A stretch of DNA of 64,000 nucleotides, from positions 124,001-188,000 of the forward strand of contig JABWAT010000002.1 in NCBI GenBank assembly GCA_013360915.1. The letters run 5' to 3'. This DNA comes from Bacteroidota bacterium. GTDB lineage: Bacteria > Bacteroidota > JABWAT01. Every line of letters starts with the position of its first letter. The stretch's first letter is position 1. The notes below the pieces were generated by a model. It was not told the DNA's origin. It did not search any database and saw nothing but the letters and a program-made list of their open reading frames with translations. Both the position numbers and the translations under genes were made by a program. Positions 1 to 64,000 of the stretch are shown piece by piece.

Positions 1-226
1 CATTCCGAGCAAGATCGTTGCAGAATTCAGGGCAAACTATCAGTCAAGAGAACCAACATACACAAAGGCCTACATTGACGAATTGGTCAATACTGCAGCT
101 GAGGCAAGAAACCGGGATGGGTTTGAATGGTGGCTTCGGAATTGGTCAATCATGCAGTTATGGGAAAATCGGGATAAAGTAATAACAGGAACTCTGGAAA
201 AATATGCGAAGGATTGGACAGAATGA
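1..226 (+). CDS. hypothetical protein, 3' part only
   Basis: The reading frame is open from the window edge (codons begin at base 2) to a TGA at 224-226 and encodes the last 74 residues of a protein whose start lies outside the window. The visible part is charged and rich in Trp and aromatic residues (WWLRNW, MQLWENRD), probably soluble and helical. Its stop overlaps the next start as ATGA, so the two are translationally coupled. I do not recognise a family. Confidence 0.6.
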   Translation, partial: IPSKIVAEFRANYQSREPTYTKAYIDELVNTAAEARNRDGFEWWLRNWSIMQLWENRDKVITGTLEKYAKDWTE

Positions 227-783
227 GCGGTAACAGTAACGTCAGGGATTCGTTCAGGTATGTCAGGCGAATAACCCCGGCAGAAACAAACCACATAGAC
301 AACCTGATCTCAAAGCTTTCATCCATGGGATTAAAACCATCGCTGGTCATGGATACAGTGAATCGGTTGAAGGATAGTAAGCGTCCGGTGGTTCAGTGGA
401 CGGTGGATGATTTCATGCAGGGCGAAAGTGATCAGGCACCAGTAAGGTCAGATAAATATACTCAGATGGTCGAAATCAGCAGGATACGAGGAGAGATTGA
501 TTTATATACAAGCATCCTTGATTCTGCAGACGAGAAGATTGCTTTGCATGTAGCCAGAGAAATAGGGTTTCATCGTGAAAGAGCGATTAATCGTCACACC
601 AGGAACATTTTAACGGCCGATTGGTTCCGAGATCCAGACGTGAAATCCGTAACAAAACAGCAGATCGATCAGTACCGGGCCAACCTGAGATCGATTATCA
701 GTAATCACCAGAACCGGTTAATAGCAATGGGAATCAGACCACATGAACCAATCACAGCCGAATATCTACGAAATCAGGCTTGA
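223..783 (+). CDS. hypothetical protein
   Basis: A 186-residue charged, mostly helical protein without signal peptide or membrane segment. I chose the ATG at 223 because it overlaps the upstream stop (ATGA) and has AAGGA nine bases upstream; a TTG nine bases earlier is possible but less likely. It contains long Arg/Glu-rich stretches that could form helical bundles. No family was recognised. The start of the next gene lies 41 bases inside its 3' end. Confidence 0.6.
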   Translation: MSGNSNVRDSFRYVRRITPAETNHIDNLISKLSSMGLKPSLVMDTVNRLKDSKRPVVQWTVDDFMQGESDQAPVRSDKYTQMVEISRIRGEIDLYTSILDSADEKIALHVAREIGFHRERAINRHTRNILTADWFRDPDVKSVTKQQIDQYRANLRSIISNHQNRLIAMGIRPHEPITAEYLRNQA

Positions 784-1111
784 GAAGCTCAGGTCATCAG
801 TTGACTATGCAATCAGCCGGACCTACGTTGAGTTCTCAAAACAAACGATTTTGAGGACGCTGGATCAAATCCGCCGGTACGGACAATATGCGGAAGAGGT
901 AGCAATTGTCGGACGGTCTTATGGAGTGATGGACGCGGAGATCCTCAGCAGGATCCGCGAAGAGAACACCGATGTTGACAGGTTGATTGGCATGGTCAGG
1001 AGAAACGATCCGGTAATTGGAGACTGGACGATAGAAAAATTCGAAGGAATGATCAATGGATTTGCAGAAAGTTACAGCAGAGCATTCGCAGTCGAAGCAA
1101 ACGTCAATTGA
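743..1111 (+). CDS. hypothetical protein
   Basis: A 122-residue acidic helical protein overlapping the previous gene by 41 bases and the next by 56 bases. Such packing is typical of phage early clusters. The ATG at 743 has GGAA about ten bases upstream. No catalytic motif, Cys cluster or membrane segment is visible. A later internal start would reduce the overlaps, so the exact N terminus is uncertain. Confidence 0.5.
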   Translation: MNQSQPNIYEIRLEKLRSSVDYAISRTYVEFSKQTILRTLDQIRRYGQYAEEVAIVGRSYGVMDAEILSRIREENTDVDRLIGMVRRNDPVIGDWTIEKFEGMINGFAESYSRAFAVEANVN

Positions 1112-1289
1112 TTGTTGCCCGTTCTGCAGGAAGCGCCCAAGTGTTTTCAGAACAGACGATTATGCGTTTATTCGTTGCGCAAACGATGAATGCGAAATCC
1201 GCCCGTCCACTCCGATTTACCAGGGGGAAGACCGTATGGTGAAGGCGATAGCAACTTGGAACTGGAGAAAGGCAAAGCATGCAGCATGA
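1056..1289 (+). CDS. Lar-like restriction alleviation zinc-ribbon protein
   Basis: A 77-residue protein with two Cys pairs, CPFC near residue 21 and a second pair around RCANDEC, followed by an A-x-x-x-WN-x-R tail (AIATWNWRK). This arrangement is typical of Lar-type restriction alleviation proteins, small zinc ribbons that in Rac prophage and many phages dampen type I restriction, probably by altering the balance of modification. AAGGA lies just upstream of the ATG. Its position ahead of two methyltransferase genes fits an anti-restriction early cluster. The family call rests on motif resemblance only. Confidence 0.6.
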   Translation: MDLQKVTAEHSQSKQTSIDCCPFCRKRPSVFRTDDYAFIRCANDECEIRPSTPIYQGEDRMVKAIATWNWRKAKHAA

Positions 1290-1309
1290 AACAGTTGGAG
1301 GCACCCTTA

Positions 1310-1867
1310 ATGAACCCTTTTAATCATCAGTCATCAGTCCAGAAAAACGATGAATGGTTGACTCCCCCGGAGATAATCAAAGCTCTGGGTGAATTTGATC
1401 TGGATCCGTGTTCTCCAATCAACAGGCCGTGGAACACAGCAAAAAAGCACTTCACAATTGAGGATAATGGGTTCCTGCAGGAATGGGAAGGTCGAGTCTG
1501 GCTAAATCCACCATACGGACAGTACACAGAAAAGTGGTTGAGTAGAATGGCCAGCCACAACAACGGAATCGTGCTGACGTTTGCCAGAGTAGACACCAAT
1601 TGGTTCCATGAATGGATCTTCCGGTGCGCTACTGGAATTCTCTTCCTTAAAGGTCGGCCACATTTTTATCTGGCAGATGGGACGATGTATAAGAATAACT
1701 CGGGTGCGCCAGTATGCCTCGCTGCTTTCGGAGATGAGAATTTCGATGCACTTAATCGGTCTGGCCTGGCTGGAAAGTTGGTAAGACTTAAAGAGTGTTC
1801 TGATTGCAATGATCTCCGAGTTGAGGTGGAAAGGTGCTACGCGGCACTTCAATTCAAAATACGATAA
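1310..1867 (+). CDS. phage DNA N6-adenine methyltransferase (Dam-like)
   Basis: A 185-residue protein matching the phage N-6-adenine methyltransferase (Dam) family. The signature DEWLTPPEI lies near residue 15, followed by FDLDPCSP, and the catalytic NPPYG lies near residue 66 (motif D/N-PP-Y). It should transfer a methyl group from S-adenosylmethionine to adenine in duplex DNA and protect phage DNA from host nucleases. I chose the ATG at 1310 because GGAGG lies eight bases upstream; an ATG at 1286 overlapping the previous stop is the alternative. The length is normal for the family. Confidence 0.82.
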   Translation: MNPFNHQSSVQKNDEWLTPPEIIKALGEFDLDPCSPINRPWNTAKKHFTIEDNGFLQEWEGRVWLNPPYGQYTEKWLSRMASHNNGIVLTFARVDTNWFHEWIFRCATGILFLKGRPHFYLADGTMYKNNSGAPVCLAAFGDENFDALNRSGLAGKLVRLKECSDCNDLRVEVERCYAALQFKIR

Positions 1868-1870
1868 CAG

Positions 1871-2659
1871 ATGATACGAGATATAGATATACAGGAACGC
1901 ACAGAGGCAAGGCATGAATTTTACCGCATGTTACCTGCTGTGCCTTCTGTGGTGTTCAACGAGGATTGCGAGGTAGGATTAAAACGCTTTCCAAATAAGT
2001 ACTTTGATTTAGCAATTTGCGACATACCATACGGAATTGATGTTGCGAATATGGCATACCTTAAAGAGATGAACACTACCGTAAAGCAGAAAAACGGAAC
2101 AAGGCTGAACGGCAACAAAAACAAAAAGCCATATACGCAAAAGCAATGGGATAAAGAGCCACCTAAACAGAGTTACTTTGATGAATTGCAGAGAGTGAGT
2201 AAGGAGCAAATAATTTTCGGTGTTGAGTATGTCGATTGGCAAGGGTTAGGCACAGGGCGTATTAAGTGGAACAAAGGCGTTGCAGATGGTGTGAGTTTTA
2301 AGAAATATGAAATGGCTTACTGCAGCTTAATTGACCACGAAATTGAATTGCCTTTGTTGTGGGCTGGAATGTGCCAAGCTAAAAGCCTGAGCGAACCAAT
2401 GACACAGCAAGGAAATAAGAAACTAAACGAAAAGAGAATACACCCTTGCCATAAACCGCAGCTTCTTTACCGAAAATTAATTGCGGATTACGGATTTGAA
2501 GGTATGAAGCTACTTGATACGCACGTAGGCGGTGGCTCGATGCGCATAGAAGCTGATTTAGCAAATTGCGAGTTTGTAGGCTTTGAGATAGATAAAGAGT
2601 ACTGGACTTTGCAAGAGGAGCGTTTTAATACGTTTAAAAAGCAACTACGCTTATGGTAG
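1871..2659 (+). CDS. DNA methyltransferase, N4/N6 type
   Basis: A 262-residue amino-methyltransferase with circularly permuted motif order (beta class). The catalytic DIPYG lies near residue 50, and the SAM-binding region comes late: HPCHKPQLLYRKL near residue 195, then LLDTHVGGGS in place of the usual DPFxGxGT. Replacement of DPF by DTH is a notable deviation but the surrounding architecture is intact. Sampled rows are about 33-48% GC against about 53% in the next gene, so recent acquisition is likely. No good ribosome-binding site precedes the ATG. It probably protects phage DNA at its own recognition site. Confidence 0.75.
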   Translation: MIRDIDIQERTEARHEFYRMLPAVPSVVFNEDCEVGLKRFPNKYFDLAICDIPYGIDVANMAYLKEMNTTVKQKNGTRLNGNKNKKPYTQKQWDKEPPKQSYFDELQRVSKEQIIFGVEYVDWQGLGTGRIKWNKGVADGVSFKKYEMAYCSLIDHEIELPLLWAGMCQAKSLSEPMTQQGNKKLNEKRIHPCHKPQLLYRKLIADYGFEGMKLLDTHVGGGSMRIEADLANCEFVGFEIDKEYWTLQEERFNTFKKQLRLW

Positions 2660-2740
2660 CTTCTTTGGCATTGCAGGTAACTCTCAGATAGGCGAATGTT
2701 TGCGGTATAAGTACGGATTTTCAGTAAAACCGAGGGAACA

Positions 2741-3517
2741 ATGAACAAAACGAAAATATCCTGGACGGACAGAACATGGAATCCGGTGGTTGGTTGCCAG
2801 CGGGTTTCACCCGGTTGTCGGAACTGTTACGCCTTTGAATTACACGACATGCGATACGAAGCATGGAATAATGGAAAGACAGGTCTGCCAGAGCAGTATT
2901 CCAAACCATTTACACAGATCCAGCTGAAGGGAAATCGTCTGGGTGACCCGATCTCAATCCGGATGCCACAGCGGATATTTGTGAATTCAATGAGTGACCT
3001 TTTTCACGCAGAAGTGCCTCCGAGTTTTATCATGGACGTGTTTAAAACGATGTCTATTGCCAGGAAGCACACATTCCAAATTCTGACAAAGCGAGCTGAC
3101 AGAATGCAGGAAGTGGTCAACGATAACCTGATCGGCGCCTACCACCTTCCAAACGTCTGGCTGGGAGTCACAACAGAGAACCAGGAGCAATTTGATAAAC
3201 GAGTACCATACCTGATTCAAACGTCAGCGCACGTCCGGTTCATCTCGGTTGAACCCATGTTAGGCCCTGTCTCAATAGAACGGTTTGCGGCACACCTTGA
3301 CTGGGTGATTATCGGAGGAGAGTCAGGGAAAAGGGCACGGCCCATGCAAGACGAGTGGGTGGTGGATCTGATCCTTGAATGCAACCAGTACAACGTACCG
3401 GTGTTTTTCAAACAATACGGTTCAGTGTTGGCGAGGGAATACGACCTGAAGGACCGGTCCGGGGCGGATCCGTCCGAGTGGCCAGTTGAGTGGCCACAAG
3501 AATTTCCGGTGGTGTGA
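2741..3517 (+). CDS. Gp37/Gp68 family protein (DUF5131)
   Basis: A 258-residue protein beginning MNKTKISWTDRTWNPVVGC and carrying the three-Cys cluster C-x(7)-C-x(2)-C near residues 20-30. With FVNSMSDLFH and ILTKRADRM further on, this is the classic phage Gp37/Gp68 family (DUF5131). Members resemble radical-SAM-type TIM barrels but no biochemical role is established. GAGGGA precedes the ATG. GC content returns to the phage average here, in contrast with the methyltransferase upstream. Confidence 0.82.
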   Translation: MNKTKISWTDRTWNPVVGCQRVSPGCRNCYAFELHDMRYEAWNNGKTGLPEQYSKPFTQIQLKGNRLGDPISIRMPQRIFVNSMSDLFHAEVPPSFIMDVFKTMSIARKHTFQILTKRADRMQEVVNDNLIGAYHLPNVWLGVTTENQEQFDKRVPYLIQTSAHVRFISVEPMLGPVSIERFAAHLDWVIIGGESGKRARPMQDEWVVDLILECNQYNVPVFFKQYGSVLAREYDLKDRSGADPSEWPVEWPQEFPVV

Positions 3518-3542
3518 AAATATTTATTTATCAAAGTCTTGC

Positions 3543-3564
3543 TAAGTAAGCATAGAATTACTTA
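3543..3564. promoter_or_regulatory. inverted repeat, candidate operator
   Basis: A perfect 7-base inverted repeat, TAAGTAA and TTACTTA separated by 8 bases, lies in the gap before the secreted-protein gene. The first 12 bases (TAAGTAAGCATA) recur on the minus strand at 16445-16456 in the divergent promoter region before the terminase operon. It could be a repressor site; no convincing sigma70 promoter is visible beside it. Confidence 0.3.
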
Positions 3565-3608
3565 CATTCGATCTACGTTTGTCTCCAAACCCAAACAGAA
3601 AGGACCAC

Positions 3609-4088
3609 ATGAAGAAGATCATCGGCTTATGCCTTCTGGTTTTTTCCATCGTCATTTTTGCCGGATTTACCCCGAATCCACCCGATCAGCTGTCTGCCTC
3701 AAAGCAGGTTGTCTGTGTAGCGGATATCGGAATTGACTCTGGCTTGATCCTCTATCCCTCGGTGTCAACGGATACCGATCTGGTGTTTGAGGAGCTGGAT
3801 AATGATATGGATATTACCCTGACAGGTGACGTGATTTCCCCTTCCGATAGGCGATATATTTATCTGGACGACCGATTATGCGGAATCATCAATGATCCGT
3901 TAACCGGTACCAACGCCACGGAAAATAACCTTTTGCCATACGTTGATTTTGGAAAGGAGGGAAGGATTGGGCTTGTTGAAACACGCGCCCGATCCTGGGT
4001 AAGACAGGACCTGACTGTCAACGACAACAACAGGGTAAACCTTGACAGTGGCTACGAATGGCCTTTCATTCGCAATCCTGGCTGCTAA
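3609..4088 (+). CDS. secreted or membrane-anchored hypothetical protein
   Basis: A 159-residue protein with a classical N-terminal signal: MKK followed by a hydrophobic core (about residues 4-20), with possible cleavage near FAG. No lipobox Cys is present. The remainder is acidic and beta-rich. AAAGGA precedes the ATG at 3609; starts further upstream would bury the signal. It stands alone between an inverted repeat and a strong terminator, as expected for a host-modifying accessory gene. No family was recognised. Confidence 0.55.
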   Translation: MKKIIGLCLLVFSIVIFAGFTPNPPDQLSASKQVVCVADIGIDSGLILYPSVSTDTDLVFEELDNDMDITLTGDVISPSDRRYIYLDDRLCGIINDPLTGTNATENNLLPYVDFGKEGRIGLVETRARSWVRQDLTVNDNNRVNLDSGYEWPFIRNPGC

Positions 4089-4155
4089 AACCCACCGCAT
4101 TGCATTAAACCAACCCACGAAGCAAGCGAAAGGAATGGGGACGCCCGTTCGCAGA

Positions 4156-4189
4156 AAACCCGGCTCATGACCGGGTTTTTTGTTTTATA
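4156..4189 (+). terminator. Rho-independent terminator
   Basis: An 8-base stem AAACCCGG / CCGGGTTT with a 7-base loop is followed by a T-rich tract (TTTTTGTTTT). It ends the first plus-strand block and insulates it from the cassette downstream. Confidence 0.8.
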
Positions 4190-4299
4190 TCACAGCACAA
4201 ACGGAACTAACAGGCCAAAACAAGTGTATAATGGGTATAGCTGGTAGGGTTAGCCAACCATTAGAGTTAACCGAATGTAAACCAGTTTGACCGAAATTG

Positions 4300-4329
4300 T
4301 TGACTAATTCGTTTAACCTGATATATATT
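4300..4329 (+). promoter_or_regulatory. candidate sigma70-like promoter for the cargo cassette
   Basis: TTGACT at 4300-4305 is followed after 16 bases by TATATA (or after 18 by TATATT). It sits in the 338-base gap 4089-4427, which otherwise holds the terminator, an isolated TATAAT at 4227-4232 without a good -35 box, and no open frame I can support. Its position suggests autonomous transcription of the genes that follow. Confidence 0.45.
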
Positions 4330-4427
4330 CGTGAGTCAAGCAAAAACGCTATCAGAATCATTAAAGGCCGATTACGCTAAGCCAAGAACCAAACCAATAG
4401 CACTTCAAAGTAGCCCCCTTAAGTGGG

Positions 4428-5024
4428 ATGTTACTAATGTTTAAACGGACAGTATGCTATAACACGACATGCGTTTACGGTACCCAAGAGATGCTCGCCA
4501 CCACAAAAAAAACAAAGAAAATCCCTTCCGGACAATTTATGGCCGAACAGGGGAATGCCCATCTTCACGAAGCAATTAACCAGATCATTCATCAGTGCAA
4601 GATCATTCGGATGGAATTGAACACTGGGACCATATCGAGAGAGATGTTAGAAGTTGTTGAAGCCATTGCTAATGATGATACACTCAAACTGGCCCAGCTT
4701 CAAAACGTAGAAAATGGCAGAAGGGCAATACGGGCCATTCTTCAGGACCTTTTTACAGAATTCGTTGCCAATGGGCTGGATAAGAGGGTTAGGACAGCAA
4801 TTTTCTTCGAGAATCTATCAAAGTATGTTCTTTGGTTTCAGTTTAAAGACAATGACACGGAATCCATGAATTCGGTTACTGAGATAGTTGATCGGATTAA
4901 CGATAAATATTACCCAATTTTTTCTGTTTTTATAGACTCATTCTATTCAGAGGCATCGGACGACCTTCTTGTGCCGAACGGATATCAGGTGTTGTTTGAT
5001 GGCATCGAAACAGGAGCACATTGA
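4428..5024 (+). CDS. hypothetical protein, partner of the HEPN-like gene
   Basis: Up to 198 residues. The N terminus is uncertain: ATG codons at 4428, 4437, 4491 and 4539 are all possible and the best-looking protein sequence begins at 4491 or later. The body is helical, with QNVENGRRAIRAILQDLF and several aromatic residues near the C terminus. No nucleotidyltransferase (MNT) motif is visible, so it is not an obvious MNT antitoxin. The 3' end overlaps the next gene by 26 bases, implying coupled translation. GC content is low (about 33% in the row at 4861). Unknown function. Confidence 0.5.
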   Translation: MLLMFKRTVCYNTTCVYGTQEMLATTKKTKKIPSGQFMAEQGNAHLHEAINQIIHQCKIIRMELNTGTISREMLEVVEAIANDDTLKLAQLQNVENGRRAIRAILQDLFTEFVANGLDKRVRTAIFFENLSKYVLWFQFKDNDTESMNSVTEIVDRINDKYYPIFSVFIDSFYSEASDDLLVPNGYQVLFDGIETGAH

Positions 5025-5466
5025 TAAGATTATCCACAACCTTGAGTTGTTGGGTGAAATAAATTCTGTTTCAGGTGATTATTTTGACTGGCGAATCACA
5101 TTGATCTACTATTCTATTGTTCACCTGGTTGATGCGTTTTTGGATCAACATGGCCCTGGGGATCATCCCAGAAACCACGATGAGCGGAAACGGATGATCG
5201 GGGGAGGAAAGGTCCCGGTACCAATCAAAACGAAGTATATTCAATTAGAGTCAATAAGCAAGTTGTCTCGGTACATATCAAACGATCCTGCAGACCACAA
5301 TGCTTCGTTTGGAAACACGGATATGTATTTGTTTAAAGCAATGGAACTGGCACAGGAAATAATCACTGACTTGACGAGCAGATTGTCCGTCACCATCCCC
5401 ATTACGGTTGTTAAATCTCAAGAACTCACCAAAAACAATAGACTGGCACATTTTAAGGCCAAATGA
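4999..5466 (+). CDS. HEPN-like domain protein
   Basis: A 155-residue helical protein. The stretch DWRITLIYYSIVHLVDAFL followed by HPRNHDERKR (about residues 56-65) and a later L-x(2)-S-x(2)-SRY segment resembles small HEPN-domain proteins, a family of helical RNases and nucleotide-binding proteins common in toxin-antitoxin and anti-phage systems. The canonical R-x(4-6)-H catalytic motif is not clearly present, so activity is uncertain. I chose the ATG at 4999, inside the 3' end of the upstream gene, over one at 4969 because homology-like sequence begins there. It probably works with the upstream gene. Confidence 0.45.
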   Translation: MASKQEHIDKIIHNLELLGEINSVSGDYFDWRITLIYYSIVHLVDAFLDQHGPGDHPRNHDERKRMIGGGKVPVPIKTKYIQLESISKLSRYISNDPADHNASFGNTDMYLFKAMELAQEIITDLTSRLSVTIPITVVKSQELTKNNRLAHFKAK

Positions 5467-5474
5467 AGTATGAG

Positions 5475-5502
5475 TCCTCTGGGATATAATTTATTCCAAG
5501 GA
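5475..5502 (+). promoter_or_regulatory. candidate hicBA promoter/operator
   Basis: A perfect TATAAT (5485-5490) is flanked by an imperfect palindrome, TCCT at 5475 and AGGA at 5499. No good -35 box is seen. The position directly before hicB suggests an autoregulated promoter bound by the antitoxin. Confidence 0.35.
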
Positions 5503-5527
5503 CCAGAAATTACGGGAGTATTGATGT

Positions 5528-5881
5528 ATGAAAGAGGCAGGAACGCTTTCTGTTAATGTTAGCCTCCAATTGATATCGTATTCTGAGGAAGGATACCGGG
5601 TATTGTACTCACCTGCTCTTGACTTATATGGGTATGGGAATGATCTGGAAGAAGCAAAAAAGAGTTTTCATTTTGCTGTTGAGGAATTTTTGCGTTACAC
5701 ACTCGAAAACCAGACTATATTCAAGGAACTTAAGAAATGTGGCTGGAAGATGAGAAACAATCGGATCCATGCCCCCAACTTCGATCAAATAGTCAAGAAA
5801 AATAAAATGGTTTCCGAACTTCTTTCCCGCCCAGGACTTGATCGGGAGTTCGAAGAAATTAAGATCCCAGCCTTTGCCTGA
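5528..5881 (+). CDS. hicB: HicB-like antitoxin
   Basis: A 117-residue protein with the HicB N-terminal fold signature: a beta strand, then YSPALDLYGYG, then DLEEAKKSFHFAVEEFL (about residues 25-55). HicB neutralises HicA by masking its RNA-binding site and usually represses its own promoter through a C-terminal DNA-binding domain. The C-terminal part here is lysine-rich but I cannot assign an HTH or ribbon-helix-helix with confidence. It overlaps the toxin gene by one base (TGATG). Confidence 0.65.
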   Translation: MKEAGTLSVNVSLQLISYSEEGYRVLYSPALDLYGYGNDLEEAKKSFHFAVEEFLRYTLENQTIFKELKKCGWKMRNNRIHAPNFDQIVKKNKMVSELLSRPGLDREFEEIKIPAFA

Positions 5882-6123
5882 TGTCATCCAACCGATTGAA
5901 AAACATATCGGTTCAGACACATCGTTCATTCCTTTCATATAGAGATTGCAGGTGCCTGCGAACTAATGGGGGGCATGAATCTTGGGGTAAGAAGGGCCTG
6001 ACCAGGCCACTTACTTTTCAATCTCACGTAAAAACTGTGCCAATCTTTATTATTAAGCAGCATCTGAAATACTTGGGGTTGGTCGAGCAGGATTATATCA
6101 ATTTCCTTGATGGTGACTGTTAA
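5881..6123 (+). CDS. hicA: HicA-like toxin
   Basis: An 80-residue basic protein. The core, CRCLRTNGGHESW near residues 24-36 followed by LTRPLTFQSH and ending IIKQHLKYLGL, matches the HicA mRNA interferase fold, a dsRNA-binding-like domain with a catalytic His in G-x-H. HicA cleaves mRNA in a translation-independent way. Antitoxin-first order is found in a minority of hic loci. The start codon overlaps the hicB stop, so the pair is coupled. Confidence 0.65.
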   Translation: MSSNRLKNISVQTHRSFLSYRDCRCLRTNGGHESWGKKGLTRPLTFQSHVKTVPIFIIKQHLKYLGLVEQDYINFLDGDC

Positions 6124-6161
6124 TTATTAGGGTCAGAGCGCCTAAAAAGGTCTTTCTTTCT

Positions 6162-7169
6162 ATGTCAAAACGTATCCTAAATAAAAACCTCGGAAAAGCA
6201 AGGGCACAAAAGAATGATGAGTTCTACACTCAGCTGTCCGACATTGAACAGGAAATGAAGCATTACCGCCACCACTTCAAAGACAAGGTGGTTTATTGTA
6301 ATTGCGATGACCCGAGAATCAGTAACTTTTTCAAGTACTTTTCGCTTAATTTCAAAACGCTTGGGTTAAAGAAACTCATTACAACCTGCTATAAAAGCCA
6401 AAACCCAGACCTGTTCAGCACAGGTGATTCCGAGAGGGCCATTTACCTTGAGTACGATGGTACCGCAAACCTGAATGAGATCCCCTCTTTGAGCGACACT
6501 GAGATAACTCACCTGCAAGGAGACGGGGATTTCCGGAGCAGTGAGGCTATTGAGCTTTTAAAACAGGCAGATATTGTTGTCACAAACCCACCGTTCTCTC
6601 TATTTCGTGAGTTTGTATCCCAATTAATTGAGTATAACAAGAAGTTCCTAATAATTGGCCACCAGAACGCAATTACCTACAAAGACATTTTCAAACTAAT
6701 ACGAGACGGGGATGTTTGGCTCGGGGTTGAGAATGGTGGAACAAAATGGTTTGCCGTCAGAGATCACTATGATATCACAACTGAATCCCGCAAGAAGATA
6801 GAAGGTGGTCAAAAGTATTTTAGTATGGGGAACGTCAACTGGTTTACGAATTTAGATCACCCCAAACGTCATGAAGAAAAAATTCTTTATAGAAACTACG
6901 ATGAGAACGAATATCAGAAATTTGACAACTACGAAGCGATCAATGTTGATAAATTGAAGGACATTCCCGCGGATTATTTCGGAGTGATGGGGGTCCCTAT
7001 TACCTTTCTTGAGCAACACAATCCATCCCAGTTTGAGATCATCGGTCTGATTGCAGGAAACATAAAGGGCCTGGCCGGAATCCCTTCATCGTCTGGAAAA
7101 GATGGTCCATATATCAACGGAAAACTGAAATACGGTAGAATTCTGATCAGAAGAATACAGCAACCATGA
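6162..7169 (+). CDS. EcoRI-type adenine-specific DNA methyltransferase
   Basis: A 335-residue protein of the EcoRI modification methylase family. Features are KNDEFYTQLSDIE near residue 18, YCNCDDPR near residue 46, and the catalytic NPPFSLF beginning at residue 142. It should methylate adenine using SAM; the target is not predictable from sequence. Length is normal for the family. It overlaps the downstream nuclease gene by 4 bases (ATGA). The ribosome-binding site is weak (AAAAAGG at long spacing). Confidence 0.82.
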   Translation: MSKRILNKNLGKARAQKNDEFYTQLSDIEQEMKHYRHHFKDKVVYCNCDDPRISNFFKYFSLNFKTLGLKKLITTCYKSQNPDLFSTGDSERAIYLEYDGTANLNEIPSLSDTEITHLQGDGDFRSSEAIELLKQADIVVTNPPFSLFREFVSQLIEYNKKFLIIGHQNAITYKDIFKLIRDGDVWLGVENGGTKWFAVRDHYDITTESRKKIEGGQKYFSMGNVNWFTNLDHPKRHEEKILYRNYDENEYQKFDNYEAINVDKLKDIPADYFGVMGVPITFLEQHNPSQFEIIGLIAGNIKGLAGIPSSSGKDGPYINGKLKYGRILIRRIQQP

Positions 7170-8248
7170 AAATCGAACTCAAAGAAATCACTATCAGCGA
7201 GCTTACAGAGGGATATAAGGACAACGCAGAGGGTGGTGTTGTTGGATATGGCGGAAGGTTGGACATTCGCCCACCATACCAACGAGAGTTTATTTATAAG
7301 GACAAACAGAGGGATGCGGTCATTGACACGATCATGAAGGGATTTCCTCTGAATGTTATGTACTGGGCAGTAGGGGAAGACGGGAACTTTGAACTTATTG
7401 ACGGCCAACAGCGAACGGTCTCTATCTGTCAATATGTGAACCGGGAATTCGCTTTCATGTTCAGATATTTTCAGAATCTCGAATCAGACGAGGTTGACCG
7501 GTTTCTAAATTACAAAATTATGGTCTATCTGTGCAGCGGGTCTGATAGCGAGAAACTGCAGTGGTTTAAAACGATCAATATTGCCGGCGAGAAACTGACC
7601 GACCAGGAACTGAGAAACGCGGTATATTCCGGCCCGTGGGTAACAGACGCAAAAAGGTATTTCAGTAAGAACGGGTGCCCGGCTTACAATTTCGCGTCTG
7701 ATTACATGACAGGTACTGCCATCCGCCAGGAATATTTGGAGACAGTGATTGATTGGATTTCGGTGGGAAATATTGAAATCTACATGGCCAAGCATCAGAT
7801 GGATGACAATGCAATCGAACTCTGGCTATACTTCCAGGGGGTTATAAACTGGGTAAAAGCCACCTTTCCAAAATACCGCAAAGAAATGAAGCGGGTGCAA
7901 TGGGGACCGCTTTATGAGCGATGCAAGGAAAACAAATACGATCCGAAACAACTCGAAAAGCGGGTTTCAGAGCTCATGCTTGATGATGACGTGACAAACA
8001 AGGCTGGCATCTATGATTTTGTCCTAACGGGAACAGAGAACATGCTTAATATCAGAGCATTCTCTGAATCACAGAAACGACAGGCTTATGAGAAGCAGGA
8101 CGGGAAGTGTATGGTCTGTGGGAACAGATTCGATTTTGATGCCATGGAAGCAGACCATATCACCCCATGGCATGAAGGCGGGAAGACCAATCAGGAAAAC
8201 TGCCAACTCCTCTGTAAGTTTGATAACAGGCGAAAGTCAGGAAAGTAA
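7166..8248 (+). CDS. DUF262 and HNH nuclease, likely restriction partner
   Basis: A 360-residue protein. The N-terminal DUF262 (GmrSD-N/ParB-like) domain shows DIRPPYQREF near residue 34 and DGQQR at residues 79-83. The C-terminal HNH domain shows CMVCG, then ADHITPWHEGGKTNQEN (about residues 329-345) and a final CKFDNRR, so both zinc-type Cys pairs and the catalytic His are present. DUF262-HNH proteins include GmrSD-like modification-dependent nucleases and restriction enzymes. Coupling to an EcoRI-type methylase argues for a restriction-modification pair that spares DNA methylated by its partner. Confidence 0.75.
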   Translation: MKIELKEITISELTEGYKDNAEGGVVGYGGRLDIRPPYQREFIYKDKQRDAVIDTIMKGFPLNVMYWAVGEDGNFELIDGQQRTVSICQYVNREFAFMFRYFQNLESDEVDRFLNYKIMVYLCSGSDSEKLQWFKTINIAGEKLTDQELRNAVYSGPWVTDAKRYFSKNGCPAYNFASDYMTGTAIRQEYLETVIDWISVGNIEIYMAKHQMDDNAIELWLYFQGVINWVKATFPKYRKEMKRVQWGPLYERCKENKYDPKQLEKRVSELMLDDDVTNKAGIYDFVLTGTENMLNIRAFSESQKRQAYEKQDGKCMVCGNRFDFDAMEADHITPWHEGGKTNQENCQLLCKFDNRRKSGK

Positions 8249-8257
8249 ACCCCACCA

Positions 8258-8284
8258 ACAAAAAAGGGGTCTCAATGACCCCTT
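8258..8284 (-). terminator. Rho-independent terminator (minus strand)
   Basis: A perfect 8-base stem AAGGGGTC / GACCCCTT with a 5-base loop lies between the convergent nuclease and DinD-like genes. On the minus strand the stem is followed by TTTTT, so it best serves the DinD-like gene, though it may act in both directions. Confidence 0.7.
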
Positions 8285-8324
8285 AACACTCTCCGGTTTA
8301 TACAGACCACCCGGTCGATGAGCA

Positions 8325-9374
8325 TCAGTTCCTCATCATACCCGGAGTCTGGTTTGACTTTACCATGTCAGAAACGATCCTCCACAGGTTATTGGATTGC
8401 CCGTCAACAAAGATCCGGTTCACGTAAGACCCTTTCATTCTCCCGCGGCTTTTCACATCATAGTGGTACCTGTATTTCAACTGCAGATAGATCGAGGACC
8501 AGACAAAGGAATAGTTTAGCTTATTCTCTTTGCAGTACCGTCTCACCATCCAAGACAGATTCGCCTGAAGCGTAAGGGGATCGGCAGGCATATCGGCCAG
8601 GACAGGTTCAAACAGGTTTGTCTGAGCAACGACAGGTACATTGGGAGGAAGACGATGTTGGTTGTTTGCTACTTCTCTGGTCGCGCCAGCGAGTTTTGCA
8701 GAGATATTGCCCAGTTCCACGATCATCTTTCCGAGTTCAACGAAACCGTTGGTCATTTTCGTTTCCAGGCGGCTTTCCATATCGCCAAGCTCTTCACGGA
8801 CGATACGAACAACGTCCGTCCGCGACAACGAAGCCACGCCGGTTTCTGCGCGTCTGGTTTGAAGCGCAAAGTATGCCTGAGCGGAAGCGATCTCTGGTTT
8901 ACGCGGATCCCCGTTCATTGCTACCAGGTAGCAGGCAATCCGGGAGAGTTGGTAATCCCGGGAAAGTTGTTGTTTATCACCGAATCCCCTGTCAACCATT
9001 CGGCTGACCGGTCGGAAATGAGTAAAACCCTCAAAATCGGGATTTCCTGCATGGTGTGCGGCGCCGCCTACCATGTCAGAACCCTCAAAATCGGGGTTTC
9101 CAGACTGCTTCCCGGCTCCGGGAACCAGTTCAGAGGCAATGTATTGCAGGGTTTTTTCCGGAACGAGACCGGTGTTGATCGCGGACTGAACAGCCCGGCG
9201 AATGGATTCCTCAAACTTTCGCCAGTCAACATACCCGAGCAGCTTCATCAGATCCCTGGCCGACCAGAATTCGGTGCCATCCGGGTATCGTTTGACGATC
9301 GAGTCAAAAGGAGAGGTAACGTAGTTGTACGCCAGCTGATTGGTCAGGCTGGCAGATTGCGGGGTAAAATTCAT
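8325..9374 (-). CDS. DinD-like DNA-damage-inducible family protein
   Basis: A 349-residue protein. The N terminus (FDSIVKRYPDGTEFWSARDL, then LLGYVDWRKFEE) and the segment DYQLSRIACYLVAMNGDPRK near residue 140 match the DinD/BRO-N-type family; E. coli DinD inhibits RecA. The middle is coiled-coil-like (GDMESRLETKMTNGF) and the C-terminal 80 residues look like a separate domain. QTNLF (bases 8610-8624) resembles a beta-clamp-binding pentapeptide. An internal duplication occurs near residues 90-117. GGAG lies eight bases before the ATG. Two structured elements lie immediately upstream. Confidence 0.7.
   Translation of the reverse strand: MNFTPQSASLTNQLAYNYVTSPFDSIVKRYPDGTEFWSARDLMKLLGYVDWRKFEESIRRAVQSAINTGLVPEKTLQYIASELVPGAGKQSGNPDFEGSDMVGGAAHHAGNPDFEGFTHFRPVSRMVDRGFGDKQQLSRDYQLSRIACYLVAMNGDPRKPEIASAQAYFALQTRRAETGVASLSRTDVVRIVREELGDMESRLETKMTNGFVELGKMIVELGNISAKLAGATREVANNQHRLPPNVPVVAQTNLFEPVLADMPADPLTLQANLSWMVRRYCKENKLNYSFVWSSIYLQLKYRYHYDVKSRGRMKGSYVNRIFVDGQSNNLWRIVSDMVKSNQTPGMMRN
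9027..9101 (-). repeat. in-frame 54-base direct repeat
   Basis: Two 21-base copies, 20 of 21 identical, begin at 9027 and 9081, exactly 54 bases (18 codons) apart. They encode GNPDFEG twice inside the DinD-like protein. This looks like a recent tandem duplication in a linker. Confidence 0.8.
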
Positions 9375-9410
9375 TTGGTGCTCCAGTGATTTGTTTTTGA
9401 TAGAAACAGG

Positions 9411-9478
9411 GGCCGAGACTTATCAAAGCGGACACTGGTCCCGCCCCCACAAGCCTCGCGACAAGGGGAGTCTCGGCC
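9411..9478. other. branched inverted-repeat element 1 (possible structured RNA)
   Basis: A perfect 10-base outer stem, GGCCGAGACT (9411-9420) and AGTCTCGGCC (9469-9478), encloses two further hairpins. One is GCGGAC (9428-9433) with GTCCCGC (9438-9444), containing one bulged base. The other is CCCC (9445-9448) with GGGG (9465-9468). The whole is 68 bases and could fold as a three-way junction. It lies 37 bases upstream of the DinD-like start on the minus strand. On the plus strand a weak TTGGTG-N17-TGATAG (9375-9403) would start transcripts near 9410. There is no long T-tract, so it is not a simple terminator. Confidence 0.5.
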
Positions 9479-9489
9479 AAAAATCATTG

Positions 9490-9591
9490 CCGGAAGTTTG
9501 AGTCAGTTGGTTGATCGGTTTGGTAACCGGTTTGCTCGCTGACGCGGAGGCGAATTAACGCCAGTGTTTTCTTTGATGCTTCAAACTTCGG
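9490..9591. other. branched inverted-repeat element 2 (possible structured RNA)
   Basis: An 11-base outer stem with one bulge pairs 9490-9501 with 9581-9591 (AAGTTTGA with TCAAACTT at its core). Inside are GTCAG (9502-9506) with CTGAC (9539-9543), which caps the hairpin CGGTT-TGGT-AACCG (9516-9529), and a second hairpin GGCG-AATTAA-CGCC (9549-9562). The inner hairpin extends by two G-U wobbles only if read on the plus strand. It begins 12 bases after element 1. Together they fill the 241-base gap 9375-9616, where no open frame is supported. Confidence 0.5.
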
Positions 9592-9616
9592 AAAGACGGC
9601 TGAAAATGTCAAGGGG

Positions 9617-10036
9617 TTAGCGGTTGAGTGCCACCCATAGTTCGAGTTTCATCATACCCAACATCTTTGGTTGCGCTACACTGTTAATTGCGAAGTAAGA
9701 TAGTTTGTTAAATCCTGTTTCTGGATTCACCTGCCATTGCATGCGAAGTGTGTCAACAGCGGCGGTTTTATCGTCATAGTGAAGCATTTTGAGTTCAACA
9801 ACATGTTGTTTCTCTTCTCCACGAAAGTACCTCCAATCAATCTTACCCTTCAGGCCGGCGGCATGAGCAATAAACGTCTCCCAATTAACGCCTTCCCCCA
9901 TGGCATCGGATTTCCTTACTATATCAATGATTTTCTTATCAGCTTCACTCTCACCAGTCACTTCTTTTTTGCTTGGCTGGCATCCGACCAGAGCAGAAAG
10001 GACAAAGACAATGATAAATAGATGATTACGTTTCAT
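9617..10036 (-). CDS. phage-encoded lipoprotein
   Basis: A 139-residue protein starting MKRNHLFIIVFVLSALVGCQ, a type II signal peptide with lipobox ALVGC and lipidated Cys at residue 19. I chose the ATG at 10036 because AGGAA precedes it and upstream starts would ruin the signal. The mature part is mixed alpha/beta with no recognised domain. It could be a superinfection-exclusion lipoprotein (Llp/Cor type) or a spanin-like product; neither is shown by the sequence. Confidence 0.65.
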   Translation of the reverse strand: MKRNHLFIIVFVLSALVGCQPSKKEVTGESEADKKIIDIVRKSDAMGEGVNWETFIAHAAGLKGKIDWRYFRGEEKQHVVELKMLHYDDKTAAVDTLRMQWQVNPETGFNKLSYFAINSVAQPKMLGMMKLELWVALNR

Positions 10037-10090
10037 GAGTAGCTTCCTTTGATTGGTTGAAAAAGTCAGTGATGTCCGTTGAAATTTACC

Positions 10091-10130
10091 TAAAAATATT
10101 TTTAATTGGAACCGCAGGTCATCTGTGACC
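10091..10130. promoter_or_regulatory. divergent regulatory region with palindromes
   Basis: The gap between the lipoprotein gene and the DUF1883 gene holds an AT palindrome TAAAAATATTTTTA (10091-10104) and a hairpin GGTCA-TCTG-TGACC (10117-10130). These suit a divergent promoter/operator; no clear -35/-10 pair is seen. Confidence 0.3.
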
Positions 10131-10162
10131 GCAGTCAAAATGCACGAAAAAAGGGCCAGAAC

Positions 10163-10429
10163 ATGGAATTTATCCATTCAAAAAGACATTTAAACGCCGG
10201 TGATATCGTCGAATTAACAGCAGACGTTCAATGCAACTTTATGCTGACAACTGATACTGAGTTCAGAAATTTCAAAGAAGGGAAGTCCTTTCGGTACCAT
10301 GGTGGTTTCTTTAAGGCCTTCCCCGCTAAAATCCTTGTCCCGCACTCAGGGTTGTGGAACATCACCATTGATGTTGGCGACAGGACTGCCGTTATTCGCC
10401 ACCAGATACGGATCATCCCTATCAGGTAA
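10163..10429 (+). CDS. DUF1883 domain protein
   Basis: An 88-residue single-domain protein. The order GDIVELTADVQCNFMLTTD, then FRYHGGFFK, then VPHSGLWNITIDVG matches DUF1883, a small beta-rich domain that also occurs fused to TIR or other effector domains in bacteria. Its function is not known. I chose the ATG at 10163 because domain-like sequence starts there. It is the only plus-strand gene in a minus-strand block and its 3' end overlaps the next minus-strand gene by 84 bases tail to tail. Confidence 0.65.
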   Translation: MEFIHSKRHLNAGDIVELTADVQCNFMLTTDTEFRNFKEGKSFRYHGGFFKAFPAKILVPHSGLWNITIDVGDRTAVIRHQIRIIPIR

Positions 10430-10612
10430 GTGTTTATCGTATTCCTCCTGATCGGACCGTGCGCATGCCAGGGCATAGGTCAAAATATCAACCAGTGTTT
10501 TATGGACCGATTGGTTTGGGATTGTTCCTTTTGGAGCATGTGGGGACTTTAGCCCCCATACAGGTTGATCGTTAATTTTGATCTCTACTGAGTAATTCTC
10601 TGGTATTGGCAT
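10346..10612 (-). CDS. hypothetical protein
   Basis: An 88-residue acidic protein, last gene of a minus-strand operon. GGAG is placed eight bases before the ATG, supporting it as real despite the 84-base antisense overlap with the DUF1883 gene. A Pro/Asp-rich C terminus suggests disorder. No family was recognised. Confidence 0.5.
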   Translation of the reverse strand: MPIPENYSVEIKINDQPVWGLKSPHAPKGTIPNQSVHKTLVDILTYALACARSDQEEYDKHLPDRDDPYLVANNGSPVANINGDVPQP

Positions 10613-10627
10613 CGTTATTCTCCTTTT

Positions 10628-10906
10628 TTAAGGTTTCTTTGGTCTGATTTGGCCAGGCATCACCCAGATGAGGACCTTATTATCTGGGGTATATTTGATT
10701 TTGATCGTTTTACCCCGCCTTTTAGCCTCACTCTTTGCTTCTCGCCCGATAGCGTAGAGTTCCTTTTTATCGGAGGCAGTGACCTCAACGCATTCATCTG
10801 AATTTTCGCGTATGAATACCTTTAATTCATTGAATTTGCCAGAGGGGCCTCTTATGATACCAATGGCACTGTTAAACTTTTCAGAACTGATTTTCTTTAA
10901 TTGCAT
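10628..10906 (-). CDS. small paralogous protein, copy 1
   Basis: A 92-residue basic protein sharing its plan with the next two upstream genes: an N-terminal strand MxxxxISxExF, a central F-x(6-8)-(C)VEVTASDKKEL, a helix with A-x(2)-A-KxxGKxIxI, then DNxxxIxV. The pattern suggests an alpha/beta fold of about 80 residues. AAGGAA precedes the ATG. Function unknown; a DNA- or RNA-binding role is possible from charge only. Confidence 0.6.
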   Translation of the reverse strand: MQLKKISSEKFNSAIGIIRGPSGKFNELKVFIRENSDECVEVTASDKKELYAIGREAKSEAKRRGKTIKIKYTPDNKVLIWVMPGQIRPKKP

Positions 10907-10929
10907 TGTTTGGGTTCCTTATTGGACAC

Positions 10930-11181
10930 TTATTGTTTTGGATAAATGCTTACGATAAATGAAAGATTGTCGCAGTACCGTATATCAATAGCTTTGCCAT
11001 TTTTTTTCGCATGAATGTACGCATAATTGATGGCCTTCTTGACTTGCTTTTTGTCATCTGCTGTGACTTTCATGTATCCGATACGGGTATTGCGCATAAA
11101 ATCTCCTAATGGCTTGTGCCGGCCAAAGAGTTTATGGGATGCATTTTCAAATGTCTCTGTAGATATGCGTTGCATTTTCAT
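10930..11181 (-). CDS. small paralogous protein, copy 2
   Basis: An 83-residue protein, start MKMQRISTETF, with the shared core VTADDKKQVKKAI, HAKKNGKAIDIRY and DNLSFIVSI. It is closest to copy 1. Its start overlaps the stop of copy 3 as ATGA, so the copies are translated together. Function unknown. Confidence 0.6.
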   Translation of the reverse strand: MKMQRISTETFENASHKLFGRHKPLGDFMRNTRIGYMKVTADDKKQVKKAINYAYIHAKKNGKAIDIRYCDNLSFIVSIYPKQ

Positions 11182-11450
11182 GGTTTGTTCTCCCCGGCAA
11201 TAATAATTGATGTCACCCGAATAAGTGCCGAATTTGGGCCTACTCTTTTTACCTCAATCTGTTTGCCAACTTCTTTTGCTGCTTTTCTGGCGCTCAGTAT
11301 AGCCGACCTGATTCTACCGCTGGTTTTACAATCAACCTGAACACACCCATCTGTTGTTTCAAATACGAACCGGCGAAGTTCATGGTACATATACCCTCTG
11401 TGAGGAGGTAACCTGTCGAACTCTTTTTTGCTGACTATTTCGAATTTCAT
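11178..11450 (-). CDS. small paralogous protein, copy 3
   Basis: A 90-residue protein, start MKFEIVSKKEFDRL, with the related core CVQVDCKTSGRIRSAI, ARKAAKEVGKQIEVKRVG and NSALIRVT. It is the most diverged copy. AAGGAG lies upstream and the start overlaps the upstream gene by 4 bases. The KTSGRIRSAILSARKAAK segment is strongly basic. Function unknown. Confidence 0.6.
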   Translation of the reverse strand: MKFEIVSKKEFDRLPPHRGYMYHELRRFVFETTDGCVQVDCKTSGRIRSAILSARKAAKEVGKQIEVKRVGPNSALIRVTSIIIAGENKP

Positions 11451-11716
11451 TGTTTTTTCTCCTTTTTCGGGAATTCCGGATACGTTCTGCAGCTATCCAT
11501 ATCGCATCCTTCCTCGATCGAAATACCCTTATAGGTTTGACGGTGGAACTCCGACACTCCATCTCCTGCGTTGATTTCATGGGCAAGGATTTGCAGTGAA
11601 TCCTCTATACCCTCACCTTCAAATACATCATTTAAGGTCTCAAGAAACTCTGGAGATTCATCATCGTACTCGAATTCAATAATTCGTAAAAATTCAATTG
11701 TGGTTTTTCGTTTCAT
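11447..11716 (-). CDS. hypothetical acidic protein
   Basis: An 89-residue acidic protein beginning MKRKTTIEFLRIIEFEYDDE. AAGGA precedes the ATG and its stop overlaps copy 3 of the small paralogues. It is the first gene after a repeat-bearing gap, so it may head the operon. No family was recognised. Confidence 0.55.
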   Translation of the reverse strand: MKRKTTIEFLRIIEFEYDDESPEFLETLNDVFEGEGIEDSLQILAHEINAGDGVSEFHRQTYKGISIEEGCDMDSCRTYPEFPKKEKKQ

Positions 11717-11742
11717 GGTGGGTCCTTTCTTTTAGTTACTTT

Positions 11743-11793
11743 CTATACATATTCCGCGGACGTGTATAGGAAACCGGTGTTTTCTATACATAT
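11743..11793 (-). promoter_or_regulatory. CTATACA half-site cluster, candidate operator
   Basis: Three copies of a 7-base element occupy the 79-base gap: CTATACA at 11743-11749, its inverse TGTATAG at 11763-11769, and CTATACA at 11784-11790. The first two form an inverted repeat, the third is direct. On the minus strand these read as TATAG-type boxes ahead of the acidic-protein gene. They could be a regulator site or overlapping -10 elements. Confidence 0.4.
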
Positions 11794-11795
11794 CG

Positions 11796-12026
11796 TTACT
11801 TTCTCAAATACCTTTCATTGTCTGATCCGGGCTTAAGTCTTTGCTTCCCGTCTTTACTAAATGACCGGTCACCATCTTTTTTTATGACAATTCGATCATC
11901 AAGCCCATCAACGTCAACCTGTTTGCGTTTGCGGCGGAACTTTCTGTTCCATATTTGTTTGTCTTTCTTCTCACTCTCCGCAGTAGTAATACCAGTAAAT
12001 GGTTGCTTTTTGCGAGAACGGCTCAT
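11796..12026 (-). CDS. small basic phage protein
   Basis: A 76-residue, strongly basic protein starting MSRSRKKQPFTGITTAESEK, followed by KQIWNRKFRRKRKQ. Small proteins with this N terminus recur in diverse phages and prophages, with no known function; nucleic-acid binding is inferred from charge. GGAG precedes the ATG. It overlaps the upstream gene by 4 bases. Confidence 0.65.
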   Translation of the reverse strand: MSRSRKKQPFTGITTAESEKKDKQIWNRKFRRKRKQVDVDGLDDRIVIKKDGDRSFSKDGKQRLKPGSDNERYLRK

Positions 12027-12292
12027 TTTCTCTCCTGCTTCGACCGCGTCCAGTCCTTGCCGGCCATGTCAATGTTGTCGTTGATGATTTGGTACTTTAG
12101 GAAGTAAGAATACTCCCGTTCCCTTAACCAGAAATAGTCTTGATTATCATGTAGATATAATTGTTTATTAGACTCCCATTCTGTCCCGTCTTTATTTACC
12201 CCTCTCCATTTTGCCCACTCGTTCATCCATGGGCGTTTCGGGTCGAAACCGCCGAAGTCGCAATGGTCTGGCTGTTCAATAATTGGTTTCAT
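12023..12292 (-). CDS. hypothetical protein
   Basis: An 89-residue protein rich in Trp and Tyr. I chose the ATG at 12292, which overlaps the upstream stop (ATGA), over a GTG six bases earlier. It is coupled at both ends in the minus-strand operon. No family was recognised. Confidence 0.55.
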   Translation of the reverse strand: MKPIIEQPDHCDFGGFDPKRPWMNEWAKWRGVNKDGTEWESNKQLYLHDNQDYFWLREREYSYFLKYQIINDNIDMAGKDWTRSKQERK

Positions 12293-12795
12293 TGCCACAC
12301 CTTTGCTTTAAACGAAATCACCCATACATATGGGTTTGCGTCCCATGAACCGGGGCCGTAGATGGATTCCCATAAGAAACAAAACTCCTCAATAGGATCA
12401 TTTGTAGTTAGCGGTATTCCCTCATCCATTGCATCGTCCGGAGTTATATCCTGAAGTCTCTCAATCCGGGTGTCGGTGATTTCAAGAAATATCCGGCATA
12501 CAACAAAAGGCATGTGGATGGACGGTTTCCATTTTACATTGCTTACGGATGGTGTATTTTTAAGTTGATAAGGCGAATTTTTAGGATACCCGGCTTTATA
12601 GATAAAAAGCAAATCATCATTTCCATAGGCCCATGTTTCACGGACCCATAACTGATCGCCTACTTTACCGAAAGGCGTTTCATTGAATAGCCATAAATAT
12701 GGATCACCCTTAACTATCCGCCTTGTTTGCGTCTTCTGACCATCCAGTATTGCACGGACCATTTCGGTTGAGAATATAATCGGGGTTGATTTCAT
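12289..12795 (-). CDS. ASCH/PUA-like phage protein
   Basis: A 168-residue protein whose N terminus, PIIFSTEMVRAILDGQKTQT followed by RRIV, matches a family of phage ASCH/PUA-fold proteins. These also share GDQLWVRETWA (about residues 45-56) and a C-terminal NPYVWVISF strand. ASCH domains are beta barrels thought to bind RNA or modified nucleotides. GGGAGGG lies upstream of the ATG. Role in the phage unknown. Confidence 0.7.
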   Translation of the reverse strand: MKSTPIIFSTEMVRAILDGQKTQTRRIVKGDPYLWLFNETPFGKVGDQLWVRETWAYGNDDLLFIYKAGYPKNSPYQLKNTPSVSNVKWKPSIHMPFVVCRIFLEITDTRIERLQDITPDDAMDEGIPLTTNDPIEEFCFLWESIYGPGSWDANPYVWVISFKAKVWQ

Positions 12796-12983
12796 TCTTT
12801 CCCTCCCTTAATAATCAAATAATAGTAAAGCACCCACCCATCACCCTCTGGTTTGTCAATTTCGACCTCCAACCGGATATCATAGGCCATTTCGACCGGG
12901 TGCATGTTTTGGCAAAGGGTATAGACCTTCTTTTGCTCGACAATCCCATTATGTCTTCTGCCCCAGACCGCCTTAATGACCAC
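12792..12983 (-). CDS. hypothetical protein, GTG start
   Basis: A 63-residue protein starting with a GTG at 12983, one base after the stop of the upstream gene; earlier starts lie wholly inside that gene. It contains CQNMHPVEMAYDIRLEVEI and a hydrophobic C terminus (WVLYYYLIIKGG). The stop overlaps the ASCH-like gene as ATGA. No family was recognised. Confidence 0.5.
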   Translation of the reverse strand: MVIKAVWGRRHNGIVEQKKVYTLCQNMHPVEMAYDIRLEVEIDKPEGDGWVLYYYLIIKGGKE

Positions 12984-12984
12984 G

Positions 12985-13362
12985 TTACACCACCGACACC
13001 TGGGTACCGGTAGCCATCGTCCAGATAACCTTACCACCCGGAGCCGCTTCGCGCAAAGGGGCAAAGTCATTGATATAATCATCATCTGTATAAAACGCTC
13101 TACAGGCATCTACGGTCGTCCCACCCATTTCAAGGACCTTGTGGGCACGCTTATAAATGTTTCCAGGCTCATCATATTTCCGTGTGATCTGGGAGATTAC
13201 ACGGTCAATTCCTTCAATGTCACTGGTCCGCCGGCACCGGTTCACCTCATCCACCCATGAATGGAACAGTGGATCCGCTTTGACCTTCTCTTGATTGGCC
13301 CACGTAACAAACCGCCGGTAGGCATGAGCGGTTACATCGTTTTTTATTCTCTTCTCGTTCAT
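12985..13362 (-). CDS. hypothetical protein
   Basis: A 125-residue helical protein. The ATG at 13362 is preceded by AGGTGA and is preferred to one ten codons earlier. An Arg/Asp-rich middle (RCRRTSDIEGIDRVISQI) suggests a helical bundle. No family was recognised. The gene follows a terminator and so is probably the first of its transcription unit. Confidence 0.55.
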   Translation of the reverse strand: MNEKRIKNDVTAHAYRRFVTWANQEKVKADPLFHSWVDEVNRCRRTSDIEGIDRVISQITRKYDEPGNIYKRAHKVLEMGGTTVDACRAFYTDDDYINDFAPLREAAPGGKVIWTMATGTQVSVV

Positions 13363-13429
13363 TTTAAAGCTCACCTGATTTTTACTCACCATATTGAGTT
13401 AATTTACTCAGTGCCGTTCAGCACCGACA

Positions 13430-13459
13430 GAAAAACCAACTGCCGGCAAACACCGGCAG
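13430..13459 (-). terminator. Rho-independent terminator (minus strand)
   Basis: A perfect 7-base stem CTGCCGG (13440-13446) / CCGGCAG (13453-13459) with a 6-base loop is followed on the minus strand by TTGGTTTTT. It would end transcripts of the C5-methyltransferase unit. Confidence 0.65.
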
Positions 13460-13496
13460 CTGGCAGGGTTAAAGACTATGGTTCGTGTAAACACGG

Positions 13497-13505
13497 TTAC
13501 TTCAT
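13497..13505 (-). other. two-codon minigene (Met-Lys-stop) with strong RBS
   Basis: On the minus strand AAAGGAGG (13511-13518) is placed five bases before ATG AAG TAA. No longer frame uses this start. Phage lambda bar minigenes are of this kind and sequester peptidyl-tRNA. It may equally be a remnant of a deleted gene. Confidence 0.3.
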
Positions 13506-13544
13506 GGATGCCTCCTTTCATAGTTAAACAAACGGATAAACTCA

Positions 13545-13637
13545 TTACAGACCCCACCGGAGAAGGGTCAGAAACACAGCGACAACCGCCAGGCCGAGAA
13601 ACATTGCCACAATCAGATCGTCACGCCGGTCTTTCAT
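13545..13637 (-). CDS. 30-residue single-pass membrane protein
   Basis: A short frame starting MKDRRDDLIVAMFLGLAVVA and ending LLRWGL has a basic/charged N terminus and one hydrophobic segment (about residues 9-25). It overlaps the 3' end of the upstream gene by 17 bases and has GGGATG upstream. Charge distribution and coupling argue for a real micro-protein. Roles such as a lysis regulator or superinfection factor are speculation. Confidence 0.45.
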   Translation of the reverse strand: MKDRRDDLIVAMFLGLAVVAVFLTLLRWGL

Positions 13638-14127
13638 ACACCACATCCCATTTACCAACAGTATTCCACAAAGAGAATAATGTCTGTAAACTCTGCTTGA
13701 AGTTTGACTGTGTTATATTATTGAGTACAACCTTTTCCCTTATCTTCTGAATCCTGCCAAATCGATACTCATAATTTGAGACCAAAAATGTCATTGCTGT
13801 GGTTCTCAGATTATACGACAATGAAAATCCCATATTCCCAAACGATGACACTATCAAACCAACATTTTCGTCGTCCGATTCGTCGTCCGACATTCCGGGA
13901 TAGAACTCCATGGGAAGCAGAGGATACATGCCGACCAATTCATATAATTGAGCATTCAGGCATTCCTTATTCATCGAAAACTGAAAGCACACAAAACGGA
14001 GAAATTCAGTGAAATAGTAAGTCTCCTTATCGTAAAGCTCTTTTCTTAGGTTAAACTCGATATCCGAGATACCCTCTTCCCGTTTCCATGAATTATGGAT
14101 TAATACTGCCTTTTCGATTGTATTCAT
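13621..14127 (-). CDS. hypothetical protein
   Basis: A 168-residue acidic protein with SDDESDDEN near residue 80 and many aromatic residues. AGGAG precedes the ATG. It lies 15 bases downstream of the C5-methyltransferase gene in the same orientation. No family was recognised and no membrane segment is evident. Confidence 0.55.
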   Translation of the reverse strand: MNTIEKAVLIHNSWKREEGISDIEFNLRKELYDKETYYFTEFLRFVCFQFSMNKECLNAQLYELVGMYPLLPMEFYPGMSDDESDDENVGLIVSSFGNMGFSLSYNLRTTAMTFLVSNYEYRFGRIQKIREKVVLNNITQSNFKQSLQTLFSLWNTVGKWDVVYERPA

Positions 14128-14142
14128 ACTTATCTCCTATTT

Positions 14143-15762
14143 TTAAACAGCCAATCTGTCCAGGTCGGAACCAATGTACCCTGACCAGACAGACTCAATC
14201 AGCGCCCGGACAAGAACAGGTGGAACACTATTCCCGATGAACTTCTTTTTGTGACCTTGATTGCCAATCAGCACATAATCAGACGGGAATCCCTGAATAC
14301 GGAGCATCTCAACAACACTGAGCATGCGCATCTTGATGTCTACGATATTGTTTTCTGCCATGAATGCCTTGATCTGTCTCATTATGGGTGAATCTGACTC
14401 AGATATGGAAATGTCCGGAAGTCCGGCAGAGACAGAAACCAGAGACGGAGGACGCTTATCCATCCGGGCTATGAGAGTGAAGCAAGGTTTATCAACGCCT
14501 GATCCGCCATTATTAAATTGCGGATTCACCAAATAGTGATATTTCCGGTTGGCGGTAATGACCGGAGAGGGGGATTCCAGGTCGGATCCCACGTTGTTGT
14601 ACTGGGTATCCATTAACCAACCATGTTCTACTCTGACCAGATTCAACTTTGGAACGGTTGTCAGCGACCCAGCTGGTGTCTCAATCGATTGATTCTGTCC
14701 ACCAGAAGAGTATTGTTTATCAATAAAGTGCTCAGCCTGGATTACAGCGAGACGATCTTTGGTCGTTAGGGTGATCGAAGGCTTGTCAATGGAATGCTCG
14801 GTCCCGGTGCCATGATATTCGGCAAGAAAGGTAGTCTGGACGAGCGAATGATGGTCAACAGTAGTCAAGCTGCCGGCAGGCGAATCGAGAGACACCAGTT
14901 TATGGTCGGGATTCCCGCTGAAATGTTTGGTAATGAATGCAGACTCGCCGCTACGAACATACTTCTTCAGGCCAGCATAAATCCTCCGTAGAGTAGCGTC
15001 CGATAGTGGCTTTTTCCGATTAAAAATCGACCGGCCTTCCTCAGCGAGATCCAAGACCTCTCTGACAGGTTTCCACTTGCTTAAACCGCCAAACAACCCA
15101 CCACCATCTGGCTTACGGCTATGAGTAGGCACAGGCCAACAAACAGGAACGCCGGGCCGAGAAAAAATACCGAAATACCGTTTCCTGCTGGTATAGGCAC
15201 CAAAATCTGCAGCATTTAGGATCCGGTAATCATACTCGAATCCAAGGGCTTTAACAGACTCAACCCACCGGATATAATCAATCCCACAGTACCGCGAGAC
15301 CGGCTTACCGTTTTCATCCAACGGCCCCCAGCACATAAACTCTTCGACATTCTCAAGAAAGAACAGTTCTATGTCAGGGAGAGCATGGAGATAGCGCAGC
15401 AGATGTTCAGGCAAGGTTCGGCTGTCCTGATTACGAGGGAGACCGCCCTTTGCCCGGCTGTAATTTGTGCATTCAGCAGAGGCCCATAGGCAAACCACAC
15501 AGTCCGGATTCCTTGTCTTCTCGCGCTTCACCAAATCGACAAGGTGATCAACATCGAGAATGCGTATATCCTCAACAAAGTGATAAGTGGCGGGGTGATT
15601 CGCAGAATGACTCTGGATTGCAAGGTCATCATGATTAACAGCAGCAATAACCCGGGCGATCTTAACCCCATTTCGGGTGGCCGTTTCAATGCCAGTGGTA
15701 ACACCACCAGCACCGGAGAATAGATCGATGAATACGAATTCCTTCGTCATCCGGCTTCTCAT
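14143..15762 (-). CDS. DNA cytosine-C5 methyltransferase
   Basis: A 539-residue enzyme. Motif I is DLFSGAGG (residues 13-20). The catalytic region is SAECTNYS with Cys at residue 98, a variant of the usual PCQ loop. ENVEEF near residue 137 is the ENV motif, and SRKRYFGIF near 190 is the next conserved block. The target-recognition region (about residues 280-440) holds four degenerate repeats of roughly 36 residues built on P-x-x-(S/T)-L-T-T and Q-Y/F-x-x-x-G. The start overlaps the upstream stop (ATGA). It should make 5-methylcytosine to mask phage DNA. Confidence 0.85.
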   Translation of the reverse strand: MRSRMTKEFVFIDLFSGAGGVTTGIETATRNGVKIARVIAAVNHDDLAIQSHSANHPATYHFVEDIRILDVDHLVDLVKREKTRNPDCVVCLWASAECTNYSRAKGGLPRNQDSRTLPEHLLRYLHALPDIELFFLENVEEFMCWGPLDENGKPVSRYCGIDYIRWVESVKALGFEYDYRILNAADFGAYTSRKRYFGIFSRPGVPVCWPVPTHSRKPDGGGLFGGLSKWKPVREVLDLAEEGRSIFNRKKPLSDATLRRIYAGLKKYVRSGESAFITKHFSGNPDHKLVSLDSPAGSLTTVDHHSLVQTTFLAEYHGTGTEHSIDKPSITLTTKDRLAVIQAEHFIDKQYSSGGQNQSIETPAGSLTTVPKLNLVRVEHGWLMDTQYNNVGSDLESPSPVITANRKYHYLVNPQFNNGGSGVDKPCFTLIARMDKRPPSLVSVSAGLPDISISESDSPIMRQIKAFMAENNIVDIKMRMLSVVEMLRIQGFPSDYVLIGNQGHKKKFIGNSVPPVLVRALIESVWSGYIGSDLDRLAV

Positions 15763-15944
15763 TCAAATGGAGCAAGGTTAGCGGCAACGCGGTTGATTGC
15801 CTCTGAATCGTCAATACTCAGGTTGCGTATCGCAACACGCGAAATTATCTGGCCATCGGCAAGGTGAATGCCCATTTGACTGATAAACGCCACAGGACAA
15901 CCAAGATCCAGCAGCCGGCAGGCGAATTTTAAAAGAAAGAACAT
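15759..15944 (-). CDS. hypothetical protein
   Basis: A 61-residue protein starting MFFLLKFACRLLDLGCPVAF. The N terminus is hydrophobic, but the rest (QIISRVAIRNLSIDDSEAI) is typical of a soluble domain. The stop overlaps the C5-methyltransferase start as ATGA. No family was recognised. Confidence 0.5.
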   Translation of the reverse strand: MFFLLKFACRLLDLGCPVAFISQMGIHLADGQIISRVAIRNLSIDDSEAINRVAANLAPFE

Positions 15945-15946
15945 TG

Positions 15947-16147
15947 TTATTTACCCCCATCTCTCGAAAGAAACTCATCCAATTCACTCAAAAGATTTCT
16001 GACATGAAGAAGCTCCTCGACATCAGCCCACGTAAAACCGTCAACACCACCCCTGTTATGGCGAGATAACAGTTTCTGCTGTATGCCGGAGACAAGCCTA
16101 TCGACATCAGATCGAAGAAATTCGTACTCGGCCCCTGAAGCACTCAT
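15947..16147 (-). CDS. hypothetical protein
   Basis: A 66-residue acidic helical protein. The ATG at 16147 overlaps the upstream stop (ATGA) and is preferred to one seven codons earlier. The sequence resembles a two-helix hairpin. Function unknown. Confidence 0.5.
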   Translation of the reverse strand: MSASGAEYEFLRSDVDRLVSGIQQKLLSRHNRGGVDGFTWADVEELLHVRNLLSELDEFLSRDGGK

Positions 16148-16383
16148 ACCATTCCCCCAACCGTCCAAGTTTTATCAGAGCCAAACTTATGGATGGTCAC
16201 TGTGGTACCGGTCTCCACGGCAGGACGACCAGCGACCAGCCGGGCGATAGGCAGATAGGCAAACGATTCAACGGTTTGATTTTTAGGATTGACAAACCAG
16301 TAGCGGTGATGAGGCCAGTCGATTCGGTCACCGGTGTGACGAAATCCGTTGATGACGGCATCGGTAGGTTTTACGTTTTTCAT
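16144..16383 (-). CDS. hypothetical protein, first of the minus operon
   Basis: A 79-residue protein starting MKNVKPTDAVINGFRHTGDR with AAGGGGAAA upstream of the ATG. It is the first gene of the leftward transcription unit that includes the C5 methyltransferase. No family was recognised; the C-terminal part (TTVTIHKFGSDKTWTVGG) looks like a beta domain. Confidence 0.5.
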   Translation of the reverse strand: MKNVKPTDAVINGFRHTGDRIDWPHHRYWFVNPKNQTVESFAYLPIARLVAGRPAVETGTTVTIHKFGSDKTWTVGGMV

Positions 16384-16434
16384 AGTACATTTCCCCTTTG
16401 AGTACAGGACAAAAGTACTAAACAGTATTGTATA

Positions 16435-16456
16435 TAAGCAACAATATGCTTACTTA
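16435..16456. promoter_or_regulatory. inverted repeat in divergent promoter region
   Basis: TAAGCA-ACAATA-TGCTTA (16435-16452) is a perfect inverted repeat. With the next four bases it contains on the minus strand the same 12 bases found at 3543-3554. The AT-rich gap 16384-16637 also contains ATATAC/CAATAC boxes reading leftward, so this may regulate the minus operon. Confidence 0.3.
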
Positions 16457-16519
16457 TTAACAGAAATTAATAGCAAGAACAGGCTAATAAGTGAATAGGG
16501 GTAATCGCGTTTGATAAAA

Positions 16520-16545
16520 ACTGACCAAATAACTTAACATCTTCA
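16520..16545 (+). promoter_or_regulatory. conserved late-promoter-like motif, copy A
   Basis: ACTGACCAAATAAC followed by TTAACATCTTCA matches the copy at 63201-63226 at 22 of 26 positions and resembles copy B at 51412. All three precede late/structural transcription blocks. It has no sigma70 spacing, so recognition by a phage or alternative factor is inferred. Confidence 0.5.
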
Positions 16546-16635
16546 TTGTGTCAAGTTAAATAAGGCCCTCTGGGCCGGTTTTTGAGCAAAATAACTTAAC
16601 ACCACCATGTTAAGTTAAGAAGGGCATGTTAAGTT
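16531..16635. repeat. iterated AACTTAAC/GTTAAGTT motif upstream of terS
   Basis: Four exact copies of one 8-base motif occur in both orientations: AACTTAAC at 16531 and 16593, GTTAAGTT at 16609 and 16628. A fifth, degenerate copy (TCAAGTTA) lies at 16551-16558. The copies at 16593 and 16609 form a perfect inverted repeat; those at 16531 and 16551 form an imperfect one. The last copy ends two bases before the small-terminase ATG. Candidates are a terminase recognition (pac/cos) site or an operator. Confidence 0.55.
16564..16583 (+). terminator. weak terminator-like hairpin
   Basis: GGCCC-TCT-GGGCC is followed by GGTTTTT. It lies between motif copy A and the terminase gene, so it may act as an attenuator rather than a full terminator. 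Confidence 0.35.
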
Positions 16636-16637
16636 AA

Positions 16638-17378
16638 ATGGCGAGACCCACTAAAGAGCAGACAGAGAAATTGGAAGCGGAACTGATCCGGTTGATCCGG
16701 AAGGACACCACTCTCAACATATCTGAAATGGCAGAGGCCATGGGACTGAGCAGACAGTCCATTTCCACGATGATTCACCGATTGAAAAGCACCAGCAAAA
16801 TCAGCGATGCCGAGTATGCGCTTCATAAAGGAGAGAAGGTTCTGCCTGATGTCGCGGCGATTAAACCCACCATGAAACTGATCAGGAAACAGACCGATCA
16901 GATCATTCAGGCAGGTGAACGCGACCTGATGACAGTTAAGGGCAGTAAGAAGAGGAAAGACCAGCCGCCACCACTTGCAGGTCTTCCGGAAGTCATGATG
17001 GGAATGGTCCCTGTTCAAATCTCATTCGACCCAACGAAGGTGGAAGCGGATTTCCGGATGAGCTTACTTCGGAACACGCAAGTTCTGGACGAGATCATTA
17101 AAATGATTGCTCTCCGCGGAAAGATCGGCCAGGAAGAGGCGAACGTGATTGCCACACTTGTCCGGGTGACCAATGACATAGTGAAGACATGGACCGGGAC
17201 GTATGCGTTGATCAACATGGAGGTTGAGCACAAACTTCAATTCCGTATCCTGTATGAGGAACTCACTCGCTTTCTGACCCCAGCGCAGATTGCAGACCTG
17301 GCACGCCGGTGTGAGACCCGGTTCACAGCAGAAAAGGCCGATCTGTTAAACCCAAAGGTATCCAGTGAGCCTGTTTAA
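16638..17378 (+). CDS. terS: putative small terminase subunit
   Basis: A 246-residue protein with an N-terminal helix-turn-helix (LNISEMAEAMGLSRQSISTM, about residues 27-46) followed by a helical region. It lies directly before and overlaps the large terminase gene by 14 bases. TerS recognises the packaging site and feeds DNA to TerL. The iterated AACTTAAC motif ending at its start codon is a plausible binding site. The ribosome-binding site is weak (AGAAGGG at long spacing). A role as transcription regulator is an alternative. Confidence 0.6.
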   Translation: MARPTKEQTEKLEAELIRLIRKDTTLNISEMAEAMGLSRQSISTMIHRLKSTSKISDAEYALHKGEKVLPDVAAIKPTMKLIRKQTDQIIQAGERDLMTVKGSKKRKDQPPPLAGLPEVMMGMVPVQISFDPTKVEADFRMSLLRNTQVLDEIIKMIALRGKIGQEEANVIATLVRVTNDIVKTWTGTYALINMEVEHKLQFRILYEELTRFLTPAQIADLARRCETRFTAEKADLLNPKVSSEPV

Positions 17379-19290
17379 GTATCTGATCGATCGGTCCGGG
17401 GTTCCAACCCTGATGATCAAAGGGCATGACAGCCAGTTTAAGACAGAGCCGGTTGACATACTGACCTTTGCCCGGGAATTCCTCGGCAGGCGATTATCAG
17501 AACCACAGCAGACGGTATTGACAACCATTGTAGGTACTGATCCGGCCCGGATTTCCATAGACAAACAGATGGTGGTGGCAGCGGTCGGCCAGGGTGGAGG
17601 CAAAAACTATACGTTCGAGACCCTTGTCAGTTATTACGCCTACTGGATAACCAATCTGATTGATCCTTTCACCTACATTCCATCCCTGACCGGAAACGAT
17701 CCGCTGGACCGCAGCAGGAATATTGATATCGGGAACTCAACACTGGTCAATAAGGAGCAGGCAGAGCGAGCGTTTTTCGTCAATGCTAAGAACGCCATTG
17801 TATCAACCAAGGACCCGGCAACTGGCGATAATTGGTTTGAGCGGTACGCAGGACTGAACATCGACAAAGCGTTTAACGAGCCGGAAATTGATTACTATCA
17901 GGTCGGGAAGAAGAAGCAGATTAAGAACCAGTCGATTGAATTTCCGCCACTCAGGAGGGGAGAGGGATCGCTCCGGTTGATTTCGTTTGACTCAACAGCC
18001 ACCAGTCCGGAAGGGTATTCATTCATTTTGGGTATCGTTGACGAAATCAGCCGCGCAGACAGCAAGGCGACCTATTTGAAAGCGAAAAAATTGGTCAATA
18101 TGTACGAGGGAAACAACGTCTCCCGTTTTGGACGCTTAGGAAAGACTCTCATGTTTTCCTATCTGAATACCAGCCAGTTTGACCTTACCCATGAATACCT
18201 GAAGCGGTACGAGGAAGAGCGCAGGCAGGGGATTAAAACCGGCCTGATCGCCTTCAGGTTCAGTACATTCGAGTTCAACCCGAACCGGACAGAAGCCGAA
18301 TTCATCGACAAACGGAGTAAGGACCCGGTTGAGTACGATGCCCGGTATCTCTGCCAGAAAGCCGGTGGCCATAACCAGTTCTTTGCCCCGTATCAGACGA
18401 AGATCCGCGCGATGATGAGCCATGGAGTCGAACCGGCCGTAATATGGACCAAGACCATAACCAGCAGGCCGGACAATAAAGGTGGGGTCGCAAACTACTC
18501 AGCCCTGCAGTTAGAGGCAATAAAAGGAGATAATCGGCCAAGGGCATTCGCAATCGACAGTTCAATCAATCAGGACGGGTTTACCATAGTCGGAGGATAT
18601 TCAGAACCAGTGGATCCATATCGGGAAGAAATCTTTCTGGACGCACGGGAACCTGAGCTGGTCGCATTCAACCGGATTCCCATTATTGACACCATCCTGA
18701 AATGGAAGCCAGACCGGGACCATCCGGTAGATTACTTGAATGTAGCAGACATGATCTCCCACATTCTGACCGCGTTTCCCAACACATACGCCATTGACTC
18801 CGACCGGTACCAGTCAGAGAAATTACGGCAGGAGATAGAACGCCGGGGAGTATCTTCCACCTGTCACCTGTTCAGCAGGAAGCAGCAGGAGCGCTTATAC
18901 AAGCGAATGAGAATTCAGGTTTGGAGTGACCGGATCCGTTGTCTGGCCGATGATGATCTGGACCGCGAGTTGACGGAATTGATACTGGACAAGGGCCGTA
19001 TTGACCACCCGGATGGCGGGTCCAAGGACGTTGGAGATGCACTGGCCCTTTCCGTAGACCTACTGAACCGGTACAGCGAATTTGTTGCCGGAGGCAGTAG
19101 CATAGACAGCGAACCAGCGATGAAGCGGTTGATTGAACAGTACATCCTGCATCGGCACAATCTCCGGCAGTCCGGTGTCAATGAGAGCCACCCGGAACAC
19201 ATTCACCGGCTGGCAGACCTCATGGGAGTAACAATCAGAGAGGCCCTGATAATCCGGAAACAGGTCGAGGCCTACTATCCGAAATCATAA
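17365..19290 (+). CDS. terL: terminase large subunit
   Basis: A 641-residue packaging ATPase-nuclease. A variant Walker A lies at GQGGGKN (residues 75-81) and Walker B at LGIVDE (D226, E227). The RNase H-like nuclease acidic residues are visible as AIDSS (D398), AIDSD (D478) and KDVGDAL (D555, D558). The GTG start has AAAGG seven bases upstream and overlaps terS. The protein translocates concatemeric DNA into proheads and cuts it. Confidence 0.88.
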   Translation: MSLFKYLIDRSGVPTLMIKGHDSQFKTEPVDILTFAREFLGRRLSEPQQTVLTTIVGTDPARISIDKQMVVAAVGQGGGKNYTFETLVSYYAYWITNLIDPFTYIPSLTGNDPLDRSRNIDIGNSTLVNKEQAERAFFVNAKNAIVSTKDPATGDNWFERYAGLNIDKAFNEPEIDYYQVGKKKQIKNQSIEFPPLRRGEGSLRLISFDSTATSPEGYSFILGIVDEISRADSKATYLKAKKLVNMYEGNNVSRFGRLGKTLMFSYLNTSQFDLTHEYLKRYEEERRQGIKTGLIAFRFSTFEFNPNRTEAEFIDKRSKDPVEYDARYLCQKAGGHNQFFAPYQTKIRAMMSHGVEPAVIWTKTITSRPDNKGGVANYSALQLEAIKGDNRPRAFAIDSSINQDGFTIVGGYSEPVDPYREEIFLDAREPELVAFNRIPIIDTILKWKPDRDHPVDYLNVADMISHILTAFPNTYAIDSDRYQSEKLRQEIERRGVSSTCHLFSRKQQERLYKRMRIQVWSDRIRCLADDDLDRELTELILDKGRIDHPDGGSKDVGDALALSVDLLNRYSEFVAGGSSIDSEPAMKRLIEQYILHRHNLRQSGVNESHPEHIHRLADLMGVTIREALIIRKQVEAYYPKS

Positions 19291-19298
19291 GGAGCGAT

Positions 19299-19610
19299 AT
19301 GATAACTGAGCGGGCATTGGACGAACAATACATGATGGACGAGGCAAACGGAGTGGACCCGACCGTCAGACTGTTTAAGGTCATTGATGAACTTTGCCAC
19401 CGGTACACAGGCATTCAGGAGAGATTACGGGCAGCTGGACTCCCGCTACTCCCAAGCGAGATAGAACGACAAATGGAATGCGATGAACCGGTTTTCCTGC
19501 TGATCCGGGATATGGTGGAATCCGGCCAGTTCTCCGAACGATTGCTGGAAGAATCCAGGAAGGGAAGCGATGAATCGGCCACGTTAAAGCGCCTGTCCGG
19601 TATCGTTTGA
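19299..19610 (+). CDS. hypothetical protein
   Basis: A 103-residue helical, acidic protein starting eight bases after terL with AAGGAG upstream. No family was recognised. Its place between terminase and portal suggests a packaging or head accessory. Confidence 0.55.
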   Translation: MITERALDEQYMMDEANGVDPTVRLFKVIDELCHRYTGIQERLRAAGLPLLPSEIERQMECDEPVFLLIRDMVESGQFSERLLEESRKGSDESATLKRLSGIV

Positions 19611-19628
19611 ATTGAGTTTAGCAAAATT

Positions 19629-19657
19629 TTGAAAACATAGTTAAAATGTGCTATTTA
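19629..19657 (+). promoter_or_regulatory. candidate sigma70-like promoter
   Basis: TTGAAA (19629-19634) and TATTTA (19652-19657) are separated by 17 bases in the AT-rich gap between the small gene after terL and the portal operon. The expected start is near 19664. Confidence 0.4.
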
Positions 19658-19663
19658 CAATTG

Positions 19664-19798
19664 CATAACTGACTGAATGCCCCTACATTTGTCATTGGAT
19701 TGCAATTGGTAGGTGCAGACACCAGCCATAACCACATAGCGCAACCCCACAAAAGGGGAGTCGAGGCCGGACAGCCGGTTTTTGACTCCCCTTTTTTT
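19664..19798 (+). ncRNA. candidate short leader or small RNA
   Basis: The 211-base gap 19611-19821 has a promoter-like pair, no supported frame, a CCTAC/GTAGG stem (19682-19713) and a strong terminator at 19751-19798. A transcript of about 135 bases is predicted, either a free small RNA or an attenuated leader of the portal operon. This is inference. Confidence 0.3.
19751..19798 (+). terminator. strong Rho-independent terminator
   Basis: A 12-base perfect stem AAAAGGGGAGTC / GACTCCCCTTTT encloses a CCGG-ACAG-CCGG inner hairpin and is followed by a run of T. It stands 23 bases before the next start codon, so read-through or a further promoter is needed for the portal operon. Confidence 0.85.
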
Positions 19799-19821
19799 AT
19801 TCGTTGAAGCAGGAGTAACGA

Positions 19822-20247
19822 ATGATCGAAGAACAGACCAAAACAGCAGAAGCTCCCGACACGGAAGCCACAGCCCAAGCCCCCCAACAAAAGTCACAGT
19901 CCATTCAGGAAGAGATTGAAAAGCGAGTCTCGGAACTCGATCCGATTTCCTATCTGGGATTATCCAAGAAACAGCTGATGAAACAGCAGGAGCGAAATGC
20001 CGATACGCTGAATCAGTTATCTGTAACTCTGCAGGTTCTGAATGAACGGACACAAAAACAGGCCATGGCTATCGAGGTAATGAATCAGGAAATGTATGAA
20101 CTCAAGCGCGAAAAGTTCGAGTTACAACAGGCCCTTATTCAGTCCGAATTGAATGCCGGGAAACTGTCCAATGAACTCAGTGATATTAAAACCACCTTCA
20201 AAACGTGGCTAAGGGCCTGCCCGTTGTTTCAACAGAGGACCCCATGA
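19822..20247 (+). CDS. coiled-coil protein
   Basis: A 141-residue protein with a disordered Ala/Gln/Pro-rich N terminus (residues 1-30) and a long coiled coil (about 60-130). AGGAG precedes the ATG. It overlaps the portal gene by 4 bases. It could be a head scaffold accessory, but the true scaffold is probably elsewhere (52102-52863). Confidence 0.6.
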   Translation: MIEEQTKTAEAPDTEATAQAPQQKSQSIQEEIEKRVSELDPISYLGLSKKQLMKQQERNADTLNQLSVTLQVLNERTQKQAMAIEVMNQEMYELKREKFELQQALIQSELNAGKLSNELSDIKTTFKTWLRACPLFQQRTP

Positions 20248-21998
20248 GCCGTAAACGAGACCGGAAACCACAACCAAAACCGGAACAACAGCCCGAGATC
20301 ACATCGATCGATCTTGACAGCGAAGTACTGGACCAATACAAAAACGAGGTGCTTAACACCCTTCTGGCATCGGCCAGTCTGCAACAGCAGATCGGATATC
20401 AGGATGGGATGAAGTACGGGGACCATTCCATTGGTTACCTGCCATCCTACGACCTGCTACGAAGAGCAGGCCAGCACTCAGTCGCCCTGATGATCAAACA
20501 GAAGCGGACAGCGCAACTTGCCAAGTTCGCCAAAGGGGTGGATAAGGAAGTGGGAGCCGGAGCGATCAATAAAACCGGCTTCAACCTGGTCTTTAAAGAT
20601 GGTCATATTCCAACCAAGCAGGAGCGGGAGCAACTGGACCAGTGGGAGCGAGTTATTGAGCGCGAGGCGTTCATTGCCCCATTCTCAGTCCGCCCATCCA
20701 TGCTGCAATTCATGGCAGCAGCTTACCGGGACTTTTTCGATCTGGATGCAATCGCCCTGCAAAAGATCAGGGGATTGTATGGAAGACCAAGAGCGCTTAC
20801 CCTGAATGATTCCGCAACGATTTACCCGGTTATTCACCCGGCAGACAAGGTGAATCAGAACATCCTGCTGGGGGAAATCCGGTCGATCATGGCACAGGCC
20901 GGACGTGACATGAGCATTCCACAGAACCGACAGCCGGACTATATCCAACTGATCGACCGGTTGAAAGTCGCAGAATTCTATTCCGAGGACTTAGAGGTTT
21001 TCCACCTGAACAGAACCAGCGATTACCGCCGGTCTATCCGGGGTTACGGGGTAGTCGAACAGGCCGCGACCATGTTGGGATACCTCAGTGGGATGTTGTC
21101 TTACAATGCCAGCAATTTCAATGAGACAAAGATTCCGAACGGATTGCTCGTTCTGAAAGGTGCAATCGGTAGTTCAAACCTGCTGGAAACCCTAAAACGG
21201 ATGATTCACGCCAATCAGACGGATCCGCGGTTAAAGAACCGTATCGTATCAATCAGTATGCCGAAAGAGGGTGATGCCCAGTGGTTGAATCTGAAAAACA
21301 CCAGCAAGGATGAGGAATTCCACCAATTCTGGGTCCTGATCGGCACCATCTTCTGCCAGATTGCCGGGATTGCACCCCTTGAAGTCGGTCTCCCGAGTTA
21401 TAGTCAGATGATGAGAGCAAGCGCTCTGAATGATACGGCAGATGATGGAATCATCCGCCAGTCATCGGACGAAGGTGCCCGGCTATTCCTGACCCACCTG
21501 CAAACGTCAATCAATCAGAGCGAATTCATTGAGGCATTCACATCCATGCCGGTCGAATTGCAGTTCGTTGGCTTTGAATCACAGGATGCCAAAGGTCGGC
21601 AGGAGTTGAATGAATTGAGACTCAGAACCGGTGATGCCAGTATCAACGATCTCAGAATTGAGTCAGGTTTGGATAAGGCCAAAAATCCGGTGGACGTTCC
21701 AGGCATTCCGAACATTTATGACATTCCTGGGATTAATAACCAGTTCATTCAGCAGTTTGTCTCCGGTCAGGTTCAGAATCAGATGCAGATGCAAATGCAG
21801 CAACAGCAGATGCAGATGCAGGGCCAGCAACCCCAGCCCGGAGAACAGCAACAGCCTGACGGACAGGCAGATGACGTTCAGGAGTTGACCCCGGAAGACC
21901 TGAAAAAGCTGAAGGCCCAGGGAATATCTGAGGAAGAAGCGCGGCAGGCGCTTGAGGAATACAAAGCCAGTCAACAGTCACAACAAACTGCCGGTTAA
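20244..21998 (+). CDS. portal protein
   Basis: A 584-residue protein identified as the portal by size, position after terminase, and sequence features: a central alpha/beta body and a C-terminal Gln/Met-rich tail (QMQMQMQQQQ) typical of flexible portal ends. It forms the dodecameric ring at one capsid vertex through which DNA passes. I chose the ATG at 20244 because it overlaps the upstream stop (ATGA) and has AGAGGA upstream; a start at 20205 is less likely. Confidence 0.72.
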   Translation: MSRKRDRKPQPKPEQQPEITSIDLDSEVLDQYKNEVLNTLLASASLQQQIGYQDGMKYGDHSIGYLPSYDLLRRAGQHSVALMIKQKRTAQLAKFAKGVDKEVGAGAINKTGFNLVFKDGHIPTKQEREQLDQWERVIEREAFIAPFSVRPSMLQFMAAAYRDFFDLDAIALQKIRGLYGRPRALTLNDSATIYPVIHPADKVNQNILLGEIRSIMAQAGRDMSIPQNRQPDYIQLIDRLKVAEFYSEDLEVFHLNRTSDYRRSIRGYGVVEQAATMLGYLSGMLSYNASNFNETKIPNGLLVLKGAIGSSNLLETLKRMIHANQTDPRLKNRIVSISMPKEGDAQWLNLKNTSKDEEFHQFWVLIGTIFCQIAGIAPLEVGLPSYSQMMRASALNDTADDGIIRQSSDEGARLFLTHLQTSINQSEFIEAFTSMPVELQFVGFESQDAKGRQELNELRLRTGDASINDLRIESGLDKAKNPVDVPGIPNIYDIPGINNQFIQQFVSGQVQNQMQMQMQQQQMQMQGQQPQPGEQQQPDGQADDVQELTPEDLKKLKAQGISEEEARQALEEYKASQQSQQTAG

Positions 21999-22065
21999 AC
22001 GGCCCGCCGGGGAACGCCACCTCCTGCTTTGGTCAGTACCCGGCGATTACTTTACAGAGGGCATC

Positions 22066-22602
22066 ATGATAGAAACTATCATCGGAATAGACCCGGGAGT
22101 ACGGGCGGGTCTGGCAATCGTCACAATGAAAGACCGGACGATGACTATTCAGGTGAGCACATTCTTCCCAATTCTTGACCTGATCAAGTCCCACGACCCG
22201 GAAAAGACAATAGTCATCATCGAAGATCCGAACGAACTGTCAATCACACGCAGGGCCACTTATCAGAAGAAAAAATATTACAGCCAGCTGGCAGCAGGAA
22301 GGCAAAATCCGACCGGTTTCATGAGTAACGCAGAGATTGACCATATCAGCCAATCGGTAGGGAAGAACAAACGGGAAGCCCAGCTATACATCGAATTCTG
22401 CAAGAGAAACAAGTACCAACACCTGACCTACTATCCTCATCACAACAAACAGAAGCTCGCCGGACTCAATGAATATTGCGAGAAACTTAGGCTGGCATTG
22501 AACGTGAAAAGCATCCAACAACACGGCATTGATGCCGGAACTATGATCGCTCAGCGGTACAATGACGTGATGAACATGATCAGAGAGGAAGTAAAGAAAT
22601 GA
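22066..22602 (+). CDS. RuvC-like Holliday junction resolvase
   Basis: A 178-residue RNase H-fold protein. IIGIDPGVRAGLAIV (catalytic D9) is the RuvC strand-1 signature. IVIIED (E53) and a late HGIDAGTM (Asp near 165) complete the acidic set. A KNKREAQLYIEF segment fits the junction-binding helix. It would resolve branched DNA before packaging. AGAGGGC precedes the ATG at 22066. Confidence 0.72.
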   Translation: MIETIIGIDPGVRAGLAIVTMKDRTMTIQVSTFFPILDLIKSHDPEKTIVIIEDPNELSITRRATYQKKKYYSQLAAGRQNPTGFMSNAEIDHISQSVGKNKREAQLYIEFCKRNKYQHLTYYPHHNKQKLAGLNEYCEKLRLALNVKSIQQHGIDAGTMIAQRYNDVMNMIREEVKK

Positions 22603-22805
22603 GCACCCGGACCCAAATACTGACAGTTATTTACCTGTTTACAGTCCTGACCCGGCTGGTGTTTCTCTGGAATGACTTCGGGATGATGATTTTCATTCCG
22701 GAGACGATTGTGGTGGTTCTTACAGTGGTGATGATCATCCTGACCGGTATTGGGTTCTATTGGGTTTGCATGGATGCGCCGGCACCATGGGAGTATGATG
22801 AATAA
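22599..22805 (+). CDS. small two-helix membrane protein
   Basis: A 68-residue protein with two hydrophobic segments (about residues 8-25 and 32-57) and a short acidic C terminus. The start overlaps the resolvase stop (ATGA). It might be holin-like, but its place in the packaging region gives no support. Confidence 0.5.
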   Translation: MSTRTQILTVIYLFTVLTRLVFLWNDFGMMIFIPETIVVVLTVVMIILTGIGFYWVCMDAPAPWEYDE

Positions 22806-22968
22806 GTTGATAGTATCGGTCGCAGGCGATTTCCCGCTGACCTGGCCGGGTTTGTGGAAATGGACTGTCCTGTTTAAGCATGACGAGCCGAGCAAAGAAG
22901 AAGATCGGCATGCGGTAATCAAAGCCCGCCTGTGGGAAAGCATGAAGGGCAAAGGCAGTAAAGGCTGA
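22795..22968 (+). CDS. hypothetical protein
   Basis: A 57-residue protein starting with tandem Met codons at 22795/22798, inside the end of the preceding gene, with GGGAG upstream. It begins MMNKLIVSVAGDFPLTWPGL and has a basic C terminus. No family was recognised. Confidence 0.45.
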   Translation: MMNKLIVSVAGDFPLTWPGLWKWTVLFKHDEPSKEEDRHAVIKARLWESMKGKGSKG

Positions 22969-22981
22969 CAGATTGAAAGAA

Positions 22982-23083
22982 ATGGTTGTGTGGATCCGGG
23001 CGAATCTTCACGCGGATAACCGGATGATCGTAAGTGGGCGGAAAGACCGTGCACGACAAACACAACAGCGTATGCACCAGTAG
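22982..23083 (+). CDS. possible micro-protein before the tRNA
   Basis: A 33-residue basic frame (MVVWIRANLHADNRM, then a KDRARQTQQR tail) ends ten bases inside the tRNA gene. A TTG at 22973 could extend it by three residues. The ribosome-binding site is weak. Real status is uncertain. Confidence 0.25.
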   Translation: MVVWIRANLHADNRMIVSGRKDRARQTQQRMHQ

Positions 23084-23146
23084 GCTAATGGTTAGGCCAC
23101 CACCCTTTCACGGTGGTCGTTCCGGGTTCGAGTCCCGGCTGGTGTG
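23074..23146 (+). tRNA. tRNA-Glu (UUC)
   Basis: A 73-base cloverleaf. The 7-base acceptor stem GCACCAG / CTGGTGT contains one G-U, the D stem is GGCT / GGCC, the anticodon arm is CCACC-CTTTCAC-GGTGG with anticodon TTC, and the T arm is CCGGG-TTCGAGT-CCCGG. The discriminator base is G and CCA is not encoded. It probably supplements host glutamate decoding during late expression. Confidence 0.93.
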
Positions 23147-23225
23147 CAGCGTAGCGTTGGATGGCGTTTATGTTACAATAAATGGCAACAACGAAGTTCA
23201 ATATCGGGCAGTAGCCTGATCGGGG

Positions 23226-23262
23226 TTCCCGGCCGCCTTGTCACCCAAGGCCGGGAGTTTTT
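23226..23262 (+). terminator. Rho-independent terminator
   Basis: CCCGGCC / GGCCGGG with an inner CTTG/CAAG stem is followed by AGTTTTT. It ends the tRNA-bearing transcript. The gap 22969-23307 holds only the tRNA, this hairpin and the small frame noted above. Confidence 0.8.
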
Positions 23263-23307
23263 AAGCGAGAAACTGGAAAAATACGATGCAGAAAGGGCCA
23301 GACAGTC

Positions 23308-23646
23308 ATGAAAACCACGGTAACAGTTAAAGACAAATCCGGGAAGCGCATCGGTGAAATATTCCTGCCGGCATGGAGAGACTTTGACTCCAAAACCGGG
23401 GAATTTACCGGCCCATTGATGGTCACGTATGATGTTTATGATGGTGACAGGAAGCTAAACGATGTCGGACCGTTCATGCATGTACTTGAAGGTGCCGGGT
23501 CTCTGAATCCAGTAATAGAGTCGATCGCAGAAAGCAGGAACTCGATACTGGCGGATGAGGCCAAGCCAACAGCATGGGGGATTCCAATCGAGTATATCGC
23601 TGAGACGTTCAATAAATCAGTAAAAGCACAAAGAGACCTGAATTAG
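23308..23646 (+). CDS. hypothetical protein
   Basis: A 112-residue protein beginning MKTTVTVKDKSGKRIGEIFL, beta-rich in its first half. AAAGG precedes the ATG. First gene after the terminator. No family was recognised. Confidence 0.5.
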   Translation: MKTTVTVKDKSGKRIGEIFLPAWRDFDSKTGEFTGPLMVTYDVYDGDRKLNDVGPFMHVLEGAGSLNPVIESIAESRNSILADEAKPTAWGIPIEYIAETFNKSVKAQRDLN

Positions 23647-23648
23647 CG

Positions 23649-23843
23649 ATGAAGCAGATTTTCTTTGAAATATACGGGAAAAAGATGGTTGTGACAGCCC
23701 CCGTTGAGACCGAGACAGAAGCGGTCTTATTTCTGGCCGGACAGATCAAATTACACAAATTGCAAGAAGTACAGGAAGAAACGGACAAAAGTGAAGACGA
23801 TTATCTGGATTATTTGATGAATAGAGTATGGTTCAAAAATTAA
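23649..23843 (+). CDS. hypothetical protein
   Basis: A 64-residue acidic protein starting MKQIFFEIYGKKMVVTAPVE, two bases after the previous gene. Its helical C-terminal half is rich in Glu and Lys. No family was recognised. Confidence 0.5.
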   Translation: MKQIFFEIYGKKMVVTAPVETETEAVLFLAGQIKLHKLQEVQEETDKSEDDYLDYLMNRVWFKN

Positions 23844-23847
23844 TGTA

Positions 23848-24090
23848 GTGATGAGAAAAGAATTAGTAGGGTACACAATGTCAGCCGTCTTCGTGAATTG
23901 GAAGAAGAAAGAAGTGTACCTGAATCACTTTGTTTGCGGGCCGGATGGTCTTGACGAGATGATTAAGGAATGCTCAAAACCGCAGGAATCAGCTGGAAAT
24001 GTTGATTTGGCTGAATATCAAATACACAAAATAGAACTAACCAAGGCAAGTGAAAATGTATCACTACACACCAAAAGAAGTAGAGACTGA
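23848..24090 (+). CDS. hypothetical protein
   Basis: An 80-residue protein; the start is the GTG at 23848 or the ATG at 23851. No good ribosome-binding site is seen. Short beta strands (SAVFVNWKKKEVYLNHF) are followed by a helical region. Overlaps the next gene by 35 bases. No family was recognised. Confidence 0.45.
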   Translation: MMRKELVGYTMSAVFVNWKKKEVYLNHFVCGPDGLDEMIKECSKPQESAGNVDLAEYQIHKIELTKASENVSLHTKRSRD

Positions 24091-24328
24091 ACCAGGATCA
24101 GGAATTGGATCCGGGCTATTCGAAATGACCATGACAAAGGACGGGAATACCCAGCCGATTGGTTATTGCGCCGGAGGCGAATGCCAGCACATGACCCCGG
24201 AGGATGCCAGTATCTGTTACCGGCGATTTCTGATTGAACAGAAGGGTGGACGTTGGCCGGGAGGTTTTCCGATGAAGGATGCCGAGAAGACTTCAACCCG
24301 CGTAATCAATATGCACTCATCCTACTGA
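24056..24328 (+). CDS. hypothetical Cys-bearing protein
   Basis: A 90-residue protein with Cys and His residues grouped in YCAGGECQHMTPEDASICYR (about residues 43-62), possibly a metal site. The ATG at 24056 has AAGG upstream. It shares one base with the next gene (TGATG). Function unknown. Confidence 0.5.
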   Translation: MYHYTPKEVETEPGSGIGSGLFEMTMTKDGNTQPIGYCAGGECQHMTPEDASICYRRFLIEQKGGRWPGGFPMKDAEKTSTRVINMHSSY

Positions 24329-24720
24329 TGCAGATTCTCCCAGAGGATAAGATAGACGAATTGCTTCAGGTCATTGATGACGCTATAAGCGGGTCAGTTG
24401 ACATGGAAGACCCAACATCCATTCGTCAGCAGATCATTCTGTTATCGTCACTGGCAGGAACGTCAGCAAAGACGGTTGCAGATTCAAAGTACCACCAGAG
24501 ACAAGCCGAACTGAGAGAACTCAGAGCATTGCAGGCGGAAGCCCGGCTGGATAAGCTGGCCCCGACCACCATCACACGGATAATCAACACCAAAACAGCA
24601 GAACAGGCACGCCGGAGCGATCTGGCAGACAGGTTGAATGCAGCCCTCGTTCACGCATTGGATGGTTACCGATCCAGTTTATCGTTTGTAAAGGCGGAGT
24701 TAGAGCATGGCAATCGTTGA
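24328..24720 (+). CDS. hypothetical helical protein
   Basis: A 130-residue helical protein with a coiled-coil-like middle (RQAELRELRALQAEARLDKL). The ATG at 24328 overlaps the upstream stop. It overlaps the next gene by 14 bases. Small helical proteins of this kind are often phage assembly accessories; no family was recognised. Confidence 0.5.
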   Translation: MQILPEDKIDELLQVIDDAISGSVDMEDPTSIRQQIILLSSLAGTSAKTVADSKYHQRQAELRELRALQAEARLDKLAPTTITRIINTKTAEQARRSDLADRLNAALVHALDGYRSSLSFVKAELEHGNR

Positions 24721-25057
24721 CGTTGATCCCAGGAAAGAAACCGTCCGGGAAAAGATATTTATCGCGGTTGAGAATTGCTTTGGAATCAATGAGCATGAAC
24801 TGAAGGACAAAGTAAAGATCCGGGAGATAACCAACCGGCGGTTTATCGTCTGGGGTGTGCTTGCTGATTACGGCTATTCCCCATCGGAGATCGTTGAGGT
24901 ATTTGATGGTCGGTTTGACCGGGTGACCATATCAAAGGGTATCTCGCAGTGTGAACTGTACATCCAGCATGAGACCCAATTCAGAAAGCGATACCTCCGG
25001 CTGGCAGATGAGATGGAGAAACTGACCGGGTTTGAAGCGGAAGGACAGGCGGAATGA
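24707..25057 (+). CDS. DnaA C-terminal-domain-like DNA-binding protein
   Basis: A 116-residue protein. Residues 40-100 (ITNRRFIVWGVLADYGYSPS, then EIVEVFDGRFDRVTISKGIS) resemble the helix-turn-helix of the DnaA C-terminal domain, where an R-x-x-(A/V) helix is followed by a G-R-x-x-x-T-V/I-x-x recognition segment. It lacks any AAA+ domain. It may bind DnaA-box-like sequences and act in phage replication or regulation. The resemblance is by eye only. Confidence 0.45.
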   Translation: MAIVDVDPRKETVREKIFIAVENCFGINEHELKDKVKIREITNRRFIVWGVLADYGYSPSEIVEVFDGRFDRVTISKGISQCELYIQHETQFRKRYLRLADEMEKLTGFEAEGQAE

Positions 25058-26601
25058 AGCGGAGGCGAGTTAATACCGATGAATACCTGAAATTCCTTGA
25101 GGCGAACAAGGACTCGATTCACCGGTATAAGAACCGAATCGTTAAGACCGGCGAGACAGAGACCATGTTTGTGCGCTTTAATGACATGGAGTTACAGTTG
25201 TGGAATGATTGGAAGGCAGGGAAGCGACCAGAGCCAACGCCACAGCAAAACAACCCTGGCCACTATTCTGTCAGCACAACGCCGGAGGACGGATACTCTA
25301 TTTCGGGTGGATATTATTGGTTCCCGATCGCTGATGGAAAGGCGATCAAATTAACGACCAATCAGATTGAGGAACTGTATAAACTTTATACGGTCCACGG
25401 AGCCGATTACACCAGCGCAGAGGTCTTGAGAGCCACAATGCTTACGCCGGAGGCATGGAATGTGGTTAAAGGCAGACTGAAACTGATGAAGCAATCGGAT
25501 ATCCTGCCACCCCACCTGAGACGTGAAATCGAGGCAGACTCCGATCAGGAAACGCAGGTATATGACCGGATACTTGCAGAGGCCTACGAAAAGAAGCGGG
25601 AAAAATTCACAGCCAGATACCGGGATTTATGGCTGAAAAATGCGAAGGAACTTGACAGAAGGTCAGCAGAGAAGGACGCTTATTTCCTCGATCATATAAT
25701 GATGTTGGTTGATGCCATTGTGGAGGGTAAGCCCAAAATTCGTCTGGTCAATTACCAGCAGGAGAAGCCTGCAGATCAGTATGAATGGGTGATGACATTC
25801 ATATCGGACTGGCATTACGGGAAAATAGCAGTTGACAGGACAGGTACAGAGGTTTATAACGAGGAAATTGCGAGGGAAAGGGCCGAGCGAGTATTTCATA
25901 CAATCGCTGAACGCTATCCGGGCGTTCCAACCTACATACGCCTGCTGGGAGATGACATTGAAACTGCCATGGAAGACGGTATGCACCCGGACCACCGGAG
26001 CCACTTTCGCCTGTCTCCGCATAATCAGATCAAAGAGGCGGGAATTATACTGGCAGGAGGAATCATTTCTCTGAGCGCAATCAACCCGGTAAACGTAAAG
26101 AAGGTAGGCGGGAACCATGATCGGGTGGGTAAAACACGGGACGAGGACAAAGCCAGGCTGCCAAGCCAGCTGATTCACACGGTTATCACGGTTGTTACTG
26201 ATCAGAAAGACTCAAAAAACATCATGGTTCACCCCCATGATAACCGGTACACGCTGGATGAACTGGGGGAAATAGGGGTTTTCTGTCACCATGGAGACGG
26301 ACGGTTAATCAGAGAAAAGCCGGCGGACATCTCACTGACCTACTTTTCGAAGAAAGTCAAGTTTCTGGTGATTGTTACCGGACACTTTCACGAACTGGCA
26401 ATCAACATGCAGGCCACGTTTGCCACGGTGAGACTCCCGTCACTTTGTGGGCAGGATGATCATGGAGACGTTTCCGGGTACAACCCACACACCACACCGG
26501 CCGGGATAGTGGTCATCGAAAAACTCAAAGGGATTTCGGTCCCAGTCATCAAATACATTCCAATGGAGACCAATCCGAATGCCTATTATCCCACCGATTG
26601 A
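25054..26601 (+). CDS. calcineurin-like metallophosphoesterase
   Basis: A 515-residue protein. The C-terminal half carries the metallophosphoesterase motif series: SDWHYGK (D252, H254), LLGDDIE near 295, GGNHDR (N354, H355, D356), CHHGDG near 412, and TGHFHE (H444, H446). The enzyme should be a dinuclear-metal phosphodiesterase, perhaps acting on DNA. The N-terminal 240 residues (including a helical, HTH-like stretch around 115-160) may bind DNA. The start overlaps the previous stop as ATGA. Confidence 0.78.
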   Translation: MKRRRVNTDEYLKFLEANKDSIHRYKNRIVKTGETETMFVRFNDMELQLWNDWKAGKRPEPTPQQNNPGHYSVSTTPEDGYSISGGYYWFPIADGKAIKLTTNQIEELYKLYTVHGADYTSAEVLRATMLTPEAWNVVKGRLKLMKQSDILPPHLRREIEADSDQETQVYDRILAEAYEKKREKFTARYRDLWLKNAKELDRRSAEKDAYFLDHIMMLVDAIVEGKPKIRLVNYQQEKPADQYEWVMTFISDWHYGKIAVDRTGTEVYNEEIARERAERVFHTIAERYPGVPTYIRLLGDDIETAMEDGMHPDHRSHFRLSPHNQIKEAGIILAGGIISLSAINPVNVKKVGGNHDRVGKTRDEDKARLPSQLIHTVITVVTDQKDSKNIMVHPHDNRYTLDELGEIGVFCHHGDGRLIREKPADISLTYFSKKVKFLVIVTGHFHELAINMQATFATVRLPSLCGQDDHGDVSGYNPHTTPAGIVVIEKLKGISVPVIKYIPMETNPNAYYPTD

Positions 26602-26806
26602 GACGTATTTTGAATTCGGGGATACAGTGAGACACAAAGCGGAACCTGATGGACATCTCTGGATAGTCACAGGTATTCTGCTTATGCCACAAGGTGGACA
26701 CATGTACCATTTAACCGGGACCCGGGCAGGAACAGAGCGTTACGTCATGTTTTCGTACAGGTCCGAGCTTGTATTGGTAGAACGCAATGTTACAACAGAA
26801 GTTTAA
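26579..26806 (+). CDS. hypothetical beta-barrel-like protein
   Basis: A 75-residue protein (FGDTVRHKAEPDGHLWIVTG, later SYRSELVLVE), suggestive of an SH3-like barrel. It overlaps the previous gene by 23 bases and the next by 20. Function unknown. Confidence 0.45.
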   Translation: MPIIPPIETYFEFGDTVRHKAEPDGHLWIVTGILLMPQGGHMYHLTGTRAGTERYVMFSYRSELVLVERNVTTEV

Positions 26807-27881
26807 TCCCGACCAGAAGCCGATTGTAAGTCCGCTGGACGGGAAGATTCTTGCCATCCGTGAACTGTCCGACATAGAATCAGAGGCAGCCCGTGCCATT
26901 GATTTTAAAGCCATTGCTGATCAGGTGGATGGGTTTGTCCGGAAAAACCTACTCAGACCCGGAAAACTTGACCTGAACCAATCGGACATACAATTTCTGA
27001 ATCAATATCTGACTGACCTGCTTTCCCCCATTTCCGATCAGGTCATGGCTTCCATTCTGAGAGCCGGGATGATAGGAATCCTCATCGCAGATCAGTCGCA
27101 ATCGCTTAAACCACGCCGGTATATCGACACGAGCACGCTACCCGCAAAGACCGGTTCGTTTTTTCAACAACATCAGATTGATCCGGTGACGCTCAGGGCT
27201 ATGAAGGACATTGAACTGCAGGGAACGGTTCATATCTCCCGGGCAGTCGAACAGACAAAGGAGCGAGTGGTAGACTCTCTGCTGGAATCCATGGCGAAAG
27301 GACATGGACCATCAGAAACCGTTGAGAATATCAGGCAGGCCATAACGGATCCGGAGGAAATTAACCGGAATTGGAGAAGGGTGGCAGCGTTTGAGATTAC
27401 CCATTCAATGACCAACGCTTATCTCGCAGCCAGCCCGAACCACTCACTTCATCTCGGACGGTCCATGCCAGATGCTTGCGACCATTGTAAGCACATGATT
27501 GACGGAACTTTAGTGATAAAAACTGACCATATCATTCCCGATTATCAATTCCTGAAAGAGGACACGCCGGAGTATGCCGAACGGTCCTTTTTATGGGACA
27601 GGGTGATCTGGCCGGGAAAAACAAACATCGGACGATCAAGCTCGCCTAAGACCAGAGATGGTCGGACAAGGGCACACCACGAACAATGGACCCCGGTCAT
27701 CCCCGCCCATCCCCATTGCAGGTGCGTCTGGATTATGATTAATCCTGCATTGGTTTACGTGAAAGCCGGTCAAATACTCACAAAAGAGCAGAATCCGGCG
27801 GAATGGCAGAAGTGGTTTGATGAAGAAGCCACCCCGTTACTGAATCTGATTGCACGATTTAAAACATTGAGGGCCGTATGA
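26787..27881 (+). CDS. Mu gpF-like head morphogenesis protein
   Basis: A 364-residue protein. The helical segment RAVEQTKERVVDSLLESMAK with GHGPSETVENIRQAI near residues 150-195, AAFEITHSMTNAY near 206, a CDHC pair near 231 and the terminal HPHCRCVW near 310 match the phage Mu gpF / SPP1 gp7 minor head protein family. These proteins associate with the portal and affect DNA ejection. Downstream polyvalent proteins commonly sit next to this family. Confidence 0.75.
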   Translation: MLQQKFNPDQKPIVSPLDGKILAIRELSDIESEAARAIDFKAIADQVDGFVRKNLLRPGKLDLNQSDIQFLNQYLTDLLSPISDQVMASILRAGMIGILIADQSQSLKPRRYIDTSTLPAKTGSFFQQHQIDPVTLRAMKDIELQGTVHISRAVEQTKERVVDSLLESMAKGHGPSETVENIRQAITDPEEINRNWRRVAAFEITHSMTNAYLAASPNHSLHLGRSMPDACDHCKHMIDGTLVIKTDHIIPDYQFLKEDTPEYAERSFLWDRVIWPGKTNIGRSSSPKTRDGRTRAHHEQWTPVIPAHPHCRCVWIMINPALVYVKAGQILTKEQNPAEWQKWFDEEATPLLNLIARFKTLRAV

Positions 27882-28051
27882 GACCAGATGAAAACACGGT
27901 TTTGTCGGACGACAACTATTACGCGGAAATCTCCCCGCTTTTTGATTGTATTTCAATTCCGAAATACAGCTATCCGGAATTGGATGTTATGGAGATCATT
28001 TCACCGCAGGAGCCAGAGAGACCATTACCTGTCTCAAGTCCAATCGGGTGA
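27878..28051 (+). CDS. small acidic hypothetical protein
   Basis: A 57-residue acidic, Pro-rich protein starting MRPDENTVLSDDNYYAEISP. Its ATG overlaps the stop of the head gene (ATGA). It is preferred to a basic, Arg-rich frame on the same strand at 27888-28085 because of its composition and coupling. No family was recognised. Confidence 0.5.
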   Translation: MRPDENTVLSDDNYYAEISPLFDCISIPKYSYPELDVMEIISPQEPERPLPVSSPIG

Positions 28052-28081
28052 GTCATCCTACATTTTTGAGGCGATAGACCT

Positions 28082-31000
28082 GTGATCAAGACCAAGACCT
28101 TTTATATCGAACTTACCGGCACCGACCGGATTGAAGCGTTTCATCCGGTCAGCCTGGAGGCCGGGAAGAACCGGATTCCGGTTGTTCTGCCAGAAGAAAA
28201 CGTCATGCAGACCCAATACGGAACCTTCCTGCTTACGGGTCTTGATCTCACTCCGGTTTCCAAATCGGTAACGGTCGATAACGGGTTCTATACCGAGAAG
28301 ATCACAACGCCATCCGGAATCCTGACAACCGTCAATTACAAACCAGTCTCGCTGGATCCGCTTCCGATTCAGAAAAATGTGGTCGTCCGGGAAGGCATCG
28401 TCACGGATATTGTAGGCCCGATTGCCATTGTTCAGCAGTTCAACGGAACAAAGAAACCGGTTCCTGTTAATGGTACGGTTGTTATCGCCAAGAGTTTTAT
28501 TGCCTATCTGGACATGGAGTCCGAAGCACGCGACATGAGACGTGATGCGGAAGAAGTGGTAAGCGCCATTCAAAAAGAGCAGTTTACCCAGATTGCGAAG
28601 TCTTTATCATTCATGGGAGCCAAGGCACCAACCATCAAATCGGCCCCGGTTTCCATGGGACCGCCACCGGTTAAATTGCCATCAGCCACCAAGCAGACGA
28701 CCCCCGTACCAACAGCGATTCCCGGACAGAGCAGGATTGGAAGCACCAGACCCAATCACAAGTACATCATGAGGAAGGACAACCCGAGATATCCCGGAGG
28801 TTCTTCCAGCAGGTACATTTATCTGTATGAATTGCCAAACGGGAAACGGGAGTGGCGGGAGCAGGATGGAAGCGCCACAACAGACAGTCCGGCACCAAAA
28901 GCCCAGCCAGTGCACCAAACTGGTGCACAAAAGCCAGCAGCAAGTGAAGGGACGACCACCCCTAATCCGTCAGGGGTGGCACCAGGTCAACCGGCACAAC
29001 CCAAGGCTACAAAGACAAACATCCTGCAGAAGATCGTTGATCTGGTCAGAAAGAAGCGAGGGACATCCGTCAGGCCGATTGAGGATGAAAAACCAAAGGG
29101 CAGTGAAGCAGAAGCCCCGTCAACAGGTCAGTCACAACCGGAAGCAAAGACAACTGAGCACCGGTTCGGAAAGGGAAGCGAGTTCACGTTCAAGGGCAGG
29201 AACGACCGGATTTACCAGTACCTTGACGACCTTGATAACGGACGGATACTGGCACGGGATGATATTGGCAGAGCGCACGTTTTTGATTACAACGACACAA
29301 AGTCCAGACTGGGAGCACACCGGAATGGCGATCAGCACGATCAGTCAACAGTCCTGATCGGTTCTGTTCCGCATGACATTGTTCATAAAGCAGGAAATCT
29401 CCTGCTGCTACGCCACCCGGAGACCGGAAAACTTCAGTTCCACGGGACCTTTGATTCTCCCGTAAGAGCAGAAAACATCACTGATGCCAACCAACAGATC
29501 GAGCAACAGCGCCTTGATAGTGAAGAACGCGCACGACAATGGGAAGAGCAGAACCGTCAGGCCCAACGCAGAGCATCCGACCTGCAGGCACACGCTGAGG
29601 CGCACGGGTTCACCATGGGGAAACATGGCCGGTGGGAGAAGAAAATCGACATCATGGGAAGCGAAGCGCACGCAGAGATGGCCCATGATGGAAACCGTAT
29701 CGTCACCCGGTTCAATGGCAATCCACTGAAATGGACCATCGCTGGCGATAAACGCGAATTGGTTGACATTGACCAGAAGACCATGACTGTTACGGCCAGG
29801 GGGGAAGATGGAACGATCAGTAAACACCCATTTACCGAGGTATTGAACCTGCAACCCGGTACCCTGCAATTCAATCAGGACGGATCCGTTTCGGTCCAGT
29901 ACGAAGGACAGACAGAATCACGTCACGACCGGGTTTCGCTGGACCATCTGGGGCAGTTCAGTCCCTTACAACTCATTCAGGATCATAAGGCAGCATTTGT
30001 GGTCAAATCGGCCGTTTATGCAGCCATTCAGAACGGAGACCGGATTGAATACCTGAAAGTCGGGGATATTGGAAAAGGAACGGTTTTAGCCAAAGGAAAA
30101 TTCGCAGCCGGAGTAATTGATGAACAAACGTCCCGTCCAACGATTGTTAATGCACGGAACATCCATAATATCGGTGAGCACGATTCAAGTAGCGCTGCTC
30201 ACCAAGCCATTCAGCAGGCATTCGCGGAAAATGCCACGAAGAATCTGCAGAGTGAGACTGTCAGCCGTCAGGAAGCGATTACAGGGCATCAGGCTTCAAT
30301 AGAGGGCCACCGGCAACAAATAGAGGACATCAAAGCCAAACTACAAAAGGAAACCAATCCGGACGTTCGCAACAGATTGGTGACCGACCTTGCTCATGCA
30401 GAGCTTCAGCACAGCACAGCAAGGGAAGCCATTCTCCGCGCTCAGACCTATACCGGTGCACGGATTCCGAAAAACATTGTCGGCTATCATCAGGCCCGGA
30501 AGCAGAAGGATGATCTGCAGGTTATTTCAGATGGACACGCGAGGTACATTGAACAGAAACGGGCACGATTGGCCGTTCTATCGGAAAAACACGCGTCTAT
30601 GCACACGGAAGGAAATCACTCGTCCGAAGAAAGCGGACAGCTGATTAAGGAACTCTGGCAGACACATTCTGATATCGAACGGTCAACCAAAGCCAAGGCA
30701 AAGGTAGATCGGCAGATCGAGAAGGCCCACGACACCATGATTTCCGTCTCATCCGCCACCGGTGGATATGTCCCGTCAAATCTGAGTGAACTGGAATTTC
30801 ATGATCCGGCACATAAGACAGAGGCATACGGACGGTTAAATAATCCCCGGAACGACATTCGGGGAGCAGACGGAAACGCCCTGCCACAGTACACAACCCC
30901 TGGGCAACTCAGGGAAGTGGTTTCAAAACACCTTGACGCATTCGCCGATGCAAAGCCACACGAAAAACCAATGATCGCCAACCGGTTGAACGAGTTTCTT

Positions 31001-34000
31001 TCGGGTGCCCGGGTGATCACCGATCCGGAAATAAAACCGGTAGCAACAGAACAGCAGTCCTTCCGTCCGTTCTCCGAGCACGAAGAAACCCAGTTTCCGG
31101 CACTGCAACACATTGACCAGATGGTCCGGGACCATGATTTCGGGACAGAACTGATACCGGCCATGGTCAGAGAACTGTCCTCTCACCCTCAATTGGCAGG
31201 AACCGGACTCACTGAGCACGATGCTATTCATCAGGCATTCGGTATCCAGTTAAAGAAACGGACACCAGAACACAGTCGGTTTACTCAGGACGTTTTGCCA
31301 AAGGCAGACAAACCGGAAGAATCGGTCAAGCCAACCATTGACAACCCGGCGGGAAAAATAACCACCAGCCCGGTTCATGACCCAATCATGAATGACAAGG
31401 CAGTGGCAGCAGAACTTCATCCAGTCACGCAGGAGCATTTTTCGGATCCTTCCAAAGTGGAAGCATTAGGAGACCTTGACCAGCACGGAGAATTGACCCA
31501 CGGATTGGGACAAGCCATCACCGATCAGAAGCGTCAAGAGGACCAGTTGGCAGGGCATTTCACGGACGAAAACGGATCCGGTCTTCCCTTACACAATCTG
31601 GAAGGACAGGACGGGGTAACGCTTGCCAATGCACACGAAGCGGTTAAACAGGAAGCAATCAGAACCCACGAACAGGAGCGCCAGCAAGGAAGCACCAATC
31701 CGGTTATTGCCACCCGGATGCCAGATGATGAATTACCGATACCGATTAGTGAGCATGCGCCGGTTAATCAATTCGGTCCGGTCGGGATGACTAATCCGCT
31801 TTCCCTTCGGGTTCATAAAGTGGATAAAAAGAAATTACTCAATGAATTGAGTAAAAACACTCACTTACTTCCCCCGGGAGTTACCCCAGAATCTGTAATG
31901 GCAAAACTGAATATCGGAGACCCGACGGACGAGCATTCAGATTATCAAGGACGCGATAAGACTGACGTTGCCAGAGCGTTAGGTTATGGTCTTTCATGGA
32001 ATCCAGCGGAGCAGGAAGGAGAGCCAGTCCAGTACCATACACCAGATGGTGGCCAATCTTTCCATGTATTCAGTGGAAATCACCGGACGCTTGGTGCCCA
32101 ACTTCATGCCGCCATTTATGGGAAGATACCGGCATTTTATACCCGGCAGTTTACAGGGACAAAGCCAGAGGCCGTAAAACTTGGCGATAAGGCCAATAAT
32201 AAGGGCGAGAAGGAAAACCAGAAGGAAATGGCCTATAAAGTCAGGAAGTGGGCAGACGAGCGAGGCGGGAAAAACTTCGCAGAGTCCATCCGGCAAGAAA
32301 TGGGATGGAGCAAAGAGCGGATTCCTGAAATCAATCAATTGCACAAACTTTCCCACCTTGATCGGGATGGAATGTTCTGGGAAAAGATGGATGACCCGGC
32401 CTACAAGGAAATGAAGGTCGATAAATTTGCGGACGGTGTTGCCGGTATGCGAAAGACGTACCCACAGCTCTCCCATTACCACGAACAACAGATTTTCGAC
32501 CACCTGTTTAATAACAAAGACCAGCTGATGGATTTGCTTCGGAAGAAGGAAGTCAAAGGACCCGGCGGACAGATGATGAGACCGCAAACGGCCATCATGA
32601 GTAAGATCGATCAGGCGGTCCAGATGCGGATTGCAGACGGGAATTTCACAGAGAACACTCCGCTGAATCTGGATGTTCTTACCTCGGTCAAAAAGACAGA
32701 TCAGGCCCCGGCTAATTTCCGCAACCTTGACGAACAGGAACGGGAACGGTACGAAGAACTTAAACCTATGTTTGGGGCATCAGACAGTCAGGAGCAGCAG
32801 GAACGCCACGTCAGTAATTACGTTGATGCCCGGTCAAAGGCTCACAAGGAATCAACAGGGAAGGTACCAACCACCGATCAAATGATCCAGTGGAAGAATG
32901 AAGCCGACAAACACCTTGCCACGCTCAGAGCTGAATTTTCAGGCCTTCATGATAAACTTCACTTTGTCGATGAAAACCAGGAGGATATGTTTGCTGCCTT
33001 CGGGAAATCGGCTTATTTCCTCAAGCTCTCCAACCGGTTTGACTGGATAGCGAAGTCAACCCAAGGGGAAGTCCGGTTATTCGGAGAAAAATACAGGCAC
33101 CTTAACGCTGGACCAAGCGGGAAAAACAGGTGGTTAAGACTACCAGATAGCGTAAAAACTGAACAAATCGCAAAATTGATTGCATCCAAACCCATTGATA
33201 TAACCGGACATGAAATATCCACGGATACAAGCTGGGGTGGCTTGAGGAAGACAATTTCTGAAAAAGTCCGCAGGAATGAACCACCTTTCGAGTTCTTATC
33301 ATCCGGCAAAGGGGCAAAGACATCATTTAAAAATATTGATACTGGTTCTGAAATTCATCTAATGAAAACCGCGTATGATGAGATAACCAGGCACGACATG
33401 CCGGATGTTCAGCACCTTCAATCGGTAGTAGCCATCCCGGAAATTATTAAGCGTTCAATTTATATTGGAGAAAGAGAAAATCAGAATCCTCATAACTTAC
33501 CATGGATCAAGAAGTACCAATACTTTGTCGTTGGAATTAAGATAAACGGGGTTGATTACGTTGTAAAAGCGGACGTTGCGGTGGAAAAAGGGAAGGCAGG
33601 CAGGCGTTACTACGATCACAAGCTCACAGAAATAGAAAAAGGAAAACTCGTTGACGTGGTAGCCAGCATATCAAGGCTGGGGCACATCGAAAGTCTTCCT
33701 TCCTCTGAGATCAAAGATAAGCGGTTATTGGAGATCATGCAAGACCATTTCCCAAAGGATGATAACTCGAAAGGATTAAAAGACGTAGTAAAGTCGGTCA
33801 TTTCTTTGTTTCAGGGAGACTGGGATATTATCACAAAGTCTTGGTATAAGATCAAACAAATGACATTCGCCGGTCTTCCAATTTCCATTGAGAATAAAAA
33901 GGGAACTTACCGGGAGGGCGCGGACAAAGACGGGCACCATTGGAAGGTAAAAATGCACCACGATTACGGATACATTCGCCGGACTGAGGGGACGGATGGC

Positions 34001-34273
34001 GATCAGTTGGACGTTTACATCGGGCCGGATGAAGATTTTTCCGAAGTATTTGTGATCCACCAGAACGACCCTGTTACCGGAAAGTATGATGAAGACAAGG
34101 TGATGCTCGGGTTTTCATCGGCCACCGAAGCGAAAAAAGCATATCAAAAGCAGTATGACCGGCCAGGCTTTTATGGTTCAATGGAAATATTTGACCGGGA
34201 GCGCTTCGAGGAAATGGTACGGTCCAAGGCATATAAGGGCAAACCAATCAGCACGATCAGGAAGACGGCATGA
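28082..34273 (+). CDS. large polyvalent protein 1 (ParB-like, PBECR nuclease-like, pyrophosphatase-like)
   Basis: A 2063-residue multidomain protein with a GTG start and GAGG upstream. The N-terminal 160 residues are beta-rich and look structural. Pro/Gln linkers follow, then long coiled coils (about 700-900). A ParB/sulfiredoxin-like domain lies around 1240-1430 with SGNHR at 1331-1335. A region at about 1642-1865 ending in RRYYDHKLTEIEKG (residue 1843 on) resembles phage Barnase-EndoU-ColicinE5/RelE-like (PBECR) nuclease domains. The C terminus (about 1925-2063) with GTDGDQLDVYIGPDED matches the phage inorganic-pyrophosphatase-like domain. QEDMF at 1633 resembles a clamp-binding motif. Such proteins are thought to be injected with phage DNA. 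Confidence 0.7.
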   Translation: MIKTKTFYIELTGTDRIEAFHPVSLEAGKNRIPVVLPEENVMQTQYGTFLLTGLDLTPVSKSVTVDNGFYTEKITTPSGILTTVNYKPVSLDPLPIQKNVVVREGIVTDIVGPIAIVQQFNGTKKPVPVNGTVVIAKSFIAYLDMESEARDMRRDAEEVVSAIQKEQFTQIAKSLSFMGAKAPTIKSAPVSMGPPPVKLPSATKQTTPVPTAIPGQSRIGSTRPNHKYIMRKDNPRYPGGSSSRYIYLYELPNGKREWREQDGSATTDSPAPKAQPVHQTGAQKPAASEGTTTPNPSGVAPGQPAQPKATKTNILQKIVDLVRKKRGTSVRPIEDEKPKGSEAEAPSTGQSQPEAKTTEHRFGKGSEFTFKGRNDRIYQYLDDLDNGRILARDDIGRAHVFDYNDTKSRLGAHRNGDQHDQSTVLIGSVPHDIVHKAGNLLLLRHPETGKLQFHGTFDSPVRAENITDANQQIEQQRLDSEERARQWEEQNRQAQRRASDLQAHAEAHGFTMGKHGRWEKKIDIMGSEAHAEMAHDGNRIVTRFNGNPLKWTIAGDKRELVDIDQKTMTVTARGEDGTISKHPFTEVLNLQPGTLQFNQDGSVSVQYEGQTESRHDRVSLDHLGQFSPLQLIQDHKAAFVVKSAVYAAIQNGDRIEYLKVGDIGKGTVLAKGKFAAGVIDEQTSRPTIVNARNIHNIGEHDSSSAAHQAIQQAFAENATKNLQSETVSRQEAITGHQASIEGHRQQIEDIKAKLQKETNPDVRNRLVTDLAHAELQHSTAREAILRAQTYTGARIPKNIVGYHQARKQKDDLQVISDGHARYIEQKRARLAVLSEKHASMHTEGNHSSEESGQLIKELWQTHSDIERSTKAKAKVDRQIEKAHDTMISVSSATGGYVPSNLSELEFHDPAHKTEAYGRLNNPRNDIRGADGNALPQYTTPGQLREVVSKHLDAFADAKPHEKPMIANRLNEFLSGARVITDPEIKPVATEQQSFRPFSEHEETQFPALQHIDQMVRDHDFGTELIPAMVRELSSHPQLAGTGLTEHDAIHQAFGIQLKKRTPEHSRFTQDVLPKADKPEESVKPTIDNPAGKITTSPVHDPIMNDKAVAAELHPVTQEHFSDPSKVEALGDLDQHGELTHGLGQAITDQKRQEDQLAGHFTDENGSGLPLHNLEGQDGVTLANAHEAVKQEAIRTHEQERQQGSTNPVIATRMPDDELPIPISEHAPVNQFGPVGMTNPLSLRVHKVDKKKLLNELSKNTHLLPPGVTPESVMAKLNIGDPTDEHSDYQGRDKTDVARALGYGLSWNPAEQEGEPVQYHTPDGGQSFHVFSGNHRTLGAQLHAAIYGKIPAFYTRQFTGTKPEAVKLGDKANNKGEKENQKEMAYKVRKWADERGGKNFAESIRQEMGWSKERIPEINQLHKLSHLDRDGMFWEKMDDPAYKEMKVDKFADGVAGMRKTYPQLSHYHEQQIFDHLFNNKDQLMDLLRKKEVKGPGGQMMRPQTAIMSKIDQAVQMRIADGNFTENTPLNLDVLTSVKKTDQAPANFRNLDEQERERYEELKPMFGASDSQEQQERHVSNYVDARSKAHKESTGKVPTTDQMIQWKNEADKHLATLRAEFSGLHDKLHFVDENQEDMFAAFGKSAYFLKLSNRFDWIAKSTQGEVRLFGEKYRHLNAGPSGKNRWLRLPDSVKTEQIAKLIASKPIDITGHEISTDTSWGGLRKTISEKVRRNEPPFEFLSSGKGAKTSFKNIDTGSEIHLMKTAYDEITRHDMPDVQHLQSVVAIPEIIKRSIYIGERENQNPHNLPWIKKYQYFVVGIKINGVDYVVKADVAVEKGKAGRRYYDHKLTEIEKGKLVDVVASISRLGHIESLPSSEIKDKRLLEIMQDHFPKDDNSKGLKDVVKSVISLFQGDWDIITKSWYKIKQMTFAGLPISIENKKGTYREGADKDGHHWKVKMHHDYGYIRRTEGTDGDQLDVYIGPDEDFSEVFVIHQNDPVTGKYDEDKVMLGFSSATEAKKAYQKQYDRPGFYGSMEIFDRERFEEMVRSKAYKGKPISTIRKTA

Positions 34274-37200
34274 AACAGATCAGCACCAATCCTAAGAATT
34301 ATAAAGGGTATGATAAACTCGGCCGTCCCCATTGGATTCAGACAGAGATTGCACCGAAAGCTGAGTCAAAGCGCCCAACAATTAAACACCTGAACTACTC
34401 GGATTGGGTAGGAACCATGGGGAAGCACCCACAGTTCCGGCAGCACATGGATGAGTATCTGAAGGGACACGGGCTATCACAGGAAGATGTTGATTCCGCC
34501 ATTGACGAGCACGCCAAGGCCCAGAACATTGATATGTTCACCGGCGAGACCGGAAAAGTAAGCGACCGCAGCCGGTTTATCCTGGATAAAGTGGCCGAAT
34601 ATCACAGGAAGGAAGCCGGGAACCACACCGGACCACTCAAAGCCTATCTGGACGCAATCAGGGACATTCACGGATCGGATCCGCATAAAGGCTATTCAGA
34701 GGTCGCCAAGTCAATTTCTGCTTTTCAGTTAATCACCGGACAGATTAAGGTGAATCCACAGGGACACACCTTGACACTTGCCCCGATTGACAACGGTCAA
34801 ATACGGCGCTGGCAGTTGTTTAACGATAACATCCGGCAGGAACAGATCAGTATCGGATATGCCGGCATGCAGGAAATATCCGACCAGTTAATGAACTCTC
34901 CGTTCCCTGAGTTGGCTTTTATGGGGTTCTTCAAACTGGACAACCTGAAATCCGTCCGGTTTGATATCTCAAACAAAGAAGACGGAAAACACCAGTCCAT
35001 CGTAATGGAAAAGGCTGGAATGGAGACAATGGAAGATGCACGGAATCTGGTCCGGTTCCTGTTTACCCATTATCACCCCGGTCAATACTCAATTAAGATC
35101 GGGGTCCCGGTTCAACACCTGCAGCCATTCACAAAACGGGAGGTCCGGTCATGGAACGCCCTTTATACAGCTGGTGTCCAGTTCGAAATCTGGGATGAAC
35201 TTTACACCACCAACCAGATCAGGCAACTCAGGAGCCTGCCGGTTTCCGCCTACGACCTGAGATCGGAAGAGACAGCCATGACGGTCCGCTATTTTGGGGA
35301 ACCGTATTTGGTCACCCTTGCTCCGGATGAAGTCAGTATTATTCTCTTCCCAACAGATTCTGTTCACAGAGTTTATAGAAGCACGGATATTTCCGGCCAA
35401 CCGGAAATCAGAAAAGCCGATACGCTGGATTATAACCGGCATTACAGTTTCTTTGACACCGGGCATCTTTACGTCATGAACAGTTATGTGGCAAATGAGA
35501 TGCTTGACGTTGAGCGGGTCCATGCCGACATGGATACCCAGCATGATATTTCCGAGGATCTGCATGCCCGGCCGGAATTCTCATCGCCAGAGACAGAGCA
35601 AACGATTAACGACCTCGCTCAACACGGGATTACCCTTGAATTGCATGACGAAATCAGCCCGTTTCTTGCTCAGGTCCTCCCCGGGCTGCCTGGACTGATA
35701 CACAACTCATTCAGTCCGGACGTTTATGAGTACGTGAAGGAGAAGGGCCTGATTCTGATTGTCAACCGGGCAACATACGCCCTGAGTCGGGATGAGATAA
35801 AGGCTACCTACACATCCGACACATGGGAAGCCGAGGACGGGACCATGAAGGACGTTCACCTGATTCAGATTTACTATGGAGATCCGTTCAACATCATTCA
35901 TGAGTTTACCCACTTTCTGGATTTCAGTGGCTTTTTCAAAGAGACGGGAACCGACAGCGAACTCAAATGGATATGTAATGAACTGAAATCCTATCCATCC
36001 ATGAAGCAGACGACCGAAGCGCTCCGGCAACATTACCCGGCAGATATGCGGACAGCCCTCTATCTGAATAAAGACTCAGAGGTACTTGCCAGGTTTATTG
36101 AGCAGGTTACAGCAGCCAACGACCCGGAAAACCCGTTTGTGGAAGACATCGATGCTTACACCAACCTGACGAATAGTGGCTACTGGTCCCCGGACGAGTT
36201 AAATCAGATTACCCAGACAGAGCAGTTCCGGGAACTGACCAGCAAACTCCCATGGAAGATTTTCGGAGTAGTGGCAAAATCCTTATTTTACGGACTGATT
36301 GGGATATTCAAATCCATATTTCCGGCACAGAAACCAATGGAAGGCCAGACGAAACCATCAGGAGACCACCAGTTGACGTTTGAGAATCACCGGTGGCACA
36401 ACAAGGAAGAGAAACACGAAAAACCAGCGCTGCTTTCCGAGAAGGAGTTTTTTAAAACCTATATTGCTCAACACAAAGATATCAGGAGTAAGACGGATGA
36501 AGAAAAGAATCGTGTAAGACAATCAATCATCAACGAGGGTTTTGATGCTGATGGTTTTAACGTAAACGCCTTGCCGGTCAACAGAGGTCATAAGCCCGGA
36601 ACTCAAATGAACATTACCGAACTTAAGTACGGAAACAGAAAAGGAGATATGGTTTATCTTTTGCCAAAACACGGAGTAAAGTCCGGCGGAAATGGATATA
36701 AAACGGTCAAAGGTCATAAACCACACCCACATGAAGTTGTCAGAATAGAATATGATGGACAACCAAGCTATGAGGCCTACAAGAACCAGTTTGAGAAAGA
36801 TTCTTCACAAACCGCACCCGATCAGGTGTACGAGACAAGCCAAGGTAAAATGACCGGCAGGCCAGTAGAAATCCCGGGAGCAGACCACCTTGATCTGGCT
36901 ATCGTCCAACAGCCCGGAAGTATGGAGAAAAATCTGATTGAAGTGGCGACAGGCGGACTGATTGCGACAGGATTTTCTGACGATGAGCTTATTCAGCACG
37001 GACGGAATGCTATTAATCAGTTGCAGTGTCTTAATTATAAGCGGATTCACCAGAAAGTCGGGGAGAGCAGGTACACGGCAGGAACGGATATCAAGATCAG
37101 GAATCAATCGGCAAAGTATAATGATTTCCTGAAGGGGGAAGAGGAGCGTAAAAAGCAACAGCCGTTCCTATACTCGGACGCAGAGAGAGAAAAGATTCAG

Positions 37201-37539
37201 CGCCTGATTGCCCAACGGCCAGACCTGAAAGATATGCTGACAAAGCAACTCGACACAAGAAAAACCGGTTTGCATCACCAGATCAAAATGAACCTTGATT
37301 CATTTGACCACGAAGGGAATCAAACGCTAAAAGGAGTGGAGTCTGGTGGGAGTGTTTTTCTTCCGCATGACCCGATCAGGAAATTGTCAGACGAAGAATT
37401 GAGAAAGCGCCGGATATCAAAGAAAACCAACCAGTTCAACAAACAGGTGGAGCAGATCCGGGCCAGTGGCAATTTATTCGCAGATGAACAGATCGAGCGG
37501 CTAAGGCAGAAACACGAAGAGGAAATGAAGTCGCTTTGA
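34270..37539 (+). CDS. large polyvalent protein 2 with zinc metallopeptidase motif
   Basis: A 1089-residue protein overlapping the previous gene by ATGA. A zinc-metallopeptidase motif HEFTH lies at residues 544-548, in a context (DPFNIIHEFTHFLDF) typical of the metallopeptidase domains found in polyvalent proteins. The region 745-840 (beginning SKTDEEKNRVRQSI) looks like a separate small domain. The C terminus is basic and coiled. The N-terminal KGYDKLGRPHW resembles short linker motifs repeated in the neighbouring giants. It probably acts with them on host targets after ejection. Confidence 0.65.
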   Translation: MKQISTNPKNYKGYDKLGRPHWIQTEIAPKAESKRPTIKHLNYSDWVGTMGKHPQFRQHMDEYLKGHGLSQEDVDSAIDEHAKAQNIDMFTGETGKVSDRSRFILDKVAEYHRKEAGNHTGPLKAYLDAIRDIHGSDPHKGYSEVAKSISAFQLITGQIKVNPQGHTLTLAPIDNGQIRRWQLFNDNIRQEQISIGYAGMQEISDQLMNSPFPELAFMGFFKLDNLKSVRFDISNKEDGKHQSIVMEKAGMETMEDARNLVRFLFTHYHPGQYSIKIGVPVQHLQPFTKREVRSWNALYTAGVQFEIWDELYTTNQIRQLRSLPVSAYDLRSEETAMTVRYFGEPYLVTLAPDEVSIILFPTDSVHRVYRSTDISGQPEIRKADTLDYNRHYSFFDTGHLYVMNSYVANEMLDVERVHADMDTQHDISEDLHARPEFSSPETEQTINDLAQHGITLELHDEISPFLAQVLPGLPGLIHNSFSPDVYEYVKEKGLILIVNRATYALSRDEIKATYTSDTWEAEDGTMKDVHLIQIYYGDPFNIIHEFTHFLDFSGFFKETGTDSELKWICNELKSYPSMKQTTEALRQHYPADMRTALYLNKDSEVLARFIEQVTAANDPENPFVEDIDAYTNLTNSGYWSPDELNQITQTEQFRELTSKLPWKIFGVVAKSLFYGLIGIFKSIFPAQKPMEGQTKPSGDHQLTFENHRWHNKEEKHEKPALLSEKEFFKTYIAQHKDIRSKTDEEKNRVRQSIINEGFDADGFNVNALPVNRGHKPGTQMNITELKYGNRKGDMVYLLPKHGVKSGGNGYKTVKGHKPHPHEVVRIEYDGQPSYEAYKNQFEKDSSQTAPDQVYETSQGKMTGRPVEIPGADHLDLAIVQQPGSMEKNLIEVATGGLIATGFSDDELIQHGRNAINQLQCLNYKRIHQKVGESRYTAGTDIKIRNQSAKYNDFLKGEEERKKQQPFLYSDAEREKIQRLIAQRPDLKDMLTKQLDTRKTGLHHQIKMNLDSFDHEGNQTLKGVESGGSVFLPHDPIRKLSDEELRKRRISKKTNQFNKQVEQIRASGNLFADEQIERLRQKHEEEMKSL

Positions 37540-37584
37540 TTGTTCCCTTTGTTACTTTCTATTTCCGCAGAAACTTGAATATTA

Positions 37585-37619
37585 ACCGGACTTGATTAAC
37601 TTTTAAATTCAGGTCCGGT
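37585..37619. promoter_or_regulatory. inverted repeat upstream of the giant gene
   Basis: ACCGGAC (37585-37591) and GTCCGGT (37613-37619) form a perfect 7-base inverted repeat with a 21-base AT-rich loop. An 8-base C run follows at 37642-37649. The gap 37540-37699 has no supported gene. Role unknown. Confidence 0.3.
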
Positions 37620-37699
37620 GACGGACACTTTCCTGTTTCCACCCCCCCCTCAACCGGTAGAACATACGGACAGGCGGGACCAATCCGATTGGTGCCACC

Positions 37700-40600
37700 A
37701 TGGGTATTTTCGACCTTTTCCGCATCGCAAAATCCACTCAGATAGATATCACGACCAAGACCGGCGCAGACGGATCCACTCTGGTCCTTCAGCAGGCCAA
37801 AAATAACCCTGCAATCCGCCGGTGGCAGATCGCCAACCCGGAAACCCCCATGCACGAAATGCCTTATGAAAAGGCAGCAGAGCACTGGAAAAAGCACATC
37901 GACCCCACCAGCGAACTTCCAAAGGAAGCCCATAAACTGGCCGTAATCAAAGCCATTGCCCTGCACCACCAGTCACACGGGGAGGCCCGTCAAATTGGTC
38001 ACGTTGACACCCACGGCGAGGACGTGCTTCACCCAAAAGGAATCAAAGAATCATACCGGGAAGGACAGCAAACGGTATTAAAGGAAACGACCGGAAAGAT
38101 TAAAGAGGTTGACGAAGGTAAGTCCAACAAGTATGAGGAAATGCCAAGTGAATCATGGGTCTGGGGTGCAACCAAAACAGAAAAACTTCCAGGCTCTCCG
38201 GATTACCCAAAATACCGGGAAGCGGGCATGAAAATCAGCTCAGACCGCATGTCTCTCAATAAATCCTATATGGAATCTTCGGATAATTTTGGCACGTCAC
38301 GTACCAATTTCGAGTATCATAAAGGTGAATTGAAAGTCCCTATTGGCTTTGCTGTTCTGATCAATCAAGTGATTCCGTCAAAGCCGGTCTCATTAAAACG
38401 GGATTATGGGTATATCAAAGAAACAGAACTCAAAAGCTTGGCCGGGAAGCTGAAGGAATTCGGTCTGGACGTTGACCGCGACACCCGGGGGATTTCCATC
38501 AACATTGACAATTTCCCGACCCCAGAGAGAGCACGGATGATGCTTTATAATGCAGGGGAATCAATCAGTTTTAATGTGGACGGGCATCCTTACCGGGTAA
38601 GCCGGATGAGTTGGGTTCAGGAATCTAAACGAAAGAACCCCGCTCCGGCAGTTGCAGTCAAACAGGACGCGGCAGAACCAAAGGGCGGCACCCTTACCGC
38701 TAAGACTGCCGGATTCACAAATGAGTCTGGGGAACAGATACAGGTAAATGTAACCAAGCACCCGAAGTACGGCAATCTGAACCTTTCTTTTTCTGACCGG
38801 TTCCCACGCGATGGTGAGCTTTCGAACAGTCTGTATAAAAATGGTTTCAGGTGGAGTCCCCGTGAATCCTGTTATTTCAACCGGGATAACGCCAAGGCTG
38901 AATCATGGCTGAAAGAACATTTCGGGTATGGAGAGGAAAAACAAGAACCACGGCAAGCCGAACCGCAGGCAATCCAAACCAAGAATGAAAAAGTACAACC
39001 AATCCGCCAATTAGGTACTGGTGCTAATGTTTACTTTGAGTCAAGTAAATACAGGGTGAACGATAATAGCAAAGGTGGCGGGGTGCTACTCAATATCGGT
39101 GGCCATGACACCGAAGTACCGTTGGCTAATGTGGAATTTGATTCACCAGAAGAAGCCGTTTTTGTCGCAAAAAGATTACAGGAATTGAAACCAGAGGGGT
39201 TAGTCTCCGGATATCACAACATTGATGCAGTTGTGAAGAATTTCAAAGATGAATACGCCAAAGATCAGCCGGACAAAACAACCACAACAGAACCACAGCA
39301 ACCAGCCAAAACAGAACAAGACTATCTGGATGAATACGAGGGTTTTTCGAATTCAGAGGACCCGGGAGAACGAGCAGCATCAGACCTGCATAAAAAATTA
39401 AGGCATGCACGGCACCTCAGAGGAGTGCATTCAAAATCATGGAAAAACGATGTTGATGAGGTTAAAAACCTAAAGGACCAGTACTTCTCTGACAGTCAAT
39501 TCCACGAAAGTTTTTCAAAACCACCTTATGAACTACCATACAATGAGTTCCTACGGACACGTCACGCAGAGACGGGAAGCAAGATGGTTCAGGAGAAACT
39601 CAAAACGGTAGCAGAACTCCTGGCTGATATTGAGAAGGCGCCAACCGGAGGCAGAAAACAGAATGGTCTCAAGGAAGAGTTATCAAAACAGGAAGATATT
39701 CTCAGGAAACACTGGCAATATGTAAGAGGGATGCACACCGGGAACGACCATCTGGCAGCAGACGGAGACCATACGAGGGAATTCCATGAGAATGCAGTCC
39801 TTAATGCCCACAAATTCGGGAAAACCATTCCGGATGCAGTAAAGGCAGAATACAGCCACCTTGATCCTTCATGGGCAGAATACAAAGAACAGTCCCCGGC
39901 TGACTACCTGTCAAAACCGGCACACGAACGGACGTATGATGAGCATGTTGACGCTGGGATAGCTCAAACTTATCAGTACTATGCAAAGAAAAAGAAGGAG
40001 GATGTTGAAAAAGCGCAGGCACGTTATGACAACATCCCAGCCCACCACACAGCGCGGAAGCGGGATGCTCTCTACGACCTGAACAGAGAGAAGGAACGCC
40101 TGGGCCAAATCAGTAAGAAGGCCAATGGTCACGGGATTACAAGAGACGACCGGATGAATCATTCTCACTCATGGGATACGTCCGACAGGACTCATCAGGA
40201 GGCCGTTGAAAAAGCTTACCGGGAAGGGAAGGAAATTCCCGAGCACAACCGCGAAAGATATGCAGGAGTTTTATCCGCAATTGACGCAGAAAAAGCTACA
40301 GGGTCCGCCGGACCAGAACCCGGGAAAAGAACCATTCATGAACTCCGGGATATGTTGGTCGATCACGCCATGGCATCAAATGAAGGCGAGTGGTACCGGA
40401 AAGATGACACCAAGGAAGAATTCGGAGAATGGAATTCCAGATTCCACGGAAGACTACATTCCGCGGCCAATGATCTTTTCATGCGATCCAGGGGCATATC
40501 GAAGGGTGAGGAAGAAGATGCCGGAGCCAATCCACAATATGGTCGGTTCCAGATCACTCCAAGCGAATTCAAGCAGATCGAAAAGCATGGTGTGGACTTT

Positions 40601-43600
40601 TACCGTGAAGTGTCTGACCACATTTATCACAAATTAAATGGAATGGAGCCGCCCAAAAATACCCGGCTGGTTGATGATGGAAAGTACCCGGCCAGATCAA
40701 AACGGGATTACCGGCACATTCCAATTCATGACATCCTCCGTGACCATGCAGTCGTTGAGGCCCTGACCGGCACGCATGGCAATGGCATTCCATACGCAAA
40801 ACAACAAGAGGATAAGGAAACACTGGTTCGTTTTATCGAAAAGCACCATCCGGAGATCGCATCACCACATGATTACATCCGTTATCTGACTGAAGGTGAT
40901 TACGATCAGAATAACCACCAACAGAAGATCGGTGCAGCAATTTCGCAGGCAAAATACCAGTCATTCATGAAAGACCCGGATCCAGGAGACCGGCACAACA
41001 AGAATGAAGAAGCAATGCGAACAATCAAACGCATTTACCCAGACATGGACATTAATCAGGTCAGAGAACACCTGAAGGATTTTCCGCGGTGGAATGATGA
41101 GCGATTCGCAAAGGAACGCGATTCCATTGTCGAAAAGACAGAGTACAAACACACTAAAGCCAGAGGCCATGAAGCATGGTACAATCACGGAGGCCACAAG
41201 ATTACCGGCGGAAGGTACGGAGATCACAGCGAGGAGTCGGCAAAGCGTTCAGTGGCCGTGAATGCAGCGAGTTACCTGGAGCGAATCAGAGTAGCAAACG
41301 AGGCCCAGCAGTGGCACCGTGACAGGCAGTCTGGTGACAGCCCTATGAATGAGCGGATAAAAGCCGTTGAAGGGAAAACGTATCAGGACGGCCCGAACAA
41401 TATAACCATCGGGAAGGCGGGGAACAGAGGTCCAGGATGGCTACAATTAACCGACCAGACCGGGAGATCCCGCTACGTTCACATTGATGATCTGGAAAAC
41501 GAACAGCAGGATGCCAAGCGCAGGACAATCAGCCACAATGAAGGGATTGAGCGGCGGAAAAAGGAAGACGAGCAGAAGCAGGCGACAGCCGCCAAGCGCG
41601 ATCTGGGAAGTTTCACCAACGGCATGACCCCTATGGAGAAAGAGCGGGTTACCAAGCATCTGCACGACAAGTTATTCCGGTACAATCATGAAGGAAAAGA
41701 GAAAATCGGACACCTTCGCCAGATGGCCGAGGACTTAGTGTCTGCAGGTTATCGGGTAACCAACATGACTTTTGACGATCCGAAGTCAAAGGAAAAACTC
41801 GAAAACGAGCTTGCATTACTCAAACGTCAAGGGTATCCCAGCGGGAACGAGAACCACCCACAGACAAAAAGAGCGCTTGAAATCCAGCAAAAGCTGAAAG
41901 AGGGAAAGTTCGAACGGCAAGAGGATGTTCTGCAGGGTCCGGATGGCCGGTTCTTTTCCAGCGAACATCACGGAAAGACATTTATTGATTACGCCAGGCA
42001 CATTCAACCGTCAGCAGCAGCACCAGATCCGGTTAAAACAGAAGTCCAAGTCCCAGTCATTCAGCAGATCACGAATCCTCTTGGAGAAAAGGCAGAACCA
42101 CGGGAGCCATCACCAGCCCCGGTACCAGACGGAGAGCAAGAAGATGTTTTATCAACAAACGGAACCAAACCATTAGACAGTTACCTCCACGGAGATAAAT
42201 TAAACTCCTATAAGAAGGGAGATATTGTTTACAGGAACTATAACAACAGATATCAGGAATACGAGATTGTTGACGATTCAAAAGATATCTGGGGACTCAG
42301 GAACACAGAAACAGGTGAGATTGAACCCTGGAATGCCAATGGAAACAGTGGGTTTATTAAGATTGACAAACCCACGTTCAGCCCAAAACCAAGCCAGAAA
42401 TATGGCGACCTGTTCGATTCTATTCCGGATGACCATCCGGCATCCATCATTGTAAACCACCCGGCTGCCAGCCAGATTGAACAGGCCACTACCGAGCAAA
42501 CCCCGGTTGATCCCGAAGCAATTCAGGCAATCCGGCAGGACATTCAGCGGAGCAATGAGCGAGACCCTGAGATAGGTCAAATGGGATTCAACTTTGATGG
42601 TGAATTACCCCCACTCGAAACCCATAAAAGCCGGATTAATAAGCTGGCAGAAGAAATCCTCCCGTCAAAATACAGAGGGAAGCCAAATAAGGTGGTCCAC
42701 GGTCCAATCAAAAATGACCCACTCACGGCCATTTTACCGAGCAGAAAGAATCCAAAGGTAAATCGCTGGCAGTCCATACCAGATACCAGCCAGACCAACC
42801 TGTTTGCATCACTACTCAGCCGATTATTCAAATCGACAAAAGCGCATGAAGACCAAATGGGATTGTTCGGAAGCGAACCGACAAAGCCGACCGAACCAAA
42901 GATCACACCATCTGCAGGGCAGGTAAAGCAATTTGGTAATAACCCGGATGACACCCGGATACTGCAACAGACAAAAACCGGCGTTCTCCGTTGGTTCGAT
43001 CGGCCGGAAATGCGACAGATGAGCAATGAGCTTCATTCTGCATCACTTTCTAAACTGGACGAGATCAAGCACGCCATCGGTCAGAAGGTTGGATATGCCG
43101 TTCAAAAATTCGGACCATCCAGAGGAGCCGACCTACTGCATGAATTCCATGACCAGCACCGCAGGCAGGCAGAAAGTCATTCGGCAGCGATCCAAGATGC
43201 AGTGGACGGAAAAACCAATCTGAGCGAAACAGAACTGGCCATGTTGGTTATGAAGCACCACCTGGACAATCATCATGCCGATGAATACCAGAGGGCAGCA
43301 CTAAAGCTTCGTCAGTCCCAGCCGGTCACCAATACCAAAGAAAGCAAACCCGAAGGTGCAGCCCAAGACCTTTTCGGCCAACAGAAAGAGAAGCCAACCG
43401 GAAAGCCCATTGAGCAGATCACCAATCCGCTGAAAAACGAACAAACAGGCGGCACAACCAGAGGTCAGAACCTCCTTGATCTGTTTGATGTCGGCCCCGG
43501 AAGGCATGGTGACGATCGCCCAACACAGATCGATCCTCGAATTCACGGGTGGAAAAATGAAGAAAGAAAAGGACCGAGAAAATCTGGAGGAGGAGAATGG

Positions 43601-46600
43601 GGAACACAGACGAAGCCGGTCGAGAAACCAACCCAACCAGAGGCATCCAATTACGAACCGTTTACCGAATATGATGAAGCCGGGGTTCCCAAGGGAGTAA
43701 AGCGCTTTGAAGTCAATCTAAACGCCATGGTCCTTCTGGGCAAGACACTGGAATTCCAGTCGTATGCCGCCGGCCAGTTTGAGCCGGAAGACATTCAAAA
43801 GGCAGTTACGGTCCTCAAATCGGAAGGCACATGGACTTACCAGTCATTCAGGTCATCAATCGCCAGTGTTGTTGGTTTCGACCGCGACAGGTACAATACA
43901 CTTCTGACCCAGATGCCAATCAGAGCAACCGGTGGAGATTCCTTTGAATTCGATCCGGACCATGATCCTTCACCGATCAGGACATCACAGCTGACACCGG
44001 AGCAGAAAAACCTTCTGAAATCATACACCGGCTGGGGAGGAACGGACATTCAGGATGCCAATGAGTTTTATACCCCATCAGAGGTAGTGAAAGCCCAGTG
44101 GGATGCAATGAGATCGCTGGGATATAAAGGTGGGATTATGTTGGAACCCAGTTGCGGAACCGGCAGGTACATTGATCATCGACCAACCGACACCATCATG
44201 GTCGGAGTCGAATTGGACCCCATTTCTGCCTTTGTCGCCAAAGTGACACACACGCAGGACAGCGTAATGCACAGCGCGTTTGAGCAGTTTAGCCGCGGGA
44301 ATCAGATTAAATTCAACGGCACGATTGCCAACGTCCCGTTCGGGGACCGCCAATCAAACCCGACCTACGACCAGACTTCCATGGCTTATGGAAAACACGA
44401 AGACTATTTTATTCTGAAATCCCTGCAACACGGAGCACCCGGGTCCGTCCACTCATTTATCGTACCAACCGGTTTCCTCGAAAACAAGAAAATAGAAACC
44501 ATGGATCCGCTTGCAGATGAATCTCTTCTGTTGACGGAGGAAGGGAAGAAAAAGCTCAAATATTCCCAAAATGGCGAGATCGCAAAGGACATTCAGGCAT
44601 ACGGTGAATTTGTTGGTGCCATCCGGCTTCCAAACAAGACTTTCAGGGATGCAGGAACGAGCGTCACCAGTGATGTTGTCTTTTTCCGCAGGAGACCCGA
44701 TCAGGTGGCAAAGATGGTTCAGTCTGGAAAAGCATCTGACCTGATTGACCCATGGATGAGTAGTCACTACTTCAAAGCAAACGAGCACCACATAATCGGA
44801 GAACGCACAACCGGGAACTGGGGAAGCGAAGCAGCCAAAGGCGATTTTGATCCTGATCGTTTCCGGCAGATTGCTGAGGAATTGGCCGGAAAGAAGCCAG
44901 CTGATTATTCAAAACTCGGCATTCCATCGGAACCTATCGCGCCACCCAAAGAAGGAGACGTAAAAAAACACAATGGTCAGGATTGGATTTTCGCCGGTGG
45001 AAAGTGGACAACCAGGCAGTATGCCACAGAACTCGGAGACTTCTCTGACTACGGATACACAAGCATTCATGACATGAAAGCAAAGTTCCAGGACCTTGAC
45101 CATGCCATGACCGCCACGCATGACGTGACAGCTTTGGCCGACCATCCTGTTATTAAAACCTACGATCCGAGATTTGCAGCGTTTCTTAACGGATTCCGGA
45201 GCGCCATCCAGCCGATCAAAACAGAAGAAGGGAAACAAAAGGTCTTCCGGGCTATGATGTTGGGACGGATATTCCATTCCGGATATACGGCCGCTGCCAA
45301 CGGGGAACCATTTGACCAGTCGAAGATTGATCGCCTGATCGATGCCACAAAGAGGTTCACAGCCATTCACGGGAATCCGAAGGATGACAAGGATATCCAG
45401 AACGCCGCACGAATCAACAGTTATGCTGCAGTATTCCAATCCATTCATGATGATCATGGTCAGATCAACCCGGTTATCGGTGGACGGACATTGGCAGGGG
45501 AGCGGGTATCGGCTCAGAAGCACGACCCGGTGAATCCTCACAGTATCATGAAAGCCCTGTTTGCTGATAGCATTCCTCCCACGATTGATGAGATTTACCA
45601 GCGGTACACCGGCGGAAAATCAAAAGAAGCAGTCGAATCCTCTTTGCTTGAACACCCGGAAGTTGGAACAAACGGAACGCATATCATCCCATTCAACCAT
45701 GCCGTTTCCGGACAGGTCTATGACAAGATTGATCAGTATCGGAAAGCAATGGAGACTGCAACCGGTCTCTATAAGGAAAAACTGCAAAAGCAGATTGAAC
45801 ACATTGAACAGAATAAACCGGACGTAAACCTTGACGACATCCGGTTCAATATCCAGTCTAAATACGTCCCGGTACAGGCAAAAAACGATTTCATATCAGA
45901 GTACCTGGATAACGACCTAATCCGGATCCGTGAAGTCAATGGTACGTTTATTGTTGAACCGACCGAGAACGAAAACCGGTCCGGGTGGAGAAATTACGGG
46001 ATCAGCCCGGCTCACGAAGACATCACAATCTCTGCCTTTGAAGATTATCTGAATGGTGTCAGCCGGTCAGGACGAAGCGATGACCTTTCCATGCTTGACG
46101 AGGATTTCCGGTCATTCATCGAATCAAACCCTGAACATCAGGGAGCAATCAAAGACGCATACCTGAAGCAGATGAAGAACTATGTGGAGCCAGAGTATTC
46201 AATGGCACCCATGGAGATCCCCGGCTTCGTGAAGAAGAACCCGAAAACCGGCCATGAAGAGTATGTGCTTCATCCGTACCAATATGCCTCTCTCCGCAAG
46301 TTTATGGACCAGGGCAGGGGAATAATCTCGCTGGACGTTGGATTGGGAAAAGCGCAGGATTTAAATTCTCTCCTTCTTTTAGCAACAGGCGATTTTATCA
46401 GAATGGGTGATATCAAACGCGGCGACATGATAATTGATGGTGATGGAAAACCAACAGAAGTCATCGGCGTTTTTCCTCAAGGGTTAAAACCGGTCTATGA
46501 AATTACATTCTCCGATGGAGCGAAAGCCAGGTCATGTGACGAGCACCTATGGCCTATTTACACAGCAAATAATATAGCGAGGAAACAACCATATAGCGTA

Positions 46601-49600
46601 ATTGAGTTAAAAGAGATCCTCAATGAACCGCTGAAAAGAAAGTCCGGTGCGTACCGGTTTGCAATACCAATGCTTTCATCTCCGGTGGACCTTCCTAAGC
46701 AAGAGCTTCCAGTCGAACCTTATGTTATGGGATTACTATTGGGTAATGGGTGTTTCCCGGGTAAAGGGCATAGTGGATTAACAATCAGCACAGCATCTGA
46801 ATCAATAATTGATCGAATCAGACAATTGTATCCAGATTGTGAAGTAAAACATCAGTCCAAGTATGATTATATCCTGAACGGAACTGGTGGCACAGCAATA
46901 AAACAGGCCTTAAAAGAACTTGGATTATATGCATCACGTTCATTTAACAAATTCATTCCGCCAATTTATCTGAAATCTTCAGTAGAACAAAGATTGTCGC
47001 TGCTGCACGGTCTAATGGATACGGACGGGTCTGCATCATGTAATAAACGTGGTGCAACCACAGTAGAGTATTCTTCTGCATCCGAACAGCTGGCATCGGG
47101 CGTTCGCCATCTTGTTTTATCACTCGGAGGACAAGCATGGATTACCGTTAAAAACGCTCCGAAGTATTCATATAAAGGCGAGATCCGGACAGGACGAGAC
47201 AGTTATCGGGTTCATATAAAAATGCCAGGAGAAATAAATCCGTTTGACTACAAGGCAGGCCGGTACATTTCTCCGTCAAAATACCCAGTACGCAGGTATA
47301 TTGATAACATTCAGTTTGTTGGTAATTTAGAAACCCAATGTATTGCCGTTGACTCGCCAGACCATCTATACCTTACAAATGATTTTGTGGTTACACATAA
47401 CACAGCCTGGGCAATTGCCATGTCATCTATGTTGCAAGGAACAGGCCAGTACAGACGGGCTGCCTTTGCCGTTGAGAAAAACAACATCTCGAAATTCTTT
47501 CATGAGATCACCGAGTGGTCTCCTGATGCAAAGGTAGCAGTTGTCGGTTACCGGGTGAAGAAAGACAAAGACGGGAATGCAGTTCTTGACCAGAAAGGAC
47601 TTACCCAGCTGGAACCAGACCCGAACTGGGATGCCAATCTGACCAGCATCGCAACCGGAGCGCACACGCACATCATTATTCCACATTCGGTTCTATCCCC
47701 ATCAACCAACAGCGACAGATATCTGAGTCTGGCCGGAGAAAATTACAAACAACACGAACTCGACCTGCTGAAAATGACGGCTAAGGGAATGGCTAATGAT
47801 CTGGCCAACAAAGCTGGGCTTACTGACTATCGCTTTGACTCGGACAAAATCACCACCATTGAGGAGCTTGCTCGGGAAATCGACAGCCTCGCACTGAGAG
47901 CGGCCGCAAATATCAAAGGGAAGGATGCTGACAAAAAGCAGGCCCGGTTGATTGAGAAGTCAGCTGAGAAAATACAGAAGGCGCTGAAAGCAATCCGGGA
48001 CGTGAATCCGTCCCTCCGCCCGGGTAAAACAGGTTACGGTAACGTCATCAGTTTTGAGAATCTCGGAATCGATCATTTGTTCCTTGACGAGGCACACAAC
48101 TTCAAATCTCTGTTTGACGCTCCGGACACAACCGATGCCAGGGGAGAGTCGTCAGGACTTACTGGCACCACCAGCAATGCAGCAATCAATATGTTTATGC
48201 TTTCACGGCATCTGCTGAAGAAGAACAACAACCGCGGGGTGTTTTTCATGACGGCCACACCGATTACAGCAAAGCCTCATGAATCTTTCAACTTATTGAG
48301 TATGGTTGCCCCCGACCTGATGAAAAAGGAATTCGGTATCGACAACGTGACGGATTTCATGAACACATTCGCCAACGTCACGCAACAGTACAAATTTGAC
48401 ACCAGCGGGAACGTGGAACTTGCACAGGTTGTGAACGGATTCAAAGAGGCGAATGGTTTCCGGAATTTCCTCTTCCGTCTGCTTGACATGAAGAACGCAT
48501 CAAACGCAACCGTTTTCGACCACAACGAGAACAAACTGAAAGTCGGGTTAAAACTTCCAGAGGAAGTAAATCACCGGCACATTGTCCCGCCGACAGAGTA
48601 CCAGAAGGAGAAGCTCAGAGAATTAATCTCTGCTATTAATGCCATGGTATCCGATAGAGACAAAGGCGAACTCCCGAACTGGATAAAGGAAACAGGCAAA
48701 CGTGGTCCGCGAAGAGTGTTCACGAATATGGATACGGGTTCTGAAATCGGGGTTCAGAACCTCATGCAGCGAATGGACCGGCTTTGTGTCGATGAATGTT
48801 TCGATCCGCATTCAAACGGATTTGACCCAGAGAACCCACCCGAGCGGTTCAAGGTTCTTTGCAGCAATATCGCAGAATCCTATAAAAAGGGAGGTAAGAA
48901 CCTCGTATTCCTTGACGGGTTCAACTTTGGGAAGAACGGAGACTATCACAAAGAAATCGCAAATTACCTCACCAGAAAACACGGCATTCCAGCAGAGGAG
49001 ATAGCGCTGATTCAGGGAAATTCCTCTGAAGATGACAGGTACAAGGCATCGACCGATTACCGGGAAGGCCGGAAAAAGGTGATCATTGGTGGAACCGCTA
49101 TGGAAACAGGGATGGATCTGCAAATGGGAACAACAGATATCCACCATTTTGATCAACCATGGAACTCGACCAATATCCAACAGAGAAACGGCCGGGGAGT
49201 TCGCCAGGGGAACCCGGTTTCCCATGTAAACATCCACCACTATTTCACGGAGAATGGATACGATTTCTACCGGAACATGACCCAGCAGCGGAAAGCCGGT
49301 ATGCTTGACCACCTGTATAACGGCACGACCGACACAATTTCCAGCGATGAATTTGAAGCCATCGAGAAGATGAGATCACTGGCAATGTTAAGTCCAAACC
49401 CTGAAAGGGCATTAAAAGACATCGACACCCGGATGGGTAAGTACGATGAGATGAAACGGGCAGGTGAGACGGAGAAGCTCGGACGGGACACGACCAGTTA
49501 CAACAAAGCCATGAGACGGCACGCTGAATACAAAGAAAAGCACGATAATATCAAGGGAAGACACGGTAATATTAAATTCAGCGGATACGATTGGAGAAGC

Positions 49601-50440
49601 GAGGTCAGAGGAAAACTACCGTCAAAAATTGAAAAGCACAACGATATTCTGGGTGATTATTCGAACGCAACCATTCGATTGGCGATGGACTCTATGATGG
49701 GGAACAGCACGCAACCTCTCAGTAGTCTGAGAGAAGTGGCAGTCCAGATATTTCCTGACAGCAAAGAAAAACAGATCAAGTTCTTCAAGGACATCAAATC
49801 ATTTGCCGCCAGAGAGAGGTTATTGAAGCCAGAAACCACATATTTTCATCACAAAGGAAAAAATCACTGGGCAGACGAGGAACCGGAACTTTACAACGAT
49901 GTTCTGAAAAAAGCACACGGAAACCTGATGAAATCGAAGAAGCTGGCCGACATTTACCGCGAAAAGGTTCTCCGTTCCGGAAGCAGAGAACATATTGATC
50001 ATATCAATAACGATGACAATCACAGCGACACCACTCAGTTAAATGAACTGGCCTTACCGTCCGGCCATTTTGCCCGGAAAGGTAGATATCTGGTTGTCTC
50101 TGGCATTGAGGACGAATCAAAATCCTGGACCCATGAAGACACGAATGAAAAACAAAGCAATCTCCTCCGCCTGATCGGGAACGGTCATAAGACCATTCTG
50201 AATATCGATAGAATGGATTACGACCAGCACCGGAAGGATTATAAGATAGAGGCAGGTGCTCGTTCGTATCTGCATCCGGATAATCCGATATTTAGCCCAA
50301 ACTGGAAGGTCGGATTCACTCCCAACAAGGACCACTCAATCAGCCTTAAGGACCTCCGGAAGGATTACCGGATTCATGGTCACTTTGACACACCAGAAGA
50401 AGCAGAACAGTACATTAAGGAGAGCCACGATGCTAAATAA
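37700..50440 (+). CDS. giant polyvalent protein 3: adenine methyltransferase-SF2 helicase (DarB-like), intein-bearing
   Basis: A 4246-residue precursor, 3896 after intein removal. Residues 1-2030 are charged, coiled-coil and linker rich. The methyltransferase domain has EPSCGTGRY (residues 2149-2157) and catalytic ANVPFG (N2211, an NPPF variant). The SF2/SNF2-type helicase follows: Walker A GLGK ending at residue 2884 and completed by the first residue after the intein (GLGK-T), DEAH at 3463-3466, TATP at 3518 and QQRNGRGVRQG at 3827-3837. This methyltransferase-helicase layout is that of phage P1 DarB-like antirestriction proteins. QTNLF (1698) and QMGLF (1719) resemble clamp-binding motifs. 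The ribosome-binding site is weak. Confidence 0.78.
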   Translation: MGIFDLFRIAKSTQIDITTKTGADGSTLVLQQAKNNPAIRRWQIANPETPMHEMPYEKAAEHWKKHIDPTSELPKEAHKLAVIKAIALHHQSHGEARQIGHVDTHGEDVLHPKGIKESYREGQQTVLKETTGKIKEVDEGKSNKYEEMPSESWVWGATKTEKLPGSPDYPKYREAGMKISSDRMSLNKSYMESSDNFGTSRTNFEYHKGELKVPIGFAVLINQVIPSKPVSLKRDYGYIKETELKSLAGKLKEFGLDVDRDTRGISINIDNFPTPERARMMLYNAGESISFNVDGHPYRVSRMSWVQESKRKNPAPAVAVKQDAAEPKGGTLTAKTAGFTNESGEQIQVNVTKHPKYGNLNLSFSDRFPRDGELSNSLYKNGFRWSPRESCYFNRDNAKAESWLKEHFGYGEEKQEPRQAEPQAIQTKNEKVQPIRQLGTGANVYFESSKYRVNDNSKGGGVLLNIGGHDTEVPLANVEFDSPEEAVFVAKRLQELKPEGLVSGYHNIDAVVKNFKDEYAKDQPDKTTTTEPQQPAKTEQDYLDEYEGFSNSEDPGERAASDLHKKLRHARHLRGVHSKSWKNDVDEVKNLKDQYFSDSQFHESFSKPPYELPYNEFLRTRHAETGSKMVQEKLKTVAELLADIEKAPTGGRKQNGLKEELSKQEDILRKHWQYVRGMHTGNDHLAADGDHTREFHENAVLNAHKFGKTIPDAVKAEYSHLDPSWAEYKEQSPADYLSKPAHERTYDEHVDAGIAQTYQYYAKKKKEDVEKAQARYDNIPAHHTARKRDALYDLNREKERLGQISKKANGHGITRDDRMNHSHSWDTSDRTHQEAVEKAYREGKEIPEHNRERYAGVLSAIDAEKATGSAGPEPGKRTIHELRDMLVDHAMASNEGEWYRKDDTKEEFGEWNSRFHGRLHSAANDLFMRSRGISKGEEEDAGANPQYGRFQITPSEFKQIEKHGVDFYREVSDHIYHKLNGMEPPKNTRLVDDGKYPARSKRDYRHIPIHDILRDHAVVEALTGTHGNGIPYAKQQEDKETLVRFIEKHHPEIASPHDYIRYLTEGDYDQNNHQQKIGAAISQAKYQSFMKDPDPGDRHNKNEEAMRTIKRIYPDMDINQVREHLKDFPRWNDERFAKERDSIVEKTEYKHTKARGHEAWYNHGGHKITGGRYGDHSEESAKRSVAVNAASYLERIRVANEAQQWHRDRQSGDSPMNERIKAVEGKTYQDGPNNITIGKAGNRGPGWLQLTDQTGRSRYVHIDDLENEQQDAKRRTISHNEGIERRKKEDEQKQATAAKRDLGSFTNGMTPMEKERVTKHLHDKLFRYNHEGKEKIGHLRQMAEDLVSAGYRVTNMTFDDPKSKEKLENELALLKRQGYPSGNENHPQTKRALEIQQKLKEGKFERQEDVLQGPDGRFFSSEHHGKTFIDYARHIQPSAAAPDPVKTEVQVPVIQQITNPLGEKAEPREPSPAPVPDGEQEDVLSTNGTKPLDSYLHGDKLNSYKKGDIVYRNYNNRYQEYEIVDDSKDIWGLRNTETGEIEPWNANGNSGFIKIDKPTFSPKPSQKYGDLFDSIPDDHPASIIVNHPAASQIEQATTEQTPVDPEAIQAIRQDIQRSNERDPEIGQMGFNFDGELPPLETHKSRINKLAEEILPSKYRGKPNKVVHGPIKNDPLTAILPSRKNPKVNRWQSIPDTSQTNLFASLLSRLFKSTKAHEDQMGLFGSEPTKPTEPKITPSAGQVKQFGNNPDDTRILQQTKTGVLRWFDRPEMRQMSNELHSASLSKLDEIKHAIGQKVGYAVQKFGPSRGADLLHEFHDQHRRQAESHSAAIQDAVDGKTNLSETELAMLVMKHHLDNHHADEYQRAALKLRQSQPVTNTKESKPEGAAQDLFGQQKEKPTGKPIEQITNPLKNEQTGGTTRGQNLLDLFDVGPGRHGDDRPTQIDPRIHGWKNEERKGPRKSGGGEWGTQTKPVEKPTQPEASNYEPFTEYDEAGVPKGVKRFEVNLNAMVLLGKTLEFQSYAAGQFEPEDIQKAVTVLKSEGTWTYQSFRSSIASVVGFDRDRYNTLLTQMPIRATGGDSFEFDPDHDPSPIRTSQLTPEQKNLLKSYTGWGGTDIQDANEFYTPSEVVKAQWDAMRSLGYKGGIMLEPSCGTGRYIDHRPTDTIMVGVELDPISAFVAKVTHTQDSVMHSAFEQFSRGNQIKFNGTIANVPFGDRQSNPTYDQTSMAYGKHEDYFILKSLQHGAPGSVHSFIVPTGFLENKKIETMDPLADESLLLTEEGKKKLKYSQNGEIAKDIQAYGEFVGAIRLPNKTFRDAGTSVTSDVVFFRRRPDQVAKMVQSGKASDLIDPWMSSHYFKANEHHIIGERTTGNWGSEAAKGDFDPDRFRQIAEELAGKKPADYSKLGIPSEPIAPPKEGDVKKHNGQDWIFAGGKWTTRQYATELGDFSDYGYTSIHDMKAKFQDLDHAMTATHDVTALADHPVIKTYDPRFAAFLNGFRSAIQPIKTEEGKQKVFRAMMLGRIFHSGYTAAANGEPFDQSKIDRLIDATKRFTAIHGNPKDDKDIQNAARINSYAAVFQSIHDDHGQINPVIGGRTLAGERVSAQKHDPVNPHSIMKALFADSIPPTIDEIYQRYTGGKSKEAVESSLLEHPEVGTNGTHIIPFNHAVSGQVYDKIDQYRKAMETATGLYKEKLQKQIEHIEQNKPDVNLDDIRFNIQSKYVPVQAKNDFISEYLDNDLIRIREVNGTFIVEPTENENRSGWRNYGISPAHEDITISAFEDYLNGVSRSGRSDDLSMLDEDFRSFIESNPEHQGAIKDAYLKQMKNYVEPEYSMAPMEIPGFVKKNPKTGHEEYVLHPYQYASLRKFMDQGRGIISLDVGLGKAQDLNSLLLLATGDFIRMGDIKRGDMIIDGDGKPTEVIGVFPQGLKPVYEITFSDGAKARSCDEHLWPIYTANNIARKQPYSVIELKEILNEPLKRKSGAYRFAIPMLSSPVDLPKQELPVEPYVMGLLLGNGCFPGKGHSGLTISTASESIIDRIRQLYPDCEVKHQSKYDYILNGTGGTAIKQALKELGLYASRSFNKFIPPIYLKSSVEQRLSLLHGLMDTDGSASCNKRGATTVEYSSASEQLASGVRHLVLSLGGQAWITVKNAPKYSYKGEIRTGRDSYRVHIKMPGEINPFDYKAGRYISPSKYPVRRYIDNIQFVGNLETQCIAVDSPDHLYLTNDFVVTHNTAWAIAMSSMLQGTGQYRRAAFAVEKNNISKFFHEITEWSPDAKVAVVGYRVKKDKDGNAVLDQKGLTQLEPDPNWDANLTSIATGAHTHIIIPHSVLSPSTNSDRYLSLAGENYKQHELDLLKMTAKGMANDLANKAGLTDYRFDSDKITTIEELAREIDSLALRAAANIKGKDADKKQARLIEKSAEKIQKALKAIRDVNPSLRPGKTGYGNVISFENLGIDHLFLDEAHNFKSLFDAPDTTDARGESSGLTGTTSNAAINMFMLSRHLLKKNNNRGVFFMTATPITAKPHESFNLLSMVAPDLMKKEFGIDNVTDFMNTFANVTQQYKFDTSGNVELAQVVNGFKEANGFRNFLFRLLDMKNASNATVFDHNENKLKVGLKLPEEVNHRHIVPPTEYQKEKLRELISAINAMVSDRDKGELPNWIKETGKRGPRRVFTNMDTGSEIGVQNLMQRMDRLCVDECFDPHSNGFDPENPPERFKVLCSNIAESYKKGGKNLVFLDGFNFGKNGDYHKEIANYLTRKHGIPAEEIALIQGNSSEDDRYKASTDYREGRKKVIIGGTAMETGMDLQMGTTDIHHFDQPWNSTNIQQRNGRGVRQGNPVSHVNIHHYFTENGYDFYRNMTQQRKAGMLDHLYNGTTDTISSDEFEAIEKMRSLAMLSPNPERALKDIDTRMGKYDEMKRAGETEKLGRDTTSYNKAMRRHAEYKEKHDNIKGRHGNIKFSGYDWRSEVRGKLPSKIEKHNDILGDYSNATIRLAMDSMMGNSTQPLSSLREVAVQIFPDSKEKQIKFFKDIKSFAARERLLKPETTYFHHKGKNHWADEEPELYNDVLKKAHGNLMKSKKLADIYREKVLRSGSREHIDHINNDDNHSDTTQLNELALPSGHFARKGRYLVVSGIEDESKSWTHEDTNEKQSNLLRLIGNGHKTILNIDRMDYDQHRKDYKIEAGARSYLHPDNPIFSPNWKVGFTPNKDHSISLKDLRKDYRIHGHFDTPEEAEQYIKESHDAK
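46352..47401 (+). other. intein with LAGLIDADG domain, likely class 3
   Basis: A 350-residue in-frame insertion (precursor residues 2885-3234) splits Lys and Thr of the helicase Walker A. It starts with Ala, not Cys or Ser, and ends VVTHN before Thr+1. Block B is CDEHLW (His, then Trp at 46550-46552), block F begins with Cys (47339-47341, in QCIAVDSPDHLYL), and Thr precedes the final His-Asn. This Trp-Cys-Thr set with a non-nucleophilic first residue is diagnostic of class 3 inteins. The homing-endonuclease motifs are GLLLGNGC (46730-46753) and LLHGLMDTDG (from 47000). Confidence 0.85.
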
Positions 50441-50852
50441 GACAGGCCTCACCCCGGATGCTGCCGGGAAACTCGAAAAGATCAGCCGCGGACTTAGCGT
50501 TCACGGCCCGATTTATGGTGCCTATGGTGACTACTGGTTCGCGCTGAAAAAGGTTCTGATCAAACGGGATCCGCAATTCCCATACAGGACAGAACCAGAC
50601 CCGAATGCTCTTGATCCTCTGGCAAAATACACCCGGGACGGCAAGAAGGTCTGCGATTATTCGGATTCTGACGTGATCAATTCCGCATGGCAGGCAGCAG
50701 AAGACCGTTCGGGCCGGATTCAGCATACTTACCTCCGAAGGGTATGGGACCCGGAGGAAAGGACCTGGGATGATTATCCGCAGGACATGACCGATCATGA
50801 CATTGGATTCCCGGGTAACAGCGCTTCCCCGGATCACTACGATTACAGATAA
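50430..50852 (+). CDS. hypothetical protein
   Basis: A 140-residue protein with an excellent AAGGAG ribosome-binding site inside the end of the giant gene (11-base overlap). It is rich in Asp, Tyr and Pro (DPNALDPLAKYTRDG, DYPQDMTDHDIG). No family was recognised. Confidence 0.6.
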   Translation: MLNKTGLTPDAAGKLEKISRGLSVHGPIYGAYGDYWFALKKVLIKRDPQFPYRTEPDPNALDPLAKYTRDGKKVCDYSDSDVINSAWQAAEDRSGRIQHTYLRRVWDPEERTWDDYPQDMTDHDIGFPGNSASPDHYDYR

Positions 50853-50934
50853 ATAACAAAGGTCCGTAAAGGGCCAGCCAACCTTACCGGTCACCCGCCA
50901 GAGTCGGAAAAGTCCGGTCAATCAAAGGGCCACA

Positions 50935-51402
50935 ATGATTGACAGACAATTCTACCGGCGGGAGATCCATTCAATACTTTCCCCCCAACAACTCGATCAG
51001 ATACGAGAAGTCGTTGATTCGACACCCATGGCAATTACACTCACGCCAAGGGAACTCCTCAATTATAATACCCATGAACTGGTTCAACAGATCATAAAAG
51101 AACATCTGGAGAAGAACAAATACTCTCCGGCCAAAAAGAAACCACGGGGTGTAAACCAGGCCATCAGATTAAAAATCGGTCTATCCATATCAGGAGTTAA
51201 GCATGTCAGGCGAGCCGCCTGCAGATCAATTTCCGATAAAATCAAATACTACGAAAAGCTTAACAGGCTTATTACGCGAAAACAAATCATCTCTCTTGCC
51301 GAACTAAACAAAAACCTCATCGCAGACCAACACACCTCTCTTACTTTTCAGATGATAGTAAATTATGGCTACGAAGAACAGCATAGCAGACTACATCGTT
51401 AG
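50935..51402 (+). CDS. hypothetical basic protein
   Basis: A 155-residue basic protein. The middle (KKKPRGVNQAIRLKIGLSIS) and C-terminal half (YYEKLNRLITRKQIISLAEL) look helical and could bind nucleic acid. It precedes motif copy B and the protease-scaffold gene. The sequence is more AT-rich than its neighbours toward the 3' end. No family was recognised. Confidence 0.5.
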   Translation: MIDRQFYRREIHSILSPQQLDQIREVVDSTPMAITLTPRELLNYNTHELVQQIIKEHLEKNKYSPAKKKPRGVNQAIRLKIGLSISGVKHVRRAACRSISDKIKYYEKLNRLITRKQIISLAELNKNLIADQHTSLTFQMIVNYGYEEQHSRLHR

Positions 51403-51446
51403 TACCTAACTACTGACCAAAAACGGTTCTATTCTTGTACCTAACG
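51402..51446 (+). promoter_or_regulatory. conserved late-promoter-like motif, copy B, with direct repeat
   Basis: ACTGACCAAAAACGG followed by TTCTATTCTTG (from 51412) resembles copies A and C. It is bracketed by two copies of GTACCTAAC at 51402-51410 and 51438-51446. It lies 57 bases before the TTG start of the protease-scaffold gene. Confidence 0.45.
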
Positions 51447-51468
51447 GGAACTCAAGCAAGGAACCGCT

Positions 51469-52863
51469 TTGGAAAACCAGAAACTATATGAAGTCCATTT
51501 AACACCGATACTCAAAAGTGTCGAAGGTGGTGATGCCGATGAAACCAAAGATTTCATTCAGGCCACCATCGAGGGAATTGCCAGCGATGGCAGTCCTGAT
51601 ATCGTCAATGAGATCGTTGTTCCTGAAGGCATAGACACCACCTATGTCAAACACGGACTTGCCAGGATCACAAACGATCACAGCAAGGACCCGGCAGACT
51701 TCATCGGATTTGTTGACTCCATGACTCATCAGGGAGGGCAGACCCGGTTTCGTGGCAGGATTTTCGCCAAAAAAGGTACTCCCCAGTACAAAGTGGCAAA
51801 ATCCGTCATCGGTGATCTGGAAAACATAGCCTTGTGGAACCAGCAGTATCCGGACAACCCCAAGACGGCCGGATTCTCAATCGAGGGACTATCTCTAAAG
51901 AAAGACGGAAAGCACCTGAAAACCTTTGTGTCTTCCGTTGCCTATACGAGAGGACCACAGAACCCCCGGGCAACCATGACTGCATTCGCCAAATCCATCC
52001 TCGGAGCGGATTATTCCAATTTCTCCGGTGGTGACCCTGGACTGCAGACTGGTGCAAGCGCCCTGAGACCCGAGCAAATCAATAACCAAACGAGGAACGC
52101 AATGGATAAGATTAAAACCTACGCGGACGCCTTTGCTTATTTCAAGTCTCAGGGCAAGTCAGATGATGAAGCCCGGAAACTTGCCAATGAGTGGCAGGCC
52201 GATCAGAAAAAGAAAGACCAGGAAGTGAATGACGGAGCAGTTTCCGCACTTGCTGATATGGAGAAATCCATTCTGGCTATTTCTGATATGAACGGACAAC
52301 TCACCCAGATTGCCAAGTCAATCGGTGAGATCAATACCAGCACCATGACTTCCATCCAGAAGTCCATGAATGCCTACCGTGCTGATTCAGACGCAAACGC
52401 CGGTGAATTCGTCTCCGCTATGGAGCGAACCGGTGAACTCAACGGAAAAACAGCAGAACTGGTTGCCAAGCAGACCGAACTGATCGGATTGATCGGTGGA
52501 GAAAGCGCGAAGGTTTACAGCTCTCTTGCGAAATCCGTTCATGCGCTTCTGGCAAACAGCCAACGTCAGGCCGCCCAAAACGAATCCATGGTGAACATGT
52601 TCGGTCAACTGGCCGATCTCGTCAGCCGTGTGGTCGCTGGCCAACCCCTTTCGCCCATCACCAAGTCCATCACAGGACCCGGTGGAAATCAGCCGAGCAG
52701 TGAAAATGCCTACTCAAAGGCCATTGAAGTCATTGCCAACGCCAGTAAAGAAGGCAAGGTAGATTCAAACGATCTGGCCATTCTTCATTATGACAAAACC
52801 GGAAACTCCCTGTCCCCCATGGCGAAGAGTATCCTGGCTAAAGAAAACATCACCCTTTCCTAA
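51469..52863 (+). CDS. prohead protease-scaffold fusion
   Basis: A 464-residue protein with a TTG start and AAGGA upstream. Residues 1-180 look like a prohead maturation protease: the GLARITNDHSKDPADFIGFV region carries the presumed catalytic His, and AGFSIEG near 140 contains the presumed Ser. Residues 182-204 hold a motif shared with the capsid protein (YSNFSGG, then LQTGASALRPE). The C-terminal 250 residues are helical and scaffold-like. The protease would digest the scaffold and trim the capsid protein during maturation. Confidence 0.65.
   Translation: MENQKLYEVHLTPILKSVEGGDADETKDFIQATIEGIASDGSPDIVNEIVVPEGIDTTYVKHGLARITNDHSKDPADFIGFVDSMTHQGGQTRFRGRIFAKKGTPQYKVAKSVIGDLENIALWNQQYPDNPKTAGFSIEGLSLKKDGKHLKTFVSSVAYTRGPQNPRATMTAFAKSILGADYSNFSGGDPGLQTGASALRPEQINNQTRNAMDKIKTYADAFAYFKSQGKSDDEARKLANEWQADQKKKDQEVNDGAVSALADMEKSILAISDMNGQLTQIAKSIGEINTSTMTSIQKSMNAYRADSDANAGEFVSAMERTGELNGKTAELVAKQTELIGLIGGESAKVYSSLAKSVHALLANSQRQAAQNESMVNMFGQLADLVSRVVAGQPLSPITKSITGPGGNQPSSENAYSKAIEVIANASKEGKVDSNDLAILHYDKTGNSLSPMAKSILAKENITLS
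52102..52863 (+). CDS. putative nested scaffold product
   Basis: An in-frame ATG at 52102 with GAGG six bases upstream would yield the 253-residue C-terminal part alone (MDKIKTYADAFAYFKSQGKS). This mirrors the lambda C/Nu3 arrangement, in which scaffold is made by internal initiation. The start falls just after the shared motif at the end of the protease domain. Confidence 0.4.
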   Translation: MDKIKTYADAFAYFKSQGKSDDEARKLANEWQADQKKKDQEVNDGAVSALADMEKSILAISDMNGQLTQIAKSIGEINTSTMTSIQKSMNAYRADSDANAGEFVSAMERTGELNGKTAELVAKQTELIGLIGGESAKVYSSLAKSVHALLANSQRQAAQNESMVNMFGQLADLVSRVVAGQPLSPITKSITGPGGNQPSSENAYSKAIEVIANASKEGKVDSNDLAILHYDKTGNSLSPMAKSILAKENITLS

Positions 52864-52882
52864 CTGAAGGAGACCCATTACC

Positions 52883-54316
52883 ATGGAACAAGCCCAATTT
52901 CAAACCCTGTCCCCCGAGGAAATCGGGCGGCAACTTCAGGCGATTATGAAGTCGCTTGACGGCGGTGGATATAACAACTTCTCCGGAGGCGTTGATGCGC
53001 TTCAAACCGGTGCAGGTGCTCTCCGCCCTGAAAACCTTGATCATGTGATTAAGGACCTGACCTTTAAGGACAACATGGCCACCTTCTGGAAAGACGCTCC
53101 CAAGCGCGATTCCAAGACCATCGTTACTGAAGCCGTCACCCAGGATCTTGGGACCACTGCCGGATTCTACGAAGACGGTGGATTGCCACAAACCGGAACT
53201 GATCATTTCGCCCGTTTGGTTCGGAATATCAAATTCATCGGGGTTCAAGGAAAAGTGACCGGCGTGGCCAATCAGCAGACCCTGATTGCACCCGCAAAAG
53301 CCACTGAAACCAACCTGAAAACCAAAGCGATTATCCGGTCGCTGGACGTTGAAGGTCTCTATGGGGATTCCGGTGTGAACGAACGGTCGTTTGATGGAAT
53401 TATCAAACAATTCACCGATAACCTGCCTGCAGGCTATGTTGGACAGAATATCATTGATAAGGCTGGAGCAGCTCTGGAAATCGAGGATTTTTCTGATGCA
53501 ACCCGGATCATCGCTGATAACTACGGAAACCCGAACAATGTGAAGTTGTGGACTGGTTTCGGTGCTGTTAACGAAATGAACCAGGCTCTGGGAACCAGTA
53601 AGCAGTTCTATGTGAATGGCAATGGTCCGATTGGTGGAACTCCCATCGGTTATAAACTGGGTGAAAACAGCGGTGGTATTGTGACTCCATTTGGTGCGCC
53701 GGTTGAGATTAAAACCGATGTTTTCATGGGCAAGCGCCGTCCGATGAACCTGAATCAGGCTCAGGATGCCACGGTTGCTGTTGGGGCATCTACGACCGCC
53801 GCCACCGCCACCGCAGTTGCTGCTGACGAATCCAACTCGGTGCTTCCTGTCGGTTCTGTTTACCGGTATTTTATCACCACCGTTTATCTCGATGGTGAAT
53901 CAGCAGCCCACATTCCTGCTGACGTGACTCTTCACGCATCAACCAAGCAGAAGGTGACAATCACCATTACCCGTACTGGCGGAGCAACCGAAAAAGGATA
54001 CCGTGTTTGGAGGTTGAAAAGTCCGTCCTCAAATCCGCTTTCCGCAGCCGTTCATATCGGGAATGTCGCAGTTGCCGGTGCCACGACCACTCTGGTTGAC
54101 CTCGGTGCCGTTTATGATGGAACGACCGATGTTTTCATGATTGACTGGAGCGAGGAAGTGTTCCGCTGGGACGTTCTGCTCTATATGCAGAAATTCGATA
54201 TCGCCTCTCTGGGTGACTACGTTGCATGGATTCAGCGTAACTGGTCCACTCCGTTCCTGATGCAACCCCGGAAAATGGTGTTGTTCAAAAACGTGAAAAG
54301 CTATACCCTGAAATAA
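52883..54316 (+). CDS. major capsid protein
   Basis: A 477-residue protein in the canonical position after protease-scaffold, with a strong AAGGAGA ribosome-binding site. Its N-terminal 50 residues include the motif shared with the scaffold gene (residues 30-52, YNNFSGG then LQTGAGALRPE). The body is consistent with an HK97-like fold. Residues 300-420 are Ala/Thr-rich and then beta-rich (SVYRYFITTVYLDGES), suggestive of an inserted Ig/fibronectin-like domain displayed on the capsid surface. Confidence 0.75.
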   Translation: MEQAQFQTLSPEEIGRQLQAIMKSLDGGGYNNFSGGVDALQTGAGALRPENLDHVIKDLTFKDNMATFWKDAPKRDSKTIVTEAVTQDLGTTAGFYEDGGLPQTGTDHFARLVRNIKFIGVQGKVTGVANQQTLIAPAKATETNLKTKAIIRSLDVEGLYGDSGVNERSFDGIIKQFTDNLPAGYVGQNIIDKAGAALEIEDFSDATRIIADNYGNPNNVKLWTGFGAVNEMNQALGTSKQFYVNGNGPIGGTPIGYKLGENSGGIVTPFGAPVEIKTDVFMGKRRPMNLNQAQDATVAVGASTTAATATAVAADESNSVLPVGSVYRYFITTVYLDGESAAHIPADVTLHASTKQKVTITITRTGGATEKGYRVWRLKSPSSNPLSAAVHIGNVAVAGATTTLVDLGAVYDGTTDVFMIDWSEEVFRWDVLLYMQKFDIASLGDYVAWIQRNWSTPFLMQPRKMVLFKNVKSYTLK

Positions 54317-54337
54317 CAGGTAAATGACCTGATGCAC

Positions 54338-54381
54338 GGGGCCGTCTTCTTCACTGGCAATGCCAAGGACGGGACGGCCCC
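54338..54381 (+). terminator. large hairpin after the capsid gene
   Basis: GGGGCCGTC (54338-54346) and GACGGCCCC (54373-54381) form a perfect 9-base stem with an inner TGGC-AAT-GCCA hairpin. It is followed by TTCGTATTT rather than a clean T run, so it may be a partial terminator or mRNA-stabilising hairpin. Confidence 0.5.
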
Positions 54382-54421
54382 TTCGTATTTATCCCCATCC
54401 CAATCATGAAAGGGCCATGTC

Positions 54422-54808
54422 ATGGCAAAGCAAAAACAAAACGCAGGCGAGAATCCAACCCAATTGCCGGAAGAAACGAAACCGGCGGAACCCACGACCA
54501 CCACTCCCGAAGAAGCAGCAACCCCTGATGCTCCCGGAGTGACTCCGAGCGAGACGCAGGACAATAACCCTGGCCAAACGTCAGACACTCAGAGCCAGTC
54601 GCCGGAAACGCCGGCCTATGAGCCAAAGGTACGGTACAAACATTTCAACGGTGGATCCGGTGTGGTCAACGTCAGCCTGACCGTTGAAGGTGAATCTGTT
54701 CAGTTGTCCGTTAAGTATGATAACTCAACGGGTATCGTGACTGACCCCCTTACGGATGAGCAAGCGCTTCAATTGACAGAAACCACCCATTTCAATCTGG
54801 TTCAGTAA
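54422..54808 (+). CDS. hypothetical protein with disordered N terminus
   Basis: A 128-residue protein. Residues 1-68 are Pro/Thr/Glu-rich and disordered; residues 70-128 form a compact beta-like domain. It follows the capsid gene, where head decoration proteins often occur, but this is inference. AAAGGG precedes the ATG. It shares one base with the next gene (TAATG). Confidence 0.55.
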   Translation: MAKQKQNAGENPTQLPEETKPAEPTTTTPEEAATPDAPGVTPSETQDNNPGQTSDTQSQSPETPAYEPKVRYKHFNGGSGVVNVSLTVEGESVQLSVKYDNSTGIVTDPLTDEQALQLTETTHFNLVQ

Positions 54809-55224
54809 TGATCAGCATTGATGGATTTTTAGCAGAATCTTTCCGGTTTGCTAATGACCGGTGGGACAGCCAGGAGTTCTCGGTTTCGACGACCGGGATA
54901 TTCTCCTACGATAAGTTCCAGCACTTTTTCGGGTCCCTGATCGGGACGATTCTGCTTTTTATCCTGCTTCTGCTCCTCTGTAATTCAGGACACGAAATGA
55001 TCCTGTACTCTGCATTAACCATGTTGACTCTGGGTTTCCTTTGGGAAATCAAAGACGGCTTCGTCCCGGATAAAGACCCAAATTACATCCGTATTGGTAA
55101 ATGGGTTTACTGTTTTGGAGGAGATGGATTCTCATGGAAAGACCTACTCGCTGACTGGATAGGTATTCAGATCGGCATGTTTATCACTTCATTTCTTTTT
55201 CAGGTTTTCAGGTTATGGAACTGA
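54808..55224 (+). CDS. YfiM/DUF2279-like membrane protein
   Basis: A 138-residue protein with about three hydrophobic segments. YDKFQHFFGS near residue 34, WEIKDGF near 79 and SWKDLLADWIGIQIG near 108 follow the DK-x-x-H ... WE-x-x-D ... D-x-x-A-D-x-x-G pattern of YfiM/DUF2279-like proteins. Function unknown; a lysis or envelope role is possible because membrane genes follow. Confidence 0.5.
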   Translation: MISIDGFLAESFRFANDRWDSQEFSVSTTGIFSYDKFQHFFGSLIGTILLFILLLLLCNSGHEMILYSALTMLTLGFLWEIKDGFVPDKDPNYIRIGKWVYCFGGDGFSWKDLLADWIGIQIGMFITSFLFQVFRLWN

Positions 55225-55631
55225 TCTCTTACCTCAGTCCGGTTGTTTCCGTTATCGCCGCAGTCATTGCGGTTATCTTCTCTGCCAGAAAGGAAAAGCG
55301 AGAAGACTTTACCGCTGTCAATGAAGGAATGAAGAACCTGGTGGAGGGAATGCAGGCAGAGATAGACATTCTGAACAAAAAGTTCTCCGATTTGGAAAAG
55401 GATTACGCCACCGTCAAAGCCGAACGAGATATTCTGTCTGCAGAAGTAAAGCGATTAAAACAGGAGAGCGGTGTTTTGGAGACACAGATCAAACTCCTGC
55501 AAAAGGAAAAAGACCTGGACGCCCGGCAGATCAGGGAATTCGCAACCACGATTGAACGGCTTAATGAACGTATCGCTCAACTTGAAAAGAGAGAGGACCG
55601 CCGGGATGGACTGGAAAAAACTCCTGTTTGA
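55215..55631 (+). CDS. membrane-anchored coiled-coil protein
   Basis: A 138-residue protein with one N-terminal membrane helix (about residues 4-24) and a long coiled coil (about 30-130). The plan resembles inner-membrane spanins or Rz-like proteins. It overlaps the genes on both sides. Identity as i-spanin is inferred from architecture only. Confidence 0.5.
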   Translation: MELISYLSPVVSVIAAVIAVIFSARKEKREDFTAVNEGMKNLVEGMQAEIDILNKKFSDLEKDYATVKAERDILSAEVKRLKQESGVLETQIKLLQKEKDLDARQIREFATTIERLNERIAQLEKREDRRDGLEKTPV

Positions 55632-55830
55632 TAAGATCAAGGATTTTACAGGGATTAAATTCATCCTGAGTATCATCGCCATTTTCCTGATTGCAAAAGC
55701 AACGGACACCACGATTGCCATCCTGATCTTCCTGTCTGCCATGGTAGGAATTTTCGGGCGGACAGCCCTTGAACTGGCCGTCATCTTCTTCAGCGGAAAG
55801 AAAAACCAACCGTCCGGGGAAGATAAATGA
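55606..55830 (+). CDS. putative holin
   Basis: A 74-residue protein from the ATG at 55606, with GAGAGG upstream. An amphipathic N terminus (MDWKKLLFDKIKDFTG) is followed by two membrane helices (about 16-35 and 37-62) and a charged C-terminal tail (SGKKNQPSGEDK), as in class II holins. It overlaps the spanin-like gene by 26 bases. Confidence 0.5.
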   Translation: MDWKKLLFDKIKDFTGIKFILSIIAIFLIAKATDTTIAILIFLSAMVGIFGRTALELAVIFFSGKKNQPSGEDK

Positions 55831-56912
55831 TTCCCATCGGGACGCCATTCACGTTATCGTACCAGCACGATCCGACCAATCAGGCCATCACATCGGTACA
55901 GGTCAGCATCATAAATGCCTATGGCTTGCCGATTACGCTTGAAGGCGACACAACCGCACTGAATCTGGCAACAACCCAATCTGGTTCAACCTGGACGACC
56001 GCATCTATAACCATTCCGGAGACCGAGAAATCTCAGGACGTTCGGGTTTACTACACGATAAAGAATAACGCTGCCACAATTACCCCGAAAGCCGGGTACA
56101 ATCCCCTCCGGGAAAAATTGGAAGTACCGGACACATTTGATATTGAATACGTCAGCTCAGAATATTTCGAGACCTTCTTTATTGCCAAGAGTTCGAAAGC
56201 TGATGCCCACTTTGAGGAAGCAATTGAGAATTTCCTGGCAGCCAGTCCGACCGGCTTCAAGCCGTATATCGACCGGTCAGTCGCAGAGATTGAGCGGGAT
56301 GGACAGTTTTATCTGGGAAAACGTCTTATCGAAGGAGAGAGACGGGATTTTTACAACCAGGAACCGTTCATTGATAACCGGTGGATGACCACAACCGACC
56401 GCGGACCAATTATCAGTCTCGAAAAGGTCGAGCTGTATTTCGGTAAAAACCTGATTGCAAGTATCAACCCGGAATTCTTTGTCGTTCACAAAAAATCGAA
56501 ACAGTTTGAAATTGTGCCAACCGGTGGATTCATTATGAATATGGACCAGACGGCAGCACAGATACTCAGCCCCGGTCTTTACGGATCCAGCCCGTACCTC
56601 ATGGCAGGCAGCCGGGTTCCAGGCTTTTTCCGTTATGATTATTATGCAGGGATTGATTTCCCCAGTCTCCCGGTGTACGAGCAGGAAAGCATCAAACAGC
56701 TGATCTGCCTGAAGACCCTGATGACGGTTATTCCAATGGTCAGTCCGGAGTCCCGCCAGGCATCCATTTCAGTTGGAGTGGACGGGGTAAACAGGAGCCA
56801 GTCCTACCGCCCTGATCAGTTTATTCAGATGATTGACCGGGAGTATCAGAATTCACTGCAATCCCTTCTCCGGAATTACGGAAACAGTGGTGTGGATATC
56901 GTTGTAATATGA
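55827..56912 (+). CDS. structural protein, probable head-tail connector region
   Basis: A 361-residue protein with a beta-rich N-terminal domain (about 1-100) and a mixed C-terminal domain. It starts with ATGA overlap and is followed by another coupled structural gene. Position between capsid and tail genes suggests a neck or adaptor role. No family was recognised. Confidence 0.5.
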   Translation: MIPIGTPFTLSYQHDPTNQAITSVQVSIINAYGLPITLEGDTTALNLATTQSGSTWTTASITIPETEKSQDVRVYYTIKNNAATITPKAGYNPLREKLEVPDTFDIEYVSSEYFETFFIAKSSKADAHFEEAIENFLAASPTGFKPYIDRSVAEIERDGQFYLGKRLIEGERRDFYNQEPFIDNRWMTTTDRGPIISLEKVELYFGKNLIASINPEFFVVHKKSKQFEIVPTGGFIMNMDQTAAQILSPGLYGSSPYLMAGSRVPGFFRYDYYAGIDFPSLPVYEQESIKQLICLKTLMTVIPMVSPESRQASISVGVDGVNRSQSYRPDQFIQMIDREYQNSLQSLLRNYGNSGVDIVVI

Positions 56913-57628
56913 GAATCTTTACCCAGAGCGATTACGATTCACTTCTGAAGGTATCCGGCAGCGATGCAGATTACTACGCCGGTCACCTTTGTTCCTGCCT
57001 GGCCGACAACAACGGCCAGCCGGATCCGGATTGTGATTGCGTCTTCGGGTTCCGGTATGACAGCCCGGTCACGACCAAGGTTCAATACAATCAGGTTTCA
57101 GAATATCTGCAGGTTCAATCAAATGGAAGGATTCCGGCAGGAAGCTGTAACATCACTTTTTATCCAACCTATCGGGATTCTGTTACCCGACAGATTGTTG
57201 CCTCCGGACCGTACAATACCGTACAAAACGGCGACATTCTGGTATTCCGCCGGCAGGTACTCCCAGACAGGCAGATCATGATAAAAGGCAGTCAGGAGGT
57301 TATCTATGCTTTTGGACTGTCTCATATCAACCGGGTTTCCTACCGTTCGACCGAGTATGTTGCAGGAGAAGATTACGACACCGAACCATTCACAACCGGC
57401 GGATTCACATTCACCCGGATTATCTGGTTAGAGGACGGAAATCGTCCAGAAGAGGGAGCCAGATATGTTGTTGAGTTTCAGGCATGGGAGCAATACTACT
57501 GCATGAAGCCGATTAAACAGGACCGGGGAAGCGATGAAATGAACCTGCCGAAAAAGATGCGGTTCGTTAAACGGTCCTATGAATTTCAGAAGCCAGAGGA
57601 GAGTGGGTTCGATAACCTGTCAATATGA
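56909..57628 (+). CDS. neck/head-completion candidate with Cys cluster
   Basis: A 239-residue beta-rich protein with an unusual Cys group CSC-x(9)-DCDC near residues 28-43, possibly metal binding. It is coupled to both neighbours by ATGA overlaps. Role inferred from position. Confidence 0.45.
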   Translation: MRIFTQSDYDSLLKVSGSDADYYAGHLCSCLADNNGQPDPDCDCVFGFRYDSPVTTKVQYNQVSEYLQVQSNGRIPAGSCNITFYPTYRDSVTRQIVASGPYNTVQNGDILVFRRQVLPDRQIMIKGSQEVIYAFGLSHINRVSYRSTEYVAGEDYDTEPFTTGGFTFTRIIWLEDGNRPEEGARYVVEFQAWEQYYCMKPIKQDRGSDEMNLPKKMRFVKRSYEFQKPEESGFDNLSI

Positions 57629-58107
57629 AAAAGATCGTTCTCACCATACTTGCCATGGTGATCTCATTTGGAGGTGGATTTTATTCCGGGTGGGTCTCAA
57701 AGAAACCTGAGACCGTTACCCTTATTGATACAGTCATTTCAGTTCCGGCTGTTACCCGGAACGACCTCCCGCCGGCAGTAATCACCAGGAGACCGCACGG
57801 AACGGCCCTTCCCGCTGCCAACCCTGGTGATTCTGTCCCGGTCGGGCAGGCCACGTCAGATCCAAAGACCTTTGATTGGCACATCGAGACGGATAGCACC
57901 TTTATTTCTGGCTACGCAACAGTCGGTATAACCGGCGAACTGGAAGCGCTCGGGGTGGATTCTCTCTGGGTTCAACCGCCGGACATTCACTTTCAGGACA
58001 GTGTGAACTGTCCGGAAATTCCGGACGAATCACCGTTTAAAGATTACGCCATCATCGCCCTTGCAGCAGTGGTGGTGGTTGAGACGATCATTATCCTACT
58101 TAGATAA
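57625..58107 (+). CDS. two-helix membrane protein
   Basis: A 160-residue protein with an N-terminal signal or membrane segment (about residues 4-24), a Pro-rich periplasmic-like middle, and a C-terminal membrane helix (about 142-159). A protein bridging two membranes in this way could be a unimolecular-spanin-like lysis protein. It directly precedes the endolysin gene. The assignment is architectural. Confidence 0.5.
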   Translation: MKKIVLTILAMVISFGGGFYSGWVSKKPETVTLIDTVISVPAVTRNDLPPAVITRRPHGTALPAANPGDSVPVGQATSDPKTFDWHIETDSTFISGYATVGITGELEALGVDSLWVQPPDIHFQDSVNCPEIPDESPFKDYAIIALAAVVVVETIIILLR

Positions 58108-58117
58108 GAGGCCATAA

Positions 58118-58663
58118 ATGACGATCAGAACATTCCGGGGAGACACATGGGAACCAGCAAAGAATTGGACGCTGGAAAACATCTATGACGACCCGAAGGC
58201 AATAGTTATCAAAGGTGGAAAGTTCACCGTGTGGGACATGCTGGGAGTCAACAAGGCTTACACCGGCCCCACAAAGAACGGAATGCTCATTATTGAGCCA
58301 TTTACTGACATCTATAAGACTGAGTATTCAGCTGAAGACGTTCTGAAAAATTGCATTGAAACCATGGCTCAAATGGAATCAATCAATCTTTTCCTGAATG
58401 GGAAAGCAATCATCCGGGAAAATCAGGAAGGTGTCTTTTACAGGAATCAGGCATACGCACAGTGGATGAGATCCATCGGACTGAAACCGGCAACGCGCAG
58501 TTATCACTTTGCCGGGAAAGCCGTTGATTTTGACGAAGAAGGAGCCAGCGCAGAGCAGACCAGGCGGAAGCTCGATAAAGTCTGGCCATTCCGGATGGAA
58601 ACCAATACCCCGAACTGGGTTCATATTGATACAGGGAAAGGTGTCAAACGGTTCAAACCATGA
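58118..58663 (+). CDS. M15-family peptidase endolysin
   Basis: A 181-residue protein with zinc-ligand pattern SYHFAGKAVDF (H130, D137) and WVHID (H169), typical of peptidase M15 L-Ala-D-Glu or D,D-carboxypeptidase endolysins. It should cut peptidoglycan stem peptides at lysis. No signal peptide is seen, so it depends on a holin. AGAGG precedes the ATG. Confidence 0.72.
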   Translation: MTIRTFRGDTWEPAKNWTLENIYDDPKAIVIKGGKFTVWDMLGVNKAYTGPTKNGMLIIEPFTDIYKTEYSAEDVLKNCIETMAQMESINLFLNGKAIIRENQEGVFYRNQAYAQWMRSIGLKPATRSYHFAGKAVDFDEEGASAEQTRRKLDKVWPFRMETNTPNWVHIDTGKGVKRFKP

Positions 58664-59532
58664 GTGGATACCGGCCAGTCCTTCGTTTTGATTTCGGTGA
58701 AATTGCTCCGGCGATTAACCGGGTAGCGGCTGGAATTCAGTCGCTTACTGGTAATTCTCCGAGAACAACGGAAGCCGTTGATCAGGCCGTTGAACTCATC
58801 CGGGATGAGTGGGGTGGCGCGGTTCGGTTAAAAGCCCCACAGCACGCCAGCTGGTATGTGCCGGCAATTGTCCGTACACCGGTCGAGGCAGGAGATAACA
58901 TCATCCAGGCAGAAACATACGTTGCCAGCCCATACGATAAGCGGGCATTACGGGTGGAAGAAGGAACCGCAACCGATTGGGACATGAAAGCCCATTTCCT
59001 TGCAACCAGCCTGAAGGTACGGGTTTCAAAAGCCGGGTATCGGTACCTGATTATACCGATGAAACATTCAGCCAAGAGCCTGCAGGCGGCCGGTGTTTAT
59101 AAGCAAGCAAAGAAACTTACCCCATCGTTTATCACTGGTAAGCGAATGGAAGGGAGCCAGCAGGGAGCCAGTGGGTATGCAGAAGCCGTCCAACAAAGAG
59201 ATACAGGGTTCAACTCCGCGGGAAAGCCCGTACCGTCCGTCCGCCGGTATGTTTATACATGGGGTGGCCGGTTGGAATCACAGGAAAGGCACCTGAATAA
59301 CCTGTACCGGTTCGGACACACGAAAACCGGCGGGGTTCAGAATTCAACATACCTGACGTTCCGGACAATGAGCGAGAAACCTGGCAGTTCACCATGGATA
59401 CAGAAAGCCAGACCGGGAATGAACGTACTCAAAGGGGTGCTGGATAAAAACAAAAACCGGATTGACGGAATGATTCAGGGAGCCATCCGTCATGATCTGC
59501 AGGAAATACTGAGGTCGATCAGTGCCAATTAA
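58660..59532 (+). CDS. structural protein, tail-completion candidate
   Basis: A 290-residue protein coupled to the endolysin gene by ATGA. It starts MSGYRPVLRFDFGEIAPAIN with helical N-terminal and basic C-terminal regions, loosely like HK97 gp10-type neck proteins. Role inferred from position only. Confidence 0.45.
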   Translation: MSGYRPVLRFDFGEIAPAINRVAAGIQSLTGNSPRTTEAVDQAVELIRDEWGGAVRLKAPQHASWYVPAIVRTPVEAGDNIIQAETYVASPYDKRALRVEEGTATDWDMKAHFLATSLKVRVSKAGYRYLIIPMKHSAKSLQAAGVYKQAKKLTPSFITGKRMEGSQQGASGYAEAVQQRDTGFNSAGKPVPSVRRYVYTWGGRLESQERHLNNLYRFGHTKTGGVQNSTYLTFRTMSEKPGSSPWIQKARPGMNVLKGVLDKNKNRIDGMIQGAIRHDLQEILRSISAN

Positions 59533-60469
59533 CGTCACAACCCTAACCATTTATGCAAATACCTTCGGTGGTGAGTTAGAACTGAACGTCACTTACAGCG
59601 CAGAGGGTGGAGAGCATGATTTCTTGTTTGTCATGAGGAAGAAAGGGTCTGCCATCACCAACGGTGAAATAACGGCAGCCCAAACAGCTATTGGCAACGG
59701 GACTTATGAACAATTGGTATTGGATTCATGGAATGAGCCTACCAAACGCAAGGACCTTCGGTATTTTGACCGTCTTGTTCATTTGGTCCCGAGGTTCATT
59801 GACATTGAACAACTGAACAACGGGGATACTTATCACTATCACCTGTTTGTGGGAACAGAAGGTGCCGGGTGGACATTTGGGACCGGACTCAGTGTCAGTG
59901 GGACACCAGAAAACGGAGTCGAATTCCCGAAGATTGATCCGAAGGCAGAGGTCGTTTCTGCCCTCCGGTTTGCTATCGGACAGGCACCCATGAAGGCTGG
60001 ATATGCCCTGAAGGAGGGCAAAGATTTTGAAATCGTCACGTCTTACCCGAAAACGCAGGTCAAGGCCAATACTACTATTTACCAGGTAAGCCGGATTAAC
60101 GGAGACAACATTGATACCCTGATGGATAATCAGGATTACGATGAAGGGCCGAACCGGGTTAAGACTTTTATGGATTCCGATGTCTTCCGGATAGAGTGGC
60201 GGTGCCCGGAGGCAACAAGACGGGACATTGTTACCCGGTTGATGAAACTTGTCCGGCTTCACATTATTCAGTACCTGCAGAAACGAGATAACGGTATCAC
60301 GTCTGTCAGAATGAGTGTTGGCGGCGACATGGAGGAGATCCGCGAGGAGAGTGGGGGGATTGAATATATCGGGTTCATGAACGTCATGCTTCAGGTGCAG
60401 ATGCAGATTACACTCACTAATCCGGATGTTCATCCGGGCATCATTGAACAGGAGTCCAGTTTCTCATGA
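59522..60469 (+). CDS. probable tail terminator/neck protein
   Basis: A 315-residue protein with a GTG start overlapping the previous stop by 11 bases and GAGG upstream. The C-terminal half (RRDIVTRLMKLVRLHIIQYL, then GGIEYIGFMNVMLQVQM) resembles phage neck/tail-terminator proteins. The N-terminal 130 residues look like a beta domain. Position before tail genes fits. Confidence 0.45.
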   Translation: MPINVTTLTIYANTFGGELELNVTYSAEGGEHDFLFVMRKKGSAITNGEITAAQTAIGNGTYEQLVLDSWNEPTKRKDLRYFDRLVHLVPRFIDIEQLNNGDTYHYHLFVGTEGAGWTFGTGLSVSGTPENGVEFPKIDPKAEVVSALRFAIGQAPMKAGYALKEGKDFEIVTSYPKTQVKANTTIYQVSRINGDNIDTLMDNQDYDEGPNRVKTFMDSDVFRIEWRCPEATRRDIVTRLMKLVRLHIIQYLQKRDNGITSVRMSVGGDMEEIREESGGIEYIGFMNVMLQVQMQITLTNPDVHPGIIEQESSFS

Positions 60470-61482
60470 GCAGAACGATTCTTATTGATGACCCGAATGC
60501 AGGAATACCGGTAGATGCCATTGTTTACCGGAAGGACTTTGATATTGATGCAGTGATTGATATTTCAACCGATCAGGCGAAGGAAGCACTGTTTCAGCAG
60601 GGTTATGATTATCTGGAAAGCCGGAGTGAAAACATTTTGGGTGATGGTGTTCAAATCAACATCACCGACCCGGTAACGGTCAGTGATGCCCTCCGCATTC
60701 AGAAATATGCACTGTCAGAGGCGCAGAACTACTGGGTAAAACCGCGCCAGTTTAAGAGCATCTATAAGGTCACCCCAAGAGTAATCGGATTAGACTCGAA
60801 GGTCAACAGTTACTACTCTGGTCTGGTTTACTATCCGTCAACACCGATGGACCTGACCATTCTTGATACGGCGATTGAACTTATTTCCAGGCATAACGTG
60901 AAGGATGCACAGGCCGACAGTTACAGCGTTTCATACTCATCCGGAAATGTGACGCTTACTGTAAATAAGGTTAATCACGGTCGTCAGGTAGGGCACCCGA
61001 TAGTGGTAACCGGGCTCTCCATTGCAGCCTATAATCTGGTCGGATTTATTACCAGTGTTCCATCGACCGGCCAGTTCCGAATCACTTTCCCATGGCCAAG
61101 CAATCCAGGAACACCAACCGGCACGCTTAAATACTCCTCAGAACTTTTCTTCTATATGAGAGGGGATGTCCAGTTAAAACTATGGGAATTGAATGAGACA
61201 CCGGGTTCATTCCTTGCTGAGGTTTATATCCGGAATCAGGAAGATGAAGGATCAATCTCCGATCTGGGATTGGCAACCACATTCCCAACAGACACAAGCG
61301 GGTACCGCCTGCAGATAACACAGAATGACGGGGTGACCACCACCGGGGACCCAACAGTGGATCCAAAATTTGCCATGGAAAGCGTCATCATGCCAGCTGG
61401 CGTAACACTCGATGAACCATACGCAGACTGGTTTCTTCTTACCAGTGGAGTAATCACCAATTTTACAGGATTTCCGGGATAA
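60466..61482 (+). CDS. tail-associated structural protein
   Basis: A 338-residue beta-rich protein starting MSRTILIDDPNAGIPVDAIV, coupled to its neighbours (ATGA and TAATG). A central Ser/Thr/Val/Asn-rich region (about 145-215) looks like a surface beta domain. No family was recognised. Confidence 0.5.
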   Translation: MSRTILIDDPNAGIPVDAIVYRKDFDIDAVIDISTDQAKEALFQQGYDYLESRSENILGDGVQINITDPVTVSDALRIQKYALSEAQNYWVKPRQFKSIYKVTPRVIGLDSKVNSYYSGLVYYPSTPMDLTILDTAIELISRHNVKDAQADSYSVSYSSGNVTLTVNKVNHGRQVGHPIVVTGLSIAAYNLVGFITSVPSTGQFRITFPWPSNPGTPTGTLKYSSELFFYMRGDVQLKLWELNETPGSFLAEVYIRNQEDEGSISDLGLATTFPTDTSGYRLQITQNDGVTTTGDPTVDPKFAMESVIMPAGVTLDEPYADWFLLTSGVITNFTGFPG

Positions 61483-62012
61483 TGCCACAGCCAGTAACCT
61501 CCCAGAAGCGATTGCCGAAAGCCATGTTTGAACGGGTAAACGGGCGGACCAATCAACGGATATTTGAATCCATCGCTCTCGACAGACCATCATTTCTTCA
61601 TACCTATGTCGGTCGCAGGCACGCAGTTGAGATTTTTGATCTGGATGACACTTACTCATCCGGCCTGTCCCTTGCTTCGAACGCTGAGTTTTCCGGAAAC
61701 AACATCACAGAGGCATTTACGGTCTACAAGACAAGCGGTACGCCTCCGTCCGAGGATAACTACCCATCGTATTTCCCCACCAGCCCGACATACTGGAAGA
61801 TGAAAGCGCTCGATCAGACAACAGCGCTTGACGGGTCCTATCAATGCAGGATTGATAAGTCCGGGTCCCCACACAAATTAAGATTAACAGCAACCGGTTC
61901 ATCCGCAGAAATCACATCGATGGCAGATATTCTTTCTGCCGGGCAATTTCTTGTGGTGATTTACCGGAGAGCAATTGGTTCAATTTCGTCCATCCCATGG
62001 ACAGAGGTGTAA
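61482..62012 (+). CDS. tail-associated protein
   Basis: A 176-residue protein sharing one base with the previous stop. Composition is that of a structural beta protein. No family was recognised; its small size and location suggest a tail accessory. Confidence 0.45.
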   Translation: MPQPVTSQKRLPKAMFERVNGRTNQRIFESIALDRPSFLHTYVGRRHAVEIFDLDDTYSSGLSLASNAEFSGNNITEAFTVYKTSGTPPSEDNYPSYFPTSPTYWKMKALDQTTALDGSYQCRIDKSGSPHKLRLTATGSSAEITSMADILSAGQFLVVIYRRAIGSISSIPWTEV

Positions 62013-62013
62013 A

Positions 62014-63189
62014 ATGGAACGAGTCGTAATAGAATGCAATGGCGCAGGAGTACTGGAATCCGTCAATTTCCATGTTTGCTACTTCGGAGATATCTCAGAA
62101 GCAGCGATGAATGCCATTGTAACTGACATGACGGATGGGGCTGCGACAACAATAGCGGAATTCAATAACCTGTCACAGTCAGAAAAACACATCTATCTCG
62201 GACCCTACTTTGCGGATCCTGCTTACGCAAGACCAGCAAAGATTCATTCAAAATCACTCAAAACAAATGGTGCTGAACTCGGTGCGGATTCCGATCTGAT
62301 TACCGAGGTTTCCGGCTCTGATGGACAGTCGATGGATATTCTGTTTGTTGGAACGGAATACGGATATGGGTATATCATTAAACGAATGATTTCCGGCGCA
62401 TCCGGTTACGAACCGGCAGAATTTGAGTACCAAGATTTACACCTGCATAACGCAGGGTTTTCGATTGCCAGCATACCGGGGTGTATCTATTATTCAACGG
62501 GAGCGACATCTGGGCAAGCAAATAATGCAGGAGCTTCAAAAAGCACTCTTTATTATGATGATACAGCAACAAATAATTGGATAAACGTAATTGACGGTCA
62601 CCCACGAAAAAGGGCCTATGGACCCCAGGGAAATATTTATGTGCAGGGGGACAATAATGCCGGGGGTTCCACCTATCAGATCCCGAAAGCAATAGCAAAA
62701 AGAGATTTTATCTGTTTTGGTGCCAGCCTCAGAAATGTTCCAAACGACCTGAGCACGCTGGCTATTGTCGGAAAAGATTCTGGATATGGAGCCGGAATTA
62801 CGGCAAGCGTAGTGAGCGGAAAAATACAGTTTAATGTTGATGGGTGCGTGGCCCTGCTTTGCGATGGGAACTCTGGCCGCCCGAATGTTCCGTCTGCTAA
62901 CCGATTCTGGTTCATGTTTGTTGCTCATGACACGCAATCTTATTTGGTTGTAAATGGAGTCACCATGAACGTCATGAGGACCGGCGGAGTGACCCCTCTT
63001 ACAAAAAGCTATTGGACGGGTACCATCCTTGACGCGAGTTCTCTGTGGAGATTTTTCCGAGGGACTGACTATGGGGTGAGCGGTGGACAGCAATGGGAGT
63101 TCGCTCACAGGTTTCTTATCAACAACACCCCGAGTGACGACACAATTACAAAGATCACTGCCCTGATGAACCGGATAAATCTGATCTGA
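62014..63189 (+). CDS. tail/receptor-binding candidate with LamG-like C terminus
   Basis: A 391-residue protein from the ATG at 62014 (AGAGG upstream), starting MERVVIECNGAGVLESVNFH. The C-terminal 170 residues (RFWFMFVAHDTQSYLVVNGV and later LWRFFRGTDYG) look like a concanavalin/LamG-type beta sandwich, a fold common in carbohydrate-binding phage proteins. Receptor binding is inferred. Confidence 0.5.
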   Translation: MERVVIECNGAGVLESVNFHVCYFGDISEAAMNAIVTDMTDGAATTIAEFNNLSQSEKHIYLGPYFADPAYARPAKIHSKSLKTNGAELGADSDLITEVSGSDGQSMDILFVGTEYGYGYIIKRMISGASGYEPAEFEYQDLHLHNAGFSIASIPGCIYYSTGATSGQANNAGASKSTLYYDDTATNNWINVIDGHPRKRAYGPQGNIYVQGDNNAGGSTYQIPKAIAKRDFICFGASLRNVPNDLSTLAIVGKDSGYGAGITASVVSGKIQFNVDGCVALLCDGNSGRPNVPSANRFWFMFVAHDTQSYLVVNGVTMNVMRTGGVTPLTKSYWTGTILDASSLWRFFRGTDYGVSGGQQWEFAHRFLINNTPSDDTITKITALMNRINLI

Positions 63190-63200
63190 TAAGCATAAAC

Positions 63201-63226
63201 ACTGACCAAATGACGGAATATCTTCA
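63201..63226 (+). promoter_or_regulatory. conserved late-promoter-like motif, copy C
   Basis: ACTGACCAAATGAC followed by GGAATATCTTCA lies in the 64-base gap before the sheath gene, 53 bases from its ATG. It matches copy A at 22 of 26 positions. Confidence 0.5.
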
Positions 63227-63253
63227 CCCATTGAACATAAACTGGAGTCCCCC

Positions 63254-64000
63254 ATGGGCGGAATCTTAATTGACGGAAAACTGGTAAAGCTCCCAGGCAC
63301 CTACGTGACAACCAAGGTGCAGGAATCCGGTACTCCCGTATTTTCTAATTTTAACATTGCAGCGATTGTCGGAGAACATTTCATGGGACCGGTTTATTCC
63401 GCGACCCCGGATGACATCATTGAAATGATTCCTGCATTCTCATCCCCATCTGAAGCTGCACGGGTTTATTCTGAAGGGGATATGATTACTCAATTCCGGC
63501 AGATGAGAAAGAAGACCACCAGCCCGGTCCTGATCCTGGGAATGGGAAAGGTGACAAAAGTGTCATTCACGCTGGTAGATGATGCAACCCCAACGCCGAA
63601 TGATGTTGTGACTCTGACCAGTAAGCTGGGCGGAATTCCAACCAATGCCATTTACATGGCTATCACTGCAGTTGGTAATGTGAAAACCGTCACGATTACA
63701 CCGCCACATTTGATCAAACGTCTGGTCGCGGATGCCGCGAGTGGCGCAAAAGTCCTGAAGTTGACAAACGTGGACGGGCTTTATCCGGGAAAAACCATGT
63801 TCCTGTCTAAGTCCGGAACAGGCACTCCTGCTTCCATCACCATTGAATCCGTTGATTCCGTCAACAACACAGTCACATTGACTGCTGCAATTGGTGCAGC
63901 GTACAGCACAGCCAATTTCAGTTTCATTTTCGACAAGGATCTGTCCAGTCAGGAAAAGGCATCATTTGATACGATGACCCTTGAACAGTTTACGAACTGG
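63254..64000 (+). CDS. tail sheath-like protein, 5' part
   Basis: The frame is open from ATG at 63254 to the window end (249 residues visible). It begins MGGILIDGKLVKLPGTYVTT, and NIAAIVGEHFMGPVY near residue 33 resembles the start of contractile-tail sheath proteins, where a PGxY motif precedes an (A)IIGxAxxGP strand. A beta-rich insertion with repeated VTLT/ITI strands follows. If correct, the phage is a myovirus. A tail-tube or other tail protein remains possible. Confidence 0.5.
   Translation, partial: MGGILIDGKLVKLPGTYVTTKVQESGTPVFSNFNIAAIVGEHFMGPVYSATPDDIIEMIPAFSSPSEAARVYSEGDMITQFRQMRKKTTSPVLILGMGKVTKVSFTLVDDATPTPNDVVTLTSKLGGIPTNAIYMAITAVGNVKTVTITPPHLIKRLVADAASGAKVLKLTNVDGLYPGKTMFLSKSGTGTPASITIESVDSVNNTVTLTAAIGAAYSTANFSFIFDKDLSSQEKASFDTMTLEQFTNW

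Follow-up and report, generated by a model that had tools for sequence, protein, structure and literature searches.

C4 RNAs are antisense RNAs known from Proteobacteria and the phages of this group (PMC2864571, PMC5320573), with Weinberg et al. reporting c4 in Proteobacteria and phages and the c4-a1b1 element in gammaproteobacteria and phages (PMC2864571). Within the c4 RNA, the word b' covers the ribosome-binding site, while the word a' binds upstream and confers specificity; RNase P frees the RNA at a GG at the foot of its closing stem, and a GG start is typical of C4 RNAs (PMC5320573). Another phage antisense RNA, the sar RNA of phage P22, pairs with the antirepressor mRNA and stops translation initiation (PMC12197685). 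The phage P1 record annotates a1, b1, c4, a2, b2, and icd in that order, and in the fold of the P1 C4 RNA a closing stem holds two hairpins that abut each other and a 7-nt linker; b' lies in the loop of hairpin 2. The Rfam C4 consensus also has 7 unpaired linker positions.

The same order of parts is found on the minus strand of the window, by which we mean the whole 64-kb stretch of Bacteroidota DNA analyzed here. We consider it highly probable that this region is a c4-type antisense control unit guarding an antirepressor gene. Both of its folded elements lie in a 242-nt intergenic gap (9375-9616). In the order of the leftward transcript, the features are as follows:

9617-10036, minus strand: lipoprotein-like gene, co-directional and upstream, from which transcription may read through (ORF whose start resembles a lipobox)
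9490-9591, minus strand: element 2, structured leader with the upstream target copy, proposed counterpart of P1 a1/b1 (fold and shuffles)
9571-9577, minus strand: a1 word AUCAAAG (repeat; mean probability of being unpaired 0.83)
9561-9567, minus strand: b1 word ACACUGG (repeat, within element 2)
9411-9478, minus strand: element 1, candidate C4-like antisense RNA of 68 nt, three-way junction (fold and shuffles; topology as in P1 C4)
9433-9438, minus strand: b' antisense word CCAGUG at the tip of hairpin 2 (fold; mean probability of being unpaired 0.74)
9421-9427, minus strand: a' antisense word UUUGAUA in the 7-nt junction linker (fold and accessibility)
9396-9402, minus strand: a2 target word UAUCAAA, exact complement of the entire linker a' (mean probability of being unpaired 0.88-0.92)
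9383-9388, minus strand: b2 target word CACUGG, exact complement of b', overlapping the Shine-Dalgarno sequence
9381-9384, minus strand: Shine-Dalgarno-like GGAG, 6 nt before the ATG (sequence)
8325-9374, minus strand: target gene (ATG at 9374-9372), 349-aa DinD/Bro-N-type protein, probable phage antirepressor

The structures of element 1 and element 2 are genuine. Whichever strand is folded, element 1 forms a three-way junction, closed by a perfect 10-bp stem (GGCCGAGACU/AGUCUCGGCC on the minus strand) and holding two inner hairpins. It is slightly more stable on the minus strand (-33.4 kcal/mol, z -2.44, 4/200 shuffles) than on the plus strand (-31.3 kcal/mol, z -3.43, 0/200 shuffles). Element 2 is closed by an 11-bp stem with one bulge, and its minimum-energy fold contains three inner hairpins on both strands, at -42.6 kcal/mol on the plus strand (z -3.77) and -28.1 kcal/mol on the minus strand (z -3.17). 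Across the two elements, z thus lies between about -3.4 and -3.8 on the plus strand and between about -2.4 and -3.2 on the minus strand. The original prediction, made from the sequence alone, had placed the elements at these coordinates, which the folds and the inverted repeats bear out, and its account of element 1 agrees with our folds; for element 2 it gave the correct outer stem and bulge but only two inner hairpins, and it counted the gap as 241 bases. Folding 9400-9600 as one piece, which it had proposed, gave excess stability over shuffled sequences on each strand (z -3.12 on the plus strand and -2.45 on the minus strand). No tRNA or tmRNA was detected at the two elements, and its suggestion of a new phage structured RNA outside the recognized riboswitches and tRNAs holds in that the locus lies inside a prophage and has no Rfam match.

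The most informative feature of the region is a two-word repeat that the original prediction had not mentioned. In a search for repeats, ATCAAAG-NNN-ACACTGG proved to be common to element 1 on the plus strand and element 2 on the minus strand. The pattern ATCAAA-N4..9-CACTGG occurs 3 times in the 64-kb window, where 0.10 copies are expected, and all three lie inside 195 bp, at 9561-9577 (minus strand, in element 2), 9422-9438 (plus strand, in element 1), and 9383-9401 (minus strand, at the start site). The minus-strand complement of the middle copy falls in the element 1 RNA, and the order along a minus-strand transcript is target, antisense, target. The b' word consists of the 4-nt loop of hairpin 2 plus one paired base on either side, and the predicted two-word duplex of a'/b' with a2/b2 has an energy of -13.1 kcal/mol. 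While a1, a', b', and a2 are mostly open, b2 is only about 44% unpaired, and this moderate accessibility counts against a c4-type reading. At its 5' end on the minus strand, element 1 begins with GG preceded by a U run.

In the mechanism that we propose, a leftward transcript would carry first element 2 with a1/b1, next element 1 with b' and a', and last the antirepressor gene with a2/b2 at its start site. Element 1 would probably be cut loose at the base of its closing stem by RNase P-type processing and, acting in trans, would pair through its 7-nt linker a' and its hairpin-2 tip b' with a2/b2. This pairing would hide the Shine-Dalgarno GGAG and stop translation of the antirepressor, which we propose would keep the prophage silent and allow related incoming phages to be resisted. 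The a1/b1 copy in element 2 could compete for the same antisense surface and thereby tune the release or activity of the RNA; for P1, we know of a1/b1 here from the annotation.

Element 1 shares with the C4 RNA of phages P1 and P7 (RF01695) a three-way junction in which two hairpins abut and a 7-nt linker follows on the 3' side. In both, the linker and the tip of hairpin 2 hold antisense words complementary to a2/b2 at a downstream start site, and a second target copy (a1/b1) lies upstream. Both belong to a temperate-phage operon that encodes an antirepressor, a probable one in our case, judging from homology to annotated antirepressors and from the integrated prophage. The spacing is also close: b1 lies 66 nt from the antisense RNA in P1 and 82 nt at the window locus, the antisense RNA lies 3 nt from a2 in P1 and 8 nt here, and b2 lies 10 nt from the start in P1 and 8 nt here. 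In contrast, no sequence similarity is detectable, the closing stem of element 1 has 10 bp rather than 17 bp, hairpin 1 of element 1 contains an internal loop, the antisense words differ, and the window host belongs to the Bacteroidota rather than the Proteobacteria. The RNA would furthermore target the antirepressor-like gene itself; no icd-like gene intervenes, in contrast to P1. Similar to the c4-a1b1 leader (RF03163), element 2 is structured, precedes the antisense RNA, and holds the first target pair, but it is larger than the P1 element, and its 11-bp stem encloses both words and three hairpins. The sar RNA of P22 is likewise a phage antisense RNA against an antirepressor, while the two-word three-way-junction design and duplicated targets of the window locus are c4-like.

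The Rfam covariance models for C4 (RF01695) and c4-a1b1 (RF03163) returned no match at the window locus at the gathering score or at any other reported level, for element 1 or for element 2, although both models find P1 (68.8 bits and 51.0 bits, respectively). RF01695 still gave no match at element 1 when thresholds were relaxed up to E 10, a relaxed-threshold Rfam search of the region yielded chance-level matches only, and MAFFT, given element 1 and P1 c4, did not bring their helices into register. By anatomy and proposed mechanism, the locus is c4-like; by the Rfam criterion, it is not a member of C4 or c4-a1b1.

To assess the arrangement as a whole, we used a uniform test with three requirements: a pair of 6-nt words no more than 50 nt from a start codon, upstream complements of both words in reversed order, and a second such target pair still farther upstream. 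The P1 c4 region passes this test. Among 320,000 dinucleotide shuffles of the leader, 85 pass, and in 4 of these the two antisense words are also mostly unpaired. When 12,539 start codons in 352 sequences (the collected loci and the window) were put to the test, this locus alone passed, and a similar test over both strands of the window found a sole qualifying place, the leader of the antirepressor-like gene. A two-target test that dispenses with the upstream copy is passed by about 8-12% of shuffles and is weak alone, so the claim rests on the full arrangement. We would like to note that the shuffle and start-codon figures serve as a guide and are not strict p-values, because the test was devised after the pattern had been noticed; the match to the P1 fold and order is independent of the shuffle figures.

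The gene downstream of element 1 encodes a 349-aa protein that is probably a phage antirepressor, judging from its relatives, whose label comes from annotation and not from experiment. It matches Bro-N (PF02498) with 23.3 bits (E 1e-4), below the curated cut-off of 25.6, and the DinD model NF008573 partially with 126.9 bits, below the cut-off of 242. Its N-terminal half is about 40% identical to Gordonia and Mycobacterium phage proteins annotated as 'antirepressor'. The best phage matches come from Gordonia, Mycobacterium, Corynebacterium, Akkermansia, and Planktothrix phages, many of them annotated as antirepressors, and several of these relatives' genes lie near immunity repressor or excise genes. 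The alignment with phage antirepressors is clear, with 33 invariant columns, and homology to Gordonia phage Pickett gp41 amounts to 39% identity over residues 10-184. The gene had originally been called SOS-type and DinD-like; the DinD likeness is partial, and the gene is better read as a DinD/Bro-N-type phage antirepressor. The protein is unrelated to P1 Ant: BLASTP found no similarity between the two, and the ANT domain (ANT/KilAC, PF03374), which P1 Ant1 has (E 1.2e-30), is absent from the window protein. Unlike the Bro-N/DinD-type phage relatives examined, which lack a c4-like leader, the window protein also has an extra, internally repeated insert. A 54-bp tandem duplication (9026-9133, 74% identical) in the gene produces a repeated GNPDFEG segment in this insert, which is absent from the homologues. 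Directly 3' of the gene, at 8264-8284, there is a good minus-strand intrinsic terminator (AAGGGGTCATTGAGACCCCTT plus a T run), and the antirepressor-like gene is therefore probably the last in a leftward operon. The lipoprotein-like protein encoded upstream has no family match.

The window locus lies in an integrated temperate phage of 89.7 kb, which is a setting where a c4-type switch makes sense. An integrase gene lies beside tRNA-Lys, and a 45-bp copy of the 3' part of this tRNA recurs 89.7 kb away, before a kynureninase-like gene. On the contig that contains the window (contig C2), the features are:

112476-112520 and 202134-202178: 45-bp direct repeat (tRNA-Lys 3' part), probable attL/attR
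about 112671-113996: integrase gene

The main phage repressor was not found in the prophage, which is a point against the c4-type reading. The host GyrB is 82% identical to that of an unclassified Bacteroidetes MAG, followed at 60-65% by Chlorobiaceae, Ignavibacteriales, and others.

Phages, plasmids, and 60 relatives were searched for sequences homologous to the region, with no significant result. A covariance model built from element 1 alone found just element 1 itself in 395 Bacteroidota genomes, and searches with the antirepressor, lipoprotein, capsid, and terminase proteins yielded no close relatives in viral contigs, genome contigs, or 297 Bacteroidota genomes. Across 109 loci encoding protein relatives, the window locus included, there is no second such arrangement, which also speaks against a c4-type reading; none of the bacterial dinD homologues or the 80 viral-contig relatives has such a leader. 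The Rfam C4 model had no match above cut-off in the 395 Bacteroidota genomes, a negative to be read with caution, as the 14 control genomes likewise gave no match; one sub-threshold match of 27 bits among the 395 genomes was taken as chance. The exact motif ATCAAAGNNNACACTGG occurs in at least 120 stretches of viral contigs, apparently by chance, with none convincing among the matches listed.

Every part of the unit lies on one transcript, and the release of element 1 is a step that we infer, which would also suit a cis-only attenuator in the leader of the antirepressor mRNA, with no RNA released. The antisense segment would pair either with element 2, leaving the start open, or with the start site, closing it, and a1/b1 and a2/b2 would indeed compete for a single antisense surface. 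We regard this as improbable, since element 1 is shut by its perfect 10-bp stem and presents its words at a hairpin tip and a linker, like a released c4 RNA, and since the minimum-energy fold of the leader shows no pairing of a'/b' with either target. Repeated operators are common at phage immunity genes, and the three ATCAAA...CACTGG copies lie near the likely promoter region, so they could instead be operators for a DNA-binding repressor at the antirepressor promoter, with the folds incidental or cruciform. This seems very unlikely to us: the gap between the halves is not constant (5 or 7 nt), the middle copy is inverted and has its two halves precisely where a c4-type junction has its linker and hairpin tip, the antisense words are also unpaired in only 4 of 85 chance triples, and one copy overlaps the Shine-Dalgarno sequence.

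The original prediction preferred the plus strand, as a structured RNA or a DNA structure. It pointed to wobble pairs, which do favour the plus strand in element 2, and element 2 is indeed more stable on the plus strand (-42.6 vs -28.1 kcal/mol), which also weighs against a minus-strand c4-type reading; element 1, by contrast, is not more stable there. The weak plus-strand promoter that it described is present, with a candidate at 9341-9370 that has 9/12 matches, but this score is at chance level, as chance alone would give 3.1 sites of this quality in the scanned stretch. The promoter scan found no sigma-70-like promoter on the minus strand, a further point against the c4-type reading. Nevertheless, the plus orientation offers the complementary words no start site, and we judge a plus-strand element to be highly improbable. 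We prefer the minus strand because the words make sense only in its transcript, in which element 1 lies antisense to the gene's start site; a protein-binding DNA structure, also suggested originally, finds no support in words that are complementary as minus-strand RNA.

With no Rfam match, no homologue, and a target protein unrelated to P1 Ant, the proposed antisense control unit would work like c4 and is not a demonstrated member of the family. It is possible, and we suggest it tentatively, that it represents a separate c4-type class in Bacteroidota prophages, independently arisen or recruited, unrelated in sequence to proteobacterial c4, and controlling a non-homologous Bro-N/DinD-type antirepressor; one example does not discriminate between a far-diverged C4 and an independent invention. 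A c4 plan with a new sequence and a non-homologous protein in a Bacteroidota prophage suggests a lysogeny switch that is very old or repeatedly invented, and it points to c4-style lysogeny control outside the previously known Proteobacteria phages. DinD-like phage genes would thereby gain a concrete regulatory context. A search for two-word target arrangements that are self-complementary, in place of one by sequence profile, can thus uncover RNAs of this kind that covariance models miss.

Other features of the prophage were observed in the window. A tRNA-Glu (TTC) gene is located at 23074-23147. At 6162-8248, an EcoRI-type adenine methylase gene adjoins a GmrSD_N/HNH nuclease gene, possibly forming a phage-borne restriction-modification pair, and at 10628-11450 three small similar-looking minus-strand proteins (83-92 aa) without a family match are encoded in tandem. 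A 4246-aa phage protein (37700-50440) contains an intein-like insert of about 350 aa with a LAGLIDADG endonuclease domain (46352-47401). The insert splits a Walker-A-like motif between GLGK and T, and its first residue is Ala and its last residues are HN before the Thr.
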